From Aquimarina acroporae (GTDB lineage Bacteria > Bacteroidota > Bacteroidia > Flavobacteriales > Flavobacteriaceae), in contig NZ_JALPRE010000006.1 of NCBI RefSeq assembly GCF_023195925.1, forward strand, positions 248,001 through 312,000: a stretch of 64,000 nucleotides of DNA, read 5' to 3'. The notes beneath the pieces are model-generated. The model was not told the origin of the DNA, did no database searches, and saw only the letters and a list, made by a program, of their open reading frames with translations. Made by a program: the position numbers and the translations under genes. Positions 1 to 64,000 of this stretch are shown here, piece after piece; positions within the stretch are counted from its first letter, which is position 1; each line of letters starts with the position of its first letter.

Positions 1-519
1 ATCATGAGAAATAACTACAGCATCTATTTTAGGTAATTTTTCAATTTCGATAGGAAGTTCTTTATTAAATCGTTTTCCTCCCAAAAGTGGGTGTGGAGCA
101 GGTACTTCACTTAACATAGGATCAATAATGATATTCTTACCGTTCATTTGTAATAAAAAAGCTGAATGCCCAAACCAAATAAATCTTGTTTTTGAATGAT
201 AATTGGCAATATTGACAGAGTCAATTTTTTGAATTTCGATGGGAGACTTTGGCCTGGCATTGGGAATGCTCTTGAGCATACCCCCAATGGCTTTTAACAT
301 GTTTCCCATGCTCATTTCAGAAGTTACACCGCCAATGTTTATGAATTTTCCTTCTTTATGATTCTCAGATTGTGCATATTCTATGAGTTGCTCTTTTGAT
401 ACCTTTCCTCCAAATTGAGGACTGAAATTCACAAACAGTGTTCCGGTTATGACAAGTGCTCCAATAATAATTCCTATAGCTAACAACATTCTTTTTATGA
501 TTTTTCGTATTCTTTTCAT
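1..519 (-). CDS. MBL-fold metal-dependent hydrolase (N-terminal part, cut by window edge)
   Basis: Reading leftward from the ATG at 519 gives MKRIRKIIKRMLLAIGIII, one N-terminal membrane anchor, then about 150 residues. The stretch TRFIWFGHSAFLLQMNGKNI followed by IIDPML and then VVISHD at the window edge is the start of a metallo-beta-lactamase fold of the UlaG/NAPE-PLD-like type; the HxHxDH metal motif would continue just outside the window. The family hydrolyses phosphodiester or lactone bonds with a di-metal centre; the substrate cannot be predicted. The frame is open to base 1, so the gene is 3'-partial here. It is anchored in the membrane, probably facing the periplasm. Confidence 0.8.
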   Translation of the reverse strand, partial: MKRIRKIIKRMLLAIGIIIGALVITGTLFVNFSPQFGGKVSKEQLIEYAQSENHKEGKFINIGGVTSEMSMGNMLKAIGGMLKSIPNARPKSPIEIQKIDSVNIANYHSKTRFIWFGHSAFLLQMNGKNIIIDPMLSEVPAPHPLLGGKRFNKELPIEIEKLPKIDAVVISHD

Positions 520-725
520 TATTCGTTTAAAATAGAAAAATGATATAATTAAATCATTTTATTCTGATTATTTGAGTACAAAGGTATATCAGATATAAGA
601 TTAACAACTTACACATTTTCGTAGAAGACGTATACATTTTGGTTAAAAGAAAAAAAACCAGTACCTATCGCCATGGATTTTTTATAAAGCATTCCTTTTG
701 ATTGATAAGAATATAAGTTTTGTTA

Positions 726-1029
726 TTAGTTTTTATGCTCTAACTCGATTTTTTCAATCACTTGTTTTGCGTTACTGTTTTCGGGATTAATAAGAATAGA
801 TTTTTTGTAATTTTTCAAAGCAAGTTCTGTATTGTTCATTTTTAAATAACACTCTCCAAGAATAGTAAAAATAAGCACTAACATCTATAGCTCTTATAAT
901 AAGGTATAAAGCTAGAAAGGTATTTCCTATTTTATTTTTAGAATTTACGGTGAAAAGAAAAAAAGCTAAAAGGAACGAAATGAATACGATTAAAAAACTG
1001 GTTATTTGAAGTAAAGACTCACTATTCAT
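726..1029 (-). pseudogene. Junction of two broken genes: AraC-type membrane N-terminus joined to a TPR C-terminal tail
   Basis: From the ATG at 1029 the first ~50 residues (MNSESLLQITSFLIVFISF, then FLALYLIIRAIDVS) resemble the first two membrane helices of AraC regulators with a membrane domain, like the intact gene at 1643. The frame then runs into unrelated sequence and ends at 787. In the +1 frame, 884 to 726 reads LALKNYKKSILINPENSNAK followed by QVIEKIELEHKN and a stop, a classic last TPR repeat with C-terminal helix. The two halves meet near 870-890. The simplest reading is a deletion that fused the start of one gene to the end of another. Neither part should be functional. Confidence 0.6.
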
Positions 1030-1642
1030 TTCTTATAACTAATATTTATTTTTAGAATGAACAATTGCATGAACTGCTTTCGATAAATATAAACAAGGCT
1101 TAGACGAATATATATTTTGTTTTCTGAATATAAAAGGAAAGTAGGGACATCCATTAAAAATTTAATCAGAGAGCTTGTTTTTCAATAATTTATACCCACA
1201 TCCGCCGTTTGTAAATACTATTGTACAAAGTGTTAATAGTCCTATTTTTGTTTTCATATGAATTGCTTAGTGATAATACTTCATTATTATTTTTTAAGTG
1301 AAGTCAAGAGTATTGAGAGTTGAAACATGTACGGTTTCCTAAAAGTCTAACTCTGTTCATTACTTATTCATAACCTTATGGAGGTAAAAGTATTTGCATT
1401 GATACTGTTAAAACATAAATTATATATTAGAGAGGTTCTGAAACCATATAATTAGACAAATTAGAACATTTTTATACTGGATAAACGTACTTGGAGTAAT
1501 GTTTAATGAAGATAAATAATTACTTCGCTGTAACAAGGCACATATAATACAGTTTATTATATTCAAGAATCCTATTTGATCATATAAAAAATAGCTTTGT
1601 TCTTACAAGAAGAAAATTTTAATAATATTAGTTTCTAGCAAA
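1030..1642. other. 613-bp AT-rich intergenic region with at most one tiny ORF
   Basis: No long frame is present. The only candidate is a 31-codon reading frame on the minus strand (1162-1257), listed separately. The rest is AT-rich with no recognised RNA, terminator or repeat. It lies next to the broken-gene junction at 726-1029, so it may be decayed coding sequence. Confidence 0.5.
1162..1257 (-). CDS. Possible tiny lipoprotein-like peptide (31 aa)
   Basis: An ATG at 1257 opens a 31-codon frame reading MKTKIGLLTLCTIVFTNGGC, then GYKLLKNKLSD and a stop at 1162. It has a basic N-terminus, a hydrophobic core and a cysteine after GG, so it looks like a lipoprotein signal peptide with almost no mature part. 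It could be a real micro-lipoprotein, the surviving start of a decayed gene, or chance. There is no homology I recognise. Confidence 0.22.
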   Translation of the reverse strand: MKTKIGLLTLCTIVFTNGGCGYKLLKNKLSD

Positions 1643-2731
1643 TTGGATAAAACATTATTAGACTTTGCAATGATTGCAAGTGTTGTTATTGGATATTTTA
1701 TTAGTGTCTCACTAATAACGACATCTTTTTATAAAAGCAGGGCAAATAACTATCTATCTCTAACTATATTCTTACTATCTAGTATAACCTTTTTAGAATG
1801 GCAAAGCACTAAAACACATAATATTGTATTTGTAATTCTCGGGAATTTAAGGTTTGATGCTTTGTTTGCAGCTACTTTATTGACTTATTTTTTAATTCAA
1901 ATCAAGCATTCCTTCTTTGATAGTAATTGGCACAAATGGATGTATCTTCCATTTTCAGTGTTTATCATTATAGAAATCCCTGTATTTCTTTTAAACCTTT
2001 ATGGTTCAATCACTGAATTTATTATACTCATTATTAGAGATACTGCATCGATTATCTTCAATACATATTTGATTTTTTGGAGTAGAAAATTAATACTAAA
2101 AGCCAATGACATTTCAGAGGACAAACGGCGGTGGCTATTGCGATTGAACTTATTTGTTCTATGTCTGATCGTATGTTGGATTTTAACGCGCTTAGAAATC
2201 TACATTTTCACTTCATTCTACATTTATTATGTTCTTTGGATAGGTATGTCTCTGTTCTTTTGGTGGGTACTGTATTACGGAATTTTTAGATTACAAATTA
2301 TCACTCAAAAAGAGGAGATACGAAATTACATACTTACAAAAAAGCAACCTAGGGTCAAAACCAATTCCAAAATCAAGAGTGCGACAAGCTCTAAAATTAT
2401 CACACATCTTTACAAGCTAATGGAAGAAGATGAGCTATTTAAAAACCCCCTTTTAAGTAGATTAGAATTGGCCACGCAATTGGATACTAGCGAAAGCTAT
2501 TTGTCTCAAATCGTGAACCAAGAACTCAACAAAAGTATTATTCAATTCGTCAATGATTACCGTATAGAAGCTGCCAAAAGTTTACTTCAGGACCCTGTAT
2601 TTGACAAATATTCTGTCGAAGCAATTGGATTAGAAGCAGGCTTTAAATCCAAAAGCGCATTTTACAATGCTTTTAAAACTAGCTTAAGCGTATCTCCCGG
2701 TGCATATAGAAATCTTGAAAGAACGTCCTAA
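1643..2731 (+). CDS. AraC-family transcriptional regulator with N-terminal membrane domain
   Basis: A 362-aa protein with about six to seven hydrophobic segments in residues 1-220, then a basic linker and a C-terminal AraC DNA-binding domain of roughly residues 250-360. The two helix-turn-helix units are visible as LSRLELATQLDTSESYLSQI and VEAIGLEAGFKSKSAFYNAF, followed by the family's SPGAYR ending. Membrane-anchored AraC regulators of this design are common in Bacteroidota and are thought to sense signals at the membrane, but the ligand is unknown. The frame opens with TTG at 1643 and no better ATG lies upstream. The lipoprotein at 2833, 100 bp downstream on the same strand, is a possible target (inference). 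Confidence 0.85.
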   Translation: MDKTLLDFAMIASVVIGYFISVSLITTSFYKSRANNYLSLTIFLLSSITFLEWQSTKTHNIVFVILGNLRFDALFAATLLTYFLIQIKHSFFDSNWHKWMYLPFSVFIIIEIPVFLLNLYGSITEFIILIIRDTASIIFNTYLIFWSRKLILKANDISEDKRRWLLRLNLFVLCLIVCWILTRLEIYIFTSFYIYYVLWIGMSLFFWWVLYYGIFRLQIITQKEEIRNYILTKKQPRVKTNSKIKSATSSKIITHLYKLMEEDELFKNPLLSRLELATQLDTSESYLSQIVNQELNKSIIQFVNDYRIEAAKSLLQDPVFDKYSVEAIGLEAGFKSKSAFYNAFKTSLSVSPGAYRNLERTS

Positions 2732-2832
2732 TTCGTCTAGTGTGGCCGTTTTAATACCTCTATACTTTTTAAAACCATTTTTTATTATTCAGGAGTCATA
2801 ATTTTAAACCTTAGAATTTTAAAAAGTAAAAA

Positions 2833-3738
2833 ATGAAAAAAGTATTCACAAGAATGATACGTTCTAACAAATGTAAATCTATTACCTGCGTAATGTTGAT
2901 AGCTATGATTTCAATGTCTATGGTATCTTGCTCTAATGATGACGATGGATCACTACCAGTAACAATTAACGAAATACCACAAAACATAAAGAATTTAATT
3001 TATTTCAATGGAGATGAAAAAGCTTCTACCGTTCTTATTAATGTACAAGCAGGTCCAGATATAGTCCTTGATGAAGAGTTGGTAGATGACCTTTCTCAAG
3101 CTTTACGCCCCAAAGGTATTTTAACGGTAAATGTACATCAAGCTCAAACTTTAAATCCTGGAATTTTGGAAGATGAAGACATTACCCTAGATCAAGCAGT
3201 TACTTTTAATGCGCAAAGTGTAGAAACACTCTATCAAGTCGTAAAACATTTTAAAGATGAAGGTAGGACGGTATATATTCTTGGTGCTTCATTTGGCGCA
3301 TTCATAGCACAAGAGCTTATTGCACAAAAAGGAATAGATGTAGCCGATAAGTACTTAATTATTACAGGGCGTTTGGATATGAATGATGTTTTTTGGCAGG
3401 CACTTGCCGAAGGAAGAAACGGCGATTTTGAAAATGGGATTACACCAATCTTAGATCAAGAACCTGCATCTACTGTTTTTGAAAGAAATGAAGCCAGGCT
3501 ATTCGCAAGTCTGATTATGAATCGATATACGCAAGATTTTAGTTCTATCCAAAGTCTATCTGATGTTACTTATGTCTATGGAACAACAGATGAGGCTGTT
3601 GGTAGCCTTACAAACGAAGAAGTAGCTTTCTTAGAATCAAAAAACACTAATATTCTTAGTGGAAATGGCGGTCATGATGAACCTTTTGAAGGTTATGTTG
3701 AACAAGGTTTTAGTCTCGCATTTGGCATAGAATTTTAG
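2833..3738 (+). CDS. Alpha/beta-hydrolase-like lipoprotein
   Basis: A 301-aa protein with a lipoprotein signal peptide; the lipobox MVSC puts the lipid-bearing Cys at residue 33, followed by an acidic SNDDD tether. The nucleophile elbow GASFGA centres on Ser153 and a late GGH at His281 could complete a catalytic triad, with an Asp such as D253 as the third member. The fold therefore looks like an alpha/beta hydrolase (esterase or peptidase type), anchored to a membrane and facing the periplasm or cell surface. I cannot name a substrate. It follows the AraC-type regulator and precedes a PorT-like barrel, each separated by 100-170 bp, so a shared transcript is uncertain. Confidence 0.65.
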   Translation: MKKVFTRMIRSNKCKSITCVMLIAMISMSMVSCSNDDDGSLPVTINEIPQNIKNLIYFNGDEKASTVLINVQAGPDIVLDEELVDDLSQALRPKGILTVNVHQAQTLNPGILEDEDITLDQAVTFNAQSVETLYQVVKHFKDEGRTVYILGASFGAFIAQELIAQKGIDVADKYLIITGRLDMNDVFWQALAEGRNGDFENGITPILDQEPASTVFERNEARLFASLIMNRYTQDFSSIQSLSDVTYVYGTTDEAVGSLTNEEVAFLESKNTNILSGNGGHDEPFEGYVEQGFSLAFGIEF

Positions 3739-3909
3739 TTGTAGAGAAGAGGTATTTGTGTAAACTTATTTTTCAGGGTAGGATACCAAAAAAACAGTAG
3801 AGGTCCTGATTCGTAGTATGGAAACGTTTCAATACTTCTCGAACCTCAATTTTGAAGTTTTATTTTCTTTTCAAACATATTTTCGTATCAGAAATCAAAA
3901 ACATAAATA

Positions 3910-4473
3910 ATGAAAAAAGTAGGATTAGTAATTATTATTACAGTTTTAGGAATATCCCATATTGAAGCACAAGAAATTAAATTCGGAGCAAAAGCAGGTT
4001 TAAACCTCGCCTTTATTACAGGAGACAATACAGAAGATTTTGATCCTAATACAGATTTTCATTTTGGCGCAATGGCAGAAATCAAGTTTTCAGAGAAATT
4101 CTCTTTGCAACCCGAGGTAATATACTCTGGACAAGGGGTTGATACCAACATTAGCTCTGAGGGCAGAATTACACTAAACTATTTAAATGTCCCAATAATT
4201 GGGAAGTACTATGTTACGGAAAGATTGAGTATAGAAGCAGGACCTCAAATCGGTTTTTTGCTTTCTTCTAAAGGAGGTACTTTGGATTATAAAGATTTTT
4301 TAAAAACTACAGATTTTGGTGTGAATTTTGGCCTAGGTTACAAATTTGATAACGGGCTCAATTTTAGCGCAAGATATAATCTTGGATTAACTAATATTAT
4401 TGATGTAGATGGTTTTTCGGGTAAAAATAGAAATGGAGTATTTCAACTATCGGTAGGCTACTTCTTTTTTTAG
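3910..4473 (+). CDS. PorT-family outer-membrane beta-barrel protein
   Basis: A 187-aa protein with a signal peptide ending near EAQ (residue 21), followed by IKFGAKAGLNLAFITGD, the typical opening of the small eight-stranded PorT/OmpA-like barrels of Bacteroidota. Alternating strand patterns (LQPEVIYSGQG, LNYLNVPIIGKYYV, LGYKFDNGLNFSARYNLG) run to the C-terminus, which ends in the aromatic strand GVFQLSVGYFFF. It should sit in the outer membrane; its role is unknown. The length fits the family. It stands alone between the hydrolase-like lipoprotein and the serine protease, all on the + strand. Confidence 0.85.
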   Translation: MKKVGLVIIITVLGISHIEAQEIKFGAKAGLNLAFITGDNTEDFDPNTDFHFGAMAEIKFSEKFSLQPEVIYSGQGVDTNISSEGRITLNYLNVPIIGKYYVTERLSIEAGPQIGFLLSSKGGTLDYKDFLKTTDFGVNFGLGYKFDNGLNFSARYNLGLTNIIDVDGFSGKNRNGVFQLSVGYFFF

Positions 4474-4565
4474 AACTCAATTATTTGACAAAGAAAAACC
4501 TGAGTTCTTATACTTGTTTTTTTTGAAATCCACATTTATATCTGTAAATCAAAATATATAAACAC

Positions 4566-5705
4566 ATGCGAATAAAAATTTATTTTTTAATAATGTTAGT
4601 GTTATTAACACTGACAAGTTTTAGCTATGTATCAGATAGCAGACATAATCTAATGTTAACTAGACATGACAAAGATGAAGCCGAGTTTTTAAAACTTGCC
4701 GAACGATTCGAAAAATACATATGTCATTTAAACCTTCCTGACTGTGAAGGCACAATTATAGCAGATCAATGGGCAATAACAGCCGCACATTGTGCCATAG
4801 AAGTTGTAGACAAATTTAAAAATGGGAAGAAACATTTTGTGATTATAAACGATATTGAAATTGAAGTAGATAAAGTTATAATGCATCCTTCTTGGATGGT
4901 AAGACAAAATAGTGACGACAATGATATTGCTTTAATACATTTAAAGTCAAAACCTATTGGCGCATTAAAAGCAAAATTATATATGGACACTGATGAAGTA
5001 GATAAGCTCATTTACATGATAGGTAGAGGCCACAAGGGTAATGGATTAATTGGAGTTAACGGTAATGATGGAAAACAAAGAGGAGCCACAAATAGGATAG
5101 AAAGAACGACTCAAAAATGGTTATACTGGACCTTTGATCACCCTAATACGAAAACAAAATACCTTACCGAATATGAAGGGATTAGTGGTCCAGGGGATAG
5201 TGGAGGACCCGCTTTTATTCTCAAGAACGATATAGTATACTTGGCAGGAATTAGTTCTGGACAAGATCAAAAAGGCGGTGATGAAGGGCTTTACGGAGTG
5301 GAAGAATATTATACAAGAGTATCTCATTATATAAAATGGATTCATGAAGAAATGACAGGAAAGGGTGATGTCTCTAATGCCAAGTTTAGAACAGAACCTA
5401 AACCTGATGCCATAGATGATAGACCTAAAGTTATCGATGTTGATCCTAAAATCTTCAAACAGTATGTAGGCGAGTATGATGTACAAGGAACTACCGTAAA
5501 GATCTATACAGAAGATTCTGGTACGAAGTTATATTTATTTGTAGCAGACCAACAATCTTATGAACTGGTTCCAACGGGAGAACACCAATTTACTTTTAAA
5601 ATATCCAATGATTACAAAATAGAATTTAAGAATTCAGAAAATGGTGTTTTTCAAGAATTAATTGTAACACAGCCCGATGGCACATACAAAGCTACTCGTA
5701 AATAA
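4566..5705 (+). CDS. Secreted trypsin-like (S1) serine protease with C-terminal beta domain
   Basis: A 379-aa protein with an N-terminal signal segment (IYFLIMLVLLTLTSFS). The S1 catalytic triad is complete: His75 in AITAAHC, Asp120 in DNDIALIHL and Ser212 in SGPGDSGGPAF. Cys53, Cys60 and Cys76 could form disulfides as in chymotrypsin-like enzymes. Residues ~300-379 form a separate all-beta domain beginning YVGEYDVQGTTVKIYTE, similar in style to the small beta domains appended to Bacteroidota hydrolases (DUF3471-like). It probably cleaves proteins outside the cytoplasm. A strong hairpin at 5748-5770 follows the stop codon. Confidence 0.88.
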   Translation: MRIKIYFLIMLVLLTLTSFSYVSDSRHNLMLTRHDKDEAEFLKLAERFEKYICHLNLPDCEGTIIADQWAITAAHCAIEVVDKFKNGKKHFVIINDIEIEVDKVIMHPSWMVRQNSDDNDIALIHLKSKPIGALKAKLYMDTDEVDKLIYMIGRGHKGNGLIGVNGNDGKQRGATNRIERTTQKWLYWTFDHPNTKTKYLTEYEGISGPGDSGGPAFILKNDIVYLAGISSGQDQKGGDEGLYGVEEYYTRVSHYIKWIHEEMTGKGDVSNAKFRTEPKPDAIDDRPKVIDVDPKIFKQYVGEYDVQGTTVKIYTEDSGTKLYLFVADQQSYELVPTGEHQFTFKISNDYKIEFKNSENGVFQELIVTQPDGTYKATRK

Positions 5706-5747
5706 GTAAGGCCAAACCCTATAGATATTAAAAACGATAAAATAAAG

Positions 5748-5771
5748 AACCACGTCTTTTGGACGTGGTTT
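5748..5771 (+). terminator. Hairpin terminator after the serine protease
   Basis: A 9-bp perfect stem, AACCACGTC (5748-5756) with GACGTGGTT (5762-5770), and a 5-nt loop. It lies 43 bp after the protease stop codon. The T-run is short. Confidence 0.6.
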
Positions 5772-5781
5772 ACTGCTTGCT

Positions 5782-6054
5782 GTGACCTCGGCAGATTACC
5801 TCCGGTTTTCCTTTGAGCTTGGTAGTCTAAATGAAAAGTCACAAACCATAGATTTGTGCTTTTTTGTTCGTATTTCGATTCTTGAACGAGTTCAAATCTT
5901 GTACAAACAAAAAAGCTCACCATTGGTGAGCTTTTCATTTTTAAGTGACCTCGGCAGGATTTAAACCGCCTTTGGTGACCACGGCAGTATTTAAACTACC
6001 TATTTGTGACCGCGGCAGGATTCAAACCCTTGCCTTGGTGACCTCCGCAGTGTT
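5782..6054 (-). repeat. Array of degenerate tRNA-Arg 3'-end fragments (putative attL scars)
   Basis: Five copies of a motif matching the T-arm and acceptor 3' strand of the tRNA-Arg at 15866-15939 occur in the same orientation. Motif starts are 5782 (gtgacctcggcagatt), 5945 (gtgacctcggcaggatttaa), 5975 (gtgaccacggcagtattt), 6006 (gtgaccgcggcaggattc) and 6038 (gtgacctccgcagtgtt). The last four are spaced 30-32 bp apart. None has the rest of a tRNA, so they cannot be functional tRNAs. Duplicated tRNA 3' ends are what tyrosine-recombinase elements leave at the distal end of an insertion; several in a row suggest repeated integrations or recombination. Confidence 0.7.
5911..5940. terminator. Perfect bidirectional hairpin
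   Basis: AAAAGCTCACC (5911-5921) and GGTGAGCTTTT (5925-5935) pair perfectly around a short loop, with A- and T-runs on the two sides. It sits inside the tRNA-fragment region and follows no intact gene, so it may be a terminator left from an earlier insertion. Confidence 0.5.
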
Positions 6055-6105
6055 CTAGTGTTTCAGAGAATATGGAGATTTTATAGGTTCTAAAAACTTC
6101 TTCAC

Positions 6106-6130
6106 AAAATCTGTTGACCGAATTGTTGAC
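6106..6130 (+). repeat. 25-bp direct repeat, left copy
   Basis: The sequence starting aaaatctgttgaccgaattg is identical over 25 bp to 15703-15727. It contains GTTGACCG, whose inverse CGGTCAA follows at 6130-6136, making a TTGACCG/CGGTCAA dyad. It sits 52 bp inside the last tRNA-Arg 3' fragment. Confidence 0.8.
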
Positions 6131-6298
6131 GGTCAATTTGAATGCAAATGATGTCATTTGACTTTCAATTATAAAAATAAGAAATCTAAAGGAATATTTT
6201 TCCTATATATGAGCTAAACAGAAGTTATTGAAGTAACCGAAAGTTTTAGTTTAAGATTTGTAGCTGCAAAAATTCTAAAAAATTTGACAAAAAACAAT

Positions 6299-6319
6299 AT
6301 ATTTGATATATGAAATATT
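6299..6319. promoter_or_regulatory. Putative MarR operator, site 1
   Basis: The 21-mer atatttgatatatgaaatat+t lies 70 bp upstream of the first MarR gene. It matches 18 of 21 positions of the site at 9505 and resembles those at 8600 and 9984. The dyad form ATATTT...AAATAT is typical of MarR operators. Assigning it to these MarR proteins is inference. Confidence 0.5.
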
Positions 6320-6389
6320 ATTATGAATAATATTGATTAAAATAAATTAGTTAAATGAAATTATAAATTTAACAGACAAACTCTTTTTA

Positions 6390-6824
6390 ATGGAAAATAG
6401 CCAAAGAAATAGGTCATTAGCAGCTAGGATTAGTGTTGCACAACAATTAGTAAAAAGAAATCAACAAAATGCTCTTAAAAAGTCCGGTATTAATTTGACT
6501 ATGGACCAAATGCTGGTTTTGGAAATACTCTATGAAAACGGTAATATGAATATGACTCAGCTTTCTAAAGGTGTTTGGAAACAGAATACGAATATTACAA
6601 GAATAGTAGATAAGCTTGAAAAGCAGAGTTTGGTGTCAAGAAAGTCAGTAGCAGGAGATAGGAGGGCTAACCTACTGATGATAACCAAAAAAGGGAAAAA
6701 ACATTTTGAAACCCTAATACCATTAGTTATTGAAGTTGATAAAGCGGTTGTAGGTTCTATTACTAAAAAAGAGGAAGAATTAGTGATTATCGCTTTAGAT
6801 AAAATAATTAAACACTTTTCTTAA
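6390..6824 (+). CDS. MarR-family transcriptional regulator (paralogue 1)
   Basis: A 144-aa winged-helix protein of normal MarR length. The recognition region NMTQLSKGVWKQNTNITRIV and the wing GDRRANLLMITKKGKKHF are clear. It is close to the second MarR at 9540-9974; both share LSKGVWKQN, NITRIVDKLE and GDRRANLL, about half of all residues, so they arose by duplication. MarR dimers usually repress their own promoter and nearby genes and release DNA on binding phenolic or oxidising signals. The bestrophin gene starts 43 bp downstream and is probably co-transcribed. The operator candidate is at 6299-6319. Confidence 0.9.
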   Translation: MENSQRNRSLAARISVAQQLVKRNQQNALKKSGINLTMDQMLVLEILYENGNMNMTQLSKGVWKQNTNITRIVDKLEKQSLVSRKSVAGDRRANLLMITKKGKKHFETLIPLVIEVDKAVVGSITKKEEELVIIALDKIIKHFS

Positions 6825-6867
6825 TCTTCGAGATTCTATTTCATTCAACTAAGTAAAACTTCAACTA

Positions 6868-7905
6868 ATGTTTGTAAAAAAGGATTTAGGAATAGCAGGT
6901 ATCGTTAAGTTTAGTGGTATCCATTTAATTTGGTTATCTCTATGGTCTACTCTTGGGGCACTGCTTTATCACTTCACTAAATGGCGATGGCTAGAAGTAC
7001 CTTGGGAACCTATTACCGTAATAGGAACTGCGGTAGCATTCTATGTGGGATTCAAAAACAATAATGCATATGACAGACTTTGGGAAGCTAGAAAAATTTG
7101 GGGTGCAATTGTAAACAGCAGCCGTACCTGGAGTATTAATGTAAAAGGGTATGTTTCAAATCAATTTACAGAAACTGATGTAGAAGAGAAAATTTTAAAA
7201 AAATACCAGAGTACTTTAGTTTTAAGGCATATTGGTTGGCTGTATACGTTGAGAGGACAGTTGCTTAAACCTACACCTTGGGAACACGTTAGTCAAAGGA
7301 AAATTGTAAAAAAAGCAACCCAAAAAAGAATTGAGAGTATAGGAGCAGGTTTATTTGACAAGGATTTTACTATAGAGGATTTGAAAAAATTTTTCGATGA
7401 TAATGAGTACCAAGAATTACGAGGGTTCAGCAATATGGCGACTCAAATACTCGATTATCAGGCACAAAATCTAAAGGAACTTAGAGCTAAGAATATTATT
7501 GATGATTTTCGACATATGGAGCTACAGAATAACTTAAAAGACTTCTTTACGCACCAAGGGCAATGTGAACGGATTAAAAATTTCCCTTTACCAAGACAAT
7601 ACGCCAGTATAAGCAATGTGTTTGTTGGAATTTTTATTTTTTTATTACCGTTTGGATTAGCACCTGAATTTGCAAAACTGGGTGAAAATGCTGTGCTGTG
7701 GTCTATCCCCTTGACTGTTTTAGTTTCTTGGATTTTTCTTATGATGGAACTAGTAGGGGATTATTCGGAAAATCCGTTTGAAGGACTTGGTAATGATATT
7801 CCAATGCTAGCTTTGTGTAGAACGATAGAAATAGATTTAAAAGAAATGATTGGGGAGAAAGACATACCTCCTGTGATAAAAGCAAAAAAAGGTGTTTTAA
7901 TGTAG
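6868..7905 (+). CDS. Bestrophin-family anion channel
   Basis: A 345-aa protein of the bestrophin (former UPF0187/RFP-TM) family, pentameric channels of bacterial inner membranes. Family signs are an N-terminal membrane segment, the conserved NNNAYDRLWEARKIWGAIVN block near residues 68-87, a long helical middle region (HMELQNNLKDFFTHQGQCER) and two late membrane helices around VFVGIFIFLLPFGLAPEF and IPLTVLVSWIFLMMELVGDY, ending in the conserved NPFEGLGNDIPM. Bacterial bestrophins conduct ions; direction and selectivity here are unknown. It sits behind the MarR gene and is closed by a terminator at 7917. Confidence 0.92.
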   Translation: MFVKKDLGIAGIVKFSGIHLIWLSLWSTLGALLYHFTKWRWLEVPWEPITVIGTAVAFYVGFKNNNAYDRLWEARKIWGAIVNSSRTWSINVKGYVSNQFTETDVEEKILKKYQSTLVLRHIGWLYTLRGQLLKPTPWEHVSQRKIVKKATQKRIESIGAGLFDKDFTIEDLKKFFDDNEYQELRGFSNMATQILDYQAQNLKELRAKNIIDDFRHMELQNNLKDFFTHQGQCERIKNFPLPRQYASISNVFVGIFIFLLPFGLAPEFAKLGENAVLWSIPLTVLVSWIFLMMELVGDYSENPFEGLGNDIPMLALCRTIEIDLKEMIGEKDIPPVIKAKKGVLM

Positions 7906-7916
7906 TTAAATACAAA

Positions 7917-7947
7917 ACCCTCTAAATAATATAGAGGGTCTTTTTTT
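7917..7947 (+). terminator. Rho-independent terminator after bestrophin
   Basis: ACCCTCTA (7917-7924) pairs with TAGAGGGT (7932-7939), followed by CTTTTTTT. Confidence 0.85.
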
Positions 7948-7964
7948 ATAAAAAATTCAGATGT

Positions 7965-8513
7965 TTAAATAACTGCAGAATTTTCAGCTATTTTCTTTAC
8001 TTTATTTGCAAAGAGTATTGTGAATAACCCACCAACAACCGATAACAAACCAGCCACTTGAAGTCCTGCTAATTCATTAGAAAGAGCAGTTAGTAATAAA
8101 ATCATTGCTCCTATTGAATTTACCAGACCACTTATAAAACGATAAACGAGCATATTCATTTTTATAGGTCCCTTGGCATTAAGAACTGAAAAACCAGTCA
8201 TAATCTCTATTAAACCATAACACAAAGAAAAATAAGTTACGTATAGCAAATAGGACATTAATGAATCTGGAAGAAAAGCAATGACTACTGCAAATACAAT
8301 AAATAAAACACTTTGAATTTTATGAAAAAAACTAGCGTTTTTTAATTGTTTATTAGCTCCTGCAAATAAAAAAGTGGCTATACCGCTTATTAAGAATAGG
8401 ATGGGTAGTAATACTTTCGAAGTGCCAATACCAATGTCTTTGGAAAATATCATTACTGCACCTGCAAGTGCCATCGATATTCCGCTTGCAATAAGGAAAG
8501 TTGTTTTATTCAT
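7965..8513 (-). CDS. HdeD-like (DUF308) membrane protein
   Basis: A 182-aa protein with six predicted membrane helices arranged as repeated pairs, the layout of HdeD/DUF308 proteins. Examples are FLIASGISMALAGAVMIFSK, VLLPILFLISGIATFLFAG and the final LAGLQVAGLLSVVGGLFTIL. In Enterobacteria HdeD is linked to acid resistance, but the biochemical role is unknown. A second family member (12321-12887) lies in the same island. A MarR-type operator candidate at 8600-8620 lies 87 bp upstream of the start codon. Confidence 0.8.
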   Translation of the reverse strand: MNKTTFLIASGISMALAGAVMIFSKDIGIGTSKVLLPILFLISGIATFLFAGANKQLKNASFFHKIQSVLFIVFAVVIAFLPDSLMSYLLYVTYFSLCYGLIEIMTGFSVLNAKGPIKMNMLVYRFISGLVNSIGAMILLLTALSNELAGLQVAGLLSVVGGLFTILFANKVKKIAENSAVI

Positions 8514-8599
8514 AATATATAGAAATGATTATTTAACTTAAAATTTATGAAGCAAATTTATACAAATAATATTTCACTACAAAAATATTAATTAAATAA

Positions 8600-8620
8600 A
8601 TATTTAATGTGTTAAATATT
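8600..8620. promoter_or_regulatory. Putative MarR operator, site 2
   Basis: A near-perfect dyad, ATATTTAA-TGTG-TTAAATAT (8600-8619), between the HdeD-like gene and the end of the next gene. It matches site 9505-9525 at 19 of 21 positions. Confidence 0.55.
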
Positions 8621-8621
8621 G

Positions 8622-9392
8622 TTATTGTAAATCATTTCTTTCCCCATCAACCCATCTTTGCATTAAAACTCTTTGTGCTGGAGATTCTTGTATTCCACCA
8701 GCCAAAATATCCAAAAACCTGTCCCAAAGATTTTTCTTTTTAGAGGCTTCAAGTTTAATATCCGAGTAAGCCTGTAAATAGTCTTTTTCGTAATCGACAG
8801 CCTCGTCTATTGAGTATTTAAAAGGAATATGCTTAAGAATTTCATCGGTCATTTCATCTACCTCTTCAGGCTTGTACTTTTCAATCATAAGTAACTGAAG
8901 ACCGCAAGCCTCTGCTTTGTTCCTGATATTGGAGCATAGATTATTGGCTTTCAACCATAAGTCGTTCCACTTTTTAAGTTCGTTTTCAGGAAGACAGTCT
9001 TTACCTAGCTGTTGAAGAATATTGAAATTTTCCAAGAGAGCATCAGAGTATTCTTTTGATTCACTCCAATTACTTGAAAGCCCTTCAGCTTTCTTTTTTT
9101 GAATAGCAGAGATTGCAGTATCTAAGATTTCCTTTAACTTATTTTTATTTATGCTCAAGCGTTCCAATTCGCTTTCTAATCTTAGTTGAGTTGATTGATT
9201 TCCATATTTCTCAATTAGGGTTACCGCTTCATTTGTAATCTTATCAATATTTTGCCCTGTTTTCCTAAGGTCATTCCAGTTAGATTCCAATCCAAGTGCC
9301 AAATGTCTAATAGAGGTAACCGCCCTTAACGCTGGATTATATTTAGTCTCTTTTGCCATGGTAATATTCGTATTAATGTTTAAAAACGTCAA
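8622..9392 (-). CDS. Unrecognised cytoplasmic helical protein
   Basis: I do not recognise this family. The frame opens at 9392, but the ATG at 9359 (MAKETKYNPALRAVTSIRHL) is the more likely start, giving 245 aa. There is no signal peptide or membrane segment. The protein is Lys/Glu-rich and largely helical, with a probable coiled coil around residues 50-100 (LRLESELERLSINKNKLKEI) and a conserved-looking tail (LWDRFLDILAGGIQESP, then QRWVDGERNDL). It lies between the HdeD-like gene and the second MarR, all on the minus strand, with a MarR operator candidate about 115-150 bp upstream, so it is probably part of the same regulon. Function unknown. Confidence 0.7.
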   Translation of the reverse strand: MTFLNINTNITMAKETKYNPALRAVTSIRHLALGLESNWNDLRKTGQNIDKITNEAVTLIEKYGNQSTQLRLESELERLSINKNKLKEILDTAISAIQKKKAEGLSSNWSESKEYSDALLENFNILQQLGKDCLPENELKKWNDLWLKANNLCSNIRNKAEACGLQLLMIEKYKPEEVDEMTDEILKHIPFKYSIDEAVDYEKDYLQAYSDIKLEASKKKNLWDRFLDILAGGIQESPAQRVLMQRWVDGERNDLQ

Positions 9393-9504
9393 TTTAAAAG
9401 GAATGAAAAGTACTTTATATGATAAATATCATCTTTTTAAAATTATTTAAATATAATAAATATTAGCTAAACATAAATTAATATTTAATATATTTGTGAA
9501 GTAT

Positions 9505-9525
9505 ATATTTAATATGTAAAATATT
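9505..9525. promoter_or_regulatory. Putative MarR operator, site 3
   Basis: The 21-mer begins ATATTTAATATGTAAAAT. It sits between the end of the second MarR gene and the start of the 8622-9392 gene, so it would control the latter. It matches site 2 at 19 of 21 positions and site 1 at 18 of 21. Confidence 0.5.
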
Positions 9526-9539
9526 ATGATAAAAAAATA

Positions 9540-9974
9540 TTAAGAAAGATGGTCAATAAGTTTTTTTAGGATTTCCAAAACATAAGATTCCTCTTCTTTG
9601 GTTAAGCAGGAAACACTTTGTTTGTAGGTTTTTTGAACTATTGGAACAAGCTCTTTAAAGTATGCGCTTCCTTCTGGAGTGATTGATAGAAGATTAGCCC
9701 TGCGGTCGCCTTCTACGGGTTTTCTTACTAGGAATTTTAGGTTTTCAAGTTTGTCAACAATACGGGTAATATTTGCATTTTGTTTCCAAACACCTTTAGA
9801 AAGCTCTGTCATATTCATATCACCTTGTATGTGTAGCATCTCTAGGACAACCATTTGCTCAAGTGTTATTTTCATTCCAGCCTCTTTAAACGCTTTGTGA
9901 TGATTGCGTTTAAGAAGTTGTTGGGCAATTGCCATTTGAGCGCCTATGGATTTATGTCTAGGACTTTCTTTCAT
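9540..9974 (-). CDS. MarR-family transcriptional regulator (paralogue 2)
   Basis: A 144-aa protein, exactly the length of paralogue 1 and similar throughout: IAQQLLKRNHHKAFKEAG, NMTELSKGVWKQNANITRIV and the wing GDRRANLLSITPEGSAYF. It is transcribed divergently from the ferric-reductase-like gene, the usual position for a MarR repressor next to its target. The shared upstream region holds a weaker operator candidate at 9984-10004. The ligand is unknown. The two MarR proteins may bind the same sites, since the candidate operators are nearly the same near both. Confidence 0.9.
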   Translation of the reverse strand: MKESPRHKSIGAQMAIAQQLLKRNHHKAFKEAGMKITLEQMVVLEMLHIQGDMNMTELSKGVWKQNANITRIVDKLENLKFLVRKPVEGDRRANLLSITPEGSAYFKELVPIVQKTYKQSVSCLTKEEESYVLEILKKLIDHLS

Positions 9975-9983
9975 ACAGTATGA

Positions 9984-10004
9984 ATATTTATGATGACAAA
10001 TATA
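9984..10004. promoter_or_regulatory. Putative MarR operator, site 4 (weaker)
   Basis: ATATTTATGATGACAAATAT lies between the divergent MarR and ferric-reductase-like genes. It matches site 3 at about 16 of 21 positions, keeping the outer ATATTT and AAATAT arms. Confidence 0.38.
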
Positions 10005-10113
10005 TGCATTTTAGAAATTAAAGTGATGAATATTAAAATTTATGTATCGCTATTTAAACTCGTATCTATATGGCTTTATAATATATAATTTAATCCGTAC
10101 AAAACGACTAAAA

Positions 10114-11367
10114 ATGAGAATAATAAAACAAGAACACTATTTTCCAATCATCGTTTTCATCCATTTTATTTTTTGGGGAATCGATATCACATTATATCAA
10201 GGAGACTATGTCTTCGGAGTTCAAAATATTATTGGAGAGGTTTTTTCGTCCTGGGTGATGACTGTTTTCGCTATTAATTTTTTGATGGCTACTAAGGCAA
10301 GATGGGTTGAGCGTATTTTTGGTGGGCTTGATAAAATGTATATGATACACAGAAGAGCAGGTACACTTGCCGTAATTCTATTGATATTACATTTTATTAC
10401 GGTCCCCAAGTCTGAAGAGTTTACCATAGGTAAACCTTTAGGTTTTTTCTCATTATTGTTGATATTGATAGGAGTAGTGTTATCTGTAGCACCAGTATTT
10501 AAGAGAAAACTCAAATATAATAGATGGATTAAAATACATAAGTTAATGGGTATTTTTTATATTATGGGGATAGCTCATTTCTTAAATGTCCCAACACTAA
10601 CGTCTGAATTACCGATTGTTAAGAACTATGTTTTATTGATGTCAATTATTGGTGTTTCAGCTTGGTTCTATAAATCTTTCCTTTTTGGTCTTTTTAATAA
10701 GAAGCTTAAATATTCACTTTCAAGCGTGAAGAATTTCGCAAACGATGTGGTAGAACTGACGTTTTCACCAAAAGAAAAATCCCTGGATTTCGAAGCTGGT
10801 CAGTTTGCTTTTCTTTCAATACCCGGTTTTGGGAATGGAGAATCGCATCCATTTACAATTAGTAATGATAGTTCTGAAAATGACTTGCGTTTTACTATCA
10901 AATCGTTGGGTGACTATACTGCTAATATACAGAGTGCTCTTGCTATAGGTACTGAAGCAAAAATTCAAGGGCCTTATGGTCTTTTTGATTTCAAGAAGGC
11001 TACTCACAAAGAGCAAATATGGCTTGCTGGTGGTATTGGCATAACTCCTTTTCTATCTTTTTTGAGAGTTGTCCCACGAGATTATAAAATAACACTCATT
11101 TGGTCAGTTGGCTCTGTTAAGGAAGCAAATTATAAGGATGAAATTGAAAGTCTGACAGCTGAAAAAGACAATGTAGATTTTGTTGTATGGAACTCTGATG
11201 ATAAAGGGCATTTCTCAATTGGGAAAAAGTACAATGTGATGGATGTTGTAAATAAATCATTCTATGTATGTGGTCCTGAAACAATGCGAGAAAGTTATAT
11301 AAAGCAGCTACGTGAAAAAGGTGTTCTTATGAAAGAGATTCACTATGAGGAGTTTAGTTTTAGGTAG
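10114..11367 (+). CDS. Ferric-reductase-like flavocytochrome (FAD/NAD-binding)
   Basis: The frame is open from 10042, but MRIIKQEHYF at 10114 is the better start, giving 417 aa. Residues ~1-185 hold membrane helices with His residues suited to haem binding (HRRAGTLAVILLILHFITV, IHKLMGIFYIMGIAHFL), a ferric-reductase-like transmembrane domain. Then follows a ferredoxin-reductase unit: a FAD site at ESHPFTIS, the NAD(P) motif AGGIGITPFLSFLR and the late FYVCGPETM. The protein should pass electrons from NAD(P)H through FAD and haem across the inner membrane; the acceptor is unknown. It heads a long + strand operon reaching 15592. Confidence 0.87.
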   Translation: MRIIKQEHYFPIIVFIHFIFWGIDITLYQGDYVFGVQNIIGEVFSSWVMTVFAINFLMATKARWVERIFGGLDKMYMIHRRAGTLAVILLILHFITVPKSEEFTIGKPLGFFSLLLILIGVVLSVAPVFKRKLKYNRWIKIHKLMGIFYIMGIAHFLNVPTLTSELPIVKNYVLLMSIIGVSAWFYKSFLFGLFNKKLKYSLSSVKNFANDVVELTFSPKEKSLDFEAGQFAFLSIPGFGNGESHPFTISNDSSENDLRFTIKSLGDYTANIQSALAIGTEAKIQGPYGLFDFKKATHKEQIWLAGGIGITPFLSFLRVVPRDYKITLIWSVGSVKEANYKDEIESLTAEKDNVDFVVWNSDDKGHFSIGKKYNVMDVVNKSFYVCGPETMRESYIKQLREKGVLMKEIHYEEFSFR

Positions 11368-11372
11368 ATAAG

Positions 11373-11804
11373 ATGAAAACGATAACATTAGAAATATTTA
11401 CTTTGTTTGCTTCAGGTCTGTCCTTTACCTTCTTCTTTTTTATAGCACTTTGTTATCATAAACCAGAATTCTGTAATGGTGAAGATTCTTTTGACAATGA
11501 TATTAGGAATGCAAAAAGAGCTCAAACGGATGAGATGTTTAGCAGATACGGACTTAACATTATTCTTCTACTAATTGTTATTACTTGGCTTTTTACGAGA
11601 GAAGATTTTTGGCTGGTAGGTTTAATTCCTTTAATGATTTTAGTTCCGTTATGCAGAAACTATTTGAAACTTAAAAATAATAACCCTAAGGAAAATAAAA
11701 CAGTTGAAAGTAAGATAAAAAGATTCCACGCTTTAAGGATGTTCTTTTCTTTGGCACTAATGTTTATCTGTGTTTTTGCAATTATAATTGGGCTTGATAA
11801 ATAA
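11373..11804 (+). CDS. Four-helix membrane protein, DUF1772-like
   Basis: A 143-aa protein with four predicted membrane helices (FTLFASGLSFTFFFFIALCY, INIILLLIVITWLF-like segment, FWLVGLIPLMILVPL, MFFSLALMFICVFAIIIG). It starts 5 bp after the flavocytochrome. Layout and length match its neighbour at 11819, and both end in a helix after a conserved RF/LHxxR stretch (IKRFHALRMFF here), so they look like distant paralogues of the DUF1772 (anthrone-oxygenase-like) superfamily. The function is unknown; its place suggests a partner of the flavocytochrome. Confidence 0.65.
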   Translation: MKTITLEIFTLFASGLSFTFFFFIALCYHKPEFCNGEDSFDNDIRNAKRAQTDEMFSRYGLNIILLLIVITWLFTREDFWLVGLIPLMILVPLCRNYLKLKNNNPKENKTVESKIKRFHALRMFFSLALMFICVFAIIIGLDK

Positions 11805-11818
11805 TTCGAATAAAAAAT

Positions 11819-12256
11819 ATGATAGGGATTCAAACTATTCTAAAAATTATTGTATTGATAGGAACAGGACTTGTTGCTGGTTCAACATTCTACATTTCTT
11901 TGGTTGAAATTAAAGTGCGAACTCAAACAAACGAAGAAGAGCATTTAAAAAATTGGCAAATGGTCTTTCCAAAAGCTAGCCGAATTCTGAAAACCTTCGG
12001 AATAATTACGGTGATATTTATTTTGCTTGCCTGGTATTTTACTCAGGATATATTGTGGATTATAAGTGCTATTCCATTATTTCTATTAGTGCCTTTTACA
12101 GCAATATTTATATCAAAAACAAACGCCGAACTAGCGAATCTCAAAGATGTAAGAGGTACCATACCTAAGATACATAAATGGGATAAGCTTCATCATGTCA
12201 GGACAGTATTAACTATTCTGAGTTTTGTTATAGCTGTAATTGCATCAACTATTTAA
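11819..12256 (+). CDS. DUF1772-like membrane protein
   Basis: A 145-aa, four-helix membrane protein. GLVAGSTFYISLVE in helix 1, the ISKTNAELANL stretch and WDKLHHVRTVLTILSFVIA near the end are typical of DUF1772, the superfamily of small membrane proteins related to noranthrone monooxygenase. Actual activity in bacteria is unproven. It lies 14 bp after the similar gene at 11373, so the pair may work as a heteromer (inference). Confidence 0.75.
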   Translation: MIGIQTILKIIVLIGTGLVAGSTFYISLVEIKVRTQTNEEEHLKNWQMVFPKASRILKTFGIITVIFILLAWYFTQDILWIISAIPLFLLVPFTAIFISKTNAELANLKDVRGTIPKIHKWDKLHHVRTVLTILSFVIAVIASTI

Positions 12257-12320
12257 CAATTGAAAAGATATAAAGAAACTGAAAATTTTAAAGAGTAAAC
12301 ACTAATTAAATCAAAGTATA

Positions 12321-12887
12321 ATGAACAATCAATCCACTAGTAGCGCAAAAGAATCAATCAAATATTGGTATCTACCACTAATCGTCGGGATATTTTTAAT
12401 TGGAGGAGGGATTAAAGCCTTTATTTCACCAGACAAAGCTTTTTTAGCATTAAACAATCTTTTGAGTTACGCTTTTTTGGTCATAGGCGTAATAGAAATT
12501 CTATTTGCATTTTCTAATAAAAATAAAATTGATAATTGGGGCTGGGTTTTGGTTTTAGGAATTATAACTACCTTAATAGGAATCTTGTTACTGTCTCACC
12601 CTGAAGTTTCATTAATAAGCCTCGCATTATATGTTGGTTTTATTCTTTTGTTCCGTTCGTTCGGTGCAATGGCGATGGCCATAGATTTAAGAAGTTACGG
12701 AGAAAAGAATTGGGTAGTACTAATGATAATTAGTGTTCTAGGAATAATTTTCTCATTTATCCTAATATGGAATCCCAAGTTTGTTGGAATGACTTTTGTA
12801 TTCTGGATAGGACTTTCATTAATCTCCACAGGGTTTTTCAGTGTATTGGCCGCTTTTAGAATGAAAAATCTTCACAAAAACTTTTAG
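12321..12887 (+). CDS. HdeD-like (DUF308) membrane protein, second copy
   Basis: A 188-aa protein with six predicted membrane helices in pairs: YWYLPLIVGIFLIGGGIKAF, LLSYAFLVIGVIEILFAF, WGWVLVLGIITTLIGILLL, a GFILLFRSFGAMAMAI segment and two more. This is the HdeD/DUF308 layout shared with the gene at 7965, but similarity between the two is low, so they are not a recent duplication. It is in the flavocytochrome operon, just before the sulfatase. Confidence 0.82.
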   Translation: MNNQSTSSAKESIKYWYLPLIVGIFLIGGGIKAFISPDKAFLALNNLLSYAFLVIGVIEILFAFSNKNKIDNWGWVLVLGIITTLIGILLLSHPEVSLISLALYVGFILLFRSFGAMAMAIDLRSYGEKNWVVLMIISVLGIIFSFILIWNPKFVGMTFVFWIGLSLISTGFFSVLAAFRMKNLHKNF

Positions 12888-12891
12888 GTAA

Positions 12892-14559
12892 TTGAGTAAG
12901 AAATCGAAAAGTGAAATTTTGAAGTCACTAACCCTAAAATTAGTAGTATTTAGTTTTGTTTTAGTAGGGTGTAAAACAGAAAAAGTAAAATTTGAGAAAC
13001 CAAATATCCTTTTTATTGTAACTGACGATATGGGGTATTCTGATTTTTCACCTTTTGGAGGAGAGATAAACACACCAAATCTTCAAAAGCTTGCTAGTGA
13101 AGGTGTGCGCATTTCTAATTTCTATACCGCCCCCACTTGTTCTCCTGCGAGGTCAATGTTACTTACGGGAGTTGATAATCATTTAAATGGTCTAGGTGCA
13201 ATGGATGAGTTTATCATAGATATGACACCTCATATTCCAGCACTAAGGGAACGAGATGGATATTTAGGAGCATTGAATGATAGTGTTATGACAATACCAG
13301 AAGTCTTAGTGAGAGAAGGATACCAGAGTTTTATAAGTGGGAAATGGCATTTAGGTGAACATAAGGACGAATGGCCATATACAAGAGGTTTTGACAAGAG
13401 TTACGTGTTGCTTCAAGGGGCAAGTTCACATACCGGAAGTCCATTAATGCCAATTACTAAAGGTTCTTTGGCAGAATTGGTTGAAAATGATATGAGGGTA
13501 AACCCACGAAAGGACTTCTATTCTTCCCTGCACTTTACAGATAAGTTCCTGGACTATCTAAAAGAAAGAGATAAAGCAAAGCCATTTTTTGGATATTTGG
13601 CTTTTACTGCACCTCACGACCCTTTAGAATGCCCTGAAGAATATTCAGATAAGTATAAAGGATTATACGATAGTGGCTATGACAAATTAAGAGTAAAGCG
13701 TTATCAAGAATTAGTCAAACTAGGTATATTTCAAAAGGATATCACATTAGGTCAAAAGCTTGCGCCGTCTTGGGAAAGCCTATCTGAAGATGAAAAATTA
13801 AGACTTTCAAAATCTATGGAAGTATATGCGGGAATGATTGACTTTGTAGATGAGCAAATAGGTCGTGTCTTTGAATACCTGAAATCGACCAACCAATATA
13901 ATAATACCATTATTGTTTTTCTTTCCGATAATGGTTCAGCATATCAAACTCTTGAAGAGTATTCAGATTCTTCACCCGAGTATATAAAAAACAATTTTGA
14001 TACATCTTTTGATAATATTGGCAGAAATAATTCTGCGGCTTCCATAGGCGAAGGTTGGGCGCAAGCAAGTATGTCGCCATTCAGATTTTATAAGGGAAAA
14101 ACTGGAGAAGGAGGCATAAGAACACCGGCTATTATTAAATGGAATGGAATGAGCAAAGAGCTAAAAGGAACTATAGATACTGAGGCAATAGGGCATATTT
14201 ATGATTTAGCTCCAACTCTTTACGAACTTATTGGGGTTAATTATTCAAAGCTAATAAATACTGATAAAGTACATTCATTATCAGGTAAGTCTCTAGTCCC
14301 TTTTCTAAAAGGAGATTCTGCAAACGTGCATACAGATTACCTTGGATGGGAATTGCATGGTAATAAGGCGCTTAGAAAAGGAAAGTGGAAAATTTTATGG
14401 GTATTTGAGCCTGGTAATAATCATTGGGAGTTATATGATATTGTAACAGACCCTGGAGAAACAAAAGACCTGTCAAAAGTACATACATCAGTTTTTCAAG
14501 ACTTGTTAAATGACTGGGAAGAGTATACTACAACCAAGAAAATCATCAATCTATTTTAA
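12892..14559 (+). CDS. Sulfatase (arylsulfatase-type) lipoprotein
   Basis: A 555-aa protein of the formylglycine-dependent sulfatase family. A lipobox LVGC puts the lipid Cys at residue 27. Metal-binding Asp45-Asp46 lie in FIVTDDMGYSDF, and the FGly motif CSPAR starts at Cys83, the form oxidised by FGE or anSME. SGKWHLGEH and FLSDNGSAYQTL provide further active-site residues. It should hydrolyse sulfate esters or related groups outside the cytoplasm; the substrate is unknown. No sulfatase-maturing enzyme is in the window. The start is TTG at 12892, 4 nt after the preceding stop. Confidence 0.92.
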   Translation: MSKKSKSEILKSLTLKLVVFSFVLVGCKTEKVKFEKPNILFIVTDDMGYSDFSPFGGEINTPNLQKLASEGVRISNFYTAPTCSPARSMLLTGVDNHLNGLGAMDEFIIDMTPHIPALRERDGYLGALNDSVMTIPEVLVREGYQSFISGKWHLGEHKDEWPYTRGFDKSYVLLQGASSHTGSPLMPITKGSLAELVENDMRVNPRKDFYSSLHFTDKFLDYLKERDKAKPFFGYLAFTAPHDPLECPEEYSDKYKGLYDSGYDKLRVKRYQELVKLGIFQKDITLGQKLAPSWESLSEDEKLRLSKSMEVYAGMIDFVDEQIGRVFEYLKSTNQYNNTIIVFLSDNGSAYQTLEEYSDSSPEYIKNNFDTSFDNIGRNNSAASIGEGWAQASMSPFRFYKGKTGEGGIRTPAIIKWNGMSKELKGTIDTEAIGHIYDLAPTLYELIGVNYSKLINTDKVHSLSGKSLVPFLKGDSANVHTDYLGWELHGNKALRKGKWKILWVFEPGNNHWELYDIVTDPGETKDLSKVHTSVFQDLLNDWEEYTTTKKIINLF

Positions 14560-14560
14560 T

Positions 14561-15592
14561 ATGACAAAAATTACAAAGTTTACTCAAATTAGTATCATTT
14601 TGGTAGCGGGGATAATAGCATTGATTTATGGAAAAAGCTTTTTAATTCCATTAATATTTTCTTTAATCCTTTGGATATTGATAAAGAAACTAAAATCTAC
14701 CCTTAACAAAATTAAAGTGCTGAGAGAATTTGTGCCCAATTGGGTGAAAAATGCCCTCCTTACTTTTATTATTGCGTTGGTTGTTTACTTTGTAAGTGGT
14801 ATCATTTCTTCGAATATCAGTACAATGGTAGGTCAGTATGATGTTTATGAAGCAAATTTCAACGCCCTATTAACGACTATTAATGAATCTTTTGGTATCG
14901 ATTTGAAGACTTTGATTGGGGATGAAGATATTAGTAGTACACTTAGCGATTTAATTGAGCCTATAGTTTCTTCACTCACTAGTTTAGTAAGCAATGCTTT
15001 TATGATTATTCTATACTTACTTTTTATATTCTTGGAAGAAACTAATTTTGGAAAAAAACTTCGGTTAGTCTTTAAAGAAGATAATGAATTTAAAGAAGTT
15101 TCATCCACTCTAATAGAATTGGAAGAGTCCATCTCCAATTATTTAGGAGTAAAAACATTGGTGAGTCTAATAACTGGAGCATTAAGCGCAGTGACATTAT
15201 CAATAATCGGGGTTGATGCACCTGTGTTTTGGGGTCTAATTATTTTCATCTTAAATTATATTCCCACTATAGGCTCACTTATAGGAACATTATTCCCTGC
15301 AGCTTTCTGTCTGTTACAATTTACCAACACAACACCGTTTATTTTAACTGTAGTTATTGTTGGGTTAATTCAAGTGATAGTTGGAAATATTTTAGAGCCC
15401 AAATTGGTTGGTAATTCGATGAATTTAAGTGCACTCGTAGCTATTTTGGCATTATCGCTTTGGGGATTAATTTGGGGTACAACAGGTATGATATTGAGCG
15501 TTCCTATTACTGTTATAATGGTGATTATATTTTCCAAATTCAAGAGTACAAAGCCTGTGGCGATTATGCTTTCAGACAAGGGAGAGATATGA
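14561..15592 (+). CDS. AI-2E-family (PerM/YdiK-like) transporter
   Basis: Start chosen at the ATG at 14561, one base after the sulfatase stop codon, giving 343 aa (an earlier in-frame ATG at 14510 lies within the sulfatase). About seven to eight membrane helices: ISIILVAGIIALIYGKSFLI at the start, a soluble loop (~90-150) and a conserved C-terminal core with FWGLIIFILNYIPTIGSLIG, NILEPKLVGNSMNLS and LWGLIWGTTGMILSVPITVI. These are signatures of PF01594. Family members export varied substrates, and some are Na+(Li+)/H+ antiporters. It ends the island operon. Confidence 0.92.
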   Translation: MTKITKFTQISIILVAGIIALIYGKSFLIPLIFSLILWILIKKLKSTLNKIKVLREFVPNWVKNALLTFIIALVVYFVSGIISSNISTMVGQYDVYEANFNALLTTINESFGIDLKTLIGDEDISSTLSDLIEPIVSSLTSLVSNAFMIILYLLFIFLEETNFGKKLRLVFKEDNEFKEVSSTLIELEESISNYLGVKTLVSLITGALSAVTLSIIGVDAPVFWGLIIFILNYIPTIGSLIGTLFPAAFCLLQFTNTTPFILTVVIVGLIQVIVGNILEPKLVGNSMNLSALVAILALSLWGLIWGTTGMILSVPITVIMVIIFSKFKSTKPVAIMLSDKGEI

Positions 15593-15679
15593 GTGCTTTA
15601 TTATAAAAATAAGTGCTATAACTCCATTTTTTATGCCTATAAGTAAGCTTCAAGCTACATGACTTTTTTTTCAGTTAAT

Positions 15680-15698
15680 CGGTCAACACTGTTGACCG
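15680..15698. repeat. 19-bp perfect dyad of TGTTGACCG
   Basis: CGGTCAACA (15680-15688), C, TGTTGACCG (15690-15698): a perfect inverted repeat just before the right copy of the 25-bp repeat. It may be a recombinase or regulator binding site (inference). Confidence 0.6.
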
Positions 15699-15702
15699 AT
15701 TA

Positions 15703-15727
15703 AAAATCTGTTGACCGAATTGTTGAC
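15703..15727 (+). repeat. 25-bp direct repeat, right copy
   Basis: Identical over 25 bp to 6106-6130, same orientation, about 9.6 kb apart. It lies 138 bp from the tRNA-Arg 3' end. The two copies bracket all island genes. Confidence 0.8.
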
Positions 15728-15774
15728 CTTTTTCTAATAAATTTTGATTGCGATTAGTGCCGTGATAAAAGTCA

Positions 15775-15810
15775 AAAACCCTTCAAATACTGATATTTGA
15801 AGGGTTTTAG
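15775..15810. terminator. Bidirectional terminator
   Basis: AAAACCCTTCAAATA (15775-15789) pairs perfectly with TATTTGAAGGGTTTT (15794-15808) around CTGA. It closes the operon that ends at 15592, and on the minus strand lies downstream of the tRNA-Arg. Confidence 0.8.
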
Positions 15811-15828
15811 TTTTATTTAGTGCTCTAG

Positions 15829-15860
15829 GCCAGAATCTTGCTGGATTCAAACCTTGAACC
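15829..15860 (-). repeat. Degenerate tRNA-Arg 3' fragment beside the intact tRNA
   Basis: The stretch ending gctggattcaaacct (about 15838-15853) repeats the T-arm of the adjacent tRNA (gcaggattcaaacct), about 33 bp before it, the same spacing as in the left array. Confidence 0.5.
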
Positions 15861-15865
15861 TTCAG

Positions 15866-15939
15866 TGACCTCGGCAGGATTCAAACCTGCAACCTCTTGA
15901 GCCGTAATCAAGTGCACTATTCAGTTATGCTACGAGGCC
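15866..15939 (-). tRNA. tRNA-Arg (anticodon ACG)
   Basis: A 74-nt cloverleaf on the minus strand: acceptor GGCCTCG/CGAGGTC (one G-U), D-arm GCAT/GTGC, anticodon stem CTTGA/TCAAG with loop TTACGGC (anticodon ACG, reading CGN after A34-to-I editing), T-arm GCAGG/CCTGC. CCA is not encoded. Odd: residue 19 is A instead of G and residue 56 is U instead of C, so the usual G19-C56 tertiary contact is replaced by a possible A19-U56 pair. Its 3' end faces the putative island. Confidence 0.9.
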
Positions 15940-16076
15940 TTTTTTGCTATTGCGGGTGCAAATATATGTCTTTTTAAATAACTACCCAAGGATATTTTTA
16001 TTAAATATTTTTCGAAGTAAAAATTAAGTTTCCATAACGAATCTATGGTATATTTGAGCGAAATTAATTTTGATAT

Positions 16077-16589
16077 ATGCATCTAGAAAGTTACATACGA
16101 AATATTCCAGATTTTCCTAAGCCGGGAATTGTTTTTAAAGATATTACTCCCTTGCTGGCAGATCCTAATGCTCTTTTGAAGACCGCCAATGAACTGGCTA
16201 AATTATGCCCAAATGATATTAAAATTGACAAGGTTGTTGGTATAGAATCAAGAGGTTTTATCATCGGAGGTATGTTGGCAGAGCGATTACAGGCAGGGTT
16301 TATTCCTGTAAGAAAAAAAGGAAAATTACCGTATCAAGTAACTTCACAAAGCTATGGTTTAGAGTATGGAGAAGATACTCTTGAGATACATACCGATGCT
16401 ATTAAACCTGGGGAACATGTTTTGATTCATGATGACGTATTGGCAACCGGAGGAACTGCAGCTGCGGTTTGTACTTTGGTAGAAGAATTAGGTGGAGTAG
16501 TGGTGCAATGTAATTTTATTATGGAACTTGGTTTTCTAAAAGGCGCTAACAAACTTAAGGTTCCTATTGCTTCGTTATTAAATTATTAG
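16077..16589 (+). CDS. apt: Adenine phosphoribosyltransferase
   Basis: A 170-aa purine-salvage enzyme that makes AMP and pyrophosphate from adenine and PRPP in the cytoplasm. The PRPP-binding motif VLIHDDVLATGGTAAA (residues ~121-136) and the opening IRNIPDFPKPGIVFKDITPL are diagnostic, and the length is standard. A TATATTTG promoter element lies at 16049-16056. The gene is the first conserved gene after the tRNA-Arg and probably marks the return to core chromosome. A hairpin terminator follows. Confidence 0.97.
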   Translation: MHLESYIRNIPDFPKPGIVFKDITPLLADPNALLKTANELAKLCPNDIKIDKVVGIESRGFIIGGMLAERLQAGFIPVRKKGKLPYQVTSQSYGLEYGEDTLEIHTDAIKPGEHVLIHDDVLATGGTAAAVCTLVEELGGVVVQCNFIMELGFLKGANKLKVPIASLLNY

Positions 16590-16597
16590 TTTTAAAA

Positions 16598-16625
16598 AAA
16601 GCCTCCCAAAAGGAAGGCTTTTCGT
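16598..16625. terminator. Terminator between convergent apt and 16651 gene
   Basis: AAAGCCT (16598-16604) pairs with AGGCTTT (16615-16621), with A-run before and T-run after, so it can work in both directions. Confidence 0.7.
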
Positions 16626-16650
16626 TCAACTCTATTTATAAAAAGACTAC

Positions 16651-17469
16651 CTATTGTTTGGTAGTTGCGATTATTGCCCCATCTTTTGCTTTTTCTCCGT
16701 AAATACTTATTGCGGTTTCTGGTTTTAAGAAATCTACTTCTGCTAATTCATCAGATTTAGCAAGTTTATCGAGAGTAGCAAAATCTACCTCCTTACCATC
16801 GATGATAATTAACTTTTCAATATCTGGGTTGTCGATAAAATTATATCGCTGGCCTTTTCCTTTTTGGAAAGAAGGTATTTGCTGTCCATTGAAAAAGAAG
16901 TTCCCATTCTCATCTTCATCAAAAGTGAAAGATCTCATGATTTGATCTTTAAATTTTGTGATATCAAAATTATTCTGACTAAATATGGAGTCCATATCTT
17001 TATTAAAATCAAAATTAAAAGCAAAATTGTGCTTTTGCATTAAGCTATCCATAGCTGCTTTAGGAAAATGAAAAGAATGATGATTGCCTAAAGTGGCAAT
17101 GTCAAAAGAACCAGATTGAGTTATATAGAGACTCTCGTCTTTGAATCCTAATTCTATTTCTGAAATTGGATTAGAAGATGATGAAGAATATTGACTTTTA
17201 GAATTTCCTCTTTTAAGTATAATACTCAAACTAGTAATTTCATTTTGTTCATTATACTCTACTTTTTTGAGAATTAATTCGATGCCATTCTCAGAGAAAA
17301 ATGTTTGTAAATCTTTCAGTTCTTTCTCTGTGGTGTTTTTGCTAATAATTGCCGTAACTTCATCAGATTGCGAAGTGTAAAGGGTTTCATTGTTTTCTGA
17401 ATGAGCTGTAAACGCAGTTAATGAAAACATGCCTAGTATACTAATGCCCAGTATGATCCACTTTTTCAT
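16651..17469 (-). CDS. Secreted protein with BlaR1-tail-like C-terminal domain
   Basis: A 272-aa protein with a signal peptide (IILGISILGMFSLTAFTAHS). The middle contains KNTTEKELKDLQTFFSENGI, closely matching NKNSTEKDFENIKKTLKDKF in the M56 protein at 17798. The C-terminal block around LIIIDGKEVDF...SIYGEKAKDGAIIATTKQ matches the C-terminus of that protein, and both resemble the plug-type motif of TonB-dependent receptors (IxVLKG.A.A.YG..A.nGVI.I.TK). It is therefore a stand-alone relative of the periplasmic part of its neighbour. Function unknown; it may be a partner or decoy of the BlaR1-like sensor. Confidence 0.65.
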   Translation of the reverse strand: MKKWIILGISILGMFSLTAFTAHSENNETLYTSQSDEVTAIISKNTTEKELKDLQTFFSENGIELILKKVEYNEQNEITSLSIILKRGNSKSQYSSSSSNPISEIELGFKDESLYITQSGSFDIATLGNHHSFHFPKAAMDSLMQKHNFAFNFDFNKDMDSIFSQNNFDITKFKDQIMRSFTFDEDENGNFFFNGQQIPSFQKGKGQRYNFIDNPDIEKLIIIDGKEVDFATLDKLAKSDELAEVDFLKPETAISIYGEKAKDGAIIATTKQ

Positions 17470-17797
17470 ACGTATTATTTTTGGTTATTTATTTTAAGGT
17501 GTTTTACAGTTTACCTTAATTACGATGAATTATAGTGGGTGTTGCAAAAAGATAATTTTTTAAACTAAAAAAAGGATTATAGTGCTCGTTTTGTAACGTA
17601 TAATCGCCATCCGAATATGAGGAGTTGTAATTTTGATGCCTTGGCTAAGTCTAACCTCCGTTTTGTAAAACTTGGTAGAATGAACTTATTTAATTTAGCT
17701 AAAAAAGAAAATAATTGTTTTTTCATGATAGATACGAAAATACAAAAAACTCAACGTTCATCGGTGAGTTTTCTGAATAAAGACTTTGTGAGAGAAT
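17470..17797. other. 328-bp intergenic region
   Basis: It holds the upstream region of the 16651-17469 gene and the terminator of the M56 gene. A 63-codon frame on the + strand (17617-17808) overlaps that terminator and the end of the M56 gene and is not believed. Nothing else is seen. Confidence 0.5.
17746..17772 (-). terminator. Terminator after the BlaR1-like gene
   Basis: AAAACTCA (17746-17753) and TGAGTTTT (17765-17772) form a stem; read on the minus strand it ends in a T-run. Confidence 0.65.
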
Positions 17798-19393
17798 CTA
17801 TTTTTTAGTGGTTATTTCTACAACACCATTTTTTGCTTCTTTTCCGTATTTTTCAATTGCTTTTTCTCCCTTGTATACATTTATTTCCTTAATGTCATCA
17901 GAGTCTAATTTTTCCATTTCTTTTTTCGTGGCTTTTTTACCGTCAATAATGATAAGTGGTTCGCCATCTCGATCTCCAGAAATAAATGCAAAGGTTTTTT
18001 TATCATCGGTACGTATTTCAAAAATGTCATTACTGTCGCCTTCGTGAATTTCCTCAATAATTACCTTACCGTTTTTATCTTTTTTTCTGATAACTTTTGC
18101 TTTTTTTCCTCCAGGAACAACATATATTTCGTGATCTTCGTTATCGTTGTCGGTATCAATTTCAATGATTTGTTCAATGTGTTTTCCATCTTTGTTTACC
18201 CAAACATAACTAGAATTGGTAGACGCTTTGCCAATGTTTATGGAATTAGTTTGATCATTATAAGTTATTATAAAAGGTTGAATGGCAGCGTCGTCTTCAA
18301 TTGCATAATTGACATTGCTTTTCTCTGAAGAAGCCTCTATTTCAATGCTTGTAATTTCATTACTTCCATTTCTTTTAATATCACTGAATTTAATAGTGAC
18401 TTTAAATTTGTCCTTCAGCGTTTTTTTAATGTTCTCAAAATCTTTCTCTGTAGAATTTTTGTTCACTTCGAATTTTACAACCTTTTGGTTATCTGCTATA
18501 GATTCTTCCTTAGGAGTTAAGTGAGTATCTTCCTTAAGCATAATGACTTCTTTGGTATTAAAACTCCATAAAAACAATCCTAAAAGTGGTAAAATGAACA
18601 TTGTTTTTAAAGCATTTTTCTTTTGCGAATTTCCTTTGTTTAACATGACTATTCGTTTTTTGATTAATGATTGATAAAAATTATTTGTGATAGAAGAGTA
18701 GTTGTTTGAACATACTCTTACAAGAGTAAGTTGATACTCTTTTTTTGAAACAGTGTTGATTACAGCTTCTCGGTCTGCAATAAATTCAAGATTTTGCTCC
18801 ACCCCATGTTTAAAAAACCATACAAATGGGTTAAACCATTGAAATATCATAAAAGTGTTTATCAGTACAATATCTAGTGTGTGTAATTGTGTAACATGAA
18901 TCTTTTCATGAGCAAGAATCATTTCTAATTCATGATGCTCATGCAGTGATGGGTTATATACAATTGTATTGAAAAAAGAGAAAGGAGCAATCTCGTCTTT
19001 TACTTCTATAATAGTATAGTTATCTACTTTTTTGGAACTATTTTCTTTGAATAATTTGTGTAATGATAATAATTGTAATACAAAACGAATAAGCAACACC
19101 AGAACTCCAATACTGTATATGACAAGTCCCACTAGCCACCAGTTGATTTTGGTGATCTCTTCAGGTTGAGTTAGAATAATTTCTTGAGGTACCATTGTAA
19201 CTCCAGGACGCTCTACAAAAACGATAGTATTAAATTCTACCAGAGGTAACAGAACAGAAATAATCATCCCAGAGAGAAGGAAATGCCTGTTGATGGTAAA
19301 AAAAGTATCTTTTCTTAGTAAAAAATAGTACACCAAAGAAAATATAGATAGTAATAGGCAGGATTTAGATAGATATATTAAAAATGCTTCCAT
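17798..19393 (-). CDS. BlaR1-like M56 membrane metallopeptidase with plug-type tail
   Basis: A 531-aa protein. Residues 1-275 are the M56 (BlaR1/MecR1) module: several membrane helices, the zinc motif HEKIH at 162-166, the downstream EFIADREA and a last helix (MFILPLLGLFLWSF). The periplasmic C-terminus is not a beta-lactam-binding domain. It carries a STEKD...-type repeat, an acidic/lysine-rich middle and a final TonB-receptor-plug-like block (LIIIDGKKATKKEME...EKYGKEAKNGVVEITTKK). Such proteins sense a periplasmic signal and cleave the paired BlaI repressor. The gene abuts the BlaI gene at 19393. Confidence 0.9.
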   Translation of the reverse strand: MEAFLIYLSKSCLLLSIFSLVYYFLLRKDTFFTINRHFLLSGMIISVLLPLVEFNTIVFVERPGVTMVPQEIILTQPEEITKINWWLVGLVIYSIGVLVLLIRFVLQLLSLHKLFKENSSKKVDNYTIIEVKDEIAPFSFFNTIVYNPSLHEHHELEMILAHEKIHVTQLHTLDIVLINTFMIFQWFNPFVWFFKHGVEQNLEFIADREAVINTVSKKEYQLTLVRVCSNNYSSITNNFYQSLIKKRIVMLNKGNSQKKNALKTMFILPLLGLFLWSFNTKEVIMLKEDTHLTPKEESIADNQKVVKFEVNKNSTEKDFENIKKTLKDKFKVTIKFSDIKRNGSNEITSIEIEASSEKSNVNYAIEDDAAIQPFIITYNDQTNSINIGKASTNSSYVWVNKDGKHIEQIIEIDTDNDNEDHEIYVVPGGKKAKVIRKKDKNGKVIIEEIHEGDSNDIFEIRTDDKKTFAFISGDRDGEPLIIIDGKKATKKEMEKLDSDDIKEINVYKGEKAIEKYGKEAKNGVVEITTKK

Positions 19394-19752
19394 TAGTTAT
19401 CCTTTTTATCAATTACATCTAATATTTCTCTTAGCTCATCAGCAGTTATTTTTTCTTCCTTCGCAAAAAAAGAAACCATATTCTTGTAGGAATTATTAAA
19501 GTATTCCTTCATCGCTTTACTCACAAATTGATTACGATATACATCTTTGCTAATGATAGGGTAGTATTGGTGTGTTTTGCCAAATGCATTATGCGCTACA
19601 TAACCTTTGTCTTCCAGATTACGTATAATGGTAGATACTGTATTATAATGTACTGTGTTTTTTAATTCTGCTTGGACTTCTTTGGCAAATGCTTTTTCCA
19701 ATTTCCAAATAGCTTGCATGATTTCTTCTTCTTTTGCGGTGAGTTTTTCCAT
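19393..19752 (-). CDS. BlaI/MecI/CopY-family repressor
   Basis: A 119-aa winged-helix repressor, the family's normal length. LTAKEEEIMQAIWKLEKAFA opens the protein, followed by the recognition region (YNTVSTIIRNLEDKGYVAH). The C-terminal half would dimerise and contains the site cut by the partner peptidase. It shares one base with the BlaR1-like gene downstream and is thus cotranscribed. Three evenly spaced AACTA-N6-TAGTT dyads upstream (19782-19837) are the likely operators for autoregulation. Confidence 0.93.
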   Translation of the reverse strand: MEKLTAKEEEIMQAIWKLEKAFAKEVQAELKNTVHYNTVSTIIRNLEDKGYVAHNAFGKTHQYYPIISKDVYRNQFVSKAMKEYFNNSYKNMVSFFAKEEKITADELREILDVIDKKDN

Positions 19753-19781
19753 AAGGTATCCTTCTTTGAAATCAAAAGTAA

Positions 19782-19837
19782 AACTATAATTTTAGTTATA
19801 CAACTATTTTTATAGTTAATTAACTAAAATTATAGTT
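19782..19837. promoter_or_regulatory. Triple BlaI-type operator, 20-bp period
   Basis: Three 16-bp sites of the form AACTA-N6-TAGTT begin at 19782 (AACTATAATTTTAGTT), 19802 (AACTATTTTTATAGTT) and 19822 (AACTAAAATTATAGTT). The first and third also form a 17-bp perfect inverted repeat (19780-19796 and 19823-19839). They lie between the BlaI gene (start 19752) and the antiporter gene, so both could be controlled. Confidence 0.72.
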
Positions 19838-19933
19838 TTCGTGCTTTGTTTCTCATATATTTAATATAAAATGTATAAGAGATTTTATACTTTGAGATAC
19901 GAATTCTATATATTCGCAATCAAATATTTTGTG

Positions 19934-20887
19934 ATGATAATAAGCATACTTTATGTATTAATTGGTTTGGTGTTACTCGTTGTAGGAGGAGAGTTTTTGG
20001 TAAGATCTTCTGTGGCCTTGTCCTTTAGATTAAAGCTCTCTAAAATGGTTATTGGTTTAACTGTTGTTTCTTTTGCGACCTCTGCTCCAGAATTATTGGT
20101 TAGTATTCAAGCCGCTTTAGATGGTTTATCAGATATATCTTTAGGGAATGTAGTTGGGTCTAACATAGCTAATATTGGTTTGGTACTTGGTATTACTGCT
20201 ATAATAGGACCATTGGCAATTGATAAGGATTTTTATAAGTTTAACTGGCCTGTGATGGTTGTATTGTCTTTTGCTTTGTATCTGGTGTTAGATAATGATG
20301 GGATAATTAGTCAGGTTGAAGGAGGTTTGTTTATTTTATCGTTATTGGTATATCTTTTTGTTTTGATAAGAAGATCAAGAAAATTATCAAACAATGTGGC
20401 AGAAGAAGTTGATGATGCACTTCAGACAACTTCAAACTTCAAAATTTTTATATGGTTACTTATCGGTGGATGCGCATTATATTTTGGGTCTGAGTTATTG
20501 GTAAGCGGAGCTGAAGATATTGCCTTAAAGTTAGGTGTAAGTGAAGGGGTTATTGCAGTTACTCTTATAGCGGTTGGTACCAGTGTGCCTGAGTTGGCAG
20601 CTTCGGTTATTGCTGCATTAAAGCAAGAAAAGGCTATTTCATTAGGAAATCTTATTGGGTCGAATATATTTAATATTGCTTCGGTTTTAGGAATTACTTC
20701 GCTAATTCAACCTATTGCTGTGAAAGATGAAACTCTTATGGGGGTGAATATATTCTGGATGTTAGGGTTTGCAATGGTATTATTACCTCTAGCGTTTATT
20801 CCCAAAAAGATGGTGTTAACCAGGGTAAAAGGGCTTATAATTTTTGTAGCCTATTGTATTTTCATTGCCTTGGTGTTCATTGCATAG
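19934..20887 (+). CDS. Calcium/sodium antiporter (CaCA family, YrbG-like)
   Basis: The frame opens at 19871 but MIISILYVLIGLVLLVVGGE at 19934 is the likely start, giving 317 aa with ten predicted membrane helices. The two inverted alpha repeats are clear: VSFATSAPELLVSIQAAL with LGNVVGSNIANIG, and LIAVGTSVPELAASVIAAL with LGNLIGSNIFNIA. The acidic residues in the SAPE/SVPE motifs bind the cation. The protein exchanges Ca2+ for Na+ (or H+) across the inner membrane. It is divergent from the BlaI gene, sharing the triple operator region. A terminator follows at 20933. Confidence 0.94.
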   Translation: MIISILYVLIGLVLLVVGGEFLVRSSVALSFRLKLSKMVIGLTVVSFATSAPELLVSIQAALDGLSDISLGNVVGSNIANIGLVLGITAIIGPLAIDKDFYKFNWPVMVVLSFALYLVLDNDGIISQVEGGLFILSLLVYLFVLIRRSRKLSNNVAEEVDDALQTTSNFKIFIWLLIGGCALYFGSELLVSGAEDIALKLGVSEGVIAVTLIAVGTSVPELAASVIAALKQEKAISLGNLIGSNIFNIASVLGITSLIQPIAVKDETLMGVNIFWMLGFAMVLLPLAFIPKKMVLTRVKGLIIFVAYCIFIALVFIA

Positions 20888-20932
20888 GTTATGGAGTAAG
20901 ATTTACTAAGCTATATAGTATTATGATATATG

Positions 20933-20967
20933 AAAAAACCTCTGAGAAATTTCCTCAGAGGTTTTTT
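20933..20967. terminator. Bidirectional terminator
   Basis: AAAAAACCTCTGAG (20933-20946) pairs with CTCAGAGGTTTTTT, between the convergent antiporter and GSII genes. Confidence 0.88.
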
Positions 20968-21007
20968 AGCGTTTAACCAACAAATATTAGTTAGTACTCT
21001 TTATTGC

Positions 21008-22033
21008 TTATGCTAACATAGCTGCAACATCTGCTGTTTTAACAGTTTTTACAATTCTAGCAGCAATTTTATATGGGTCTCCATTTGAAGCTGGACGACG
21101 ATCTTCTAACCATCCTTTCCATCCTTTTTCTACAGTAATGATAGGAATTCTGATCGATGCTCCTCTATCAGATACTCCATAAGAGAATTCATGAATAGAT
21201 TGTGTTTCGTGATCTCCTGTTAATCTTTGGTCATTGAATTCACCATAAACTTCAATGTGTTCTTTAGTAACAGGTCTAAAAGCTTCACAAATCGTCTCGT
21301 ATACTTCTTTAGAACCGCAAGTTCTTAATACTTCATTAGAGAAGTTAGCGTGCATACCAGAACCATTCCAGTCACCTTTGATCGGTTTTGGGTGATATTC
21401 AATATAGTATCCATATTTCTCAGTAAGACGATCTAATAAGTAACGAGCTACCCAAATCTCATCTCCGGCTTTTTTAGCTCCTTTAGAGAATAATTGAAAT
21501 TCCCACTGTCCACTAGCAACTTCTTGGTTGATTCCTTCAAAGTTAAGTCCAGCATCAATACAAAGGTCTGCATGCTCTTCAACGAAGTCTCTACCGTGAG
21601 TGTTTTTACCACCTACAGAACAGTAGTACATTCCTTGAGGGCCTGGATAACCACCAACAGGGAATCCTAAAGGTAGTTGAGTGTTTTTGTCCATGATAAA
21701 GTATTCTTGCTCAAAACCAAACCAGAAATCGTTATCATCATCATCAATTGTTGCTCTTGCATTAGATTCGTGTGGCGTACCGTCAGCATTCAAAACTTCC
21801 GTCATTACTAGGTATCCATTTCTTCTTGTTGGATCAGGATAGATAGCTACTGGCTTTAATAAACAGTCAGAAGAACCTCCTTCTGCTTGTTTTGTAGAAC
21901 TACCATCAAATGACCATACTGGACAATCTTCAAGCTTCCCGCTAAAGTTTTCTTCGATTTTTGTTTTACTTCTTAGATTAGCAGTTGGCTTATATCCATC
22001 CAACCAAATGTATTCTAATTTAGACTTGCTCAT
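21008..22033 (-). CDS. glnA: Glutamine synthetase, GSII type
   Basis: A 341-aa enzyme from the ATG at 22033 (MSKSKLEYIWLDGYKPTANL); an upstream ATG at 22069 would add 12 residues unlike the family. It makes glutamine from glutamate, ammonia and ATP. Motifs are FWFGFEQEYFIMD (metal-binding glutamates), GDWNGSGMHANFSN and HEFSYGVSDRGASIRIP (substrate and ATP binding). The short length and motif spelling match GSII, the eukaryote-like class found in Flavobacteriia. It is divergently transcribed from GSIII, with 220 bp between start codons. Confidence 0.94.
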   Translation of the reverse strand: MSKSKLEYIWLDGYKPTANLRSKTKIEENFSGKLEDCPVWSFDGSSTKQAEGGSSDCLLKPVAIYPDPTRRNGYLVMTEVLNADGTPHESNARATIDDDDNDFWFGFEQEYFIMDKNTQLPLGFPVGGYPGPQGMYYCSVGGKNTHGRDFVEEHADLCIDAGLNFEGINQEVASGQWEFQLFSKGAKKAGDEIWVARYLLDRLTEKYGYYIEYHPKPIKGDWNGSGMHANFSNEVLRTCGSKEVYETICEAFRPVTKEHIEVYGEFNDQRLTGDHETQSIHEFSYGVSDRGASIRIPIITVEKGWKGWLEDRRPASNGDPYKIAARIVKTVKTADVAAMLA

Positions 22034-22253
22034 AATTAACACTTTATAAATTGAACTCTTAAAGAGCACAAAATTAATCTATCTTTCAATATAACCAAAA
22101 AAAAGAGGGGGGTTAAACCATAATTTATCATCATTTTTATTAACACCCTACTTTTTTAGGGGGTATTTTGAAATATATGTAATTTTTAAATAATTAATTT
22201 TTCATTTTTTCAATCTAAACTTCTAGTATATTTGTAGCAAAACTTACTCAATT

Positions 22254-24440
22254 ATGTCTACATTAAGATTCCAAGCATTAAAAGAGACGTTAAGTCGTGG
22301 TTCTGTGACAGTTAAAGAAACCGAGCGTAGATCGGTGTTATTTGGTGAAAATGTGTTTAACCAAACCACAATGATGCAGTCCTTAACCACGGATGCTTAT
22401 ACTAGTGTTATGGATGCTATCGAGCATGGTTCAAAAATCGATCGAAGGATTGCAGACCAAATTGCTTCTGCGATGAAAGATTGGGCCTTAGCTAAAGGAG
22501 TAACTCATTATACGCATTGGTTTCAACCGCTTACAGGAGCTACCGCAGAAAAGCATGATGCATTTTTTGAAACGATTGGTAATGGACAAGCTATAGAAAA
22601 ATTTGGGGGAGGACAACTAGTACAACAAGAGCCCGATGCATCTTCTTTTCCGCATGGAGGAATAAGAAATACTTTTGAAGCAAGAGGATATACCGCTTGG
22701 GATCCAACTTCTCCTGCATTTATATATGATACCACCCTCTGTATTCCTACAGTTTTTGTGGCATATACTGGGGAAGCTTTAGATTATAAAACCCCTTTAC
22801 TAAGAGCTTTGCAGGCTGTAGATCATGCAGCTACTGCAGTTGCCAAATATTTCGATAAAAATGTTAAAAAAGTGAATGCATCTCTAGGGTGGGAGCAAGA
22901 GTATTTTTTAATAGATAGTGCTTTGGCTGAATCTAGGCCCGATATTGTTATGACAGGTAGAACACTTTTGGGGCATTCTTCTGCCAAGGGACAACAATTG
23001 GATGATCATTATTTTGGAAGTATCCCTACCAGAGCACTTAATTTCATGAAAGATCTTGAGGTAGAGTGCATGTTACTAGGGATACCAGTTAAAACGCGTC
23101 ATAATGAGGTGGCTCCAAATCAATTTGAGGTAGCTCCTATATATGAAGAAACAAATTTGGCAGTCGATCATAATTCGTTGTTAATGGATGTAATGGGTAA
23201 AATTGCGTCTCGTCACAACTTAAGAGTACTTCTTCATGAAAAACCTTTTGCCGGGGTAAATGGTTCTGGGAAACACAATAATTGGTCATTGAGTACAAAT
23301 ACAGGAATAAATCTTTTGGGTCCTGGAAAAACTCCAATGAGTAACCTTCAGTTTTTAACCTTTTTTATCAATACAATTAAAGCAATTAATGATAATGAAG
23401 AATTAATGCGAGCGGGAATAGCCTCTGCTAGCAATGACCACCGTCTTGGGGCAAATGAAGCACCTCCGGCTATTATGTCGGTTTTTATAGGGCAGCAGCT
23501 CACTGCGGTTTTAAAAGAATTAGAAGGTGTAACAGATGGGAAATTATCTCCACAAGAAAAAACCGATCTTAAATTAAATGTAGTAGGTAAAATCCCAGAA
23601 ATTTTATTAGATAATACAGATCGAAATAGAACCTCTCCGTTTGCGTTCACAGGAAATAAATTCGAGTTCAGAGCAGTAGGTTCTAAAGCGAACTGCGCAA
23701 ACCCAATGACCATACTGAACACCATAGTGGCAAAACAACTTAAAGATTTTAAAGTAGAAGTCGATAAGTTGATAGATAAAAAAGGATTAAAGAAAGACGA
23801 AGCTATTTTTAATGTACTTAGAGAGTATATAAAGAAGTCGAAAAATATACTTTTTGAAGGAAATGGATATAGTGATGAATGGGAGAAAGAAGCAAAGAAA
23901 AGAGGGCTCAGTAATAATAAAACCACTCCGGAAGCACTTCGAGCCAAGGTAGCTCAAGAAAATATCGACCTTTTTGAGAAAATGGGGGTTATGAATGAAA
24001 TAGAAGCAAAAGCCAGATATGAAATAGAGATTGAGGAATATGTTATGAGAATTCAAATTGAAGGACGTGTTTTGGGAGATATTGCTCGTAATCATGTAAT
24101 TCCTACAGGAGTGAAATATCAAAATACATTAATTAGTAATGTTTCTGGCTTAAAAGAATTGTATGGCAAGGATTTTAAGAAATACGCCAAAGAACAATTA
24201 GAGATTATAGAAGAAATTTCGGAATATATAGGAAAGATAAATGCAAAGGTCAATGAAATGACCGAAGAAAGAAGAAAGGCCAATAAAATTGAAGATTTAG
24301 AAAAAAAGGCAATGACCTATTGTAATAAGGTAAAGCCACTATTTGACCAAATAAGATATAATTGTGACAAATTAGAGTTGATTGTTGATGATGAGTTATG
24401 GCCGCTCACAAAGTATCGTGAACTTTTATTTACCAGATAG
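22254..24440 (+). CDS. glnN: Glutamine synthetase type III
   Basis: A 728-aa enzyme, the usual GSIII length, about twice GSII. MSTLRFQALKETLSRGSVTV and the block FGENVFNQTTMMQSL open the protein. The catalytic core shows GWEQEYFLIDSAL, VAPNQFEVAPIYEETNLAVD, GVNGSGKHNNWSLSTNTG and ASNDHRLGANEAPPAIMSVF. A helical C-terminal region follows. GSIII is typical of Bacteroidota and forms double-ring dodecamers. A TATATTTG element lies at about 22228-22235, just before the start. A terminator follows at 24513. Confidence 0.97.
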   Translation: MSTLRFQALKETLSRGSVTVKETERRSVLFGENVFNQTTMMQSLTTDAYTSVMDAIEHGSKIDRRIADQIASAMKDWALAKGVTHYTHWFQPLTGATAEKHDAFFETIGNGQAIEKFGGGQLVQQEPDASSFPHGGIRNTFEARGYTAWDPTSPAFIYDTTLCIPTVFVAYTGEALDYKTPLLRALQAVDHAATAVAKYFDKNVKKVNASLGWEQEYFLIDSALAESRPDIVMTGRTLLGHSSAKGQQLDDHYFGSIPTRALNFMKDLEVECMLLGIPVKTRHNEVAPNQFEVAPIYEETNLAVDHNSLLMDVMGKIASRHNLRVLLHEKPFAGVNGSGKHNNWSLSTNTGINLLGPGKTPMSNLQFLTFFINTIKAINDNEELMRAGIASASNDHRLGANEAPPAIMSVFIGQQLTAVLKELEGVTDGKLSPQEKTDLKLNVVGKIPEILLDNTDRNRTSPFAFTGNKFEFRAVGSKANCANPMTILNTIVAKQLKDFKVEVDKLIDKKGLKKDEAIFNVLREYIKKSKNILFEGNGYSDEWEKEAKKRGLSNNKTTPEALRAKVAQENIDLFEKMGVMNEIEAKARYEIEIEEYVMRIQIEGRVLGDIARNHVIPTGVKYQNTLISNVSGLKELYGKDFKKYAKEQLEIIEEISEYIGKINAKVNEMTEERRKANKIEDLEKKAMTYCNKVKPLFDQIRYNCDKLELIVDDELWPLTKYRELLFTR

Positions 24441-24512
24441 GTAGGAAATTACTTACTAGTCAACTTTTGTACTCATTTTTAACAAAATAATAATAACTGT
24501 TAAACTATTAAT

Positions 24513-24546
24513 AAAACCGTAGGAAAAACTTGTTTCTACGGTTTTT
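24513..24546 (+). terminator. Terminator after glnN
   Basis: AAAACCGTAG (24513-24522) pairs with CTACGGTTTT (24536-24545). Confidence 0.85.
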
Positions 24547-24690
24547 CCATAATGTATTTTATCGAATTCTTAAGAAAGATTCAAAATCGCCTTAATATTT
24601 TCATAAATTTGTCAATGTTAAAATGTAATTCATTTTGATATTACCCCATTAATCTTCCCCGGACTATTTATTTACCTAACAGAATTGAAG

Positions 24691-24714
24691 GATTAGAAAT
24701 TTCTAATCTTTTTT
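24691..24714 (+). promoter_or_regulatory. Palindrome with T-run in the curli leader
   Basis: GATTAGAAATTTCTAATC (24691-24708) is a perfect palindrome followed by TTTTTT, 57 bp before the csgA start codon. It has the form of an intrinsic terminator or attenuator, or a regulator-binding dyad. Which one cannot be told from sequence. Confidence 0.5.
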
Positions 24715-24771
24715 ATTCTAAACGCTCTTTACAAATTGTAATCTCATTAATCATTTTAATTTATATTACGT

Positions 24772-26289
24772 ATGAAAACAGTAATTCTTAGCCTTGCAGC
24801 TTTAGTAAGCACGACTGTGATGGTTGCTCAGTCGAACGCAAGTGATGTTAGTCAAACAGGAGATGATAATCTTGCTGATGTCACACAAGTTGGAGCCACA
24901 AACTCTTCTGTTACACTTCAAGAAGGAATGGGTAACACCGCAACTGCTATTCAGGGTAGCGATGCATTTGCTTCTACCAGTGGGGTAGTACAGCAAACGC
25001 AAATTGGTAACAAAAACTCTGCAACTGCTCAGCATGAGGAAGTTTTAAATGAAATTTATCAAGTACAAATAGGTGATGGTAACACCGCTAGTGCTACTCA
25101 GAACTTAGCTTTCTTCGGAGGAGGAAACTTAGCGAATCAGTCTCAGGAAGGAAATGGAAATGGGGCTGTTATTTCTCAAGAAGGAATTCTTAACACTGCA
25201 TTCCAAGTTCAAGTGGGAGATGCTAATTCTGCAAGTTCTACTCAGGAAGGAACTTTTAACGTAAGTGATATTAACCAGAACGGTACCTTCAACTCTGCAA
25301 TAATCACACAAATTGGAGATGGAAACTCTTCAAGACAAACTCAACTAGGAGATGCCAATGTTGCAACTGGTGAGCAATGGGGGCCTGACAATGTGTTAAT
25401 CCAAGATCAAGACGGTGGAGGAAACGCTGCAGTTTCTATTCAGGGAAGTAGCTCATTCGAATCTAGAGGAGGTGAAGTACAGCAAATACAAATAGGAGAA
25501 GAGAACTCTGCTTTTGCTAATCATGAGGAAGATAATAATACTATTCTTCAAGGGCAAGCTGGAGATGCAAACAGTGCTAGTGCAGATCAAAACTTAGGTT
25601 CTTTTGGAGGAGATAATCTTGCAATTCAAGTTCAGCTTGGAAACGGAAACGTAGCTACAGCTTCACAAAACGGAAGTACTAATATTTCTGATCAATTACA
25701 AAGTGGAGATGAGAATGTCGCTAGTGTAACTCAGTCTGGTACAGACAATGTTGCTGTACAAACACAAATAGGAATTGGAAATAACGCTGAAGCGCTTCAA
25801 GGAGGTTTCTTCTTTACTTCAAGAGGAGGTTCTATAAACCAAACTCAATCTGGTGAAGAAAACAATGCTTTTGCAAGACATGAAGAAGATAACAATACTA
25901 TCGTACAAAATCAAACTGGAATAGGGAATAGCGCTTCTGCAACACAAAACATCTTAACTTTTGGAGGAGAAAATGTAACAGATCAATTCCAATTCGGAAA
26001 CGGAAATGTTGCTGAGGCTTCTCAAGAAGGTGGAGATGGTTTATCTGGAGAAAGTAACCTAGTTCTTCATTTTCAATTTGGAGATGAAAACCTTGCAATT
26101 TCTGACCAAAACGGAGTTGGAAATACAAGTGATATCTTCCAGGTAGGTACAAGTAATGTAGCTTCAGATATCCAGAACGGTGTGAACAATAACACTTTTG
26201 TTACACAGTTTGGAGAACTTAATACAAGCACTATACTTCAAAATGGAACTAACAATTCTGCTGTAGTTACTCAAAACGGAGGTCAATAG
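24772..26289 (+). CDS. CsgA-like major curlin subunit, large
   Basis: A 505-aa secreted protein with signal peptide ending near VAQ (residue 20). The rest is curlin repeats of about 22 residues with the Gln/Asn pattern QxGxxNxAxxxQ, e.g. QVGATNSSVTLQEGMGNTAT. Amyloid subunits of this type leave through the CsgG pore and form extracellular fibres. It is over three times the length of E. coli CsgA. On a larger scale, a 71-residue module recurs three times (residues 60-130, 223-293, 342-412), marked by QGSxxF, SRGG, HEEDNNT and FGG. It heads the csg operon; a terminator at 26320 separates it from the next gene. Confidence 0.9.
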   Translation: MKTVILSLAALVSTTVMVAQSNASDVSQTGDDNLADVTQVGATNSSVTLQEGMGNTATAIQGSDAFASTSGVVQQTQIGNKNSATAQHEEVLNEIYQVQIGDGNTASATQNLAFFGGGNLANQSQEGNGNGAVISQEGILNTAFQVQVGDANSASSTQEGTFNVSDINQNGTFNSAIITQIGDGNSSRQTQLGDANVATGEQWGPDNVLIQDQDGGGNAAVSIQGSSSFESRGGEVQQIQIGEENSAFANHEEDNNTILQGQAGDANSASADQNLGSFGGDNLAIQVQLGNGNVATASQNGSTNISDQLQSGDENVASVTQSGTDNVAVQTQIGIGNNAEALQGGFFFTSRGGSINQTQSGEENNAFARHEEDNNTIVQNQTGIGNSASATQNILTFGGENVTDQFQFGNGNVAEASQEGGDGLSGESNLVLHFQFGDENLAISDQNGVGNTSDIFQVGTSNVASDIQNGVNNNTFVTQFGELNTSTILQNGTNNSAVVTQNGGQ

Positions 26290-26319
26290 TAGAACTGATT
26301 AAAAATTAGTATATTTAAA

Positions 26320-26360
26320 GAGTTGTGCTTATAAAATAATTATAAGCATAACTCTTTTCT
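26320..26360 (+). terminator. Intra-operon terminator after csgA-like gene
   Basis: GAGTTGTGCTTATA (26320-26333) pairs with TATAAGCATAACTC (26341-26354), followed by a T-rich stretch. It probably lowers readthrough into the assembly genes, giving more subunit than machinery. Confidence 0.75.
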
Positions 26361-26394
26361 TGATTTTTTAGATTCTAAAAAAATAAACGCTACT

Positions 26395-26901
26395 ATGTAC
26401 TTAAAATATATCGCATTTTTATTGTTATCGACCTCGATTGCCTTTGGACAAGAGAGGGATAAAGAAGAGGTTTTAATTACAGATCAGGATAAGTTTATTA
26501 CCTTATCTCAGGTAAATGCAATTTCACCACAAGAAAATACTAATTTATCTGCTGCTGTGAATAGCGGTAATTCTATTTTTATTCAACAAATCGGAACGAA
26601 TAATCAGGTTTTTTCTTCAATCACAGCTCAATCTTCGGATATCAAAATTTTTCAGAATGGATCTGAAAATAGAGTAGAAATTGATGAAACTGCGCTGGAA
26701 ACGAATAAGCTAATTACACAAACGGGAAATAATAACGTGGTGACAGATTTTTCTTTTGACCCCACTATTTCTACAAACCTAGAGCTTATTCAAGAAGGAA
26801 ATAACCTTATTTTTGAACGTTTTGGTAATAATGAATTAACCAACAGTTTAAAGTTCAAAATGGCAGGTGATGCAAGAACAATTATCATCAGAAGTTTTTA
26901 A
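26395..26901 (+). CDS. CsgB-like minor curlin / nucleator candidate
   Basis: A 168-aa protein with signal peptide (LKYIAFLLLSTSIAFGQ). The mature part has weak curlin repeats: IFIQQIGTNNQVFSSITAQ, IKIFQNGSENRVEID, LITQTGNNNVVTDF and LELIQEGNNLIFERFGNNEL. The irregular repeats and basic, non-repeat C-terminus (KMAGDARTIIIRSF) resemble CsgB, which nucleates CsgA on the cell surface. The assignment rests on position between CsgA and CsgE and on those repeats. Confidence 0.68.
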   Translation: MYLKYIAFLLLSTSIAFGQERDKEEVLITDQDKFITLSQVNAISPQENTNLSAAVNSGNSIFIQQIGTNNQVFSSITAQSSDIKIFQNGSENRVEIDETALETNKLITQTGNNNVVTDFSFDPTISTNLELIQEGNNLIFERFGNNELTNSLKFKMAGDARTIIIRSF

Positions 26902-26921
26902 CTGGGGATAACCAATCCATC

Positions 26922-27644
26922 ATGAAATCCAAACTTGTCTTATTTTTTCTTTTGGTTTTCGAGGTTGTTGTAGGACAATATACCAATATTGAGGTGGTTG
27001 CAAAAATCAAATCCGAAACATTGGATGAGACCATTTCTGTTGTTGGAACAGCAAGGAATACCACAGAAGTGTATAAGAGCTTAAAATATTCTTTTGTTGT
27101 ATTTAGGACAGATGATCAAAATAACCTATCCAAAAATATTCAAGAAGATAGATTTACTCTGGAAGCGAATGAGGTAAAAGAGTTGTCTACGGTTACCATA
27201 AATGTGAAGGAAACAGATAAAATAGTTGTATTGTTGTTGGTGTATGAAGAAGACAAAATAATTGGTAAAGATAGGTTCGCTTTTAACGAAGAGAAAAAAG
27301 AAAAGGTTGTTATTCAAGAGGATTCTTCCGATGATGGTATAGAATTAAAGGGTATCGTAATTGAAGAAACCAAAACAAAACCAGGAAGAGATTTTTTCGA
27401 GTTCTTTTATAATGCATATACTTTAAACCAGATTAACGGAAGTAAAATCGTAGGAGTATATGAAACATTAAGCTTTGGACGAACTACAATACTTAGGGTT
27501 AAGATAGAAGATAACGTTATTCATCAATTTATAGGAAAACCAGATTTGGAATATTTGGAGCAAATGTCGAAAATTGCAATACGTAAAGTGTATAAATACT
27601 TTAAAGACCTTAAAAAACAGAAAAAAGATATTTTTCAATATTAA
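26922..27644 (+). CDS. csgE: CsgE with extra N-terminal CsgH-like domain
   Basis: A 240-aa periplasmic protein. The C-terminal part (~145-235) matches CsgE, the adaptor that caps the CsgG pore and guides subunits: GIVIEETKTKPGRDFFEFFY opens it and FGRTTILRVKIEDNVIHQFI gives its core. E. coli CsgE is only that part. Here residues ~20-120 form a beta-rich domain (TARNTTEVYKSLKYSFVVFR, then NLSKNIQEDRFTLEANEVKE) with the pattern of CsgH, the curli chaperone known as a separate protein in Alphaproteobacteria. A fused chaperone-adaptor is my inference; the CsgH match is weaker than the CsgE match. Confidence 0.78.
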   Translation: MKSKLVLFFLLVFEVVVGQYTNIEVVAKIKSETLDETISVVGTARNTTEVYKSLKYSFVVFRTDDQNNLSKNIQEDRFTLEANEVKELSTVTINVKETDKIVVLLLVYEEDKIIGKDRFAFNEEKKEKVVIQEDSSDDGIELKGIVIEETKTKPGRDFFEFFYNAYTLNQINGSKIVGVYETLSFGRTTILRVKIEDNVIHQFIGKPDLEYLEQMSKIAIRKVYKYFKDLKKQKKDIFQY

Positions 27645-27695
27645 TTAGAAATATATTTTGTTTTTAACAACGCTCACAAACAATTTAATATACAA

Positions 27696-28100
27696 ATGAA
27701 ATTACTGTATATCACCACAATTTTTACACTTACCATGTGTGGTTCTACTTTTGCACAAGAATTGGTGTATAGACCAAAAAACCCTGCGTTTGGAGGAGAT
27801 ACATTTAATTATCAGTGGCTGTTAAGCTCTGCTGAAGCACAAAATAAATTCACAGATGGGGATGATGGAGCAGATGACAGATCTGATCTTGAAAGATTTA
27901 CCGAAAATCTAAATAGTCAATTATTAAATCAAATATCCAGATCATTATTCGATCAGCAATTTGGCCAAGATGGGCTCACCGAAGGAACATTTAGCTTTGG
28001 AACCTTGTTTATTGAAATCTTTCCCTCAGGAGAAGGATTGGTTATCAATATATTGGACACGAGTACAGGAGACCAATCTCAAGTAATAATTCCTAATTAA
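27696..28100 (+). CDS. csgF: CsgF, curli assembly factor
   Basis: A 134-aa protein, the normal CsgF size, with signal peptide ending FAQ. The mature N-terminus ELVYRPKNPAFGGDTFNYQW and LLSSAEAQNKF match the CsgF segment that inserts into the CsgG channel as a second constriction. CsgF is surface-exposed and couples secretion to CsgB nucleation. It sits 51 bp after csgE and 7 bp before csgG. Confidence 0.93.
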   Translation: MKLLYITTIFTLTMCGSTFAQELVYRPKNPAFGGDTFNYQWLLSSAEAQNKFTDGDDGADDRSDLERFTENLNSQLLNQISRSLFDQQFGQDGLTEGTFSFGTLFIEIFPSGEGLVINILDTSTGDQSQVIIPN

Positions 28101-28107
28101 TTTTTTA

Positions 28108-29583
28108 ATGTACTATAAGTTTTACAGAATAGTTACAATAGTATTTTGTACACTTTTACTATCTGGATGTGGCACATACTTTAATCAGCCAATCACTGTA
28201 GAAAATGCCAGAATCGGAGAAGATTCTGAAGTAACCAAAACTCTTCGTGATTTTCCACAACCAAAAGAGCCCGTTGTTGTTGGAGTCTATAAATTTAGAG
28301 ATCAAACGGGGCAATATAAACCAACAGAAGCAGGTAGTACATTTAGTACTGCAGTAACACAAGGAGCAACAACAATTTTAATAAAAGCATTAGAAGATTC
28401 GAAGTGGTTTGTTCCCATAGAACGAGAAAACCTGAGTAATCTATTGAACGAACGTAATATCATTCGGTCAACCAGAAAAGAGTATAGAAAAAGCAAAAAC
28501 CCAAATGAACCTCAATTGCCACCTTTATTATATGCTGGAATTATTCTGGAGGGTGGAATCGTATCGTATGATACTAATATTATAACAGGGGGGTTAGGAG
28601 CAAGGTACTTCGGTATTGGAGCTTCAACACAATATCGTCAGGATAGAATTACGGTTTATCTTAGAGCAGTATCTACTTCAAGCGGAAAGATATTGAAAAC
28701 AGTATATGTTTCCAAAACCATATTATCACAAGCTTTAGATGCTAATTTCTTTAGGTATGTGAGATTTAGAAGGTTACTTGAAGCTGAGACCGGGTTTACA
28801 AAAAATGAACCGGCTCAAATGGCAGTTTCCGAAGCTATAGAAAAAGCAGTAGAGTCTTTGATAATAGAAGGAATAGAAGATAAGTTATGGGCAGTAAATG
28901 CTTCTCCAGAAACTGTAAATGATATAATTCAAGATTATAGAGCAGAGAAAGATGAAGCCCAAAATACAGCATTATATGATCGTTATTTTAAAGAAAGGAG
29001 AGGTAAGAAATCTGCATATATAAGAGGAGGGGGCGCACTTATCGGAGGAGATTATAATAATGCCCAATTGTCATATTCTGTTCAAGTGGGAGGAAGATGG
29101 TATTTTAATCCTTACCTCAATGCTAATCTTAACATAAGTAAGTTTGAACTAGATAATCAAAATGCATTTGTAGAAGGTTTTAATGCAGTGGATCTCAACG
29201 CCGAATTAACACTATTACCTTTTGAAAAACTTACGCCTTTTTTCTTTGGAGGAATAGGGAATGTAAATAGTGATGGTTTTGATAGAACCTTTTTTAAGTT
29301 TCAATATGGAGGCGGAGTAGAATATCTGGTTTCTGAAGATATAGGAGTCTCATTAAATGCAACACATAATTTGGTGATGAGTGATGAACTAGATAATATT
29401 GCTCAGGGTAAAAGAGACGATCAATATTTTAATTTTTCTTTTGGCTTAAATTGGTATTTCGATAACCCAATTAAAATGAGTAAAAAAGCAAGAAAAAAAG
29501 AAAAAGAAAAAGATGCAGATCTTAAAAAACTTAGAGAGAGAAATCGAAGAATTAGAAAAGAGAATTTAGAACCAAGAGGATAA
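28108..29583 (+). CDS. csgG: CsgG curli secretion pore with C-terminal beta-barrel extension
   Basis: A 491-aa protein. The lipobox LSGC (Cys21) and residues ~22-275 are CsgG, the nonameric outer-membrane pore: VVGVYKFRDQTGQYKPTEAG, ALEDSKWFVPIERENLSNLL, GGIVSYDTNIITGGLGARYF and TVYLRAVSTSSGKILKTVYV. E. coli CsgG stops there. Here residues ~300-455 add an OMP-type barrel (YSVQVGGRWYFNPYLNANLN, LTPFFFGGIGNVNSD, FSFGLNWYFDNP) and then a highly charged, Lys/Arg-rich tail of about 35 residues. The extension could anchor or organise the pore (inference). Confidence 0.92.
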   Translation: MYYKFYRIVTIVFCTLLLSGCGTYFNQPITVENARIGEDSEVTKTLRDFPQPKEPVVVGVYKFRDQTGQYKPTEAGSTFSTAVTQGATTILIKALEDSKWFVPIERENLSNLLNERNIIRSTRKEYRKSKNPNEPQLPPLLYAGIILEGGIVSYDTNIITGGLGARYFGIGASTQYRQDRITVYLRAVSTSSGKILKTVYVSKTILSQALDANFFRYVRFRRLLEAETGFTKNEPAQMAVSEAIEKAVESLIIEGIEDKLWAVNASPETVNDIIQDYRAEKDEAQNTALYDRYFKERRGKKSAYIRGGGALIGGDYNNAQLSYSVQVGGRWYFNPYLNANLNISKFELDNQNAFVEGFNAVDLNAELTLLPFEKLTPFFFGGIGNVNSDGFDRTFFKFQYGGGVEYLVSEDIGVSLNATHNLVMSDELDNIAQGKRDDQYFNFSFGLNWYFDNPIKMSKKARKKEKEKDADLKKLRERNRRIRKENLEPRG

Positions 29584-29658
29584 AGAATTAAAAGTATTCG
29601 AGTTCCATTTGTATGATGCAGTTAATAATAGTACTGCCGAAAACAATTATTCAAACAG

Positions 29659-31149
29659 ATGAAAGAGTTTATCGTTAAAATAGCAAGTATATTAATAGTA
29701 TTGGTCACAGTTTCTTGTAGTGAAGATACTATAGATTTAGAAGGTTTAGGTTCGGTTAGGGGTAGAGTAGTACAGGTTGGAACCAATGAGCCATTGGAGA
29801 ATGTGAAAATATCTACTAACCCTGGTTCTAGTACGGTATTTACAAATGCCGAAGGGTTTTATCTTCTGGAAAATGTGCCATCCGGTGATTATTCATTATC
29901 AGCTCAGCGAGAAGGGCTTTTGGCAGTTTTTGAAGGAATAACAGTGATTGCAGATCGAGAAGTAGAAGTGGTATTCGAGATGGATGTTGAAACAGCAGGC
30001 AACAGACCTCCAGACGCAGCTACCTTATTAACTCCAGAGGATAATGCTACAGATGTACCTGTAGATATTACTTTGGTATGGAGTATTAGTGATCCAGATG
30101 ATGATGAGCTTACCTTTACGGTAAGTTTGAGAAATGAGGAAAATACAAATGTAGAATTGTTTGAGAATATTACAGATACCACATTTGCTCTTTCAGGATT
30201 ATCATTCAATACCAAATATTTTTGGCAGGTAATTGCAAGTGATGATATCAATGATCCAGTCAATAGTGCAACCTTTGCCTTCGAAACAGCGAGTCCGCCA
30301 AACAATAGAATTGTATACACCAGATTGGTGAATGGAAATAGTGTTATTTATTCTGCTGATGAAAGTGGAGGTACAGAATTAGCGTTAACCTCACCATCGA
30401 AAAATAGCTTTAGACCAAGAAGAAATCCGGCAACAGGAAAAATAGCGTTCTTACAATCTGTTGGTTCGCAAACTCACCTTTTTACTATGAACGAGGATGG
30501 TTCTCAAGAACAACAGGTTACTTCGCAAGTAGCAGTGGCGGGTTTTAATTTGGAGGAAGTTGATTTCTCTTGGGATGCAAATGGTTCAAAACTTTTGTTT
30601 CCTAATCAAGATAAACTTTATTCTATTAATACAACAGGTAGTGGTTTAAGTTTGGTATATCAAACAACTAACGGGAATCTAATTACTGAAGTTGATAAAA
30701 ACGAAAATACTGGAATAATTGCTATAAAAACCAATGATTTAGATGGGTATTCTGTTGAGATATTGACCATTAATACATCAGGGGTAGTTCAGGAAACAGT
30801 ATTAACAGGTGGAAATGGTGCTGCAGGAGGAATTAATTTATCTGTAGACGGCACAAAATTATTGTATACGAGGGATGTTTCTGAAACCGAAAATACTAAT
30901 TACAGACAATTAGATACCCATGCATTTATACATAGCTTCAATGGTGATCCTTTGGTAGATTTATCGGTAGATAAACCTTCGGGAACTAATGACTTAGATG
31001 TTCGGTTTTCTCCAAATGAGGCAGGAATTATTTTTATAAATACTTCTAACGACGGTATTTCGGCTAAGAATATTTTTACACTTTTAATTTCCGATCTTTC
31101 TGAAAGAACCAGCTTAATAGAAAATGCAGCAATGCCTGACTGGGAATAA
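29659..31149 (+). CDS. Curli-operon lipoprotein: carboxypeptidase-like, FN3-like and beta-propeller domains
   Basis: A 496-aa lipoprotein (lipobox TVSC, Cys20). Domains in order: a carboxypeptidase-regulatory-like domain (~30-110; GSVRGRVVQVGTNEPLENVK, SGDYSLSA), an Ig/FN3-like domain (~115-210; PPDAATLLTPEDNATDVPVD, NTKYFWQVIASDD), and a PD40/TolB-type beta-propeller (~215-496) with repeats such as IVYTRLVNGNSVIYSADESG and KIAFLQSVG. It follows csgG by 75 bp and is probably the last gene of the operon, with a hairpin after it. It may sit at the cell surface and hold the fibre or sense its export; the function is unknown. Confidence 0.78.
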   Translation: MKEFIVKIASILIVLVTVSCSEDTIDLEGLGSVRGRVVQVGTNEPLENVKISTNPGSSTVFTNAEGFYLLENVPSGDYSLSAQREGLLAVFEGITVIADREVEVVFEMDVETAGNRPPDAATLLTPEDNATDVPVDITLVWSISDPDDDELTFTVSLRNEENTNVELFENITDTTFALSGLSFNTKYFWQVIASDDINDPVNSATFAFETASPPNNRIVYTRLVNGNSVIYSADESGGTELALTSPSKNSFRPRRNPATGKIAFLQSVGSQTHLFTMNEDGSQEQQVTSQVAVAGFNLEEVDFSWDANGSKLLFPNQDKLYSINTTGSGLSLVYQTTNGNLITEVDKNENTGIIAIKTNDLDGYSVEILTINTSGVVQETVLTGGNGAAGGINLSVDGTKLLYTRDVSETENTNYRQLDTHAFIHSFNGDPLVDLSVDKPSGTNDLDVRFSPNEAGIIFINTSNDGISAKNIFTLLISDLSERTSLIENAAMPDWE

Positions 31150-31174
31150 TTAGAATCAAGATAATATACTTTTC

Positions 31175-31220
31175 AATTCCAAATTTTAGTAATTTTTGCT
31201 AGAATTTGGAATTTTATTTA
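31175..31220 (+). terminator. Terminator at the end of the curli operon
   Basis: AATTCCAAATT (31175-31185) pairs with AATTTGGAATT (31203-31213), followed by TTTATTTA. Confidence 0.7.
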
Positions 31221-31276
31221 TTCAGTTTAGTCTTTGAGCTAAATTGATTTATCTTTGCGCTTTAATTTCAATAATA

Positions 31277-32455
31277 ATGAGTCAAGAAGTAAGTAAGCGT
31301 TATGCGCAACGTGGAGTTTCGGCATCTAAAGAAGATGTGCATAGTGCAATCAAAAACATAGATAAAGGTCTTTTTCCTAAAGCGTTTTGTAAAATAGTAC
31401 CTGATTATCTTACAGGTGATGACAAGTATTGTTTGATAATGCATGCAGATGGTGCAGGGACTAAATCTTCTTTGGCATATATGTATTGGAAAGAAACAGG
31501 AGATCTTTCGGTATGGAAAGGTATTGCGCAAGATGCTCTTATTATGAATATCGATGACCTTTTATGTGTAGGAGCTACAGATAATATCATGTTGTCTTCT
31601 ACCATTGGAAGAAATAAAAACCTAATTCCGGGAGAGGTGATTTCGGCGATCATTAATGGTACCGAAGAATTAATCGATGAACTAAAAGAATTTGGAGTAG
31701 AAATTCATTCTACAGGAGGAGAAACGGCAGATGTTGGGGATTTGGTTCGTACTATTATTATAGATTCTACGGTAACTGCAAGAATGAAGCGTGAAGATGT
31801 TATTGATAATGCAAATATAAAAGCAGGAGATGTTATTGTAGGTCTGGCTTCTTTTGGTCAAGCTACCTATGAAAAGACATACAACGGAGGTATGGGAAGC
31901 AATGGGTTGACCTCTGCTAGACATGATGTTTTTAGCAAAACCCTGGCCGAAAAATACCCAGAGAGTTTTGATCCTTCAGTACCTTCAGAATTGGTGTATT
32001 CTGGTAAGACTAATTTAACTGATACAGTGGAAGATGCACCTATAGATGCAGGTAAACTTGTATTGTCGCCAACAAGGACTTATGCACCAATTATCAAAAA
32101 AATACTAGAAAAATTTGATAGTAATACCATACATGGGATGGTGCATTGTAGTGGTGGAGCGCAAACCAAAATATTGCATTTTATAGAGAATCTTCACATT
32201 GTAAAAGATAATCTCTTCGACGTTCCACCTCTATTCAAATTGATTCAGGAAAACTCTGGTACCGATTGGAAAGAGATGTACCAAGTGTTTAATATGGGAC
32301 ATCGTATGGAGCTGTATGTCTCACCAGAAATTGCCGAAGAACTTATTTCTATCTCGAAAAGTTTCAATGTAGATGCGCAAATAGTAGGTAGAGTAGAAGC
32401 TTCTAAACAAAAGAGTTTGACCATCAAAAGTGAGTTTGGAGAATTTAACTATTAG
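31277..32455 (+). CDS. purM: Phosphoribosylformylglycinamidine cyclo-ligase (AIR synthase), Bacteroidota type
   Basis: Start at the ATG at 31277 (MSQEVSKRYAQRGVSASKED), giving 392 aa; the frame extends 11 codons upstream without family similarity. The enzyme closes the imidazole ring of AIR in purine synthesis using ATP. PurM signatures are CLIMHADGAGTKSSLAYMYW, MNIDDLLCVGA, GGETADVGDLVRTIIIDSTV and FNMGHRMELYV. It is longer than E. coli PurM (345 aa), as usual for Bacteroidota. A terminator follows. Confidence 0.92.
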   Translation: MSQEVSKRYAQRGVSASKEDVHSAIKNIDKGLFPKAFCKIVPDYLTGDDKYCLIMHADGAGTKSSLAYMYWKETGDLSVWKGIAQDALIMNIDDLLCVGATDNIMLSSTIGRNKNLIPGEVISAIINGTEELIDELKEFGVEIHSTGGETADVGDLVRTIIIDSTVTARMKREDVIDNANIKAGDVIVGLASFGQATYEKTYNGGMGSNGLTSARHDVFSKTLAEKYPESFDPSVPSELVYSGKTNLTDTVEDAPIDAGKLVLSPTRTYAPIIKKILEKFDSNTIHGMVHCSGGAQTKILHFIENLHIVKDNLFDVPPLFKLIQENSGTDWKEMYQVFNMGHRMELYVSPEIAEELISISKSFNVDAQIVGRVEASKQKSLTIKSEFGEFNY

Positions 32456-32479
32456 ACTATCTTGAACTATGAATAAATT

Positions 32480-32514
32480 AAAAAAGGTGTACTTAACAAG
32501 TGCACCTTTTTTAA
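32480..32514 (+). terminator. Terminator after purM
   Basis: AAAAAAGGTGTACTT (32480-32494) pairs with AAGTGCACCTTTTTT (32498-32512). Confidence 0.88.
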
Positions 32515-32560
32515 TAATATTTCATTTTTGAACGTGCCTGATTCTTAACTGTAGGCAAAC

Positions 32561-32758
32561 TCAAAACTTAAAATTCTCGTCTAATTTTTTAGTGCTGGAT
32601 TCGTCATCGTTTTCTTTTTGTTCCATTTGTTCTATGAGATGGTCATCATTGAATTTTCCTTGTTTTTTCTGAAGAAATACAGGTACAGGAACCATTGCAG
32701 CCATGATTATAAGTAAGATAAACATAGTTCGCCTTACTATTCGTTTGAATCTTTTCAT
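32561..32758 (-). CDS. Small single-helix membrane protein, unknown
   Basis: A 65-aa protein: basic N-terminus (MKRFKRIVRRTMFILL), one hydrophobic helix (ILLIIMAAMVPVPVF), then a charged tail rich in Lys, Glu and Asp (LIEQMEQKENDDESSTKKLD). This is the layout of a small inner-membrane or exported protein. I do not recognise a family. Small anchored peptides like this are common beside prfA in Flavobacteriaceae, but that is only an impression. Confidence 0.55.
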   Translation of the reverse strand: MKRFKRIVRRTMFILLIIMAAMVPVPVFLQKKQGKFNDDHLIEQMEQKENDDESSTKKLDENFKF

Positions 32759-32835
32759 ATATGGTAATAGATAATGATCCTCCTATGTAAAGAGGATTAA
32801 GAGTTAAAATGTTTTTACGATTTTCTTAAAGGGTA

Positions 32836-33219
32836 TTACACTAGAAAAGAATCTTCCTTTGGGAACTTCGGAAGGTGAATAAGAATGGTTTTTCTTCTAC
32901 TTAATAAAGAAATAGTAGTATTAAAATTTTTAAGACAGATAGGGGTAAATTCTGAATGTAAATTGGATAACAAGAGAAGAGATGCATTACTGTAAAAAGA
33001 GTAACCGTTTATTTTCTTGCGCTCCAAAGCACGTTTAAAATGAAAAACTTTATCTGTGCGTTCTTCAGTAACAAATAGTAACTCGGTAGCTACTTCCTTT
33101 GTTTTTGGTGGAGTGTATTGGGAATATCCTCCAAAGCTAAACAAAGCAGCAAATACGAAAAACCATTTTACAATGGGTAAATTTTGATATGTTATCTTTT
33201 GGTTTTTCATAATTGTCAT
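32836..33219 (-). CDS. Hypothetical secreted protein
   Basis: A 127-aa protein with a probable signal segment (KWFFVFAALFSFGGYSQ; MKNQ at residue 4 may be the real start). The mature part has no cysteine pattern or motif I recognise. It ends IHLPKFPKEDSFLV. It sits alone upstream of, and divergent from, prfA, and follows (on the minus strand precedes) the small membrane protein at 32561. Confidence 0.5.
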   Translation of the reverse strand: MTIMKNQKITYQNLPIVKWFFVFAALFSFGGYSQYTPPKTKEVATELLFVTEERTDKVFHFKRALERKKINGYSFYSNASLLLLSNLHSEFTPICLKNFNTTISLLSRRKTILIHLPKFPKEDSFLV

Positions 33220-33329
33220 TCAAAAATACAATTTTTCTGAGGAAAACCTTATTTAGAACTAAGAGAGGGTATAGGCTTTTATGCAAAAAACCTTACTTTT
33301 GTATCTTCCAATGTTAGGACCGATTAACT

Positions 33330-34406
33330 ATGATTGATAAATTAAATATTGTAAAGCAACGATTTGATGAGGTGAGTGATCTGATCATTCAGCCAGATAT
33401 TATTGCTGATCAAAAAAGATACATTAAACTTAATAAGGAATATAAAGATCTAAAAGCCATAATGGATGAAAGAGATCGTTATATAGAACTTACTGATAAT
33501 CTTAAGGAAGCTGAAGAAATTATATCCGACGGAAGTGATGCTGAAATGGTGGAGATGGCCAAAATGCAGCTGGATGAGGCTAAGGAAGAACTTCCGCAGC
33601 TCGAGGAAAAAATTCGTTTTATGCTGGTTCCAAAAGATCCAGAAGATGCCAAGAACTGCGTGGTTGAAATAAGAGCGGGTACTGGAGGTGATGAGGCAAG
33701 TATTTTTGCAGGAGACTTATTTAGAATGTATACCAAATATTGCGAAGGTAAAGGATGGAGTACTAGTCTGGTAGATCTTAACGAAGGTACCAGTGGTGGA
33801 TACAAAGAAATTATTTTTGAGGTAAATGGAGAGGACGCTTATGGTACTATGAAGTTTGAAGCTGGTGTGCATCGTGTGCAACGTGTACCTCAAACCGAAA
33901 CCCAGGGTCGTGTTCATACCAGTGCAGCAACAGTAATGGTGCTTCCTGAAGCTGAAGAGTTCGATGTAGAATTAGATATGACCGAAGTGCGAATAGAAAG
34001 AACTACCTCTACAGGACCGGGAGGACAGTCTGTGAATACTACCTATTCGGCAATTAAACTACATCACGAACCCACGGGTATGATCGTGAGTTGTCAGGAT
34101 CAAAAATCATCCCATAAGAATTTAGAGAAGGCTTTAAAAGTACTTCGTTCTCGATTGTATGAATTAGAACTCGCCAAAAAGCAGGCGGCAGATTCGGCGA
34201 AACGAAAGAGTATGGTGTCTTCTGGAGATAGATCGGCAAAGATTAGAACATATAATTATCCTCAGGGAAGGGTTACCGATCACCGTATTGGTTTAACGCT
34301 TTATGATTTAGGAAATATTATAGATGGAGATATTCAAAAAATTATAGATGAACTTCAATTGGTAGAGAATACAGAGAAATTGAAGGAGTCGAATGAAGTT
34401 TTTTAA
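33330..34406 (+). CDS. prfA: Peptide chain release factor 1
   Basis: A 358-aa class I release factor that reads UAA and UAG and frees the finished protein. The GGQ loop is in [20 protein letters not shown] (catalytic Gln, methylated in other bacteria), preceded by the [19 protein letters not shown] block. The length is standard. The stop-codon-recognition motif PxT appears as [10 protein letters not shown] strong bidirectional terminator follows at 34427. Confidence 0.97.
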
Positions 34407-34426
34407 TTTCAGCATTCTATCAGTAT

Positions 34427-34460
34427 AAAAAAACCGGTTCACTAGTGAACCGGTTTTTTT
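34427..34460. terminator. Bidirectional terminator between prfA and GH5 gene
   Basis: A perfect 34-bp palindrome: AAAAAAACCGGTTCACT and its exact inverse, with A-run and T-run ends. Confidence 0.92.
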
Positions 34461-34480
34461 ATACTATGCATGTAAACCTA

Positions 34481-35608
34481 TTATTGATTTTTTGTTTTTA
34501 TCTCATTTCGAACCATTTTTCCAGAAGTGGTAATTTCACTTTCGTTCCAGCCTCCGGTCCCGCTGGCTCCCGGTTGTAGTGCAGCAGAAGCCTCTTGTTT
34601 ATCTGCAATAGACCAATTGCACCATGATATTTTATTTTGATCCATAAAATCCCACCATGCCTGAGCTTCGTTGGTGTCGATAAAGCCATCTCCAGTAGCT
34701 TCGGTAACACCATATTCTGTCACAAATAGGGGTAATCCGGCATCTAAAGCTTTTTGAGCCTTATCTCTTAAAAATTGTTTGTGTGTTGCTGCATAATAGT
34801 GCAGGGTATAAGCTACGTTATTGTCATTTATTTCATTTCCGATAACTTCATCCACGTCTTGGGACCAGGTTCGTGTACCACATATTACAAGGTTATCTGG
34901 GTCATGTTGTCTAATTGCAGCGATAACTTGTTCGTGATAAGGTTTTAGAACGTCCTTCCATGAAGGACCTTGCAAAGGTTCATTGTATATTTCGTAGATA
35001 AGGTTGGGTTGGTTTCCGTATTTTTGAGCTACTTCAGCGAAGAACGTTTTTGCTTCTTCAACGTGATCTTCTGCATGATGGCTATGCCAGTCAACAATAA
35101 CATAAATACCTTCTTCGATAGCTGCATCGATTACGGTAAATATTTTTTGTTTTTCTTTATCTCTATTAGTAAGATATCCATCTGCATCTTCTACACCCAT
35201 TGCTGCTCGAACAATGTTACAATTCCAATCTTTTTTTAACCAACTTACCGCTTCTTTGGTGTAATATTGGCCCATCCATTGACTCCAAAAAAGCGACATT
35301 CCTCTAAGTTGTACAGGGTTGTCATTTTTGTCGACAATTTTGTTTCCAGAAGTTTTTAGTTGACCAAAGGTCGCAACAGCTGTAGTGGTGCCGTTTGAGC
35401 CATCACCATCCCCGCCATTATCTCCATCTCCTCCATTGTCACCATCTCCTCCGTTATCTCCGTCACCTCCGTTATCACCATCCCCGCCTGAGTTGTCTCC
35501 TCCAGATTGATCTGTTTCTGGTGGAAGGTCGGAGTCAGATTCACATGCTAGGGTAGTACAAAGAATAAAAAGTGTAAGTATAAATGTAATAGCAATTTTC
35601 CAGTTCAT
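34481..35608 (-). CDS. GH5 endoglucanase (cellulase) lipoprotein
   Basis: A 375-aa protein. The lipobox TLAC (Cys22) is followed by an acidic Gly/Asp linker, mainly GGDGDN repeats (residues ~36-72). Then comes a glycoside hydrolase family 5 barrel: LRGMSLFWSQWMGQYY, the conserved VRAAMG and DWHSHHAE, the acid/base Glu210 in YEIYNEP and the nucleophile Glu298 in LFVTEYGV. It should cut beta-1,4-glucans. The lipid anchor and linker suggest display at the cell surface. It stands alone, with no SusC/SusD pair nearby, so it is not part of a polysaccharide utilisation locus in this window. Confidence 0.93.
   Translation of the reverse strand: MNWKIAITFILTLFILCTTLACESDSDLPPETDQSGGDNSGGDGDNGGDGDNGGDGDNGGDGDNGGDGDGSNGTTTAVATFGQLKTSGNKIVDKNDNPVQLRGMSLFWSQWMGQYYTKEAVSWLKKDWNCNIVRAAMGVEDADGYLTNRDKEKQKIFTVIDAAIEEGIYVIVDWHSHHAEDHVEEAKTFFAEVAQKYGNQPNLIYEIYNEPLQGPSWKDVLKPYHEQVIAAIRQHDPDNLVICGTRTWSQDVDEVIGNEINDNNVAYTLHYYAATHKQFLRDKAQKALDAGLPLFVTEYGVTEATGDGFIDTNEAQAWWDFMDQNKISWCNWSIADKQEASAALQPGASGTGGWNESEITTSGKMVRNEIKTKNQ
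35404..35500 (-). repeat. In-gene repeat coding the GGDGDN linker
   Basis: Imperfect 18-bp units encode about five GGDGDN repeats in the GH5 gene. Codons vary between units, so the repeat is not newly expanded. Confidence 0.7.
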
Positions 35609-35662
35609 GGTTATAGTTTTTGTTGGTTAATTGTGTTAACGTGACTAGTGGTTTTTTAGTAT

Positions 35663-35696
35663 AAAAAAAGCCAATTCATTGTAGAATTGGCCGCTT
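35663..35696 (-). terminator. Terminator after lgt
   Basis: GCCAATTC (35670-35677) pairs with GAATTGGC (35684-35691); on the minus strand it ends in a T-run. Confidence 0.8.
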
Positions 35697-35719
35697 TTAT
35701 TTATTGAAGTTTTACATGC

Positions 35720-36655
35720 TTATTCTGTAATATTCTTTTTCTTAAACGATTGTAGAATAAAATATAATCCTGCGATTATAAACGGAATACTGAGCCATTG
35801 TCCTGTTGATAAGTTCTTTCCTAAAGCATCTTCAAATCCGCCTTGACTTTTCTTAACAAATTCAACGAAGAATCTTACTGTCCATAGCATTACAAGGTAT
35901 GATCCAAATAAAAAACCTCTATTTTTTCTCTTGTCCGTTTTCCAATAGATCAACCACAAAATAGCAGATACAAATATATAGCCAAACGCTTCATATAATT
36001 GAGCTGGGTGACGATAAGGAACGGTGTCAAGTAAATTTGAAAACTGCGAATTCTCAACTACCGCTGAGTAAGCTTTGTTTACGTTCTTAATTCCGGTTTC
36101 TTTTACCACTTCATATTTACTTAAGCCATCTCTCACAAACTTAACTCCAAATGGAGAATCTCCAGATGCTTTTCCAATAATTTCGGAATTAAAAAAATTA
36201 CCTAGACGCACGAATATTCCTCCGAAGGCCACAGGAACTACAATTCGATCAAGAATCCAAAGAATATGTTTTTGAATTACCTTTTTTGAATAATAGTACA
36301 TAGCGATAATGATCCCTATAGCAGCACCGTGACTTGCTAGTCCTTGAAAACCGATAAATTCGAACTCTGGCTTGAATCTAAATGGTAATATGATTTCTAG
36401 TAAATTGTTTTTGTAGTAACCCCAATCGTAGAAGAAAACGTGTCCAAGGCGAGCTCCAACTAGTGTAGCAATTACTGCATAAATGAATATAGAATCCAAT
36501 TTCTCCATGGAGATGTTTTCTCTAATGTATATTTTTTTCATTAGGTACCACCCAAGAGAAAAGGCTACAACAAACATTAGACTATAAAAACGTATTACGA
36601 AGAAGCCAAGATCTATTCCTTCAACAGGATTCCAAACAAATTTTAAAGGTATCAT
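35720..36655 (-). CDS. lgt: Prolipoprotein diacylglyceryl transferase
   Basis: A 311-aa inner-membrane enzyme that moves diacylglycerol from phosphatidylglycerol to the lipobox Cys of prolipoproteins, the first step of lipoprotein maturation. Signs are IRFYSLMFVVAFSLGWYLM, the conserved GARLGHVFFYD, SHGAAIGIIIAMYYY and the Lgt signature region RLGNFFNSEIIGKAS. The window encodes many lipoproteins that need it. It is the last gene of the folE-cysS-yidD-lgt run on the minus strand. Confidence 0.96.
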   Translation of the reverse strand: MIPLKFVWNPVEGIDLGFFVIRFYSLMFVVAFSLGWYLMKKIYIRENISMEKLDSIFIYAVIATLVGARLGHVFFYDWGYYKNNLLEIILPFRFKPEFEFIGFQGLASHGAAIGIIIAMYYYSKKVIQKHILWILDRIVVPVAFGGIFVRLGNFFNSEIIGKASGDSPFGVKFVRDGLSKYEVVKETGIKNVNKAYSAVVENSQFSNLLDTVPYRHPAQLYEAFGYIFVSAILWLIYWKTDKRKNRGFLFGSYLVMLWTVRFFVEFVKKSQGGFEDALGKNLSTGQWLSIPFIIAGLYFILQSFKKKNITE

Positions 36656-36744
36656 GTAGTGTGATTATTTTTCAGAGGTAAATATAGGTATTTATATGAG
36701 AAACGAATACCTTGAAATTCTAATGAAATGATAAAACGTTTTAA

Positions 36745-37011
36745 TTAATTCTTTTCATTTTTGTTTTTAGGCTCGGGTACAGGATCGTATCCTTTGCCTC
36801 CCCATGGGTGACAGCTAAATATTCTTTTTATAGAAAGTAAACTACCTCTAAACAAACCATGTTTTTGTAAAGCTTCTATGGTGTAATGAGAGCATGTTGG
36901 CTCATATCTACAAGTAGCCGGTGTTAATGGAGAGATCAAATTTTGATAAAGTTTTACCAATATCACAAATGGATATATCAAAACCTTCCTTAAGGTGACT
37001 TTAGCTTCCAA
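36745..37011 (-). CDS. yidD: Membrane protein insertion efficiency factor
   Basis: An 88-aa YidD family protein with the hallmark [20 protein letters not shown] (three conserved cysteines, two visible here in TCRYEPTC) and [15 protein letters not shown]. It associates with the inner membrane through the N-terminal helix and helps membrane protein insertion. It starts 5 bp after the cysS stop codon. Confidence 0.95.
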
Positions 37012-37016
37012 AGTTT

Positions 37017-38513
37017 TTAATTTACAGAGAATGTAGTTCCTTCTCGACTATCTTTTAACTGAATTCCCATAGCATGAAGTTCGTCTCTTATTTTGTCACT
37101 GGTGGCAAAATCTTTATTTGCTCTTGCTTCTGCTCTTAGGTTAATGAGTAATTCTACGACTCCTGAAAGTTTATCACTAGTGTCGGCAGATGTTTCATGA
37201 ATATTTACCAATCCTAAAACATCAAAAATAAAGCCCTGTAGTGTTTCACTGAGAGTTAATAGATCCTCAGGGGTTATGGTGGCTTTTTGTTCTTTTACTG
37301 TGTTTATGAATTTAACAGCTTCAAACAATTTTGCAATAAGAATCGGGCTATTAAAATCATCATTCATTGAAGAATAGCACTCTTCTTTCCATTTTGTAAC
37401 ATCAAAACCTTCAGTTTTGGATTGGGTATCAAGCCCTTTTAATGTTTTTAACGAATCCATTAATCGATAAAAACCTTTCTCAGATGCTTCAAGTGCTTCA
37501 TTAGAAAAATCCAAAATACTCCTGTAATGTGCTTGCATCATAAAAAAGCGCACAATTGAGGGGTGAAAAGGCTTATCGAGTATATTATTCTCTCCGGTAA
37601 ACAATTCTGCTGGCGATATAGTGTTACCCGTAGATTTAGACATCTTTTTTCCGTTAAGAGTAAGCATGTTAGCATGCATCCAGTAGTTGACTGGTGTTTG
37701 ACCACATGCGGCTTCACCTTGCGCAATTTCACACTCGTGGTGCGGGAATTTCAAATCCATTCCTCCTCCATGAATATCAAAACGCTCACCAAGATATTTG
37801 GTGCTCATTGCAGTACATTCAAGGTGCCACCCTGGGAAACCATCGCTCCAAGGAGAAGGCCAGCGCATAATATGCTGCGGTTCTGCCTTTTTCCATAGTG
37901 CAAAATCCTGAGGGTTTTTCTTATCGCTTTGTGCTGCCAACTCTCTTGTATTGGCAATCATATCTTCAAGATTACGGCCACTAAGTTTTCCATAATCATT
38001 GGTCTCATTAAATTTTTGAACATCAAAATATACAGATCCATTAGAAACATATGCAAAACCATTATCAATAATAGTTTTAATGATTTCAATTTGTTCAACA
38101 ATATGTCCGGTAGCGGTAGGTTCTATACTTGGTGGAATTGTGTTGAAATTATTCATTACACTGTGAAAGTCCAAAGTGTAACGCTGTACAATCTCCATAG
38201 GTTCCAATTGCTCCAGTCTAGCTTTTTTAGCTACTTTGTCTTCACCATCATCGGCATCATTTTCTAAATGACCAGCATCTGTGATATTTCTTACATAACG
38301 CACTTTGTACCCTAAATGTTTAAGATATCTAAAAACTAAATCAAAAGAAATAAAAGTGCGACAATTACCTAAGTGTACATTACTGTAAACCGTTGGACCG
38401 CAAACATACATACCTATGTTTCCGTCTGTAATAGGTGTAAATGTTTCTTTTTGTCCTGAAATTGAATTATAAATTTTTAGTTCTTGAGTTTTGTACAAAG
38501 GAGCTACTGCCAT
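37017..38513 (-). CDS. cysS: Cysteinyl-tRNA synthetase
   Basis: A 498-aa class I synthetase. The HIGH-type motif is in [20 protein letters not shown] (HLGN), the KMSKS motif is KKMSKSTGN, and zinc ligands include the Cys of VCGP and the Cys/His residues in [11 protein letters not shown] and [10 protein letters not shown]. The C-terminal helical domain carries the usual [20 protein letters not shown]. Length is near the family norm. Downstream yidD is 5 bp away. Confidence 0.97.
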
Positions 38514-38549
38514 GATCTAGATTGATGCTTGATGAAATGTATTGAATGA

Positions 38550-39227
38550 TTAAAATGTAGTATCTAATTTAATGTAATCCAGGAATTCTCTTCTTACAGA
38601 TTCTTCTTTAAACTTACCGCCAAATTCACTAGTTACGGTGCTGCTTTCTATATCTCGAATTCCTCTTGAGTTTACACAAAGATGCTTAGCATCGATCACG
38701 CATGCAACATCTTTAGTGCCTAAAACTACTTGCAAGTGTTCTACAATTTGCATGGTTAAACGCTCCTGTACTTGTGGGCGTTTTGCATAGTAATCTACGA
38801 TACGATTCATTTTTGAAAGTCCTACTACTGTACCATTAGAGATGTATGCTACATGGGCTCTTCCTACGATTGGTAATAAATGATGTTCACAAGTAGAATA
38901 AACGGTAATATTTTTTTCTACAAGCATTTCGCCATACTTGTAGTTGTTATCAAAAGTAGAGGCTTCAGGCCTTCTTAGAGGATGTAATCCCGAAAAGATC
39001 TCGTTTACAAACATTTTCGCAACACGTTGTGGAGTTCCTTTAAGACTGTCATCGGTAAGATCAAGTCCTAATGTTTCCATAATATGTTTTACGTCTTCTC
39101 TAATTATGTCAATTTTTTCCTTATCACTAAGTTTAAAAGCGTCTTCTCTTAGTGGGGTAGTTGCGCTAGTAGCTACATGATTATCACCTAGCGCTTCGAT
39201 AGCTTCAAGGGCCTTGTCAATTTTCAC
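38550..39227 (-). CDS. folE: GTP cyclohydrolase I
   Basis: A 225-aa enzyme that turns GTP into dihydroneopterin triphosphate, the first step to folate and other pterins. The zinc ligands are in STCEHHLLPIVGRAHVAYI and the later KHLCVNSRGI; the QVQERLTMQIVEHL helix is typical. It has the standard type I length with an N-terminal helical extension. It lies 36 bp upstream of cysS on the same strand. Confidence 0.96.
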   Translation of the reverse strand: MKIDKALEAIEALGDNHVATSATTPLREDAFKLSDKEKIDIIREDVKHIMETLGLDLTDDSLKGTPQRVAKMFVNEIFSGLHPLRRPEASTFDNNYKYGEMLVEKNITVYSTCEHHLLPIVGRAHVAYISNGTVVGLSKMNRIVDYYAKRPQVQERLTMQIVEHLQVVLGTKDVACVIDAKHLCVNSRGIRDIESSTVTSEFGGKFKEESVRREFLDYIKLDTTF

Positions 39228-39514
39228 ACTGCAAATTTTTATTGTTCTTCAAAATACCGATGTGGGCCACAAAATTACATAAATGCTTGTATAAAATCCT
39301 GTCTAAATTTATGATATTGCACTCCCTTTTCGGATTTGAGTAAAGAAATGTTAATCAGCCTCTACTCAAATGATTTGCAAAGATACGATTTTGTTGGGTT
39401 AGTTAGTGAAATCAATGTTAAACAATTAGATATACTAGTTTTATTAAAGAAGTTCAGTATATTTAAATCCCAAATTTAACCTTTGTACAAGAAAATTGTA
39501 GTTTTTAACGTTAT

Positions 39515-41026
39515 ATGAAGATGGCAAAAAAAATATCTTTCTCTCAAATTTTATTGGTTCTGTTTTTTATAGGATCAAGTACGTTTTCGAGTTTTGCTCA
39601 ACTCGACTTTGATGTGGCCTGTAGAACTGCTCAACCGTTTTGTTCTGATGCAGCCCAGGAATTAACTTTTCCAAATATTACAGGAGAAGACATTAGTTTT
39701 CAAGGGTTAGGTTGCTTAGACAGTACACGTAATTCTTCTTGGTATTTCCTAAGAATTGATGAGCCTGGGGAATTGATTTTTGATATTCAACAATGGATCG
39801 ATATAAATGATAATAGTAACTTAGATAGAGGAGAGCAACAATTGGATGTAGATTTTATCGCCTGGGGTCCTTTCACAACTTCTTTTATCAATTGTGAAGA
39901 TCAATTAACTCAAGGTTGTGATCTTAATGGTGATGGAGAAAATATACGACCTGCAGAATGTGTAAATAATGTAGATGATCCAGACTTTTATGTTCAAAAT
40001 CTTGATAATACCAATATTGTAGACTGTAGCTTTGCAAGAAATCCTGATGAAGGTATTTTTACTGAGACCTTTACAATTCCTGATGCGCAAACTGGAGAGT
40101 ATTATTTTATTCTCATTACAAATTTTTCTGATGAAGCAGGAGTAATACAACTACAACAAACGAATTTAGACGAAGATAATGCTGGAACCACAGATTGTAC
40201 AATATTGGAGCCAGGAGTTGGTCCAGATATTGCCACTTGTGGAGAATTCCCAGTAACTATAGAAGGACGATTCCCTGGTGCTATTACTTACCAATGGAGA
40301 ACTTGGGCTCTAGGAGCCGATAGCAGTAGTGCTGTTAATATTGGAGGGTTGACAGACACTCCTGTTCTTGATGTAAACACACCAGGAGTGTATGAGCTTA
40401 TTGGTTTTTCGGATACTGGCGGTTCTGTAGAGGTAGGTAGGGATGATCTTTCTGTAGTTGATGTGTCGGTTATTGAGATCGCCGTTACAGGAAATGTAGC
40501 TGAAGAGTCTTTTTCTGGTAGCTATACCATTACTGCAGAAATTACCACAACACCCATCGATATCCAGGCTTTAGGATTTACAGATTTTGAATATCGTTTA
40601 GATAGAGATATTGGAAATGGTTTTCAGGAGTACAGAGAATATCAATCATCACCAGTGTTTACTGATGTGCCTCCCGGTGATTATAGGGTATTAGCAAGAT
40701 ATAGGAACTGTCCTGTGAGTGAACGAGAATCTGAAATTATTATGATACTAGGGTATCCTAAGTATTTTACTCCCAATGGTGATGGCTTTCATGATACATG
40801 GAGTTTGATAAATATAGAGAATCAACCTACTGCACTTATATATATATTTGATCGGTATGGTAAGTTGTTAAAACAATTAAGGCCCGGTGGAGCAGGATGG
40901 GATGGAACTTATAATGGTAGAAACATGCCTTCTTCAGATTATTGGTTTAGGGTAGAGTTTAATGAGCCTACAGATCCCAATATGAGACGAAGGGTTGTTG
41001 CGGGAAGTTTCTCGCTTATACGATAA
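39515..41026 (+). CDS. T9SS type B sorting-domain secreted protein
   Basis: A 503-aa extracellular protein with signal peptide (ILLVLFFIGSSTFSSFAQ; a second ATG at 39521 is an equally good start). The C-terminal ~90 residues are the type B (gliding-motility, SprB-like) sorting domain: YFTPNGDGFHDTWSL, IYIFDRYGKLLKQL, GWDGTYNGRNMPSSDYWF and the end GSFSLIR. This domain directs export through the type IX secretion system. The body resembles adhesin-like repeats with several cysteines (CRTAQPFCSDAAQEL) and an Asp-rich part; its partner or substrate is unknown. A bidirectional terminator follows. Confidence 0.9.
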   Translation: MKMAKKISFSQILLVLFFIGSSTFSSFAQLDFDVACRTAQPFCSDAAQELTFPNITGEDISFQGLGCLDSTRNSSWYFLRIDEPGELIFDIQQWIDINDNSNLDRGEQQLDVDFIAWGPFTTSFINCEDQLTQGCDLNGDGENIRPAECVNNVDDPDFYVQNLDNTNIVDCSFARNPDEGIFTETFTIPDAQTGEYYFILITNFSDEAGVIQLQQTNLDEDNAGTTDCTILEPGVGPDIATCGEFPVTIEGRFPGAITYQWRTWALGADSSSAVNIGGLTDTPVLDVNTPGVYELIGFSDTGGSVEVGRDDLSVVDVSVIEIAVTGNVAEESFSGSYTITAEITTTPIDIQALGFTDFEYRLDRDIGNGFQEYREYQSSPVFTDVPPGDYRVLARYRNCPVSERESEIIMILGYPKYFTPNGDGFHDTWSLINIENQPTALIYIFDRYGKLLKQLRPGGAGWDGTYNGRNMPSSDYWFRVEFNEPTDPNMRRRVVAGSFSLIR

Positions 41027-41027
41027 C

Positions 41028-41060
41028 AAAAAAGCGCTTCATCATTGAAGCGCTTTTTTT
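41028..41060. terminator. Bidirectional terminator
   Basis: AAAAAAGCGCTTCA pairs with TGAAGCGCTTTTTT around TCAT, between the convergent genes ending at 41026 and 41079. Confidence 0.9.
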
Positions 41061-41078
41061 GTGGTACTTTTTTTTGGG

Positions 41079-42590
41079 TTAAAAATTCATTCCAAGTGTA
41101 AATGTATAGGTGTCCCTAAAACTGTCTACAACAGCAAAATTGGTAAACCCAGATCCTGGAAAAAATTGTTCTTCTCGCTGCTGTTCGGTTCGATCGTATG
41201 CAAAATCGAATTTAAATTGACCGAAGTTATATCCAAAACCTAAGGAGTACCCCTCTTTATCACTAAGAATTAATTCGTCTATATATGGACTTTCCTCATA
41301 GCTATACCCTCCTCTAAAACTCCAATTTCCATTTCTCCATTCTGTTCCAATTCTTATTGTAGAGGTATCTTGTAGTGTATTGTCAATATTATTATTCGTT
41401 CCTGCAAAGTTTACTCCTTCATCAGAGCTGAACTGAATAGATGTGTAGTCTTTATATGAGTAGTCGATGCTTATGAGTCCTTGTTGTCCAAATAATATAG
41501 CTGCACTACCTGTATATGTTTCAGGGGTTCGTAGTCTATATTCTGGGAAAATATTAATTACCTCTGGATTTACTAAGGCTCTACCATCTGCATCGCTAAA
41601 GGTTTCTAGTCTTTGAGTTGTTTCTTCATCGATATAGTACCAGGTAGGAGATTCATACGATGCTCCCAAACGTAGGTTTTCTGTTACTTTGGCAATAGCT
41701 CCAACCTGTGCAGAAAAACCTGCCCCTGTCGTAGAAAGTCTATTAGTGAAGAGAACTTCGTTAACATTACTTCCAGCATTATTATTTCCTTCAAAAAAAT
41801 CTGTAAACCTGTCGTAGTTGATAAAATGAGTGTTTAAATTCACACCAATATATAGATCATTGTCTATTTGTGCTCCTAAGTTTACTGTGAATTTTCCATT
41901 TATACCAGTACTTTCATAAATGTATTCTTGGTCAAATACTCCAGGTGCTATATTTGAAAAATAAGAAGTGTTGTTGGGGTTATTGAGATCATCTGCTTCA
42001 ATAACAAAAGCTTCGTGCCCCAAAAATGCCTGTTGTACTCCGTATCCTTCAGTTTCTCCAAGAAATGCGTATAAATCGCTAATAGATTCTCCTGTTCGTC
42101 TAGAGATTAAATCTAAAGGTATTCCCTGCGCTTCGGTTAAGAAAAAACTATCAATTGAGTTTGAGCTTCGGCCAAAAACTCTAAATTCATCAGCATTATC
42201 AGCGGTTTGTTCATAGGTGATTCCTAGAGATATGCGATTTAATTTTGAGGATTCTGCAAATACGTCATATATGAAAACAGTACCTACCTGATTGAAATTG
42301 ATATTGTTAGAATTTTCATTGGCAAAACCGTTAAAATAATTCGCTTCATTGTCTATTCTCGTAGAAGAGAGTGTCATAGAGCCATAAGAATTCAAAAACA
42401 CTGCAGATCCTGCAGGATTTATATGTATGGCAGATAAATCTCCTCCTAATGCACCAAATGCACCACTCATTCCTCTAAATCTAGCAGTTCCCAGTATGTT
42501 TTGCTGAGAATATCTGAGAGCGTCGGTTATGTCTTGTGCGTTCAAAAAAGACATAGATAAAGCACCTATTAAGAAAAATAGTTTTTTCAT
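41079..42590 (-). CDS. OmpP1/FadL/TodX-family outer-membrane transporter
   Basis: A 503-aa barrel with signal peptide ending LNA. The N-terminal hatch region ITDALRYSQQNILGTARFRG, then MSGAFGALGGDLSAIHINPA, is the FadL-family sequence in which an NPA loop plugs the pore. Later strands alternate normally and end in DTYTFTLGMNF. The family takes up hydrophobic compounds such as fatty acids or aromatics through the outer membrane. It may be cotranscribed with the lipoprotein gene upstream (101 bp away, same strand). Confidence 0.9.
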   Translation of the reverse strand: MKKLFFLIGALSMSFLNAQDITDALRYSQQNILGTARFRGMSGAFGALGGDLSAIHINPAGSAVFLNSYGSMTLSSTRIDNEANYFNGFANENSNNINFNQVGTVFIYDVFAESSKLNRISLGITYEQTADNADEFRVFGRSSNSIDSFFLTEAQGIPLDLISRRTGESISDLYAFLGETEGYGVQQAFLGHEAFVIEADDLNNPNNTSYFSNIAPGVFDQEYIYESTGINGKFTVNLGAQIDNDLYIGVNLNTHFINYDRFTDFFEGNNNAGSNVNEVLFTNRLSTTGAGFSAQVGAIAKVTENLRLGASYESPTWYYIDEETTQRLETFSDADGRALVNPEVINIFPEYRLRTPETYTGSAAILFGQQGLISIDYSYKDYTSIQFSSDEGVNFAGTNNNIDNTLQDTSTIRIGTEWRNGNWSFRGGYSYEESPYIDELILSDKEGYSLGFGYNFGQFKFDFAYDRTEQQREEQFFPGSGFTNFAVVDSFRDTYTFTLGMNF

Positions 42591-42691
42591 TTTACATAAG
42601 TATTTTTTTGAAGTGTAGAATGCCTTAGATTAATAAGGCATTCTACAAAGTATTTTGTGTAAGTTAATCTTCAACAAGGTAAAGAGAGATA

Positions 42692-43813
42692 TTATCCTCT
42701 TCCTCTGCTTCTGCTTCCTCCTGATCTTGAAGCTCCGCTACTTCTTGAAGAACCTCCTCTTGAGTAACCAGAACTTCTGCTTCTTGAAGAAGAAGACCCA
42801 GAAGGAGTATATGATCGACTTCTTGAAGAAGATCGTGAAGGAGTGTAGGATCTGCTTCTGCTTCCACTTCCGCTACTGTTATAAGAGCCGCTTCTAGATC
42901 TTGTTCCAGGTCCAGAATATCTAGAGTTGCTGCTACCAGAAGCTCTTGATCTAGATCCGTAAGTACCCGATCCATTTGAATATCTTGATGTTCGAGACCT
43001 GCTAGCATCTGCAGATACTCTACGTCTATTTGTATATCCTTGTCTACTTCTACTATAGGTTCCACTTCGAGATCTAGTATAGCCATTAGAATTTCTGTAT
43101 CTGCTTCTGGCTATATTACCTCTATATCTGCTTCCGTTATAGGCAATATATCCATTTCTTCCGTAGCCTCTATAACCACGATTAAATCCTCTATAATATC
43201 CTGCGTAATATGGGTGGTAAAATCCTCCTCCCCAAGGTCTACCCCAGGCCCATCCAGGACCCCATCCGTTCCAGCCCCATCTGTTCCAGCCCCATCCAAC
43301 ATTCCAGCCCCATCCTAGGCCCCATCCACCGTAAAATCCATATCCGGCGCCATAAAAATCGTTCCATAACCATCCGTTCCATCCTCCGAATCTTCCAAAT
43401 CCAGGACCCCAGTTATTCCATCCCCATGCATTGTCATAAACATTCACTGTAATTTCGGTAGGATTACTTCCCCATGACGGTTGTCCAACCTCGTAATTAA
43501 GACCTGTTGCTGTTGTATCGGCAACATCATATGCTTCACTAGAATAAGAATCTATGTCGGTAAAAACTTCGCCCTGTTCAACAACGTTGTCGATTTGCGC
43601 TGATTTTTCAGAAAAATAGCTTGAATAATAATTGGATTGATCGTTAGCGTTGTTGGGAGGAGTCTCCACGTTTCTTTGGCTTCTTGCCTCACCATAAATA
43701 CCATCGTTATATGGTACATACTCATATGAACTACAAGACGTCAACATTAATACGCTGGCCAAAAGTAAAACTCCAATGGCTCCGTTTTTGTGAAAATAAT
43801 TTTTAGGTCGCAT
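42692..43813 (-). CDS. Low-complexity lipoprotein with Trp/Gly-rich and Arg/Ser-rich regions
   Basis: A 373-aa lipoprotein (lipobox LTSC, Cys27). Residues ~28-125 are an ordinary acidic polar segment. Residues ~126-200 are extremely rich in Trp, Gly, Asn, Phe and Tyr (GWGWNVGWGWNRWGWNGWGP). Residues ~200-373 are almost only Arg, Ser, Gly and Tyr, with SRSRSYTPS-type repeats like eukaryotic RS domains, ending GGSRSRGRG. The tail is strongly basic and probably disordered. The family is seen in Flavobacteriia near proS, but I know of no function. A surface matrix or polyanion-binding role is possible (inference). Confidence 0.75.
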   Translation of the reverse strand: MRPKNYFHKNGAIGVLLLASVLMLTSCSSYEYVPYNDGIYGEARSQRNVETPPNNANDQSNYYSSYFSEKSAQIDNVVEQGEVFTDIDSYSSEAYDVADTTATGLNYEVGQPSWGSNPTEITVNVYDNAWGWNNWGPGFGRFGGWNGWLWNDFYGAGYGFYGGWGLGWGWNVGWGWNRWGWNGWGPGWAWGRPWGGGFYHPYYAGYYRGFNRGYRGYGRNGYIAYNGSRYRGNIARSRYRNSNGYTRSRSGTYSRSRQGYTNRRRVSADASRSRTSRYSNGSGTYGSRSRASGSSNSRYSGPGTRSRSGSYNSSGSGSRSRSYTPSRSSSRSRSYTPSGSSSSRSRSSGYSRGGSSRSSGASRSGGSRSRGRG

Positions 43814-43912
43814 ATCTTCTTATTTTATTGTTGAACATTACAAATTTAATTAGTTTTGCGCTAATTAAATTATATTTAACAGAGCCACAATATTTGTGCC
43901 AAATAGCAGTCT

Positions 43913-45391
43913 ATGAGTAAGAATTTAACAAAGCGTAGTGAAGATTATTCAAAATGGTATAACGAATTAGTTGTCAAGGCAGACCTGGCCGAGAATTCGG
44001 CGGTAAGGGGGTGCATGGTAATTAAGCCGTATGGATATGCAATTTGGGAGAAAATGCAGGCAGAATTAGATAAAAAATTTAAAGAAACCGGCCATCAAAA
44101 TGCGTATTTTCCGCTTTTTGTGCCTAAAAGTCTCTTTGAAGCTGAAGAAAAAAATGCCGAGGGGTTTGCAAAAGAATGTGCTGTAGTAACGCACTATAGA
44201 TTAAAAACAGATCCAGATGATGCATCTAAGTTAATCGTAGATCCAAATGCCAAATTAGAAGAAGAGCTTATTGTAAGGCCTACTTCTGAAGCGATTATTT
44301 GGAATACATACAAAGGATGGATACAGTCTTATCGTGATTTACCGATTTTGGTAAATCAATGGGCCAATGTGGTTCGATGGGAAATGAGAACACGTTTATT
44401 TCTTCGTACCGCAGAGTTTTTATGGCAAGAAGGACATACGGCCCATGAAACTAGGGAAGAAGCTATTGCTGAAACTGAGCAAATGAACAATGTTTATGCT
44501 GATTTTGTTGAGAATTTCATGGCAATCCCTGTAATAAAAGGAAGAAAGACGGAGAGTGAAAGATTTGCCGGGGCAGAGGATACTTATTGTATAGAAGCAT
44601 TAATGCAGGATGGGAAAGCGTTACAAGCAGGAACTTCTCACTTTTTGGGGCAGAATTTTGCAAAGGCATTTGATGTTAAATTTACTTCAAAAGAAGGAAA
44701 GTTGGACCATGTATGGGCTACTTCATGGGGCGTTTCAACAAGGCTGATGGGAGCGTTAATCATGACGCATAGTGATGATAATGGGTTGGTGTTGCCTCCA
44801 AATTTAGCTCCTATACAAGTGGTTATAGTTCCTATTTACAAGGGAGAAGAACAATTGAACCAAATATCGGAAGTGGCAGATGAATTGGTAGAAAGTTTAC
44901 GCGCAAAAGGCATTTCTGTGAAGTTTGATCATAGAGATACGCATCGACCAGGGGCTAAGTTTGCTCAATATGAACTGCAAGGTGTGCCGTTACGAATAGC
45001 TATTGGACCTAAAGATTTAGAAAAAGGCACCGTAGAATTGGCTCGTAGAGATACCTTAACTAAACAATTTGTAGCCAAGGGTGAGGTAGTCGATACGGTG
45101 GAGGTGCTATTAAAAGAAATGCAAGAGCAACTTCATCAAAAAGCAACGGCATTTAGAGATGATCATATTACTGAGGTAAATTCGTTTGAAGAATTTAAAG
45201 AAGTTTTAGAGAATAAAGGAGGTTTTATTTCGGCTCATTGGGATGGTACTATAGAAACAGAGCAGAAAATCAAAGAGTTAACTAAGGCTACTATTCGTTG
45301 TATTCCTTTCGATGTTAAGGAAGAAGAAGGTGTTTGTGTTTACTCTGGAAACCCTTCAAAAAACAGGGTGTTATTTGCAAAGGCGTATTAA
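43913..45391 (+). CDS. proS: Prolyl-tRNA synthetase, archaeal/eukaryal type
   Basis: A 492-aa class II synthetase. [20 protein letters not shown] and the block [19 protein letters not shown] are the start of the short ProRS type (no editing insert), as used in Bacteroidota. Motif 2 [20 protein letters not shown] and [14 protein letters not shown], the later [20 protein letters not shown] (motif 3) and the C-terminal [10 protein letters not shown] complete it. It charges tRNA-Pro in the cytoplasm. It is divergent from the RS-rich lipoprotein and is followed by the tRNA-Glu array. Confidence 0.96.
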
Positions 45392-45415
45392 AATTTAAAA
45401 AAAATAAAATAACAC

Positions 45416-45445
45416 TTGCGCCATTAAAAAATAGTTGTATTTTTG
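45416..45445 (+). promoter_or_regulatory. Bacteroidota-type promoter for the tRNA-Glu array
   Basis: TTG (45416-45418) and TATTTTTG (45438-45445) are 19 bp apart, matching the TTG-N19-TAnnTTTG consensus of sigma-ABfr. The first tRNA begins 26 bp further on. Confidence 0.75.
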
Positions 45446-45470
45446 CATCCGCAATTAGGCAAACAACTAT

Positions 45471-45542
45471 GGCCCGTTCGTCTATCGGCTAGGACGCCAG
45501 GTTTTCATCCTGGTAAGAGGGGTTCGATTCCCCTACGGGCTA
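45471..45542 (+). tRNA. tRNA-Glu (TTC), copy 1
   Basis: A 72-nt cloverleaf: acceptor GGCCCGT/ACGGGCT, anticodon stem CCAGG/CCTGG with loop TTTTCAT (anticodon TTC), T-arm GGGGT TCGATTC CCCT. CCA not encoded. First of four identical copies. Confidence 0.97.
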
Positions 45543-45613
45543 CGAATTGAAATTTTAATTGCAGATTTAGAGTGAAAGCTATAAATTTGCAATCCTTGAA
45601 AAAGGAAAATAAT

Positions 45614-45685
45614 GGCCCGTTCGTCTATCGGCTAGGACGCCAGGTTTTCATCCTGGTAAGAGGGGTTCGATTCCCCTACGGGCTA
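45614..45685 (+). tRNA. tRNA-Glu (TTC), copy 2
   Basis: Identical to copy 1, exactly 143 bp downstream of it, with an identical 71-bp spacer before it. Confidence 0.97.
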
Positions 45686-45756
45686 CGAATTGAAATTTTA
45701 ATTGCAGATTTAGAGTGAAAGCTATAAATTTGCAATCCTTGAAAAAGGAAAATAAT

Positions 45757-45828
45757 GGCCCGTTCGTCTATCGGCTAGGACGCCAGGTTTTCATCCTGGT
45801 AAGAGGGGTTCGATTCCCCTACGGGCTA
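45757..45828 (+). tRNA. tRNA-Glu (TTC), copy 3
   Basis: Identical to copies 1 and 2, again at a 143-bp step with the same spacer. Confidence 0.97.
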
Positions 45829-45899
45829 CGAATTGAAATTTTAATTGCAGATTTAGAGTGAAAGCTATAAATTTGCAATCCTTGAAAAAGGAAAATAAT

Positions 45900-45971
45900 G
45901 GCCCGTTCGTCTATCGGCTAGGACGCCAGGTTTTCATCCTGGTAAGAGGGGTTCGATTCCCCTACGGGCTA
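45900..45971 (+). tRNA. tRNA-Glu (TTC), copy 4
   Basis: Identical to the other copies; after it the sequence diverges into the rpsT leader. Confidence 0.97.
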
Positions 45972-46009
45972 CAAATTTTTAGTAGTAAGAAATTTAATTA
46001 GCAGAGAAG

Positions 46010-46258
46010 ATGGCAAATCATAAGTCAGCATTAAAAAGAATTAGAAGTAGCGAGACAAAGCGACTAAGAAATAGATATCAGCACAAAACGACACGTAATG
46101 CTATCAAAAAATTACGTGAAGCTGATAAGAAAGAGGCAGAAACTTTGTTTCCAACTGTAGTTTCTATGCTTGATAAGTTAGCTAAGAACAATGTGATTCA
46201 CAAAAACAAAGCAGCTAACTTGAAATCTAAATTAGCTAAGCACGTAGCTGCTCTATAA
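46010..46258 (+). CDS. rpsT: 30S ribosomal protein S20
   Basis: An 82-aa, Lys/Arg/Ala-rich helical protein that binds 16S rRNA early in 30S assembly. [20 protein letters not shown] and the Asn-Lys-Ala rich C-terminus ([19 protein letters not shown]) are typical. It starts 38 bp after the last tRNA-Glu and may be read from the tRNA promoter. A terminator follows. Confidence 0.97.
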
Positions 46259-46283
46259 TTAGAAGTAGTTTCGGATACAATAC

Positions 46284-46320
46284 AAAATAGCTTTTCCAGA
46301 AATGGAAAAGCTATTTTTGT
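46284..46320 (+). terminator. Terminator after rpsT
   Basis: AAAATAGCTTTTCCA pairs with TGGAAAAGCTATTTTT around a 4-5 nt loop. Confidence 0.88.
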
Positions 46321-46346
46321 TCAAATACTGCTGACAAGTTTTTTTC

Positions 46347-47585
46347 TTATTTGTTCTTTTCCTCTATCCATCTTGACATGAACTCGGTACTTCTTACCGT
46401 GTGATATTGGAGCATATTGCCAATAAAGTTTTGTTTCCGGTGTTCTTCCAGATTATCAATTAGGTTTTTAATAGTTGAAACTAGAGAAGAAGTGAATTTT
46501 TTTCTTTGAAACATAGTGTTTATGATTTCGATACCATTTTGTTGAGCTTGTTGCCATAGGTCTTTATTTGTGTATAATCGTGTTGCAGCTATTGCGAATT
46601 CTTTGGCATCGTCTTTAATAAAACCATTCCAATCAGAATCATCGTCTAACATTCCTTCGGCTCCAATAGCTGTTGTAACGCTGGGTGTTCCTAATAGCAT
46701 TGCTTCTGCTAGTTTGCCTTTTATTCCTGCTCCAAAACGAAGAGGAGCTAGGCATATTTTAGCATTTTGTATAACCTTTGCTGAATTCTCGGTCCATCCT
46801 TTTACGAAGAAGCCTTCCTTTTCATTATGAAGTTGGAATGCTTTGGGAGGAGGATAGGCTCCATAAATATGTAATTCGGCTTCTGGTAGTTTGCTTTTTA
46901 ATAATGGCCATATGGTTTCTTTTAAATAAAGAATGCTGTTCCAGTTTGGTTCATGTCTAAAGTTGCCTATAGTTACAAAGTGTTTTCGTTCTTCAAAAGT
47001 TGGCCAAGATTCTCTCTCGTCACTTGTGATAGTTTCAAATAGAAATGGGAGATAGTGTAGTAATTCACTATTTATATTAAAAGTGTTTTTTAAAAGGGAT
47101 ATTTCATATTCTGAAATAATAAGGGATAGATCGCACCTGTAAATACTTGCTATTTCTCGTTTTGTAATATCGTTTTGTAAAAGATTCGATGTTTCAAAAG
47201 GTTTGTTTTTTTTAAAACATTCTTGTCGCGTTCTTCTTAAACTGTGTAGATCTTCGGTATTTAATATTCTTAGGGCATTTGGTGTAGATTTGGCAACTCG
47301 CCAGCCGAATTGTTCTTCAATCATGAAACGATCAAATATGACTATGCTAGGGTTTAATTCTTGTATGAAATCATCAAAACTAGATTTATTCATTTCGATA
47401 TGAACTTTGTCTATGCCTAAGGTTTCTAGGTCTATCATGTTTTCTGTGTCATTCGCAGGACTTGAAAAAGTAATTTGCCATTTTTCTTTTAGAAATAGAT
47501 GAATGAGTTGAAGCATACGGGTTCCTGCTGCAGAAGAAGAGGGCTCTGGCCATACAGATCCTATAATAAGAATGTGTTGATTCAT
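46347..47585 (-). CDS. Glycosyltransferase (GT4/GT1-like, GT-B fold)
   Basis: A 412-aa protein. The N-terminus (ILIIGSVWPEPSSSAAGTRM) resembles the acceptor-side Rossmann domain of GT-B enzymes. The C-terminal domain has FVTIGNFRHEPNWNSILYLK, LHIYGAYPP, GWTENSAKVIQNAKICLAPL, then RFGAGIKGKLAEAMLLGTPS and VTTAIGAEGM, the nucleotide-sugar-binding pattern. It probably adds a sugar to a glycan or lipid; neither donor nor acceptor can be named. It stands alone between rpsT and the CT398-like gene, with no other glycan genes nearby. Confidence 0.85.
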   Translation of the reverse strand: MNQHILIIGSVWPEPSSSAAGTRMLQLIHLFLKEKWQITFSSPANDTENMIDLETLGIDKVHIEMNKSSFDDFIQELNPSIVIFDRFMIEEQFGWRVAKSTPNALRILNTEDLHSLRRTRQECFKKNKPFETSNLLQNDITKREIASIYRCDLSLIISEYEISLLKNTFNINSELLHYLPFLFETITSDERESWPTFEERKHFVTIGNFRHEPNWNSILYLKETIWPLLKSKLPEAELHIYGAYPPPKAFQLHNEKEGFFVKGWTENSAKVIQNAKICLAPLRFGAGIKGKLAEAMLLGTPSVTTAIGAEGMLDDDSDWNGFIKDDAKEFAIAATRLYTNKDLWQQAQQNGIEIINTMFQRKKFTSSLVSTIKNLIDNLEEHRKQNFIGNMLQYHTVRSTEFMSRWIEEKNK

Positions 47586-47602
47586 GTATGAAAGATAACT
47601 AA

Positions 47603-47630
47603 AAAAGCCTCAGTGTTAACTGAGGCTTTT
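47603..47630 (-). terminator. Terminator after the CT398-like gene
   Basis: AAAAGCCTCAGT pairs with ACTGAGGCTTTT; minus-strand reading ends in a T-run. It separates the gene ending at 47651 from the glycosyltransferase. Confidence 0.85.
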
Positions 47631-47650
47631 AGGTGTGTTATAAGTATGTT

Positions 47651-48427
47651 TTATAGCTTAGAGAAAAGAGAGTCCATTTTTTCCTTTTCTTCACGAGCTA
47701 ATTCTTGATCTACTAAAATTCTACCACTATGCTCATCGGTAATAATTTTCTTACGTGAGGCAATTTCCATTTGTACTTGCGGTGGTATAGTAAAGAAAGA
47801 ACCTCCAGAAGCTCCGCGCTCGATAGGAACAACTGCTAAACCGTTTTTAACGTTGTTTCTTATTCTTTTATAAGCTTTTATTAAACGCTCTTCTATTTCT
47901 TGTTGGAAATCTTCAGATTTAGCTAGTAACGCTTGTTCTTCTTTTTCAGTTTCAGCTAAGATCGCATCTAATTCACCTTTTTTGTGAGATAAGTGTTGAT
48001 TGCGCTCTGCTAATTTGTCTTTGGTTTGCGTAATGATCTCGTTCTTTTGAACGATTTGAGCTTTGTGCTCTTTTATGTGTTTCTCAGCTAATTGAATTTC
48101 TAATTCCTGAAATTCTATTTCTTTGCTTAGTGAGTTGTACTCTCTGTTGTTGCGAACATTTTTTTGTTGTTCTCCGTATTTTTTGATTAGCGCTTTAGCT
48201 TCTTCAATTAAGTTTTTCTTGTTTTTGATGCCGTCATCAATATTTTCAAGATCATTGTTAAGCTTTTCTAATCTTTTATTTAATCCGGCTACTTCATCTT
48301 CGAGATCTTCTACTTCTAAAGGTAATTCTCCTCTTACGTTTCTAATCTCATCAACTCTAGAGTCAATTAATTGCAAATCGTATAATGCTCTTAATTTTTG
48401 CTCAACAGTAACTTCTTTCTTTGCCAT
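47651..48427 (-). CDS. CT398-like coiled-coil protein lacking the zinc ribbon cysteines
   Basis: A 258-aa protein. Residues ~30-190 form a long antiparallel coiled coil; a C-terminal domain follows (VVPIERGASGGSFFTIPPQV, then DEHSGRILVDQEL). This matches the CT398/DUF164 (C4-type zinc ribbon) family by layout, in which CxGC and CxxCGRIL bind zinc. Here those positions are Ser, Ser, Asp and Ser, and the protein has no cysteine at all. The family is linked to flagella/type III export or RNA binding in some bacteria; the role here is unknown. It starts 4 bp after the Nif3-like stop, an operon. Confidence 0.85.
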   Translation of the reverse strand: MAKKEVTVEQKLRALYDLQLIDSRVDEIRNVRGELPLEVEDLEDEVAGLNKRLEKLNNDLENIDDGIKNKKNLIEEAKALIKKYGEQQKNVRNNREYNSLSKEIEFQELEIQLAEKHIKEHKAQIVQKNEIITQTKDKLAERNQHLSHKKGELDAILAETEKEEQALLAKSEDFQQEIEERLIKAYKRIRNNVKNGLAVVPIERGASGGSFFTIPPQVQMEIASRKKIITDEHSGRILVDQELAREEKEKMDSLFSKL

Positions 48428-48430
48428 ATT

Positions 48431-49525
48431 TTACAGGTATTGAATAGGATTGGTGTTTTTATCCGATAAAATGATTGCAAAATTACTGATTTTTTTTCTA
48501 AGATAACTAACAATTAAGTTTTTTGTGTACTGTTCGCTCTCATAATGACCTATATCGGCTAAAATAAGTTGTTGTTCTGCCTCATAAAATTGATGATATT
48601 TAAGGTCTGCTGTGATAAAAATATCAGCCCCAGCTCTTTTTGCGTTTTCAATAGCGAAGCTTCCGCTGCCCCCAAGGACAGCAACTTTTTGAATTGGTTT
48701 TCCTAATAGAGCAGAATGTCGAACACAGCCTGTTTTAAATACTTTTTTGATGTGGTTTAAAAAATCCAGCTCATCCATTGGAGTGTTGAGTTCGCCAATC
48801 ATGCCCATCCCAATATGTTGATTTTTATTTTCAAGAGTTGTGATTTCATAGGCTACTTCTTCATACGAGTGATTTTTATGGAGTGCTTTTAAAACGGCAT
48901 TCTCTTTATGCTTAGGAAATGTTACTTGTATTTGTGATTCTTGTTCATAATGAATCTTGTTAATCTCTCCTATTGTAGGGTTTGCGTTTTCTGAGGCTTT
49001 AAAAGTGCCAGTGCCTTCTGAAGAAAAACTACAATTAGAATAATTACCGATGGTTCCTGCTCCGGCTTCAAAAAGTTTCGAAAGTAAATCATCGGCTTCT
49101 GATTTTGGGGCAAAGGTTACTAGTTTTTTTATAGTGCCACTTTGTGGAATTAATATTTTTCTATTGATAAGTTTGAGTTGCTCGCAGATCATATCGTTTA
49201 CACCATGTAATGAATTATCTAATGCGGTGTGAATAGCAAAAATGGCAATGTCGTGTTTTATAGCCTTCATTACCACTCGTTCAACGTAATTCGATCCATT
49301 AAACTTTTTAATTCCTTTAAATACTATTGGATGAAAGCTTACAATGAGGTTACAATTGTTTTCTATTGCTTCATCTACAATAATTTCAAGTGTGTCAAGA
49401 GTAACCAAGACACCAGAGACTTTGGTTTCTGGGTTTCCTACTAGAAGTCCTACATTATCAAAATCTTCGGCATATGCCGCTGGAGAAAGAGCTTCAAGGT
49501 GGTGAATAACCTCTTTAATTAACAT
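48431..49525 (-). CDS. Nif3-like dinuclear metal-centre protein
   Basis: A 364-aa protein from MLIKEVIHHLEALSPAAYAE at 49525; a 16-residue upstream extension (start 49573) does not fit. Metal ligands typical of the YbgI/Nif3 family are seen: FDNVGLLVGNP, SFHPIVFKG, FAIHTALDN and the late DIGHYESEQY. The insert between ~130 and 240 (PII-like domain) is present, as in the longer Bacteroidota/Firmicutes form. Proposed as a GTP cyclohydrolase-like hydrolase, but the activity is unsettled. It is cotranscribed with the CT398-like gene; this pair is conserved in Flavobacteriia. Confidence 0.93.
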   Translation of the reverse strand: MLIKEVIHHLEALSPAAYAEDFDNVGLLVGNPETKVSGVLVTLDTLEIIVDEAIENNCNLIVSFHPIVFKGIKKFNGSNYVERVVMKAIKHDIAIFAIHTALDNSLHGVNDMICEQLKLINRKILIPQSGTIKKLVTFAPKSEADDLLSKLFEAGAGTIGNYSNCSFSSEGTGTFKASENANPTIGEINKIHYEQESQIQVTFPKHKENAVLKALHKNHSYEEVAYEITTLENKNQHIGMGMIGELNTPMDELDFLNHIKKVFKTGCVRHSALLGKPIQKVAVLGGSGSFAIENAKRAGADIFITADLKYHQFYEAEQQLILADIGHYESEQYTKNLIVSYLRKKISNFAIILSDKNTNPIQYL

Positions 49526-49658
49526 AGAGATGTGTTTTGTATTAAAAAATGAATGTAAAAAAACTTTTATCAATAATCAAAGTTTCATCTGTTTATAATA
49601 GTGTTAAGTGTGATATATAGAACTCCAGTTTTAATCGTTTTGGTATACACCATTTTTT

Positions 49659-49689
49659 TTGTGAGGGCTGGTTTCGTTTTATACTTTTG
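49659..49689 (+). promoter_or_regulatory. Promoter of lpxK
   Basis: TTG at 49659-49661 and TACTTTTG at 49682-49689 are 20 bp apart, matching the Bacteroidota consensus. The lpxK start codon follows within 10 bp, so the leader is very short. Confidence 0.5.
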
Positions 49690-49694
49690 TGATT

Positions 49695-50711
49695 ATGAAT
49701 TTACTTCGTAAAATACTTTTTCCCATTGTACCTATATATTATTTGGCAACTTGGTTAAGGAATAAGTTGTATGATTATGGTGTTAAGGAATCTAAAAGGT
49801 ATAATTTTCCGGTAATAGCTGTTGGAAATTTAAGTGTTGGTGGAACGGGAAAATCACCTATGGTTGAATATTTGATTCGGTTACTTAAAGATAATGTAAG
49901 GTTAGCAACCTTAAGTCGGGGATACAAAAGAGAAACAAAAGGTTTTCAGCTCGTAAATACTACCTCTACTGCTGCTCAAGTTGGTGATGAACCTTTACAG
50001 TTTAAAACTAAATTCCCTGATGCATTGGTAGGTGTAGATGCTGATAGACAAAACGGAATAGCAAGTTTAAGATCTCAAATTCCACAACCAGAAATAGTTA
50101 TTTTGGACGATGCCTATCAACATCGAAAAGTAAAAGCTGGGTTTTATGTTTTATTGACTTCTTACACTAATTTATACAGTAAAGATATATTGTTACCTAC
50201 TGGAGATTTAAGAGAGCCTAGGGTAGGCGCTAAGAGAGCAGATGTTGTTGTGGTGACCAAATGTCCTCATGAAATTTCTGCAGTAGAAAGAAAAAAGATT
50301 GCAAGTGGTTTAAAGGTGAAACCGCATCAGGCTTTATTTTTTGCAGGCATAAAATATAATGATCATGTAATAGGAAGAGCTGGAACGAAAAGTATTTCTT
50401 CATTTGTCGATAAAAGTTTTGTTTTGGTAACTGGTATTGCAAATCCAAAGCCTTTGGTAGAATACTATCAAGGTTTAGGGTTAAAGTTTGATCACTTAAA
50501 TTTTCCAGATCATCATAATTTTTCAGAAAAAGAGATAGCTGGCTTAAAGGAACATGAATGTATTATTACCACAGAAAAAGATTATGTACGATTAATTGCT
50601 AATTTTTCTGATGATACTTTATGGTATCAACCTATGCAAATGGATTTTATAGAAGAGGGGGATGGGTTTAATAATATTATTTTGAATTACATAAAAAATG
50701 AGGTTCCTTAG
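49695..50711 (+). CDS. lpxK: Tetraacyldisaccharide 4'-kinase
   Basis: A lipid A enzyme of 338 aa from the ATG at 49695 (a GTG at 49689 is less likely). It phosphorylates the 4' position of the tetraacyldisaccharide precursor at the inner membrane. The N-terminal membrane segment FPIVPIYYLATWLRNKLYD precedes the Walker A motif VGNLSVGGTGKSPMVEYL. Later come ILDDAYQHRKVK (Walker B) and TTEKDYVRL. The stop codon lies inside a terminator hairpin at 50697-50720. Confidence 0.95.
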   Translation: MNLLRKILFPIVPIYYLATWLRNKLYDYGVKESKRYNFPVIAVGNLSVGGTGKSPMVEYLIRLLKDNVRLATLSRGYKRETKGFQLVNTTSTAAQVGDEPLQFKTKFPDALVGVDADRQNGIASLRSQIPQPEIVILDDAYQHRKVKAGFYVLLTSYTNLYSKDILLPTGDLREPRVGAKRADVVVVTKCPHEISAVERKKIASGLKVKPHQALFFAGIKYNDHVIGRAGTKSISSFVDKSFVLVTGIANPKPLVEYYQGLGLKFDHLNFPDHHNFSEKEIAGLKEHECIITTEKDYVRLIANFSDDTLWYQPMQMDFIEEGDGFNNIILNYIKNEVP

Positions 50712-50724
50712 AACCTCATTTCTG
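50697..50724 (+). terminator. Terminator overlapping the lpxK stop codon
   Basis: AATGAGGTTC (50697-50706) pairs with GAACCTCATT (50711-50720); the loop contains the stop codon. Confidence 0.75.
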
Positions 50725-50797
50725 TATATTTTAGGCTAATTCAAATATGCTTAATTAAGCATGTTTATATTGAATCAATTGTCATGCCATTTTTTCA

Positions 50798-53038
50798 TCA
50801 AGCAGTTTGTTCTTTACTTAATGCTTTGTGCAATTTGGTAAAAAACTCTTCTGTTTTGTATGGTTTTGGTATAATATCATTAAAACCATTATCATAAAAT
50901 TCATCCAGATTATCATCTAGCGTTACCGCAGTAAGTGCTATTACAGGTATTTCAGTATTAAATTCCCGTATTTGTTTGGTAGCTTCAATACCACTTATAC
51001 CTGGCATATGAATGTCCATTAAAATAAGATCATATGTGTTTTCTCGTACTTTATTAATGGCGATATCTCCATTGTCGGCTACATCACATTTTATTTTACT
51101 TTTTTCAAGAATTTTCCTCGTAATTAATTGGTTGATCTTGTTGTCTTCTACAATTAAAATGTATTTATCAACCAAAACATTGTAATCAATCTTTTTAGCG
51201 GCTTCAGTATAATCGGTACTCTTATCTTCAAAGATTTCAAATTTCAGATCAAAAATAAATTTGGATCCCTTTCCTAATTCACTCTCGAGTCGTATTTCAC
51301 TATCCATAAGAGCTAGTAGGTTCTTAACGATGGAAAGTCCAAGACCAGTACCTCCAAATTTCCTATTGATCTGTACAGATCCTTGTGTAAAGTTTTCGAA
51401 TATGCTTTGCTGTTTTTTCTCTGAGATTCCAACTCCGTTGTCCTCAATTTGGAAGTTGAGGAATACTTTGTTGTCTAGAGTATTGATCTTTTTTACTTTT
51501 ATCCAGATGTCTCCGTTTTGTGTAAATTTAATAGAGTTACCAATTAGGTTTATTAGTACCTGAGAGACTTTAAGAGGGTCACCTTTTAACTTCGCAGGAA
51601 TAGAATCATCAAATTCGTAATGTAGTTTGTTGTTACGATCTTTGGCAGATTTCCCTAAAGCAATTAATACATCATTAATTCTCTTTTTTAGATTAAAAGA
51701 GGTATGTTCTAGTTCAACTTTATTCGCTTCAAGTTTATTAAGGTCAAGGATGTTATTAATTAATGAAAGCAAATACTCACCTGAAAATTTAAGAGAATTT
51801 AAATGTTCCTTTTGGTTTGGAGTAGGACTTTCTTCTAGTAAAAGGTGTGTTAATCCAGTTACAGCATATAATGGAGTTCTTAGCTCATGAGTAATTGTAG
51901 ATAAAAACTGAACTTTTGCTTCACTTGCTCTTTCTGCATTTTCTTTTGCTAAAATAAGTTCGGTATTCTTGTTTTGTAAGAGTTCATTGGCCTTTGCTCT
52001 CAAATTGTTGTTTTTATATAGGGACAACGTAAGCAACGATAAAATAGTGATAAGAGCAATACTCAAAATGGTGGTTAATCTCCCCAATTTAAGAGATTTT
52101 TGTTGTTGAATATTTTCTTCGGTCAACTCTTCAATCAACACATTGTTTTCGTTTAAATTTAGTTTTGCTCCTGCTTCTTGTGCTATAATTTCTTTATTGG
52201 TGTTAAAAAGAGAGTCTTTGATTTTTTGATGAGTTTTAAGATAACTTAATGAAGTAGGGAAGTCCTCTTTACTCTCATATATTTCACTATATAGCTCGTA
52301 ACATTCAGATTGTATTTCAGTATAGCTCTTGTCTTTACCAATTTGCAACGCCAATTCATTGGTTTTTAAAGCTTCTTCTGGCTCACCAAGTTCTAGTTGG
52401 GCTCTTGCCTTTTTGGTATACAGTTTAGCTTTGAAATAATACATATTGAAAGAATCGATAGTGGGAAGGCCGCTATTAAATTGTTTTATGGCTTGTTCTG
52501 GTCTTCCTTGCGCCAGTTCCAGGATACCAAGATTTACTTTTATGGGTCCGTCTAAGCCTTTGAGATCATTTTTTTCAACCAGATCTAATGCAGATGATAA
52601 GACCTCATTAGATTTTTCAAATTTCCCGAGTTTTGTGGCAATAGATCCATAGGTCATATAAGAATGGGCCAGCATCATTTCATCGCCGTCTTCAGTTTGT
52701 ATATCAATTGCGTCTAGAATTTCCTCTTCGGCTTGGTGTAAATCTCCTAATTCTCTGTAGAGCTTGGCAAGAACCATATTGGTTCTGGCAATATAAGTTC
52801 TGTTTTGCTGCTGCAACGCAATTTCTTTGGCTTTGGTAATATTAAGGAGGGCGGGTTCTAGCTTAGCTTTATTAATTGAGCTGGAGGCTTTTAGTAAAAA
52901 GCTCTCAATAGAATCCTTAATCTGTGTGTTTTCATCAATTTCATTCGTTTGTGATGAAGCATAAAAACAACAAATTAGTAAAAGTCTGACTATACAATAT
53001 CTGATTTGGGTTGGCATTTTTCCTCTGAAATATGTCAA
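50798..53038 (-). CDS. Hybrid sensor histidine kinase with TPR sensor and receiver domain
   Basis: A 746-aa protein (MPTQIRYCIVRLLLICCFYA at residue 8 may be the true start). After a signal peptide come TPR repeats (~30-310) as periplasmic sensor, a membrane helix (~318-340, LTTILSIALITILSLLTLSL), a coiled linker, HisKA with the phospho-His in STITHELRTPLY, HATPase (DNGVGISEKKQQSIFENF, GTGLGLSIVKNLL) and a C-terminal receiver with phospho-Asp in DLILMDIHMPGISG. A partner output gene is not adjacent. The intramolecular receiver suggests a phosphorelay or feedback. Confidence 0.94.
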   Translation of the reverse strand: MTYFRGKMPTQIRYCIVRLLLICCFYASSQTNEIDENTQIKDSIESFLLKASSSINKAKLEPALLNITKAKEIALQQQNRTYIARTNMVLAKLYRELGDLHQAEEEILDAIDIQTEDGDEMMLAHSYMTYGSIATKLGKFEKSNEVLSSALDLVEKNDLKGLDGPIKVNLGILELAQGRPEQAIKQFNSGLPTIDSFNMYYFKAKLYTKKARAQLELGEPEEALKTNELALQIGKDKSYTEIQSECYELYSEIYESKEDFPTSLSYLKTHQKIKDSLFNTNKEIIAQEAGAKLNLNENNVLIEELTEENIQQQKSLKLGRLTTILSIALITILSLLTLSLYKNNNLRAKANELLQNKNTELILAKENAERASEAKVQFLSTITHELRTPLYAVTGLTHLLLEESPTPNQKEHLNSLKFSGEYLLSLINNILDLNKLEANKVELEHTSFNLKKRINDVLIALGKSAKDRNNKLHYEFDDSIPAKLKGDPLKVSQVLINLIGNSIKFTQNGDIWIKVKKINTLDNKVFLNFQIEDNGVGISEKKQQSIFENFTQGSVQINRKFGGTGLGLSIVKNLLALMDSEIRLESELGKGSKFIFDLKFEIFEDKSTDYTEAAKKIDYNVLVDKYILIVEDNKINQLITRKILEKSKIKCDVADNGDIAINKVRENTYDLILMDIHMPGISGIEATKQIREFNTEIPVIALTAVTLDDNLDEFYDNGFNDIIPKPYKTEEFFTKLHKALSKEQTA

Positions 53039-53047
53039 CTAATATAG

Positions 53048-54052
53048 TTATTTCTTACAAATGTTAATAATTAAATCAATTATTCTATTGCTATATCCTA
53101 TTTCATTATCGTACCAACCAATAATTTTAACCATTTTTCCAATAACCGAAGTCATTAAAGAATCGAAAACACATGAATACGGATTTCCTATAATATCTAT
53201 AGACACAATCGGGTCTTCGGTATAAGAAATAATGCCTGCTAGCTCGCTTTGAGATGCATTTTTAAAAGCTTCATTAATTTCTTCTATAGAGGTTTTTTTC
53301 TTTACATTAAATGTAATATCTGTCAATGAACCATCGGGAACAGGAACTCGTATACCACACCCTCCGATTACATCGCTCAAATCTGGAAAAATTTTTGTTA
53401 AGGCTTTTGCGGCGCCTGTTGTGGTTGGAACTATAGATTGGCTAGCTGCTCTAGCTCGTCTTAAGTCTCTATGTGGTTGATCATGAAGACTTTGATCTGT
53501 GGTGTAGCTGTGTATAGTAGTGATATAAGCTTGTTCGATACCACAAAGGTCATTAATAACCTTAATCATTGGAGCAGCATTATTAGTAGTACAAGAGGCA
53601 TTTGAGATAATGGTTTCAGATCCATCTAAAATATGCTCATTTACACCCAAAACCACAGTTTTGATCTCATCTTCTAAAGGAGGTACAGAAAGAATAACTC
53701 TTTTGGCTCCTGCTTTTAGATGTTTTTCCAAAAGACCTTTTGTTTTAAAACGACCCGTGGCTTCTATAACAATATCTACATCATAGTTTGCCCAATTACA
53801 GTTTTCTGGATCTTGTTCATTAAGGAAAGAAACGCTATTTCCATCTACAATAATATGATTATTGTCGTGTTTTACTTCCAGAGGTAATACACCATGTATA
53901 CTATCATATTTTAAAAGATGACTTAATGTTTTTGTGTCTGCAATATCGTTTACAGCAACGACTTCGATAGTTTTGTGATTTATGAGTAATCTAAAGAGAT
54001 TACGTCCAATTCTTCCAAAACCATTAATAGCAATTCTAATTGGTTTGTTCAT
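53048..54052 (-). CDS. gap: Glyceraldehyde-3-phosphate dehydrogenase
   Basis: A 334-aa glycolytic enzyme. The NAD-binding start INGFGRIGRNLFRLL, the catalytic Cys in SNASCTTNNAAP and the His-containing IHSYTTDQSLHDQPHRDLRR are all intact. It converts glyceraldehyde 3-phosphate to 1,3-bisphosphoglycerate with NAD(P). Length is standard. Its start is 28 bp from the lipA stop, same strand, so it may follow lipA in an operon. Confidence 0.96.
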   Translation of the reverse strand: MNKPIRIAINGFGRIGRNLFRLLINHKTIEVVAVNDIADTKTLSHLLKYDSIHGVLPLEVKHDNNHIIVDGNSVSFLNEQDPENCNWANYDVDIVIEATGRFKTKGLLEKHLKAGAKRVILSVPPLEDEIKTVVLGVNEHILDGSETIISNASCTTNNAAPMIKVINDLCGIEQAYITTIHSYTTDQSLHDQPHRDLRRARAASQSIVPTTTGAAKALTKIFPDLSDVIGGCGIRVPVPDGSLTDITFNVKKKTSIEEINEAFKNASQSELAGIISYTEDPIVSIDIIGNPYSCVFDSLMTSVIGKMVKIIGWYDNEIGYSNRIIDLIINICKK

Positions 54053-54080
54053 TATTCCCTTAATATACTATTATTCAGAA

Positions 54081-54953
54081 TTACGTAAGATGTTTTTGAG
54101 CTTTGTATGAAGAGCGTACCAAAGCTCCACTTTCGACATGTCTGAATCCCATTTCAAGCCCTATTTCTTCATATTTTTTGAACTGATCAGGTGTTATAAA
54201 CTCTTTGACAGGGAGGTGTTTCTTGCTTGGTTGCAAATATTGTCCAATAGTAACAATATCCAAATTTACGTCTCGTAAATCTTTAAGAGTTTGAATTACT
54301 TCTTCTTCTTTTTCTCCTAAACCAAGCATGATTCCACTTTTGGTTCTGTTGATACCATTATCCTTAAGATACTTTAATACCTGCAAACTTTGTTCATATT
54401 TTGCTTGAATACGTACTTCTCTTGTTAACCTTTTTACGGTTTCCATGTTATGTGAGACCACTTCTGGTTTTACAGCGATAATACGATCTATGTTTTTTGT
54501 TTTTCCTTGAAAATCAGGGATTAAAGTTTCCAAAGTAGTTTCAGGGTTCATTCTTCGAATAGCCTGAATTGTTTCCGCCCAAATAATAGAGCCACCATCT
54601 GCCAAGTCATCTCTATCTACTGAGGTAACAACTGCATGTTTGATGTTCATTATTTTTATCGATCGCGCTACTTTTTCTGGTTCTTCCCAATCAACAGTTT
54701 CAGGTCTTCCCGTTTTTACACCACAGAAACCACAAGAGCGAGTACAAATATTTCCTAAAATCATGAATGTAGCTGTCCCTTCACTCCAGCATTCACCCAT
54801 ATTTGGACAACTACCGGAAGTACAAATGGTATGTAGGTTGTATTTATCTACTAATCCTCTAAGTTCGGTATACTTTTTACCCGTAGGAAGTTTTACGCGT
54901 AACCACTTAGGTTTTCCTTTAGGTGGTGCCGCAACAGTTCCATCATTATTCAT
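54081..54953 (-). CDS. lipA: Lipoyl synthase
   Basis: A 290-aa radical SAM enzyme that inserts two sulfurs into octanoyl groups on lipoate-dependent enzymes. The auxiliary cluster motif CTSGSCPNMGEC and the radical SAM motif CTRSCGFC are both intact, as are GLGEKEEEVIQTLKDL and the C-terminal ESGALVRSSYKAQ (the conserved R-S-S-Y). Length is normal. Confidence 0.97.
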   Translation of the reverse strand: MNNDGTVAAPPKGKPKWLRVKLPTGKKYTELRGLVDKYNLHTICTSGSCPNMGECWSEGTATFMILGNICTRSCGFCGVKTGRPETVDWEEPEKVARSIKIMNIKHAVVTSVDRDDLADGGSIIWAETIQAIRRMNPETTLETLIPDFQGKTKNIDRIIAVKPEVVSHNMETVKRLTREVRIQAKYEQSLQVLKYLKDNGINRTKSGIMLGLGEKEEEVIQTLKDLRDVNLDIVTIGQYLQPSKKHLPVKEFITPDQFKKYEEIGLEMGFRHVESGALVRSSYKAQKHLT

Positions 54954-55197
54954 ACAAGCAATATTTTAGGCAAAAATACAAAGAATGCTTTTTATTATTA
55001 TAGGCTTAGGGTAAAAGTTCTGTTTTGCCCCTCTTTTATAACGGGAAATACTCCTTGATAGCTCAGGTTTATTTCCTTTTTTAATTCAGTGTTTAACTCC
55101 TTACCTGCTGTTTATTAGGTGTTTAATTTTGATTTTGAGTTTATGGGTGGTTCCGAAAAACCTTAATAGAGTAGGGTAACTTTTAAAACTGTTAATT

Positions 55198-55845
55198 ATG
55201 AAAAAAAGAGCATTAATTTTTTTATGCATGATCGTATTGTCTTTTGGTGCATGTGAAAAAGAAGCTATTCAAAACGAACAACGTCTTGGGGATGACGTTG
55301 TGAATTTGGAACGGCAAGTTGATGGTAAATTAAGCTTTAAAATGACTTGTGTGTATTTCTATGAGTATGGAAGATGGGAGGTAGGTCCCTGGGGATTATT
55401 TTGTAACAAAAGAAGATCAGGAATTTGTAGTATTAAGAGATTCTGTTTCCCTGAAATCTATATCGATCCTTGTGAATTGATACCGTGCTGGATAGATTTT
55501 CTAGATCCTTGGGTGATTTATGAGAAGTTTGATCCAAGAGAATTTAGATCCTTTAGAGATAAGCTTGAATTAGATATCGACCCAAGGGTTTCGTCGGTGC
55601 CTTTTGCATTGAATGAACAAGTAATGGGGCTTCAGTTTTATGAAAAAAATGAATTAATGTATATCAAAAATGAAAAAACAGGAGTTTTTAATTTAAATGA
55701 AGATATAACCTTTGATAGGGAGACTAGCGAAAATTTAGGTCTTAAAGGTAATGTGGTAAAAGCAGGAGAATATCCTATACTTATTAATGAAGAAAATAAT
55801 ACATTCAATGTGATACTGTCTGTAGAAAAAGGATTTGAAAAGTAA
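55198..55845 (+). CDS. Hypothetical lipoprotein
   Basis: A 215-aa protein with lipobox SFGAC (Cys19). The mature part has a Cys-rich middle: CVYFYEYGRWEVGPWGLFC, RSGICSIKRFC, DPCELIPCW. The C-terminus is beta-rich (NVVKAGEYPILINEENNTFN, VILSVEKGFEK). It resembles small Bacteroidota lipoproteins, but I recognise no family. It lies after a gap and ends in a strong terminator, so it is a single-gene unit. Confidence 0.7.
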   Translation: MKKRALIFLCMIVLSFGACEKEAIQNEQRLGDDVVNLERQVDGKLSFKMTCVYFYEYGRWEVGPWGLFCNKRRSGICSIKRFCFPEIYIDPCELIPCWIDFLDPWVIYEKFDPREFRSFRDKLELDIDPRVSSVPFALNEQVMGLQFYEKNELMYIKNEKTGVFNLNEDITFDRETSENLGLKGNVVKAGEYPILINEENNTFNVILSVEKGFEK

Positions 55846-55863
55846 TTTTTTAGTTTTTTATAG

Positions 55864-55896
55864 AAGGCTGGTATCATTTGATACTAGCCTTTGTTA
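55864..55896 (+). terminator. Terminator after the hypothetical lipoprotein
   Basis: AAGGCTGGTATCA (55864-55876) pairs with TGATACTAGCCTT (55879-55891), with one G-T pair. Confidence 0.8.
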
Positions 55897-55966
55897 TTTT
55901 TTAAGACAAATATTAACCTCTAGTTAAAATTAAGTTAACATAAAATTTTTTTTGCATTTCAAAGTT

Positions 55967-56221
55967 ATGTTTTTTAAAAGAGTAAAAGTCATGCAGGAGG
56001 AATTGGTAAGTCCTAAAAAACAACAAAATAATCGGAAACGTGTAGAGAAATGGTTACTAAATAACCACAGATATATTAACATTACTGCAATAGAAAAGGA
56101 GATCTCTGCTCCAAAAGGTCTAGTTCAAAAATTCGTTAAATATGATAAAAAAATTAACGATAAATGGATAGACCCACTTTCTGGAATTATAAAGCGTTTT
56201 ACCAATTTTACCCTCAGATAG
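55967..56221 (+). CDS. Small basic protein, possibly DNA-binding
   Basis: The frame opens at 55952 with TTG; the ATG at 55967 (84 aa, MFFKRVKVMQEELVSP) or the ATG at 55991 is more likely. The protein is basic with the stretch KRVEKWLLNNHRYINITAIE, then KEISAPKGLVQKFVKYDKKI, which reads like a helix-turn-helix of the type found in small phage or toxin-antitoxin regulators. No family is recognised. It is convergent with the ECF sigma gene. Confidence 0.5.
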   Translation: MFFKRVKVMQEELVSPKKQQNNRKRVEKWLLNNHRYINITAIEKEISAPKGLVQKFVKYDKKINDKWIDPLSGIIKRFTNFTLR

Positions 56222-56240
56222 TACTATTTTCTAACTTGTT

Positions 56241-56819
56241 TTAAGATTTATTTTTAGGGCTGTTGATAATCTCCGAAAGTAATTTTTTTGCACGAAGTAA
56301 CTTTACTTTTACATTATTTATAGGCTCATTAAGATTATCTGCAATTTCTTTATAACTCAATTCCTGAAAATACCTCAAATTAATTACTTGTTGATAATGC
56401 GGTTTGAGCTGTTTTATAAATAAAAGTAATTGCGCTAAATTTTGTTCTGTGATCAGCTTGTCTTCTGGCGTTGGGTTGTCATCAATAATTTTATAAACAG
56501 AATCATCTACTTGAGTAGTAGTTTTAGACTGTATTGATGCATTTTTTTTTCTTACTAAGTCAATATGAATGTTCTTAGAAATTTGTATCAACCAGGTTTT
56601 AAAATTATACTCTTCTTTAAATGTGTTTATTTTATCAAAAGCTCTCGAGAAACTTTGAATGGTTATATCTTCAGCTTCGTATTCGTTACGAATACGGTTT
56701 AATTGAAAATTATATACATCATTCCAAAAGGTATCCAAAAGGTAATTAAAAGAAGCTTGTTTGCCTTCTTTTGCCTGTTGAATATGTTCTTCTAAGGAAT
56801 TAGGATATTTTTTTTTCAA
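56241..56819 (-). CDS. ECF-type RNA polymerase sigma factor
   Basis: A 192-aa sigma-70 family protein with only regions 2 and 4. Region 2: NEYEAEDITIQSFSRAFDKI and FKTWLIQISKNIHIDLVRKK; region 4: YQQVINLRYFQELSYKEIAD and LNEPINNVKVKLLRAKKLL. It redirects RNA polymerase to a dedicated promoter set. No anti-sigma factor is adjacent, so control may be transcriptional or by an unlinked anti-sigma. The next gene upstream is the small Cys-containing protein at 56855. Confidence 0.93.
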   Translation of the reverse strand: MKKKYPNSLEEHIQQAKEGKQASFNYLLDTFWNDVYNFQLNRIRNEYEAEDITIQSFSRAFDKINTFKEEYNFKTWLIQISKNIHIDLVRKKNASIQSKTTTQVDDSVYKIIDDNPTPEDKLITEQNLAQLLLFIKQLKPHYQQVINLRYFQELSYKEIADNLNEPINNVKVKLLRAKKLLSEIINSPKNKS

Positions 56820-56854
56820 TGATTTCTTTTTGGATAAATAACCAGAAGAGAGAC

Positions 56855-57061
56855 CTAGTTAGAATGTTCTTTTTCATTACAATTTGAGAATTGATCTGGC
56901 GTTTTTCCGCACAGAGAACAAGACTCACCATCTTTATTTAAAAAAGGACTTTGACTTGCACAAGTACCTGCAAATTTACCATCTTTTTTTGCCCATAATT
57001 TAATTGCAATCCCAGCAAATGCTAGAAGTAACAGACCTACTGTAAGTAACAAAAGTTTCAT
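56855..57061 (-). CDS. Small membrane-anchored Cys-rich protein
   Basis: A 68-aa protein with one N-terminal helix (LLLLTVGLLLLAFAGIAIKL) and a short tail with cysteines spaced like a small metal site: GTCASQS, then SCSLCGKTP and NCNEKEHS. This resembles small 'membrane or secreted' Bacteroidota proteins with a CxxC pair. A redox or metal role is possible but unproven. It lies 36 bp upstream of the sigma gene on the same strand and may be its transcriptional partner. Confidence 0.7.
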   Translation of the reverse strand: MKLLLLTVGLLLLAFAGIAIKLWAKKDGKFAGTCASQSPFLNKDGESCSLCGKTPDQFSNCNEKEHSN

Positions 57062-57123
57062 AACAATATATAAAGTAACTAATTTGGGTACAAAGATACA
57101 AAGAATGTGTGGCTATTAAGAAC

Positions 57124-58137
57124 TTATATGATATTAACTTCTGTCTCAAGCTTAATTTTGAAAGTATCAAAAACAGTCGCTTTGATTTTTTCTGAAACCT
57201 CTAATATCTCTTTACCCGATGCATTGTCATAATTCACCAATACCAGAGCCTGGTTTTTGTGTACTCCTGCATCTCCCCATCTTTTACCTTTGAAGCCACA
57301 TTGCTCTATTAGCCAACCTGCAGGAACTTTTATACTATTTTCATCAATTTGGTATGATGGGATTTTTTGAAATTCCTTTTGTAATTCCATAAAGTGATCT
57401 TTAGAAATCACAGGATTCTTAAAAAAACTACCACTGTTTCCTATTTCTAAGGGGTCTGGTAATTTGCTTTTTCTTATTTTAATAACAGCATCAGAGATAT
57501 TTTGAATAGTAGGATTACTAATGTTCTGCTCTGCTAATGCTGCTTCGATGGCACCATAGCTGGTATTTAGGTAATGATTCTTTTTACTTAACTTAAAGGT
57601 CACCGATGTTATAATGAATTTACCTTTGGCTTCATTTTTAAAAATAGAGTTCCGGTATCCAAATTTGCATTCTTCATTAGAGAAAACATGTTTTTTTCCT
57701 GAAGATAATTCGTAAGCTTCACAACTTACCATGGTATCTTTTAGTTCTACACCATAAGCTCCAATATTTTGAATAGGTGCGCTACCCACATAACCCGGTA
57801 TAAGAGATAGATTTTCTAAACCTCCAAAATTGTTTTCGATACAATGCAAGACAAAGTCATGCCAGTTTTCTCCTCCTTTGGCTGTAATCACTACAAAATC
57901 TTCATTACTTTCTTTAATAGTTATGCCCTTTATAGCGATATGAATAACAAAGGCATCTAAGTCTCGGGTTAAAAGCATATTACTGCCTCCACTCAAAACA
58001 AATAGTTCTTTGTCGACTGGTTTAGAAAGTACTTCCTTTAGTTGTTTTTCAGAAGTAATTTCAACAAATTCGGCGGCCTTAACATTGATACCGAATGTAT
58101 TGTAGTTTTTTAAAGATTTGTTATACTCAACCTTCAT
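57124..58137 (-). CDS. murB: UDP-N-acetylenolpyruvoylglucosamine reductase
   Basis: A 337-aa, FAD-dependent enzyme (type I, E. coli length) that makes UDP-N-acetylmuramate. It shows the opening YNKSLKNYNTFGINVKAAEF, the FAD region LSGGSNMLLT, GLENLSLIPGYVGSAPIQNI, the active-site FGYRNSIFK and GNSGSFFKNPVI (catalytic Ser) and the late AGWLIEQCGFKG. It overlaps the aminotransferase gene by 4 bp, so the two are translationally coupled. Confidence 0.95.
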   Translation of the reverse strand: MKVEYNKSLKNYNTFGINVKAAEFVEITSEKQLKEVLSKPVDKELFVLSGGSNMLLTRDLDAFVIHIAIKGITIKESNEDFVVITAKGGENWHDFVLHCIENNFGGLENLSLIPGYVGSAPIQNIGAYGVELKDTMVSCEAYELSSGKKHVFSNEECKFGYRNSIFKNEAKGKFIITSVTFKLSKKNHYLNTSYGAIEAALAEQNISNPTIQNISDAVIKIRKSKLPDPLEIGNSGSFFKNPVISKDHFMELQKEFQKIPSYQIDENSIKVPAGWLIEQCGFKGKRWGDAGVHKNQALVLVNYDNASGKEILEVSEKIKATVFDTFKIKLETEVNII

Positions 58138-59327
58138 AGACTATTATATTTTTCAAGACCTAATCTTAATATATTAATTGCGGTTTTAAGATCTCTTCGA
58201 TTTAAAACATATGCAATACGCACCTGATTTTTCCCTTCATTCGGGCTAGAGTAAAAACCTGACGCGGGTGCTAACATAACAGTTTGTTTGTTAACATCAA
58301 ATTCGTCTAGTAGCCATTGGGCAAAATGATCTGAATCTTCTATGGGGAGTTCTACTATGCAGTAAAAAGCTCCCTTGGGAGAAGCTACTTTAACTCCAGG
58401 AATATCTCTGAGTCCTGCGACCAACGTATCTCTTCTGGATTTATATTTGGCCACGGTCTCTTTGTAATATGAATCTGGGGCTTCTAGAGCAGCCTCACTA
58501 GCTATTTGCGCAAAGGTAGGAGGGCTAAGTCTTGCTTGAGCAAATTTCATGGCTGTCTCCATAACGCTTTTGTTTTTACTGACCATACACCCAATACGTG
58601 CTCCGCACATGCTATATCTTTTAGATACAGAGTCAACAACTATTGCGTGTTCATCCAGATCTTTTTCTTGTAATATAGAGTAATGCTCAGAATCGTCGTA
58701 AACAAATTCTCGATATACTTCGTCTGAAATTAAGAATAAATCATACTTGATTGCTAATCTGGACAATTGCTGGATTTCTTCTTTGCTGTATAGATAACCC
58801 GTAGGGTTTCCTGGGTTGCAAATTAAAATAGCTTTGGTTTTTGGTGTAATTAACTTCTCAAATTCTTGTATTGAAGGTAGCGCAAATCCCGTTTCTAATT
58901 TTGAAATGACAGGAACTACGGTAACAGTAGATTGTGTAGAGAAACTATAGTAGTTAGCATAAAAAGGTTCTGGTACTATAATCTCATCTCCTGGGTCGGT
59001 AATACTTCCCATAGTAAAAATCAAAGCTTCACTACCCCCAGTAGTAATTAGAATATCATCAGAAGATATAGTAATATCGTGTTTTGCATAATAACCAGCT
59101 AGTTTTCTTCTGAAACTTTCAAAACCGGCAGAATGACTGTATGCTAAAACATCTAATTTGTGATTTTTAACCGCTTCCATAGCCTCAATAGGTGTTTTAA
59201 TATCGGGTTGACCTATGTTGAGGTGATATATGTGCTTACCCTCTTTTGCAGCTTTTTCAGCAAAAGGCACCAATTTTCTAATTGGTGATTCTGGCATAGC
59301 CTTACCTTTTTGAGATACTATTGGCAT
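58134..59327 (-). CDS. Pyridoxal-phosphate aminotransferase (class I, aspartate-type)
   Basis: A 397-aa fold-type I aminotransferase. The PLP-binding Lys is in VVDSVSKRYSMCGARIG, the substrate Asn-Pro in AILICNPGNPTGYLYSKEEI and Tyr/Asp contacts in FLISDEVYREFVYDD. Family similarity is to aspartate/aromatic or alanine aminotransferases; the exact substrates cannot be told. It is coupled to murB by a 4-bp overlap, and it has 104 bp of leader from the divergent aspartyl protease gene. Confidence 0.92.
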   Translation of the reverse strand: MPIVSQKGKAMPESPIRKLVPFAEKAAKEGKHIYHLNIGQPDIKTPIEAMEAVKNHKLDVLAYSHSAGFESFRRKLAGYYAKHDITISSDDILITTGGSEALIFTMGSITDPGDEIIVPEPFYANYYSFSTQSTVTVVPVISKLETGFALPSIQEFEKLITPKTKAILICNPGNPTGYLYSKEEIQQLSRLAIKYDLFLISDEVYREFVYDDSEHYSILQEKDLDEHAIVVDSVSKRYSMCGARIGCMVSKNKSVMETAMKFAQARLSPPTFAQIASEAALEAPDSYYKETVAKYKSRRDTLVAGLRDIPGVKVASPKGAFYCIVELPIEDSDHFAQWLLDEFDVNKQTVMLAPASGFYSSPNEGKNQVRIAYVLNRRDLKTAINILRLGLEKYNSL

Positions 59328-59431
59328 TGTATTCCTAGTTTAAAAAATAAATAGCGGTAAATTTCTTAAATTATTGAGAAATAGCCTCAAATAAATGAGT
59401 AATTTTCAACTATTTTTCTATATTTAGAGGA

Positions 59432-60781
59432 ATGAAGATTTTGTTATTGAATTTTTGTCATTTTATTAAAAGTCGACTTTTAATACTACTACTATTTTTC
59501 AATATTGCCTTAATTGCGCAATCTCATTTTCGGCTACCTAAAGGAAAAACTACAGATAAGATAAAATTTGAGCTAGCAAATAACCTAATTATCATTCCAG
59601 TAATGGTAAATGGTGTGGAGCTTTCTTTTATTCTTGACACCGGTGTAGGATCTACCATAATTTTTAGTGTAGAAAACAAAAACTCCCTTGAGCTAAAGAA
59701 TGCTTCAAAAATTTATTTAAAAGGGCTAGGGGATGGACAACCTGTTGAGGCCATAAAGTCCTTGAAAAATGAACTTAAAATTGGAGATGCAATAAGTAGC
59801 TCACATAAGGTTTTTTTAGTTCTAGATGAGTCCATCAATTTTTCTCCTCGTATGGGTTTTCCAATACATGGAATTATAGGGTATGATCTTTTTAAAGATT
59901 TGATAGTGGATATCAATTATTCAAAAAAGATTATAAAAATTAATAACCCTAAAACCTATACATATAAGAAGTGTAAGAACTGTTATCAAGCAAATATTGA
60001 TTTAAGAGATCAAAACAAAAGACCTTTTTTAACGGCAAAGTATAAATCACCTACAGGGTTAATAGACATCGATTTATTAGTAGATTCGGGTTCAGGTTCT
60101 TCTATGTGGTTGTTTGAAAATGAAAATAAAGGAATTCAGGTAACTAAAGATTCTTTTAGAGATTTCTTAGGTAAGGGTTTTAATGGTGATATTTATGGTC
60201 AGAGAACAAAAATTGATGAATTACATATCGGAAATTTTGTAATGAAAGATGTTACCACTTCTTTTCCAGATAAGCAATATATCCAGGGAATTTCCCTAGA
60301 TAAACGTCAAGGGTCTTTGGGAGGAAGTATATTAAAGAGATTTAATATTATTGTTGATTACCCAAATAAGAAAATGTCATTTAAAAAGAATGGGTATTTT
60401 GGGAAGCCATTTCATTACAATATGAGCGGTATTACATTGCAGCATGTTGGCTTTATGGTTGCTAAAAATTATACAGAGAAGGATCGGGTATATTTGGGAA
60501 TCAATAAGGTAGTTAGTAAAAAAACACTTCAACTTTCCAATAATTTTGTACTACAACCAAAATATGAGATTTCTGATGTGCGACCAGGATCTCCCGCTGA
60601 AGAAGCTGGATTGCAAAAAGGGGATATTATAATGGAAGTAAACGGTAAAAAAGCCTATGGATATAGATTATCGGATTTAAATGATCTGTTTTATTCTGAG
60701 GTAGGAAGAAGAATTAGGATAAAAGTTGATAGGTTAGGAGTAGAGATGATCTTCGAGTTTTTTCTTAGAAAAGTTATTTAA
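59432..60781 (+). CDS. Retropepsin-like aspartyl protease with PDZ domain
   Basis: A 449-aa secreted or periplasmic protein with signal peptide ending IAQ. It contains two aspartyl-protease half-sites: FILDTGVGSTIIF (Asp69) and LLVDSGSGSSMWLF (Asp218), so both active aspartates come from one chain. The C-terminal ~75 residues are a PDZ domain (RPGSPAEEAGLQKGDIIMEV, the usual GDxI motif). Similar proteins occur widely in Bacteroidota without known substrate. It ends with a terminator at 60784. Confidence 0.88.
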   Translation: MKILLLNFCHFIKSRLLILLLFFNIALIAQSHFRLPKGKTTDKIKFELANNLIIIPVMVNGVELSFILDTGVGSTIIFSVENKNSLELKNASKIYLKGLGDGQPVEAIKSLKNELKIGDAISSSHKVFLVLDESINFSPRMGFPIHGIIGYDLFKDLIVDINYSKKIIKINNPKTYTYKKCKNCYQANIDLRDQNKRPFLTAKYKSPTGLIDIDLLVDSGSGSSMWLFENENKGIQVTKDSFRDFLGKGFNGDIYGQRTKIDELHIGNFVMKDVTTSFPDKQYIQGISLDKRQGSLGGSILKRFNIIVDYPNKKMSFKKNGYFGKPFHYNMSGITLQHVGFMVAKNYTEKDRVYLGINKVVSKKTLQLSNNFVLQPKYEISDVRPGSPAEEAGLQKGDIIMEVNGKKAYGYRLSDLNDLFYSEVGRRIRIKVDRLGVEMIFEFFLRKVI

Positions 60782-60783
60782 AT

Positions 60784-60816
60784 AAAAAAAGGGATGCTAT
60801 TTGCATCCCTTTTTTT
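60784..60816. terminator. Bidirectional terminator
   Basis: AAAAAAAGGGATGC (60784-60797) pairs with GCATCCCTTTTTTT (60803-60816), between convergent genes. Confidence 0.92.
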
Positions 60817-60834
60817 ATTATTTATTAGTACTCT

Positions 60835-61230
60835 CTAGTTTTCCAAAACACTTTTATCTATTACTGTACCTTTTATTTTTATAGGAGTTGGCATTTCTCC
60901 AGCATTAGAGTATACAGAAATAGTCTTTCTAAAAGGACCTGGTTTTTTGGTGTCATATTTTACCTCAATAATTCCACTTTCTCCAGGCGCAATTGGTCCT
61001 TCTGGTTTTTTAGGAATAGTACACCCACAAGTAGAATATACTCTTGAAATAATTAAGGGAGCATTTCCGGTGTTTGTAAATTCAAATTGACGAACACCAT
61101 TACTTCCTTTTGCAATTTCACCATAATCAATAACTTCAGTTTTAAATTTTATTTGTGCCTTTCCCGTATCTTGAGCATTTAGCTGTACAGTCAGGAAACC
61201 AACAAATAAAATCATCATCACTTTTTTCAT
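60835..61230 (-). CDS. DUF1573 secreted protein
   Basis: A 131-aa protein with signal peptide ending LNA. The domain DYGEIAKGSNGVRQFEFTNT, GNAPLIISRVYSTCGCTIPK and PGESGIIEVKYDTKKPGPF is DUF1573, an Ig-like (ASPM/MSP-type) fold. The CGC motif is conserved in this family, perhaps for metal or disulfide chemistry. Location is the periplasm or outer membrane. It is a single-gene unit convergent with the aspartyl protease. Confidence 0.9.
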   Translation of the reverse strand: MKKVMMILFVGFLTVQLNAQDTGKAQIKFKTEVIDYGEIAKGSNGVRQFEFTNTGNAPLIISRVYSTCGCTIPKKPEGPIAPGESGIIEVKYDTKKPGPFRKTISVYSNAGEMPTPIKIKGTVIDKSVLEN

Positions 61231-61460
61231 AATGTAGGTTTTTGTTACATGTAAAAGTAGCTACTTTTTGCTCAACTTCAAAATGAAGGCTAAAAGTAGA
61301 ATTCACAAATTTAGGGGTAAGAACTTTATTTTTTTGTTTTGCAATGTAATTTTAATCTTAAATTTTTATCTCCACTTGTTATAATTTCTAACCTCCTACT
61401 TCGTACTTCGTACTTTAATAGTTACTTTTGCACTTCAAAATCCAAAAATCGGACCAAAAT

Positions 61461-64000
61461 ATGGCTTCAGCAGCAAAATATGATGCAAAATCGGTAGAGG
61501 AAAAATGGTATAAATACTGGATGGATAATAATTATTTTCATTCAGAAGTAGATGAAAGAGAGGCGTATACAATCGTCATTCCTCCTCCAAATGTCACCGG
61601 TGTCTTGCATATGGGGCATATGCTAAATAATACTATACAAGATGTATTGATTAGAAGAGCACGTCTTAAAGGATATAATGCTTGTTGGGTACCTGGTACC
61701 GATCACGCTTCGATAGCCACTGAAGCAAAAGTTGTAGCGAAGTTGAAAGAAGAAGGTATAGATAAAAATGACCTTACTAGAGAAGAGTTTTTGGCGCATG
61801 CTTTTGAATGGAAAGATAAATATGGAGGAATTATCCTTGAGCAACTTAAAAAATTAGGAGCTTCTTGTGATTGGGAACGTACAAAGTTTACCATGGATGA
61901 TGATATGAGTGAGGCTGTGATTAAGGTTTTTGTAGATCTATATAATAAAGGTCAGATTTACCGAGGATATCGTATGGTAAACTGGGATCCGGAAGCTAAA
62001 ACCACACTTTCTGATGAAGAAGTGATTTATGAAGAGCGTCAAGGTAATTTGTATTATTTACAATATAATATCGTAGACTCAGATGCCAAAGTAACTATAG
62101 CGACTACGAGGCCAGAAACCATTTTGGGAGATACAGCTATTTGTATTAACCCAAATGACGAGCGTTTTAAAGATTTAAAAGGTAAAAAAGCTATTGTGCC
62201 TTTATGTGGTCGTGAAATACCTATTATTGAAGATGAATATGTAGATGTTGAATTTGGTACAGGGTGTTTAAAAGTGACTCCAGCACATGACGAAAATGAT
62301 AAAGTTTTAGGAGATAAGCATAAGCTTGAAGTAATTGATATTTTTAACGAAGATGCTACCTTAAACTCTTTTGGGTTGCATTATGAAGGTAAAGATCGTT
62401 TTGTTGTTCGTAAAGAAATCTCTAAAGAACTTAAAGAAAAAGGGTACTTAGTAAAGATAGAGCAGCATACCAATAAGGTAGGGACTTCTGAGCGTACTAA
62501 GGCAGTAATAGAGCCAAGACTTTCAGATCAATGGTTCTTAAAAATGGATGAACTGGTAAAGCCAGCCTTAGAAGCTGTTCTTGGAGAAGGTAAGGATGTA
62601 AAATTATACCCTAAAAAGTTTGAAAATACGTATCGTCACTGGATGGAAAACATTCGTGATTGGAATATTTCACGCCAATTGTGGTGGGGACAACAAATTC
62701 CTGCTTTTTATTATGGTGATGGTAAAGAAGATTTTGTTGTAGCAGAAACCAAGGAAGAAGCATTGGTTTTAGCTCAGCAAAAGACAGGTAATAAGGAACT
62801 AACTGCATCTGACCTTAAACAAGATCCAGATGTGTTAGATACTTGGTTTTCTTCTTGGTTATGGCCAATGTCGGTTTTTGATGGAATTAGAAATCCGGAA
62901 AATGAAGAAATTAAGTATTATTATCCGACTAATGACCTGGTAACAGGGCCAGATATTTTATTTTTCTGGGTAGCTAGAATGATCATTGCTGGGTATGAGT
63001 ATAAAGATCAGCGTCCATTTGAGAATGTGTATTTAACGGGGTTAGTACGTGATAAGCAACGCCGGAAGATGAGTAAGTCTTTAGGGAACTCTCCAGATGC
63101 GTTAAAGCTAATATCTGATTATAGCGCAGATGGTGTACGCGTTGGTTTATTATTAAGCTCGGCGGCAGGAAATGACTTGCTATTTGATGAAACGTTATGT
63201 AAGCAAGGAAAAGGTTTTGGTGCAAAAATATGGAGCGCTTATACATTAACAACGCTTTGGGAGGTTTCTGAAGATACAGAACAACCAGAACACAGTGAAA
63301 TAGCGATAGCATGGTATAGGTCTAAATTTCAGCAAACTTTGATTGAAATCGAAGATCATTATAGTAAGTATCGTTTAAGTGATGCGTTAATGTCGATGTA
63401 TAAATTGATTTATGATGATTTCTGTGGTTTCTTCCTTGAGGTGGTAAAACCGGCGTATCAACAACCTATCGATGCAAAGACATATACAGAGGTGATTCAA
63501 ATTTTTGAGGATAACCTAAAGATCTTGCACCCATTTATGCCTTTTATTACAGAAGAAATATGGCAATCGATTTCAGAAAGATCTTCAGAAGAAGCATTAA
63601 TTGTAAATAGATATCCTGGGCAAACAGAATTTAACAATGAATTAATAGCTGAAATGGATTTCATTTCAGAAGTGATCTCAGGAGTTAGAACGATCAGGAA
63701 AGATAAAAACATTGCTTTCAAAGAAGCTGTGGGGATTTTTGTGATTAATAATGAAAAATCGACTGATAGACTAAACAGTATTATTAAGAAATTAGTAAAT
63801 GCATCAGAAATAACTTATGTTACTGAGAAGGTAGATGGAGCTTCATTTCGTGTAAAATCTAATGAATATTTTATACCTATTTCTAAAGATAATATTGATG
63901 TAGATGAAGAAATAAAGAAGTTAACAGAAGAATTGAAATATACCGAAGGTTTTCTTAAGTCAGTTCAGAAGAAGTTACAGAATGAGCGTTTTGTGAATAA
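61461..64000 (+). CDS. valS: Valyl-tRNA synthetase (3' end outside the window)
   Basis: The ATG at 61461 (MASAAKYDAKSVEEKWYKYW) opens a frame that stays open to the right edge (846 full codons plus two bases). The HIGH-type motif is VIPPPNVTGVLHMGHML, the KMSKS motif KMSKSLGNSPDAL begins at 63066, and the editing domain shows VTIATTRPETILGDTAICIN. The final VQKKLQNERFVN is the C-terminal coiled arm, so only about 30 residues are missing. It attaches Val to tRNA-Val and edits Thr. Confidence 0.96.
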   Translation, partial: MASAAKYDAKSVEEKWYKYWMDNNYFHSEVDEREAYTIVIPPPNVTGVLHMGHMLNNTIQDVLIRRARLKGYNACWVPGTDHASIATEAKVVAKLKEEGIDKNDLTREEFLAHAFEWKDKYGGIILEQLKKLGASCDWERTKFTMDDDMSEAVIKVFVDLYNKGQIYRGYRMVNWDPEAKTTLSDEEVIYEERQGNLYYLQYNIVDSDAKVTIATTRPETILGDTAICINPNDERFKDLKGKKAIVPLCGREIPIIEDEYVDVEFGTGCLKVTPAHDENDKVLGDKHKLEVIDIFNEDATLNSFGLHYEGKDRFVVRKEISKELKEKGYLVKIEQHTNKVGTSERTKAVIEPRLSDQWFLKMDELVKPALEAVLGEGKDVKLYPKKFENTYRHWMENIRDWNISRQLWWGQQIPAFYYGDGKEDFVVAETKEEALVLAQQKTGNKELTASDLKQDPDVLDTWFSSWLWPMSVFDGIRNPENEEIKYYYPTNDLVTGPDILFFWVARMIIAGYEYKDQRPFENVYLTGLVRDKQRRKMSKSLGNSPDALKLISDYSADGVRVGLLLSSAAGNDLLFDETLCKQGKGFGAKIWSAYTLTTLWEVSEDTEQPEHSEIAIAWYRSKFQQTLIEIEDHYSKYRLSDALMSMYKLIYDDFCGFFLEVVKPAYQQPIDAKTYTEVIQIFEDNLKILHPFMPFITEEIWQSISERSSEEALIVNRYPGQTEFNNELIAEMDFISEVISGVRTIRKDKNIAFKEAVGIFVINNEKSTDRLNSIIKKLVNASEITYVTEKVDGASFRVKSNEYFIPISKDNIDVDEEIKKLTEELKYTEGFLKSVQKKLQNERFVN

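Follow-up and report, generated by a model that had tools for sequence, protein, structure and literature searches.

How does a block of genes come to lie at the 3' end of a tRNA gene, in the manner of an integrated island, when it carries no recombinase gene? The question is raised by a 64,000-nucleotide stretch of the Aquimarina acroporae genome (hereafter, the window), in which an eleven-gene block, the element (~5945–15864), lies beside a gene for tRNA-Arg(ACG). A preliminary description of this DNA had proposed a tRNA-Arg island that had either degenerated or depended for its movement on an enzyme encoded elsewhere. We consider it fairly probable that 5945–15864 is a non-autonomous genomic island that entered the 3' end of tRNA-Arg(ACG) by site-specific integration. 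The best reading of the whole, which we hold with the same confidence, is a CIME-like element that was moved by the integrase of another island and that belongs to a lineage with conserved ends, exchangeable cargo, and no encoded integrase.

Insertion at tRNA-Arg(ACG)

The intact tRNA-Arg described at the right end, on the minus strand, lies at 15865–15939 (ARAGORN; Rfam tRNA, 58.9 bits), and its 3' end, the integration target, faces the element; Rfam otherwise returned only sub-threshold matches. Copies of this 3' end, in tRNA orientation, start at 5782, 5945, 5975, 6006, and 6038, and a further tRNA-like piece lies at 15840–15861. A 22-bp search allowing up to 3 mismatches found three places in the window and the same three places in the whole genome, and 100 shuffles gave a mean of 0. 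An intact tRNA at one end and a displaced 3' fragment in the same orientation at the other support the tRNA-island reading.

The tRNA gene marks a sharp boundary of synteny, with apt to its right in all 20 genus relatives examined. The cargo genes are in place to its left in none of the 20, within the 4–17 kb examined on that side, so the outcome that the preliminary description had named as telling against an island was not encountered. Its proposed empty site, with the left flank joined straight to tRNA-Arg and apt, does occur: in one genus relative (G012) a copy of 5782–5944 directly joins tRNA-Arg(ACG) and apt (97.1% over 239 bp), and another genome (G051) has the same join (85.9% over 241 bp). 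Before the insertion, therefore, the tRNA was abutted by this 163-bp core-plus-terminator unit, the beta unit (5782–5944). To its left, 5736–5781 is the terminus of an earlier gamma-type island or unit that formerly stood at the tRNA: 5737–5794 matches the tRNA-abutting ends of four other loci (L040, L042, L054, and L070) at 90–93%.

The far attachment site (attL-like) is the core of the unit at 5945–5974 (u1, plus strand), which holds the exact 17-bp core and coincides with the flank overlap point of the empty-site alignment. Close to the tRNA, a hairpin read directly from the sequence (15775–15808) is probably a tRNA-Arg terminator brought by the element; equivalents occur at the same place in an element of another genus (G155) and before the tRNA in relatives. 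The element probably retains what a tyrosine integrase requires of the DNA: an attachment core, a set of arm-type sites at each end, and a tRNA-serving terminator. GC content shows no contrast for the element and is unusable as island evidence. Of the features of a tRNA-integrated island, the intact tRNA with its displaced fragment and the empty site are present here, and an encoded integrase is not.

Gene content

The cargo opens with a MarR regulator (6390–6824, plus strand; PF01047) and a bestrophin-like channel protein (6868–7905, plus; PF25539). Three genes on the minus strand follow: an HdeD/DUF308-like membrane protein (7965–8513; PF03729 below the cut-off), a protein of 256 aa from a TTG start that has no Pfam or NCBIfam match (8622–9392), and a second MarR regulator (9540–9974; PF01047). 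The remainder, all on the plus strand, comprises a ferric-reductase-like transmembrane flavoprotein (10042–11367; PF01794, PF08022, PF00175), a small protein with no family match (11373–11804), an anthrone-oxygenase family (DUF1772-like) membrane protein (11819–12256; PF08592), an HdeD/DUF308 membrane protein (12321–12887; PF03729), a sulfatase (12892–14559; PF00884), and an AI-2E family transporter (14510–15592; PF01594) that stops 90 bp short of the near-end module described below. Homologues of the 256-aa protein adjoin the flavoprotein in another contig of the same genome (C51) and in a further genome (G378).

Most of the gene content first described (two MarR, bestrophin, flavoprotein, sulfatase, AI-2E) stands; of two supposed DUF1772-like proteins only 11819–12256 has a family match, and of two HdeD-like proteins only 12321–12887 exceeds the Pfam cut-off. 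That the cargo forms one stress and redox module is a guess. Bestrophin was tried as a tracer of the cargo and abandoned: a homologue occurs in 34 of 46 genus genomes, and its loci in the six closest relatives carry no other island genes. The single PADLOC match (E-value 0.0094) was disregarded.

No integrase or relaxase is found among the 11 ORFs of at least 140 aa, three of which have no Pfam family or a weak one, and Pfam detected no phage families among the scanned proteins. The absence of a visible integrase noted earlier holds with PF00589, which occurs three times in the genome (C1:344625, C8:19601, and C50:386088, the last ~122 kb right of the element) and in none of the element's ORFs of at least 80 aa. 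Our own integrase profile, made from 13 sequences found at the loci considered here, could miss a distant recombinase.

End modules and integrase clades

The perfect 25-bp repeat reported inside both ends is indeed exact at 6106 (6106–6130) and 15703 (15703–15727). Its 19-bp heart occurs at those two places only in the 5.18-Mb genome (up to 2 mismatches; 0 for the reversed control). This repeat probably represents an arm-site pair for an integrase rather than an attachment core. The left copy belongs to a far-end arm pair and signature (6104–6140, plus strand) aligned in eight loci, and the right copy to a near-end recombination module (15682–15728, plus), an inverted repeat GTCAACA-n-TGTTGAC followed by an arm pair.

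The same near-end module is found at 34 named loci, with tRNA-Arg detected beside 26 of them. Three loci (L142, L164, and L174) extend less than 500 bp into the island and were left out, and at 21 of the 31 judgeable loci the module lies beside an intact tyrosine integrase; the integrase is broken at 4 and absent at 6, of which 4 lack u0, the tRNA-like unit that closes our element. The genome of L164 has an intact integrase at that locus. At this tRNA, islands that do encode an integrase carry an arm pair at either end, and the arm sequence tracks the integrase clade; the attachment sites kept by the element are common to integrase-bearing elements. In one genome (G041), an island that carries the integrase adjoins an 18.9-kb segment with matching arms but no integrase.

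The inverted repeat suggested that the 25-bp repeat might be a MarR operator. We set this aside provisionally, because the module adjoins integrases in islands irrespective of whether MarR genes are present, and its distance from tRNA-Arg is nearly constant. Elsewhere in the genus, TGTTGACCnnnnTGTTGACC is matched with 0–1 mismatches in 8 other genomes among 66, at loci that by look are apparently in coding DNA and that have no tRNA or integrase within the 1.6–3 kb examined.

The genome now contains no integrase of the matching clade and no helper island at the tRNA-Arg site. Its one integrase that is not Xer-like (our label for the other two) was rejected as the helper: it shares 20–24% identity with the clade, and its 20-kb stretch contains neither a core (up to 2 mismatches) nor an arm pair.

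Elements with the same ends in other genera

A 10.2-kb element in another genus (G155) has near-identical ends around other cargo and no integrase, although its far attachment core has been lost. The far-end signature occurs at eight loci, and none of the eight stretches examined holds an integrase; five are cut by contig ends or have no clear near end, so that absence there covers the examined DNA. As a check for a phage satellite or tycheposon, the exact far-end pattern was looked for in IMG/VR contigs and found in none.

These comparisons bear on the leading alternative, that an ordinary integrase-bearing island inserted here, was then stripped of its integrase by a deletion, and has since become fixed. 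Broken and missing integrases do occur with this type of end, as the counts above and a 206-aa remnant (G048) attest, and the matching integrase is absent from the element's own genome. Against a single decayed island, however, the elements of other genera share both ends and likewise lack an integrase while carrying other cargo, and no remnant lies in the 90-bp gap that separates the last gene from the module. In each of the three u0-containing elements, 80–141 bp separate the end of the final cargo gene from the module, whereas integrases of the clade start within ~70 bp of it, so no relic of an integrase is left there. We regard decay as improbable, and of the two possibilities first raised, degeneracy or an unlinked enzyme, the recurrence of integrase-less elements in other genera favors the latter. 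Very improbable is a swap of cargo in which no site-specific recombinase takes part and DNA arriving by natural transformation or transduction recombines homologously at conserved flanks: the ends hardly differ from genus to genus, and homology is available in tRNA, apt, and terminator units, but the conserved ends span only ~30–60 bp, short for exchange between genera, and the breakpoints fall within the attachment core.

Since its ends recur in the family around different genes, the element probably travels by means of an integrase that other islands encode. A helper island present in the cell alongside the element would supply this integrase, a member of the TGTTGACC-arm clade, which would bind the arms and join the element's ends into attP, a joined form of which is seen in L144; attP would then be recombined with a tRNA-Arg 3' end, and the helper island would later be lost or never settle. 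Such movement in trans may continue today; our analysis is by sequence, in which we observed neither excision nor a circular form nor transfer. Integrase-less islands are easily filed as dead, and ends that stay fixed while the cargo is exchanged, across several Flavobacteriaceae genera, point instead to an integrase-borrowing class whose arm motif would identify the helper clade, and suggest one way in which genes for sulfatases, redox proteins, and regulators may spread in this family.

Relation to known elements

CIMEs, or cis-mobilizable elements, and site-specific accretion are defined in PMC5704250. As far as that account extends, the element resembles a CIME in lacking integration and transfer genes, in keeping attachment sites common to integrase islands, and in stacking in tandem at one tRNA. 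There a CIME is described as the product of decay at its own locus, whereas here the same ends without an integrase turn up around different cargo in several genera, which speaks against an origin by local decay, and tRNA-end units in a set order form part of the ends. In Dehalococcoides, going by the portion of PMC3146451 consulted, 15 islands without an integration module stand in tandem with 16 that have one at the 3' end of a single RNA gene, ssrA, and the authors propose cis-mobilization; that system uses a serine recombinase and tmRNA, in contrast to the tyrosine integrase clade, tRNA-Arg, and array found here. The Riemerella 10K island, 10 kb at an Arg-tRNA gene in a related bacterium, is described in the cited text as encoding its own tyrosine integrase, unlike our element, with integration and excision shown (PMC6764341). 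CALINs and MITEs, in the part of PMC11389934 that covers them, likewise consist of ends that depend on the enzyme of another element; here the cores are in direct orientation, the target is a tRNA, and neither an attC-like site nor terminal inverted repeats were seen. An integron cassette or CALIN was rejected: the cores are direct repeats 30–32 bp apart, with one core per end of an eleven-gene block.

The tRNA 3'-end array

The preliminary description had taken the far-left copies for degenerate. Copies of the tRNA 3' end they are, in its orientation, but they form a conserved, ordered array rather than the product of random decay. After u1 come u2 (5975–6005), an ACGG variant found as the same unit in the same place in L144 and in F. 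meridianipacifica, u3 (6006–6037), a GCGG variant, and u4 (6038–6060), a truncated TCCG variant, the last two also present in L144; all are on the plus strand. The unit beside the tRNA, u0 (15833–15864, plus), is identical over 24 bp in G155 and is present in L144, which carries the u0–u4 array whole; in the window the insertion splits it.

The units could be functionless fossils, tRNA ends gained from earlier hosts at successive insertions. We find this plausible, if somewhat short of an even chance: every unit type is a real tRNA-Arg 3' end found somewhere in the family, and array length varies, with two units in G460 (C112) and in G469, but the order and the 30–32 bp spacing are identical in the window and L144, which come from different organisms. 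More tentatively, the array may be an attachment site with several keys, tandem mimics of tRNA-Arg 3' ends, about three helical turns apart, each matching one tRNA-Arg allele in its acceptor-stem variant (TCGG, ACGG, GCGG, TCCG, or TCCA) and no two the same allele; of these a borrowed integrase would use the one that fits the host. An integrase-less element could then settle in hosts and isoacceptors with different tRNA-Arg, widening its range of target tRNAs by DNA alone. A literature query on attachment-site arrays, demanding in its wording, gave no match, which is weak evidence that none is in print.

The multi-key reading accords with several split points. Where the host has TCGG, the array is split at u1 (the window and the near end of G155); where it has TCCG, at u4 (F. 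meridianipacifica); and in F. onchidii, whose host tRNA-Arg(TCG) has ACGG, at the third unit, with the remaining units on another contig. One genome does not fit (G281), its host having TCCA and yet its far side keeping two degenerate units. In both Flagellimonas cases, F. meridianipacifica and F. onchidii, an integrase-bearing island adjoins the array too.

Insertion of the element at tRNA-Arg(ACG)

The tRNA-Arg(ACG) gene (15865-15939, minus strand) stands at the right of the arrangement proposed in the preliminary description, all parts of which are present in the window: five copies of the tRNA 3' end to its left (starting at 5782, 5945, 5975, 6006 and 6038) and a 25-bp sequence repeated exactly at 6106 and 15703. 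A further tRNA-like piece occupies 15840-15861. The 22-bp tRNA-end piece had a mean of 0 matches in 100 shuffles, and the whole genome contains the heart of the 25-bp repeat just twice, once at each end of the element.

Insertion of this eleven-gene block at tRNA-Arg(ACG) is near certain. In all 20 genus relatives whose loci were fetched, the same tRNA has apt and the following gene on its right, and none of the 20 has a match to the element's genes in the 4-17 kb to its left, so the shared gene content that would speak against an island was found in 0/20. The predicted empty site was found: when the two flanks (5701-5944 plus the tRNA) are joined, they align with relative G012 at 97.1% over 239 bp, unbroken, and with G051 at 85.9% over 241 bp. 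In G012, the stretches that match window positions 5782-5967 and 15860-15975 meet and overlap in the attachment core, so the insertion spans ~5945 to 15864.

A hotspot with recurrent end structures

The tRNA-Arg(ACG) site is an integration hotspot. The core GTGACCTCGGCAGGATT (≤1 mismatch) recurs on the tRNA's contig in many of 52 genus genomes, 5.7 to 165 kb from the tRNA in some and 137-169 bp in others. Comparison of both ends of tyrosine-integrase islands in G025, G014, G042 and G029 gives a far end with a core (~45 bp), an arm pair (putative integrase arm-type sites) ~163 bp on, and then the integrase; the same arm pair returns before the tRNA. In a second island type (G043, G027) the arms are TCGTAAAC and the integrase lies at the tRNA end. 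Integrases of the two arm types form clades with 86% and 73% identity within and ~22% between them. The window's pair of TGTTGACC sites has the same position as the island arm pairs, 161 bp from u1, where u1-u4 denote the tRNA-3'-end units at the far (left) end and u0 the unit beside the tRNA.

Other insertions were observed in the genus. Compared with G004, G001 has ~5.6 kb of extra DNA separating the tRNA from shared genes (94-99% identity); G002 has part of this insert, displaced by another 5.7 kb. Our integrase profile found no integrase in the extra segments of G001 and G002.

A probable integrase-less lineage with shared ends

The element probably belongs to a non-autonomous lineage moved by foreign integrases. 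Each end contains one copy of the 25-bp repeat, within an inverted repeat plus arm pair at the near end (the near-end module, 15682-15728) and an arm pair at the far end (the far-end signature, 6104-6140). A 10.2-kb element in G155, also at tRNA-Arg(ACG), matches the window's near end across the module, minus one base, as well as 24 bp of u0 exactly and ~30 bp of the far end exactly; its far attachment core is missing. No window cargo protein has a match inside it and no integrase was found there; by inspection, its cargo is AraC-type regulators, an aldehyde dehydrogenase, SDRs and a hydrolase. The far-end signature matches 5/397 family genomes, against 0 for the reversed control, and no integrase was found in any of the eight stretches containing it (window, G155, G083, G281, G237, G461 contig C13, and G460 contigs C33 and C112), some of them ended by contig edges. 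An integrase-bearing island in G447 has 21 bp of the far end in common and diverges beyond.

The near-end module matches 6/397 family genomes, against 0 for the reversed control, as well as 34 stretches in genome_contigs, from Flagellimonas, Allomuricauda, Lutibacter, Maribacter, Croceitalea, Nonlabens, Euzebyella, Gelidibacter and MAGs, two of them placed just as Flavobacteriia or Bacteroidia. ARAGORN places a tRNA within 1.5 kb at 26/34 loci, the nearest being tRNA-Arg in every case (21 ACG, 4 TCG, 1 TCT). Among the 31 loci with enough DNA to judge, the integrase is intact (414 aa or more) at 21, broken at 4 and absent at 6 (L144, L155, L158, L163, L165 and L175). Only two of the 34, L144 and L158 (probably the G155 locus), have u0, and neither has an integrase. 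The module-associated integrases share 61-91% identity; the single candidate in the element's own genome is 20-24% identical to this clade.

In G041, an integrase-bearing island whose inverted repeat and arms resemble those of the window's near end adjoins an integrase-less 18.9-kb segment with the same arms (TGTTGAC), lying between two attachment copies (L100 280-19146, contig C23). By inspection, this segment encodes a SusC/SusD pair, glycoside hydrolases and sulfatases (one confirmed as PF00884), and because of this cargo whole polysaccharide loci may travel as integrase-less segments.

CIMEs (PMC5704250) and other helper-dependent elements (PMC3146451, PMC11389934) are known examples of the same kind as our element. 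As far as our literature search tells, which covered arrays narrowly, what is new is integrase-less ends common to several genera, together with the tRNA-end array.

The tRNA-end array

At L144, the near end, u0, u1, u2, u3, u4 and the far end follow in a single run, the layout expected of a joined attP; the two ends of this contig do not overlap, and the run may come from either a circle or a tandem. In Flagellimonas meridianipacifica, u1-u2-u3 precede a tRNA-Arg(ACG) ending TCCG; in F. onchidii, u1-u2 precede a tRNA-Arg(TCG) ending ACGG, and u3-u4 with the far-end signature lie on another contig. Since an integrase-bearing island adjoins the array in both, the array may serve that island as a landing site too. 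In 4 of the 33 genomes with module loci, two cores lie ~30 bp apart; the reversed control gave 0.

A tRNA-Arg(ACG) pattern matches 288/397 family genomes; among the matches listed, TCGG and TCGA endings predominate, with ATGG, ACGG, ACGA, GCGG, GCGA, TCCG and TTGA also represented. As these include the window's four unit types, the latter are real tRNA ends. The G281 tRNA ends TCCA, as does u4 of L144, but two degenerate units remain on the far side in G281, contrary to what a simple unit-to-host rule would give. That the array is a multi-target attachment site is possible, if on balance doubtful.

Cargo and short units

With membrane, redox and sulfatase genes placed under two MarR regulators, the cargo may serve a stress or substrate response. 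A second flavoprotein-unknown-HdeD set (50, 45 and 42% identity, respectively) lies on the genome's own contig C51 (L140 8263-11050), its last gene ~110 bp from a tRNA-Arg(TCG) with a terminator between them like the gamma type at 5736-5781; G378 has the set plus bestrophin at 38.7% identity, but its 20 kb contain no tRNA. Some of the cargo is thus found again as a set, in one case next to a different tRNA-Arg.

The apt of G012 is just 71% identical to the window's, so the 163-bp beta unit (5782-5944) may itself have moved recently. The beta unit is one of a group of short units (137-169 bp, each a tRNA-Arg core with a terminator) that occur as tandem copies at tRNA-Arg(ACG) in several genus relatives (L030 1017-1255; L069 3316-3480; L053, L054, L070 and L071). 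They comprise at least three sequence types, and one of them shows 97% identity across species that share 71% identity in apt. These units look like miniature mobile elements.

In G018 (L073 5676) and G044 (L074 4552), a 22-bp tRNA-Arg 3'-end piece is found at a distance from tRNA-Arg, adjacent to an integrase gene that neighbours tRNA-Pro(TGG). Elsewhere in the window, four tRNA-Glu(TTC) genes stand in tandem at 45471-45972, their starts 143 bp apart.
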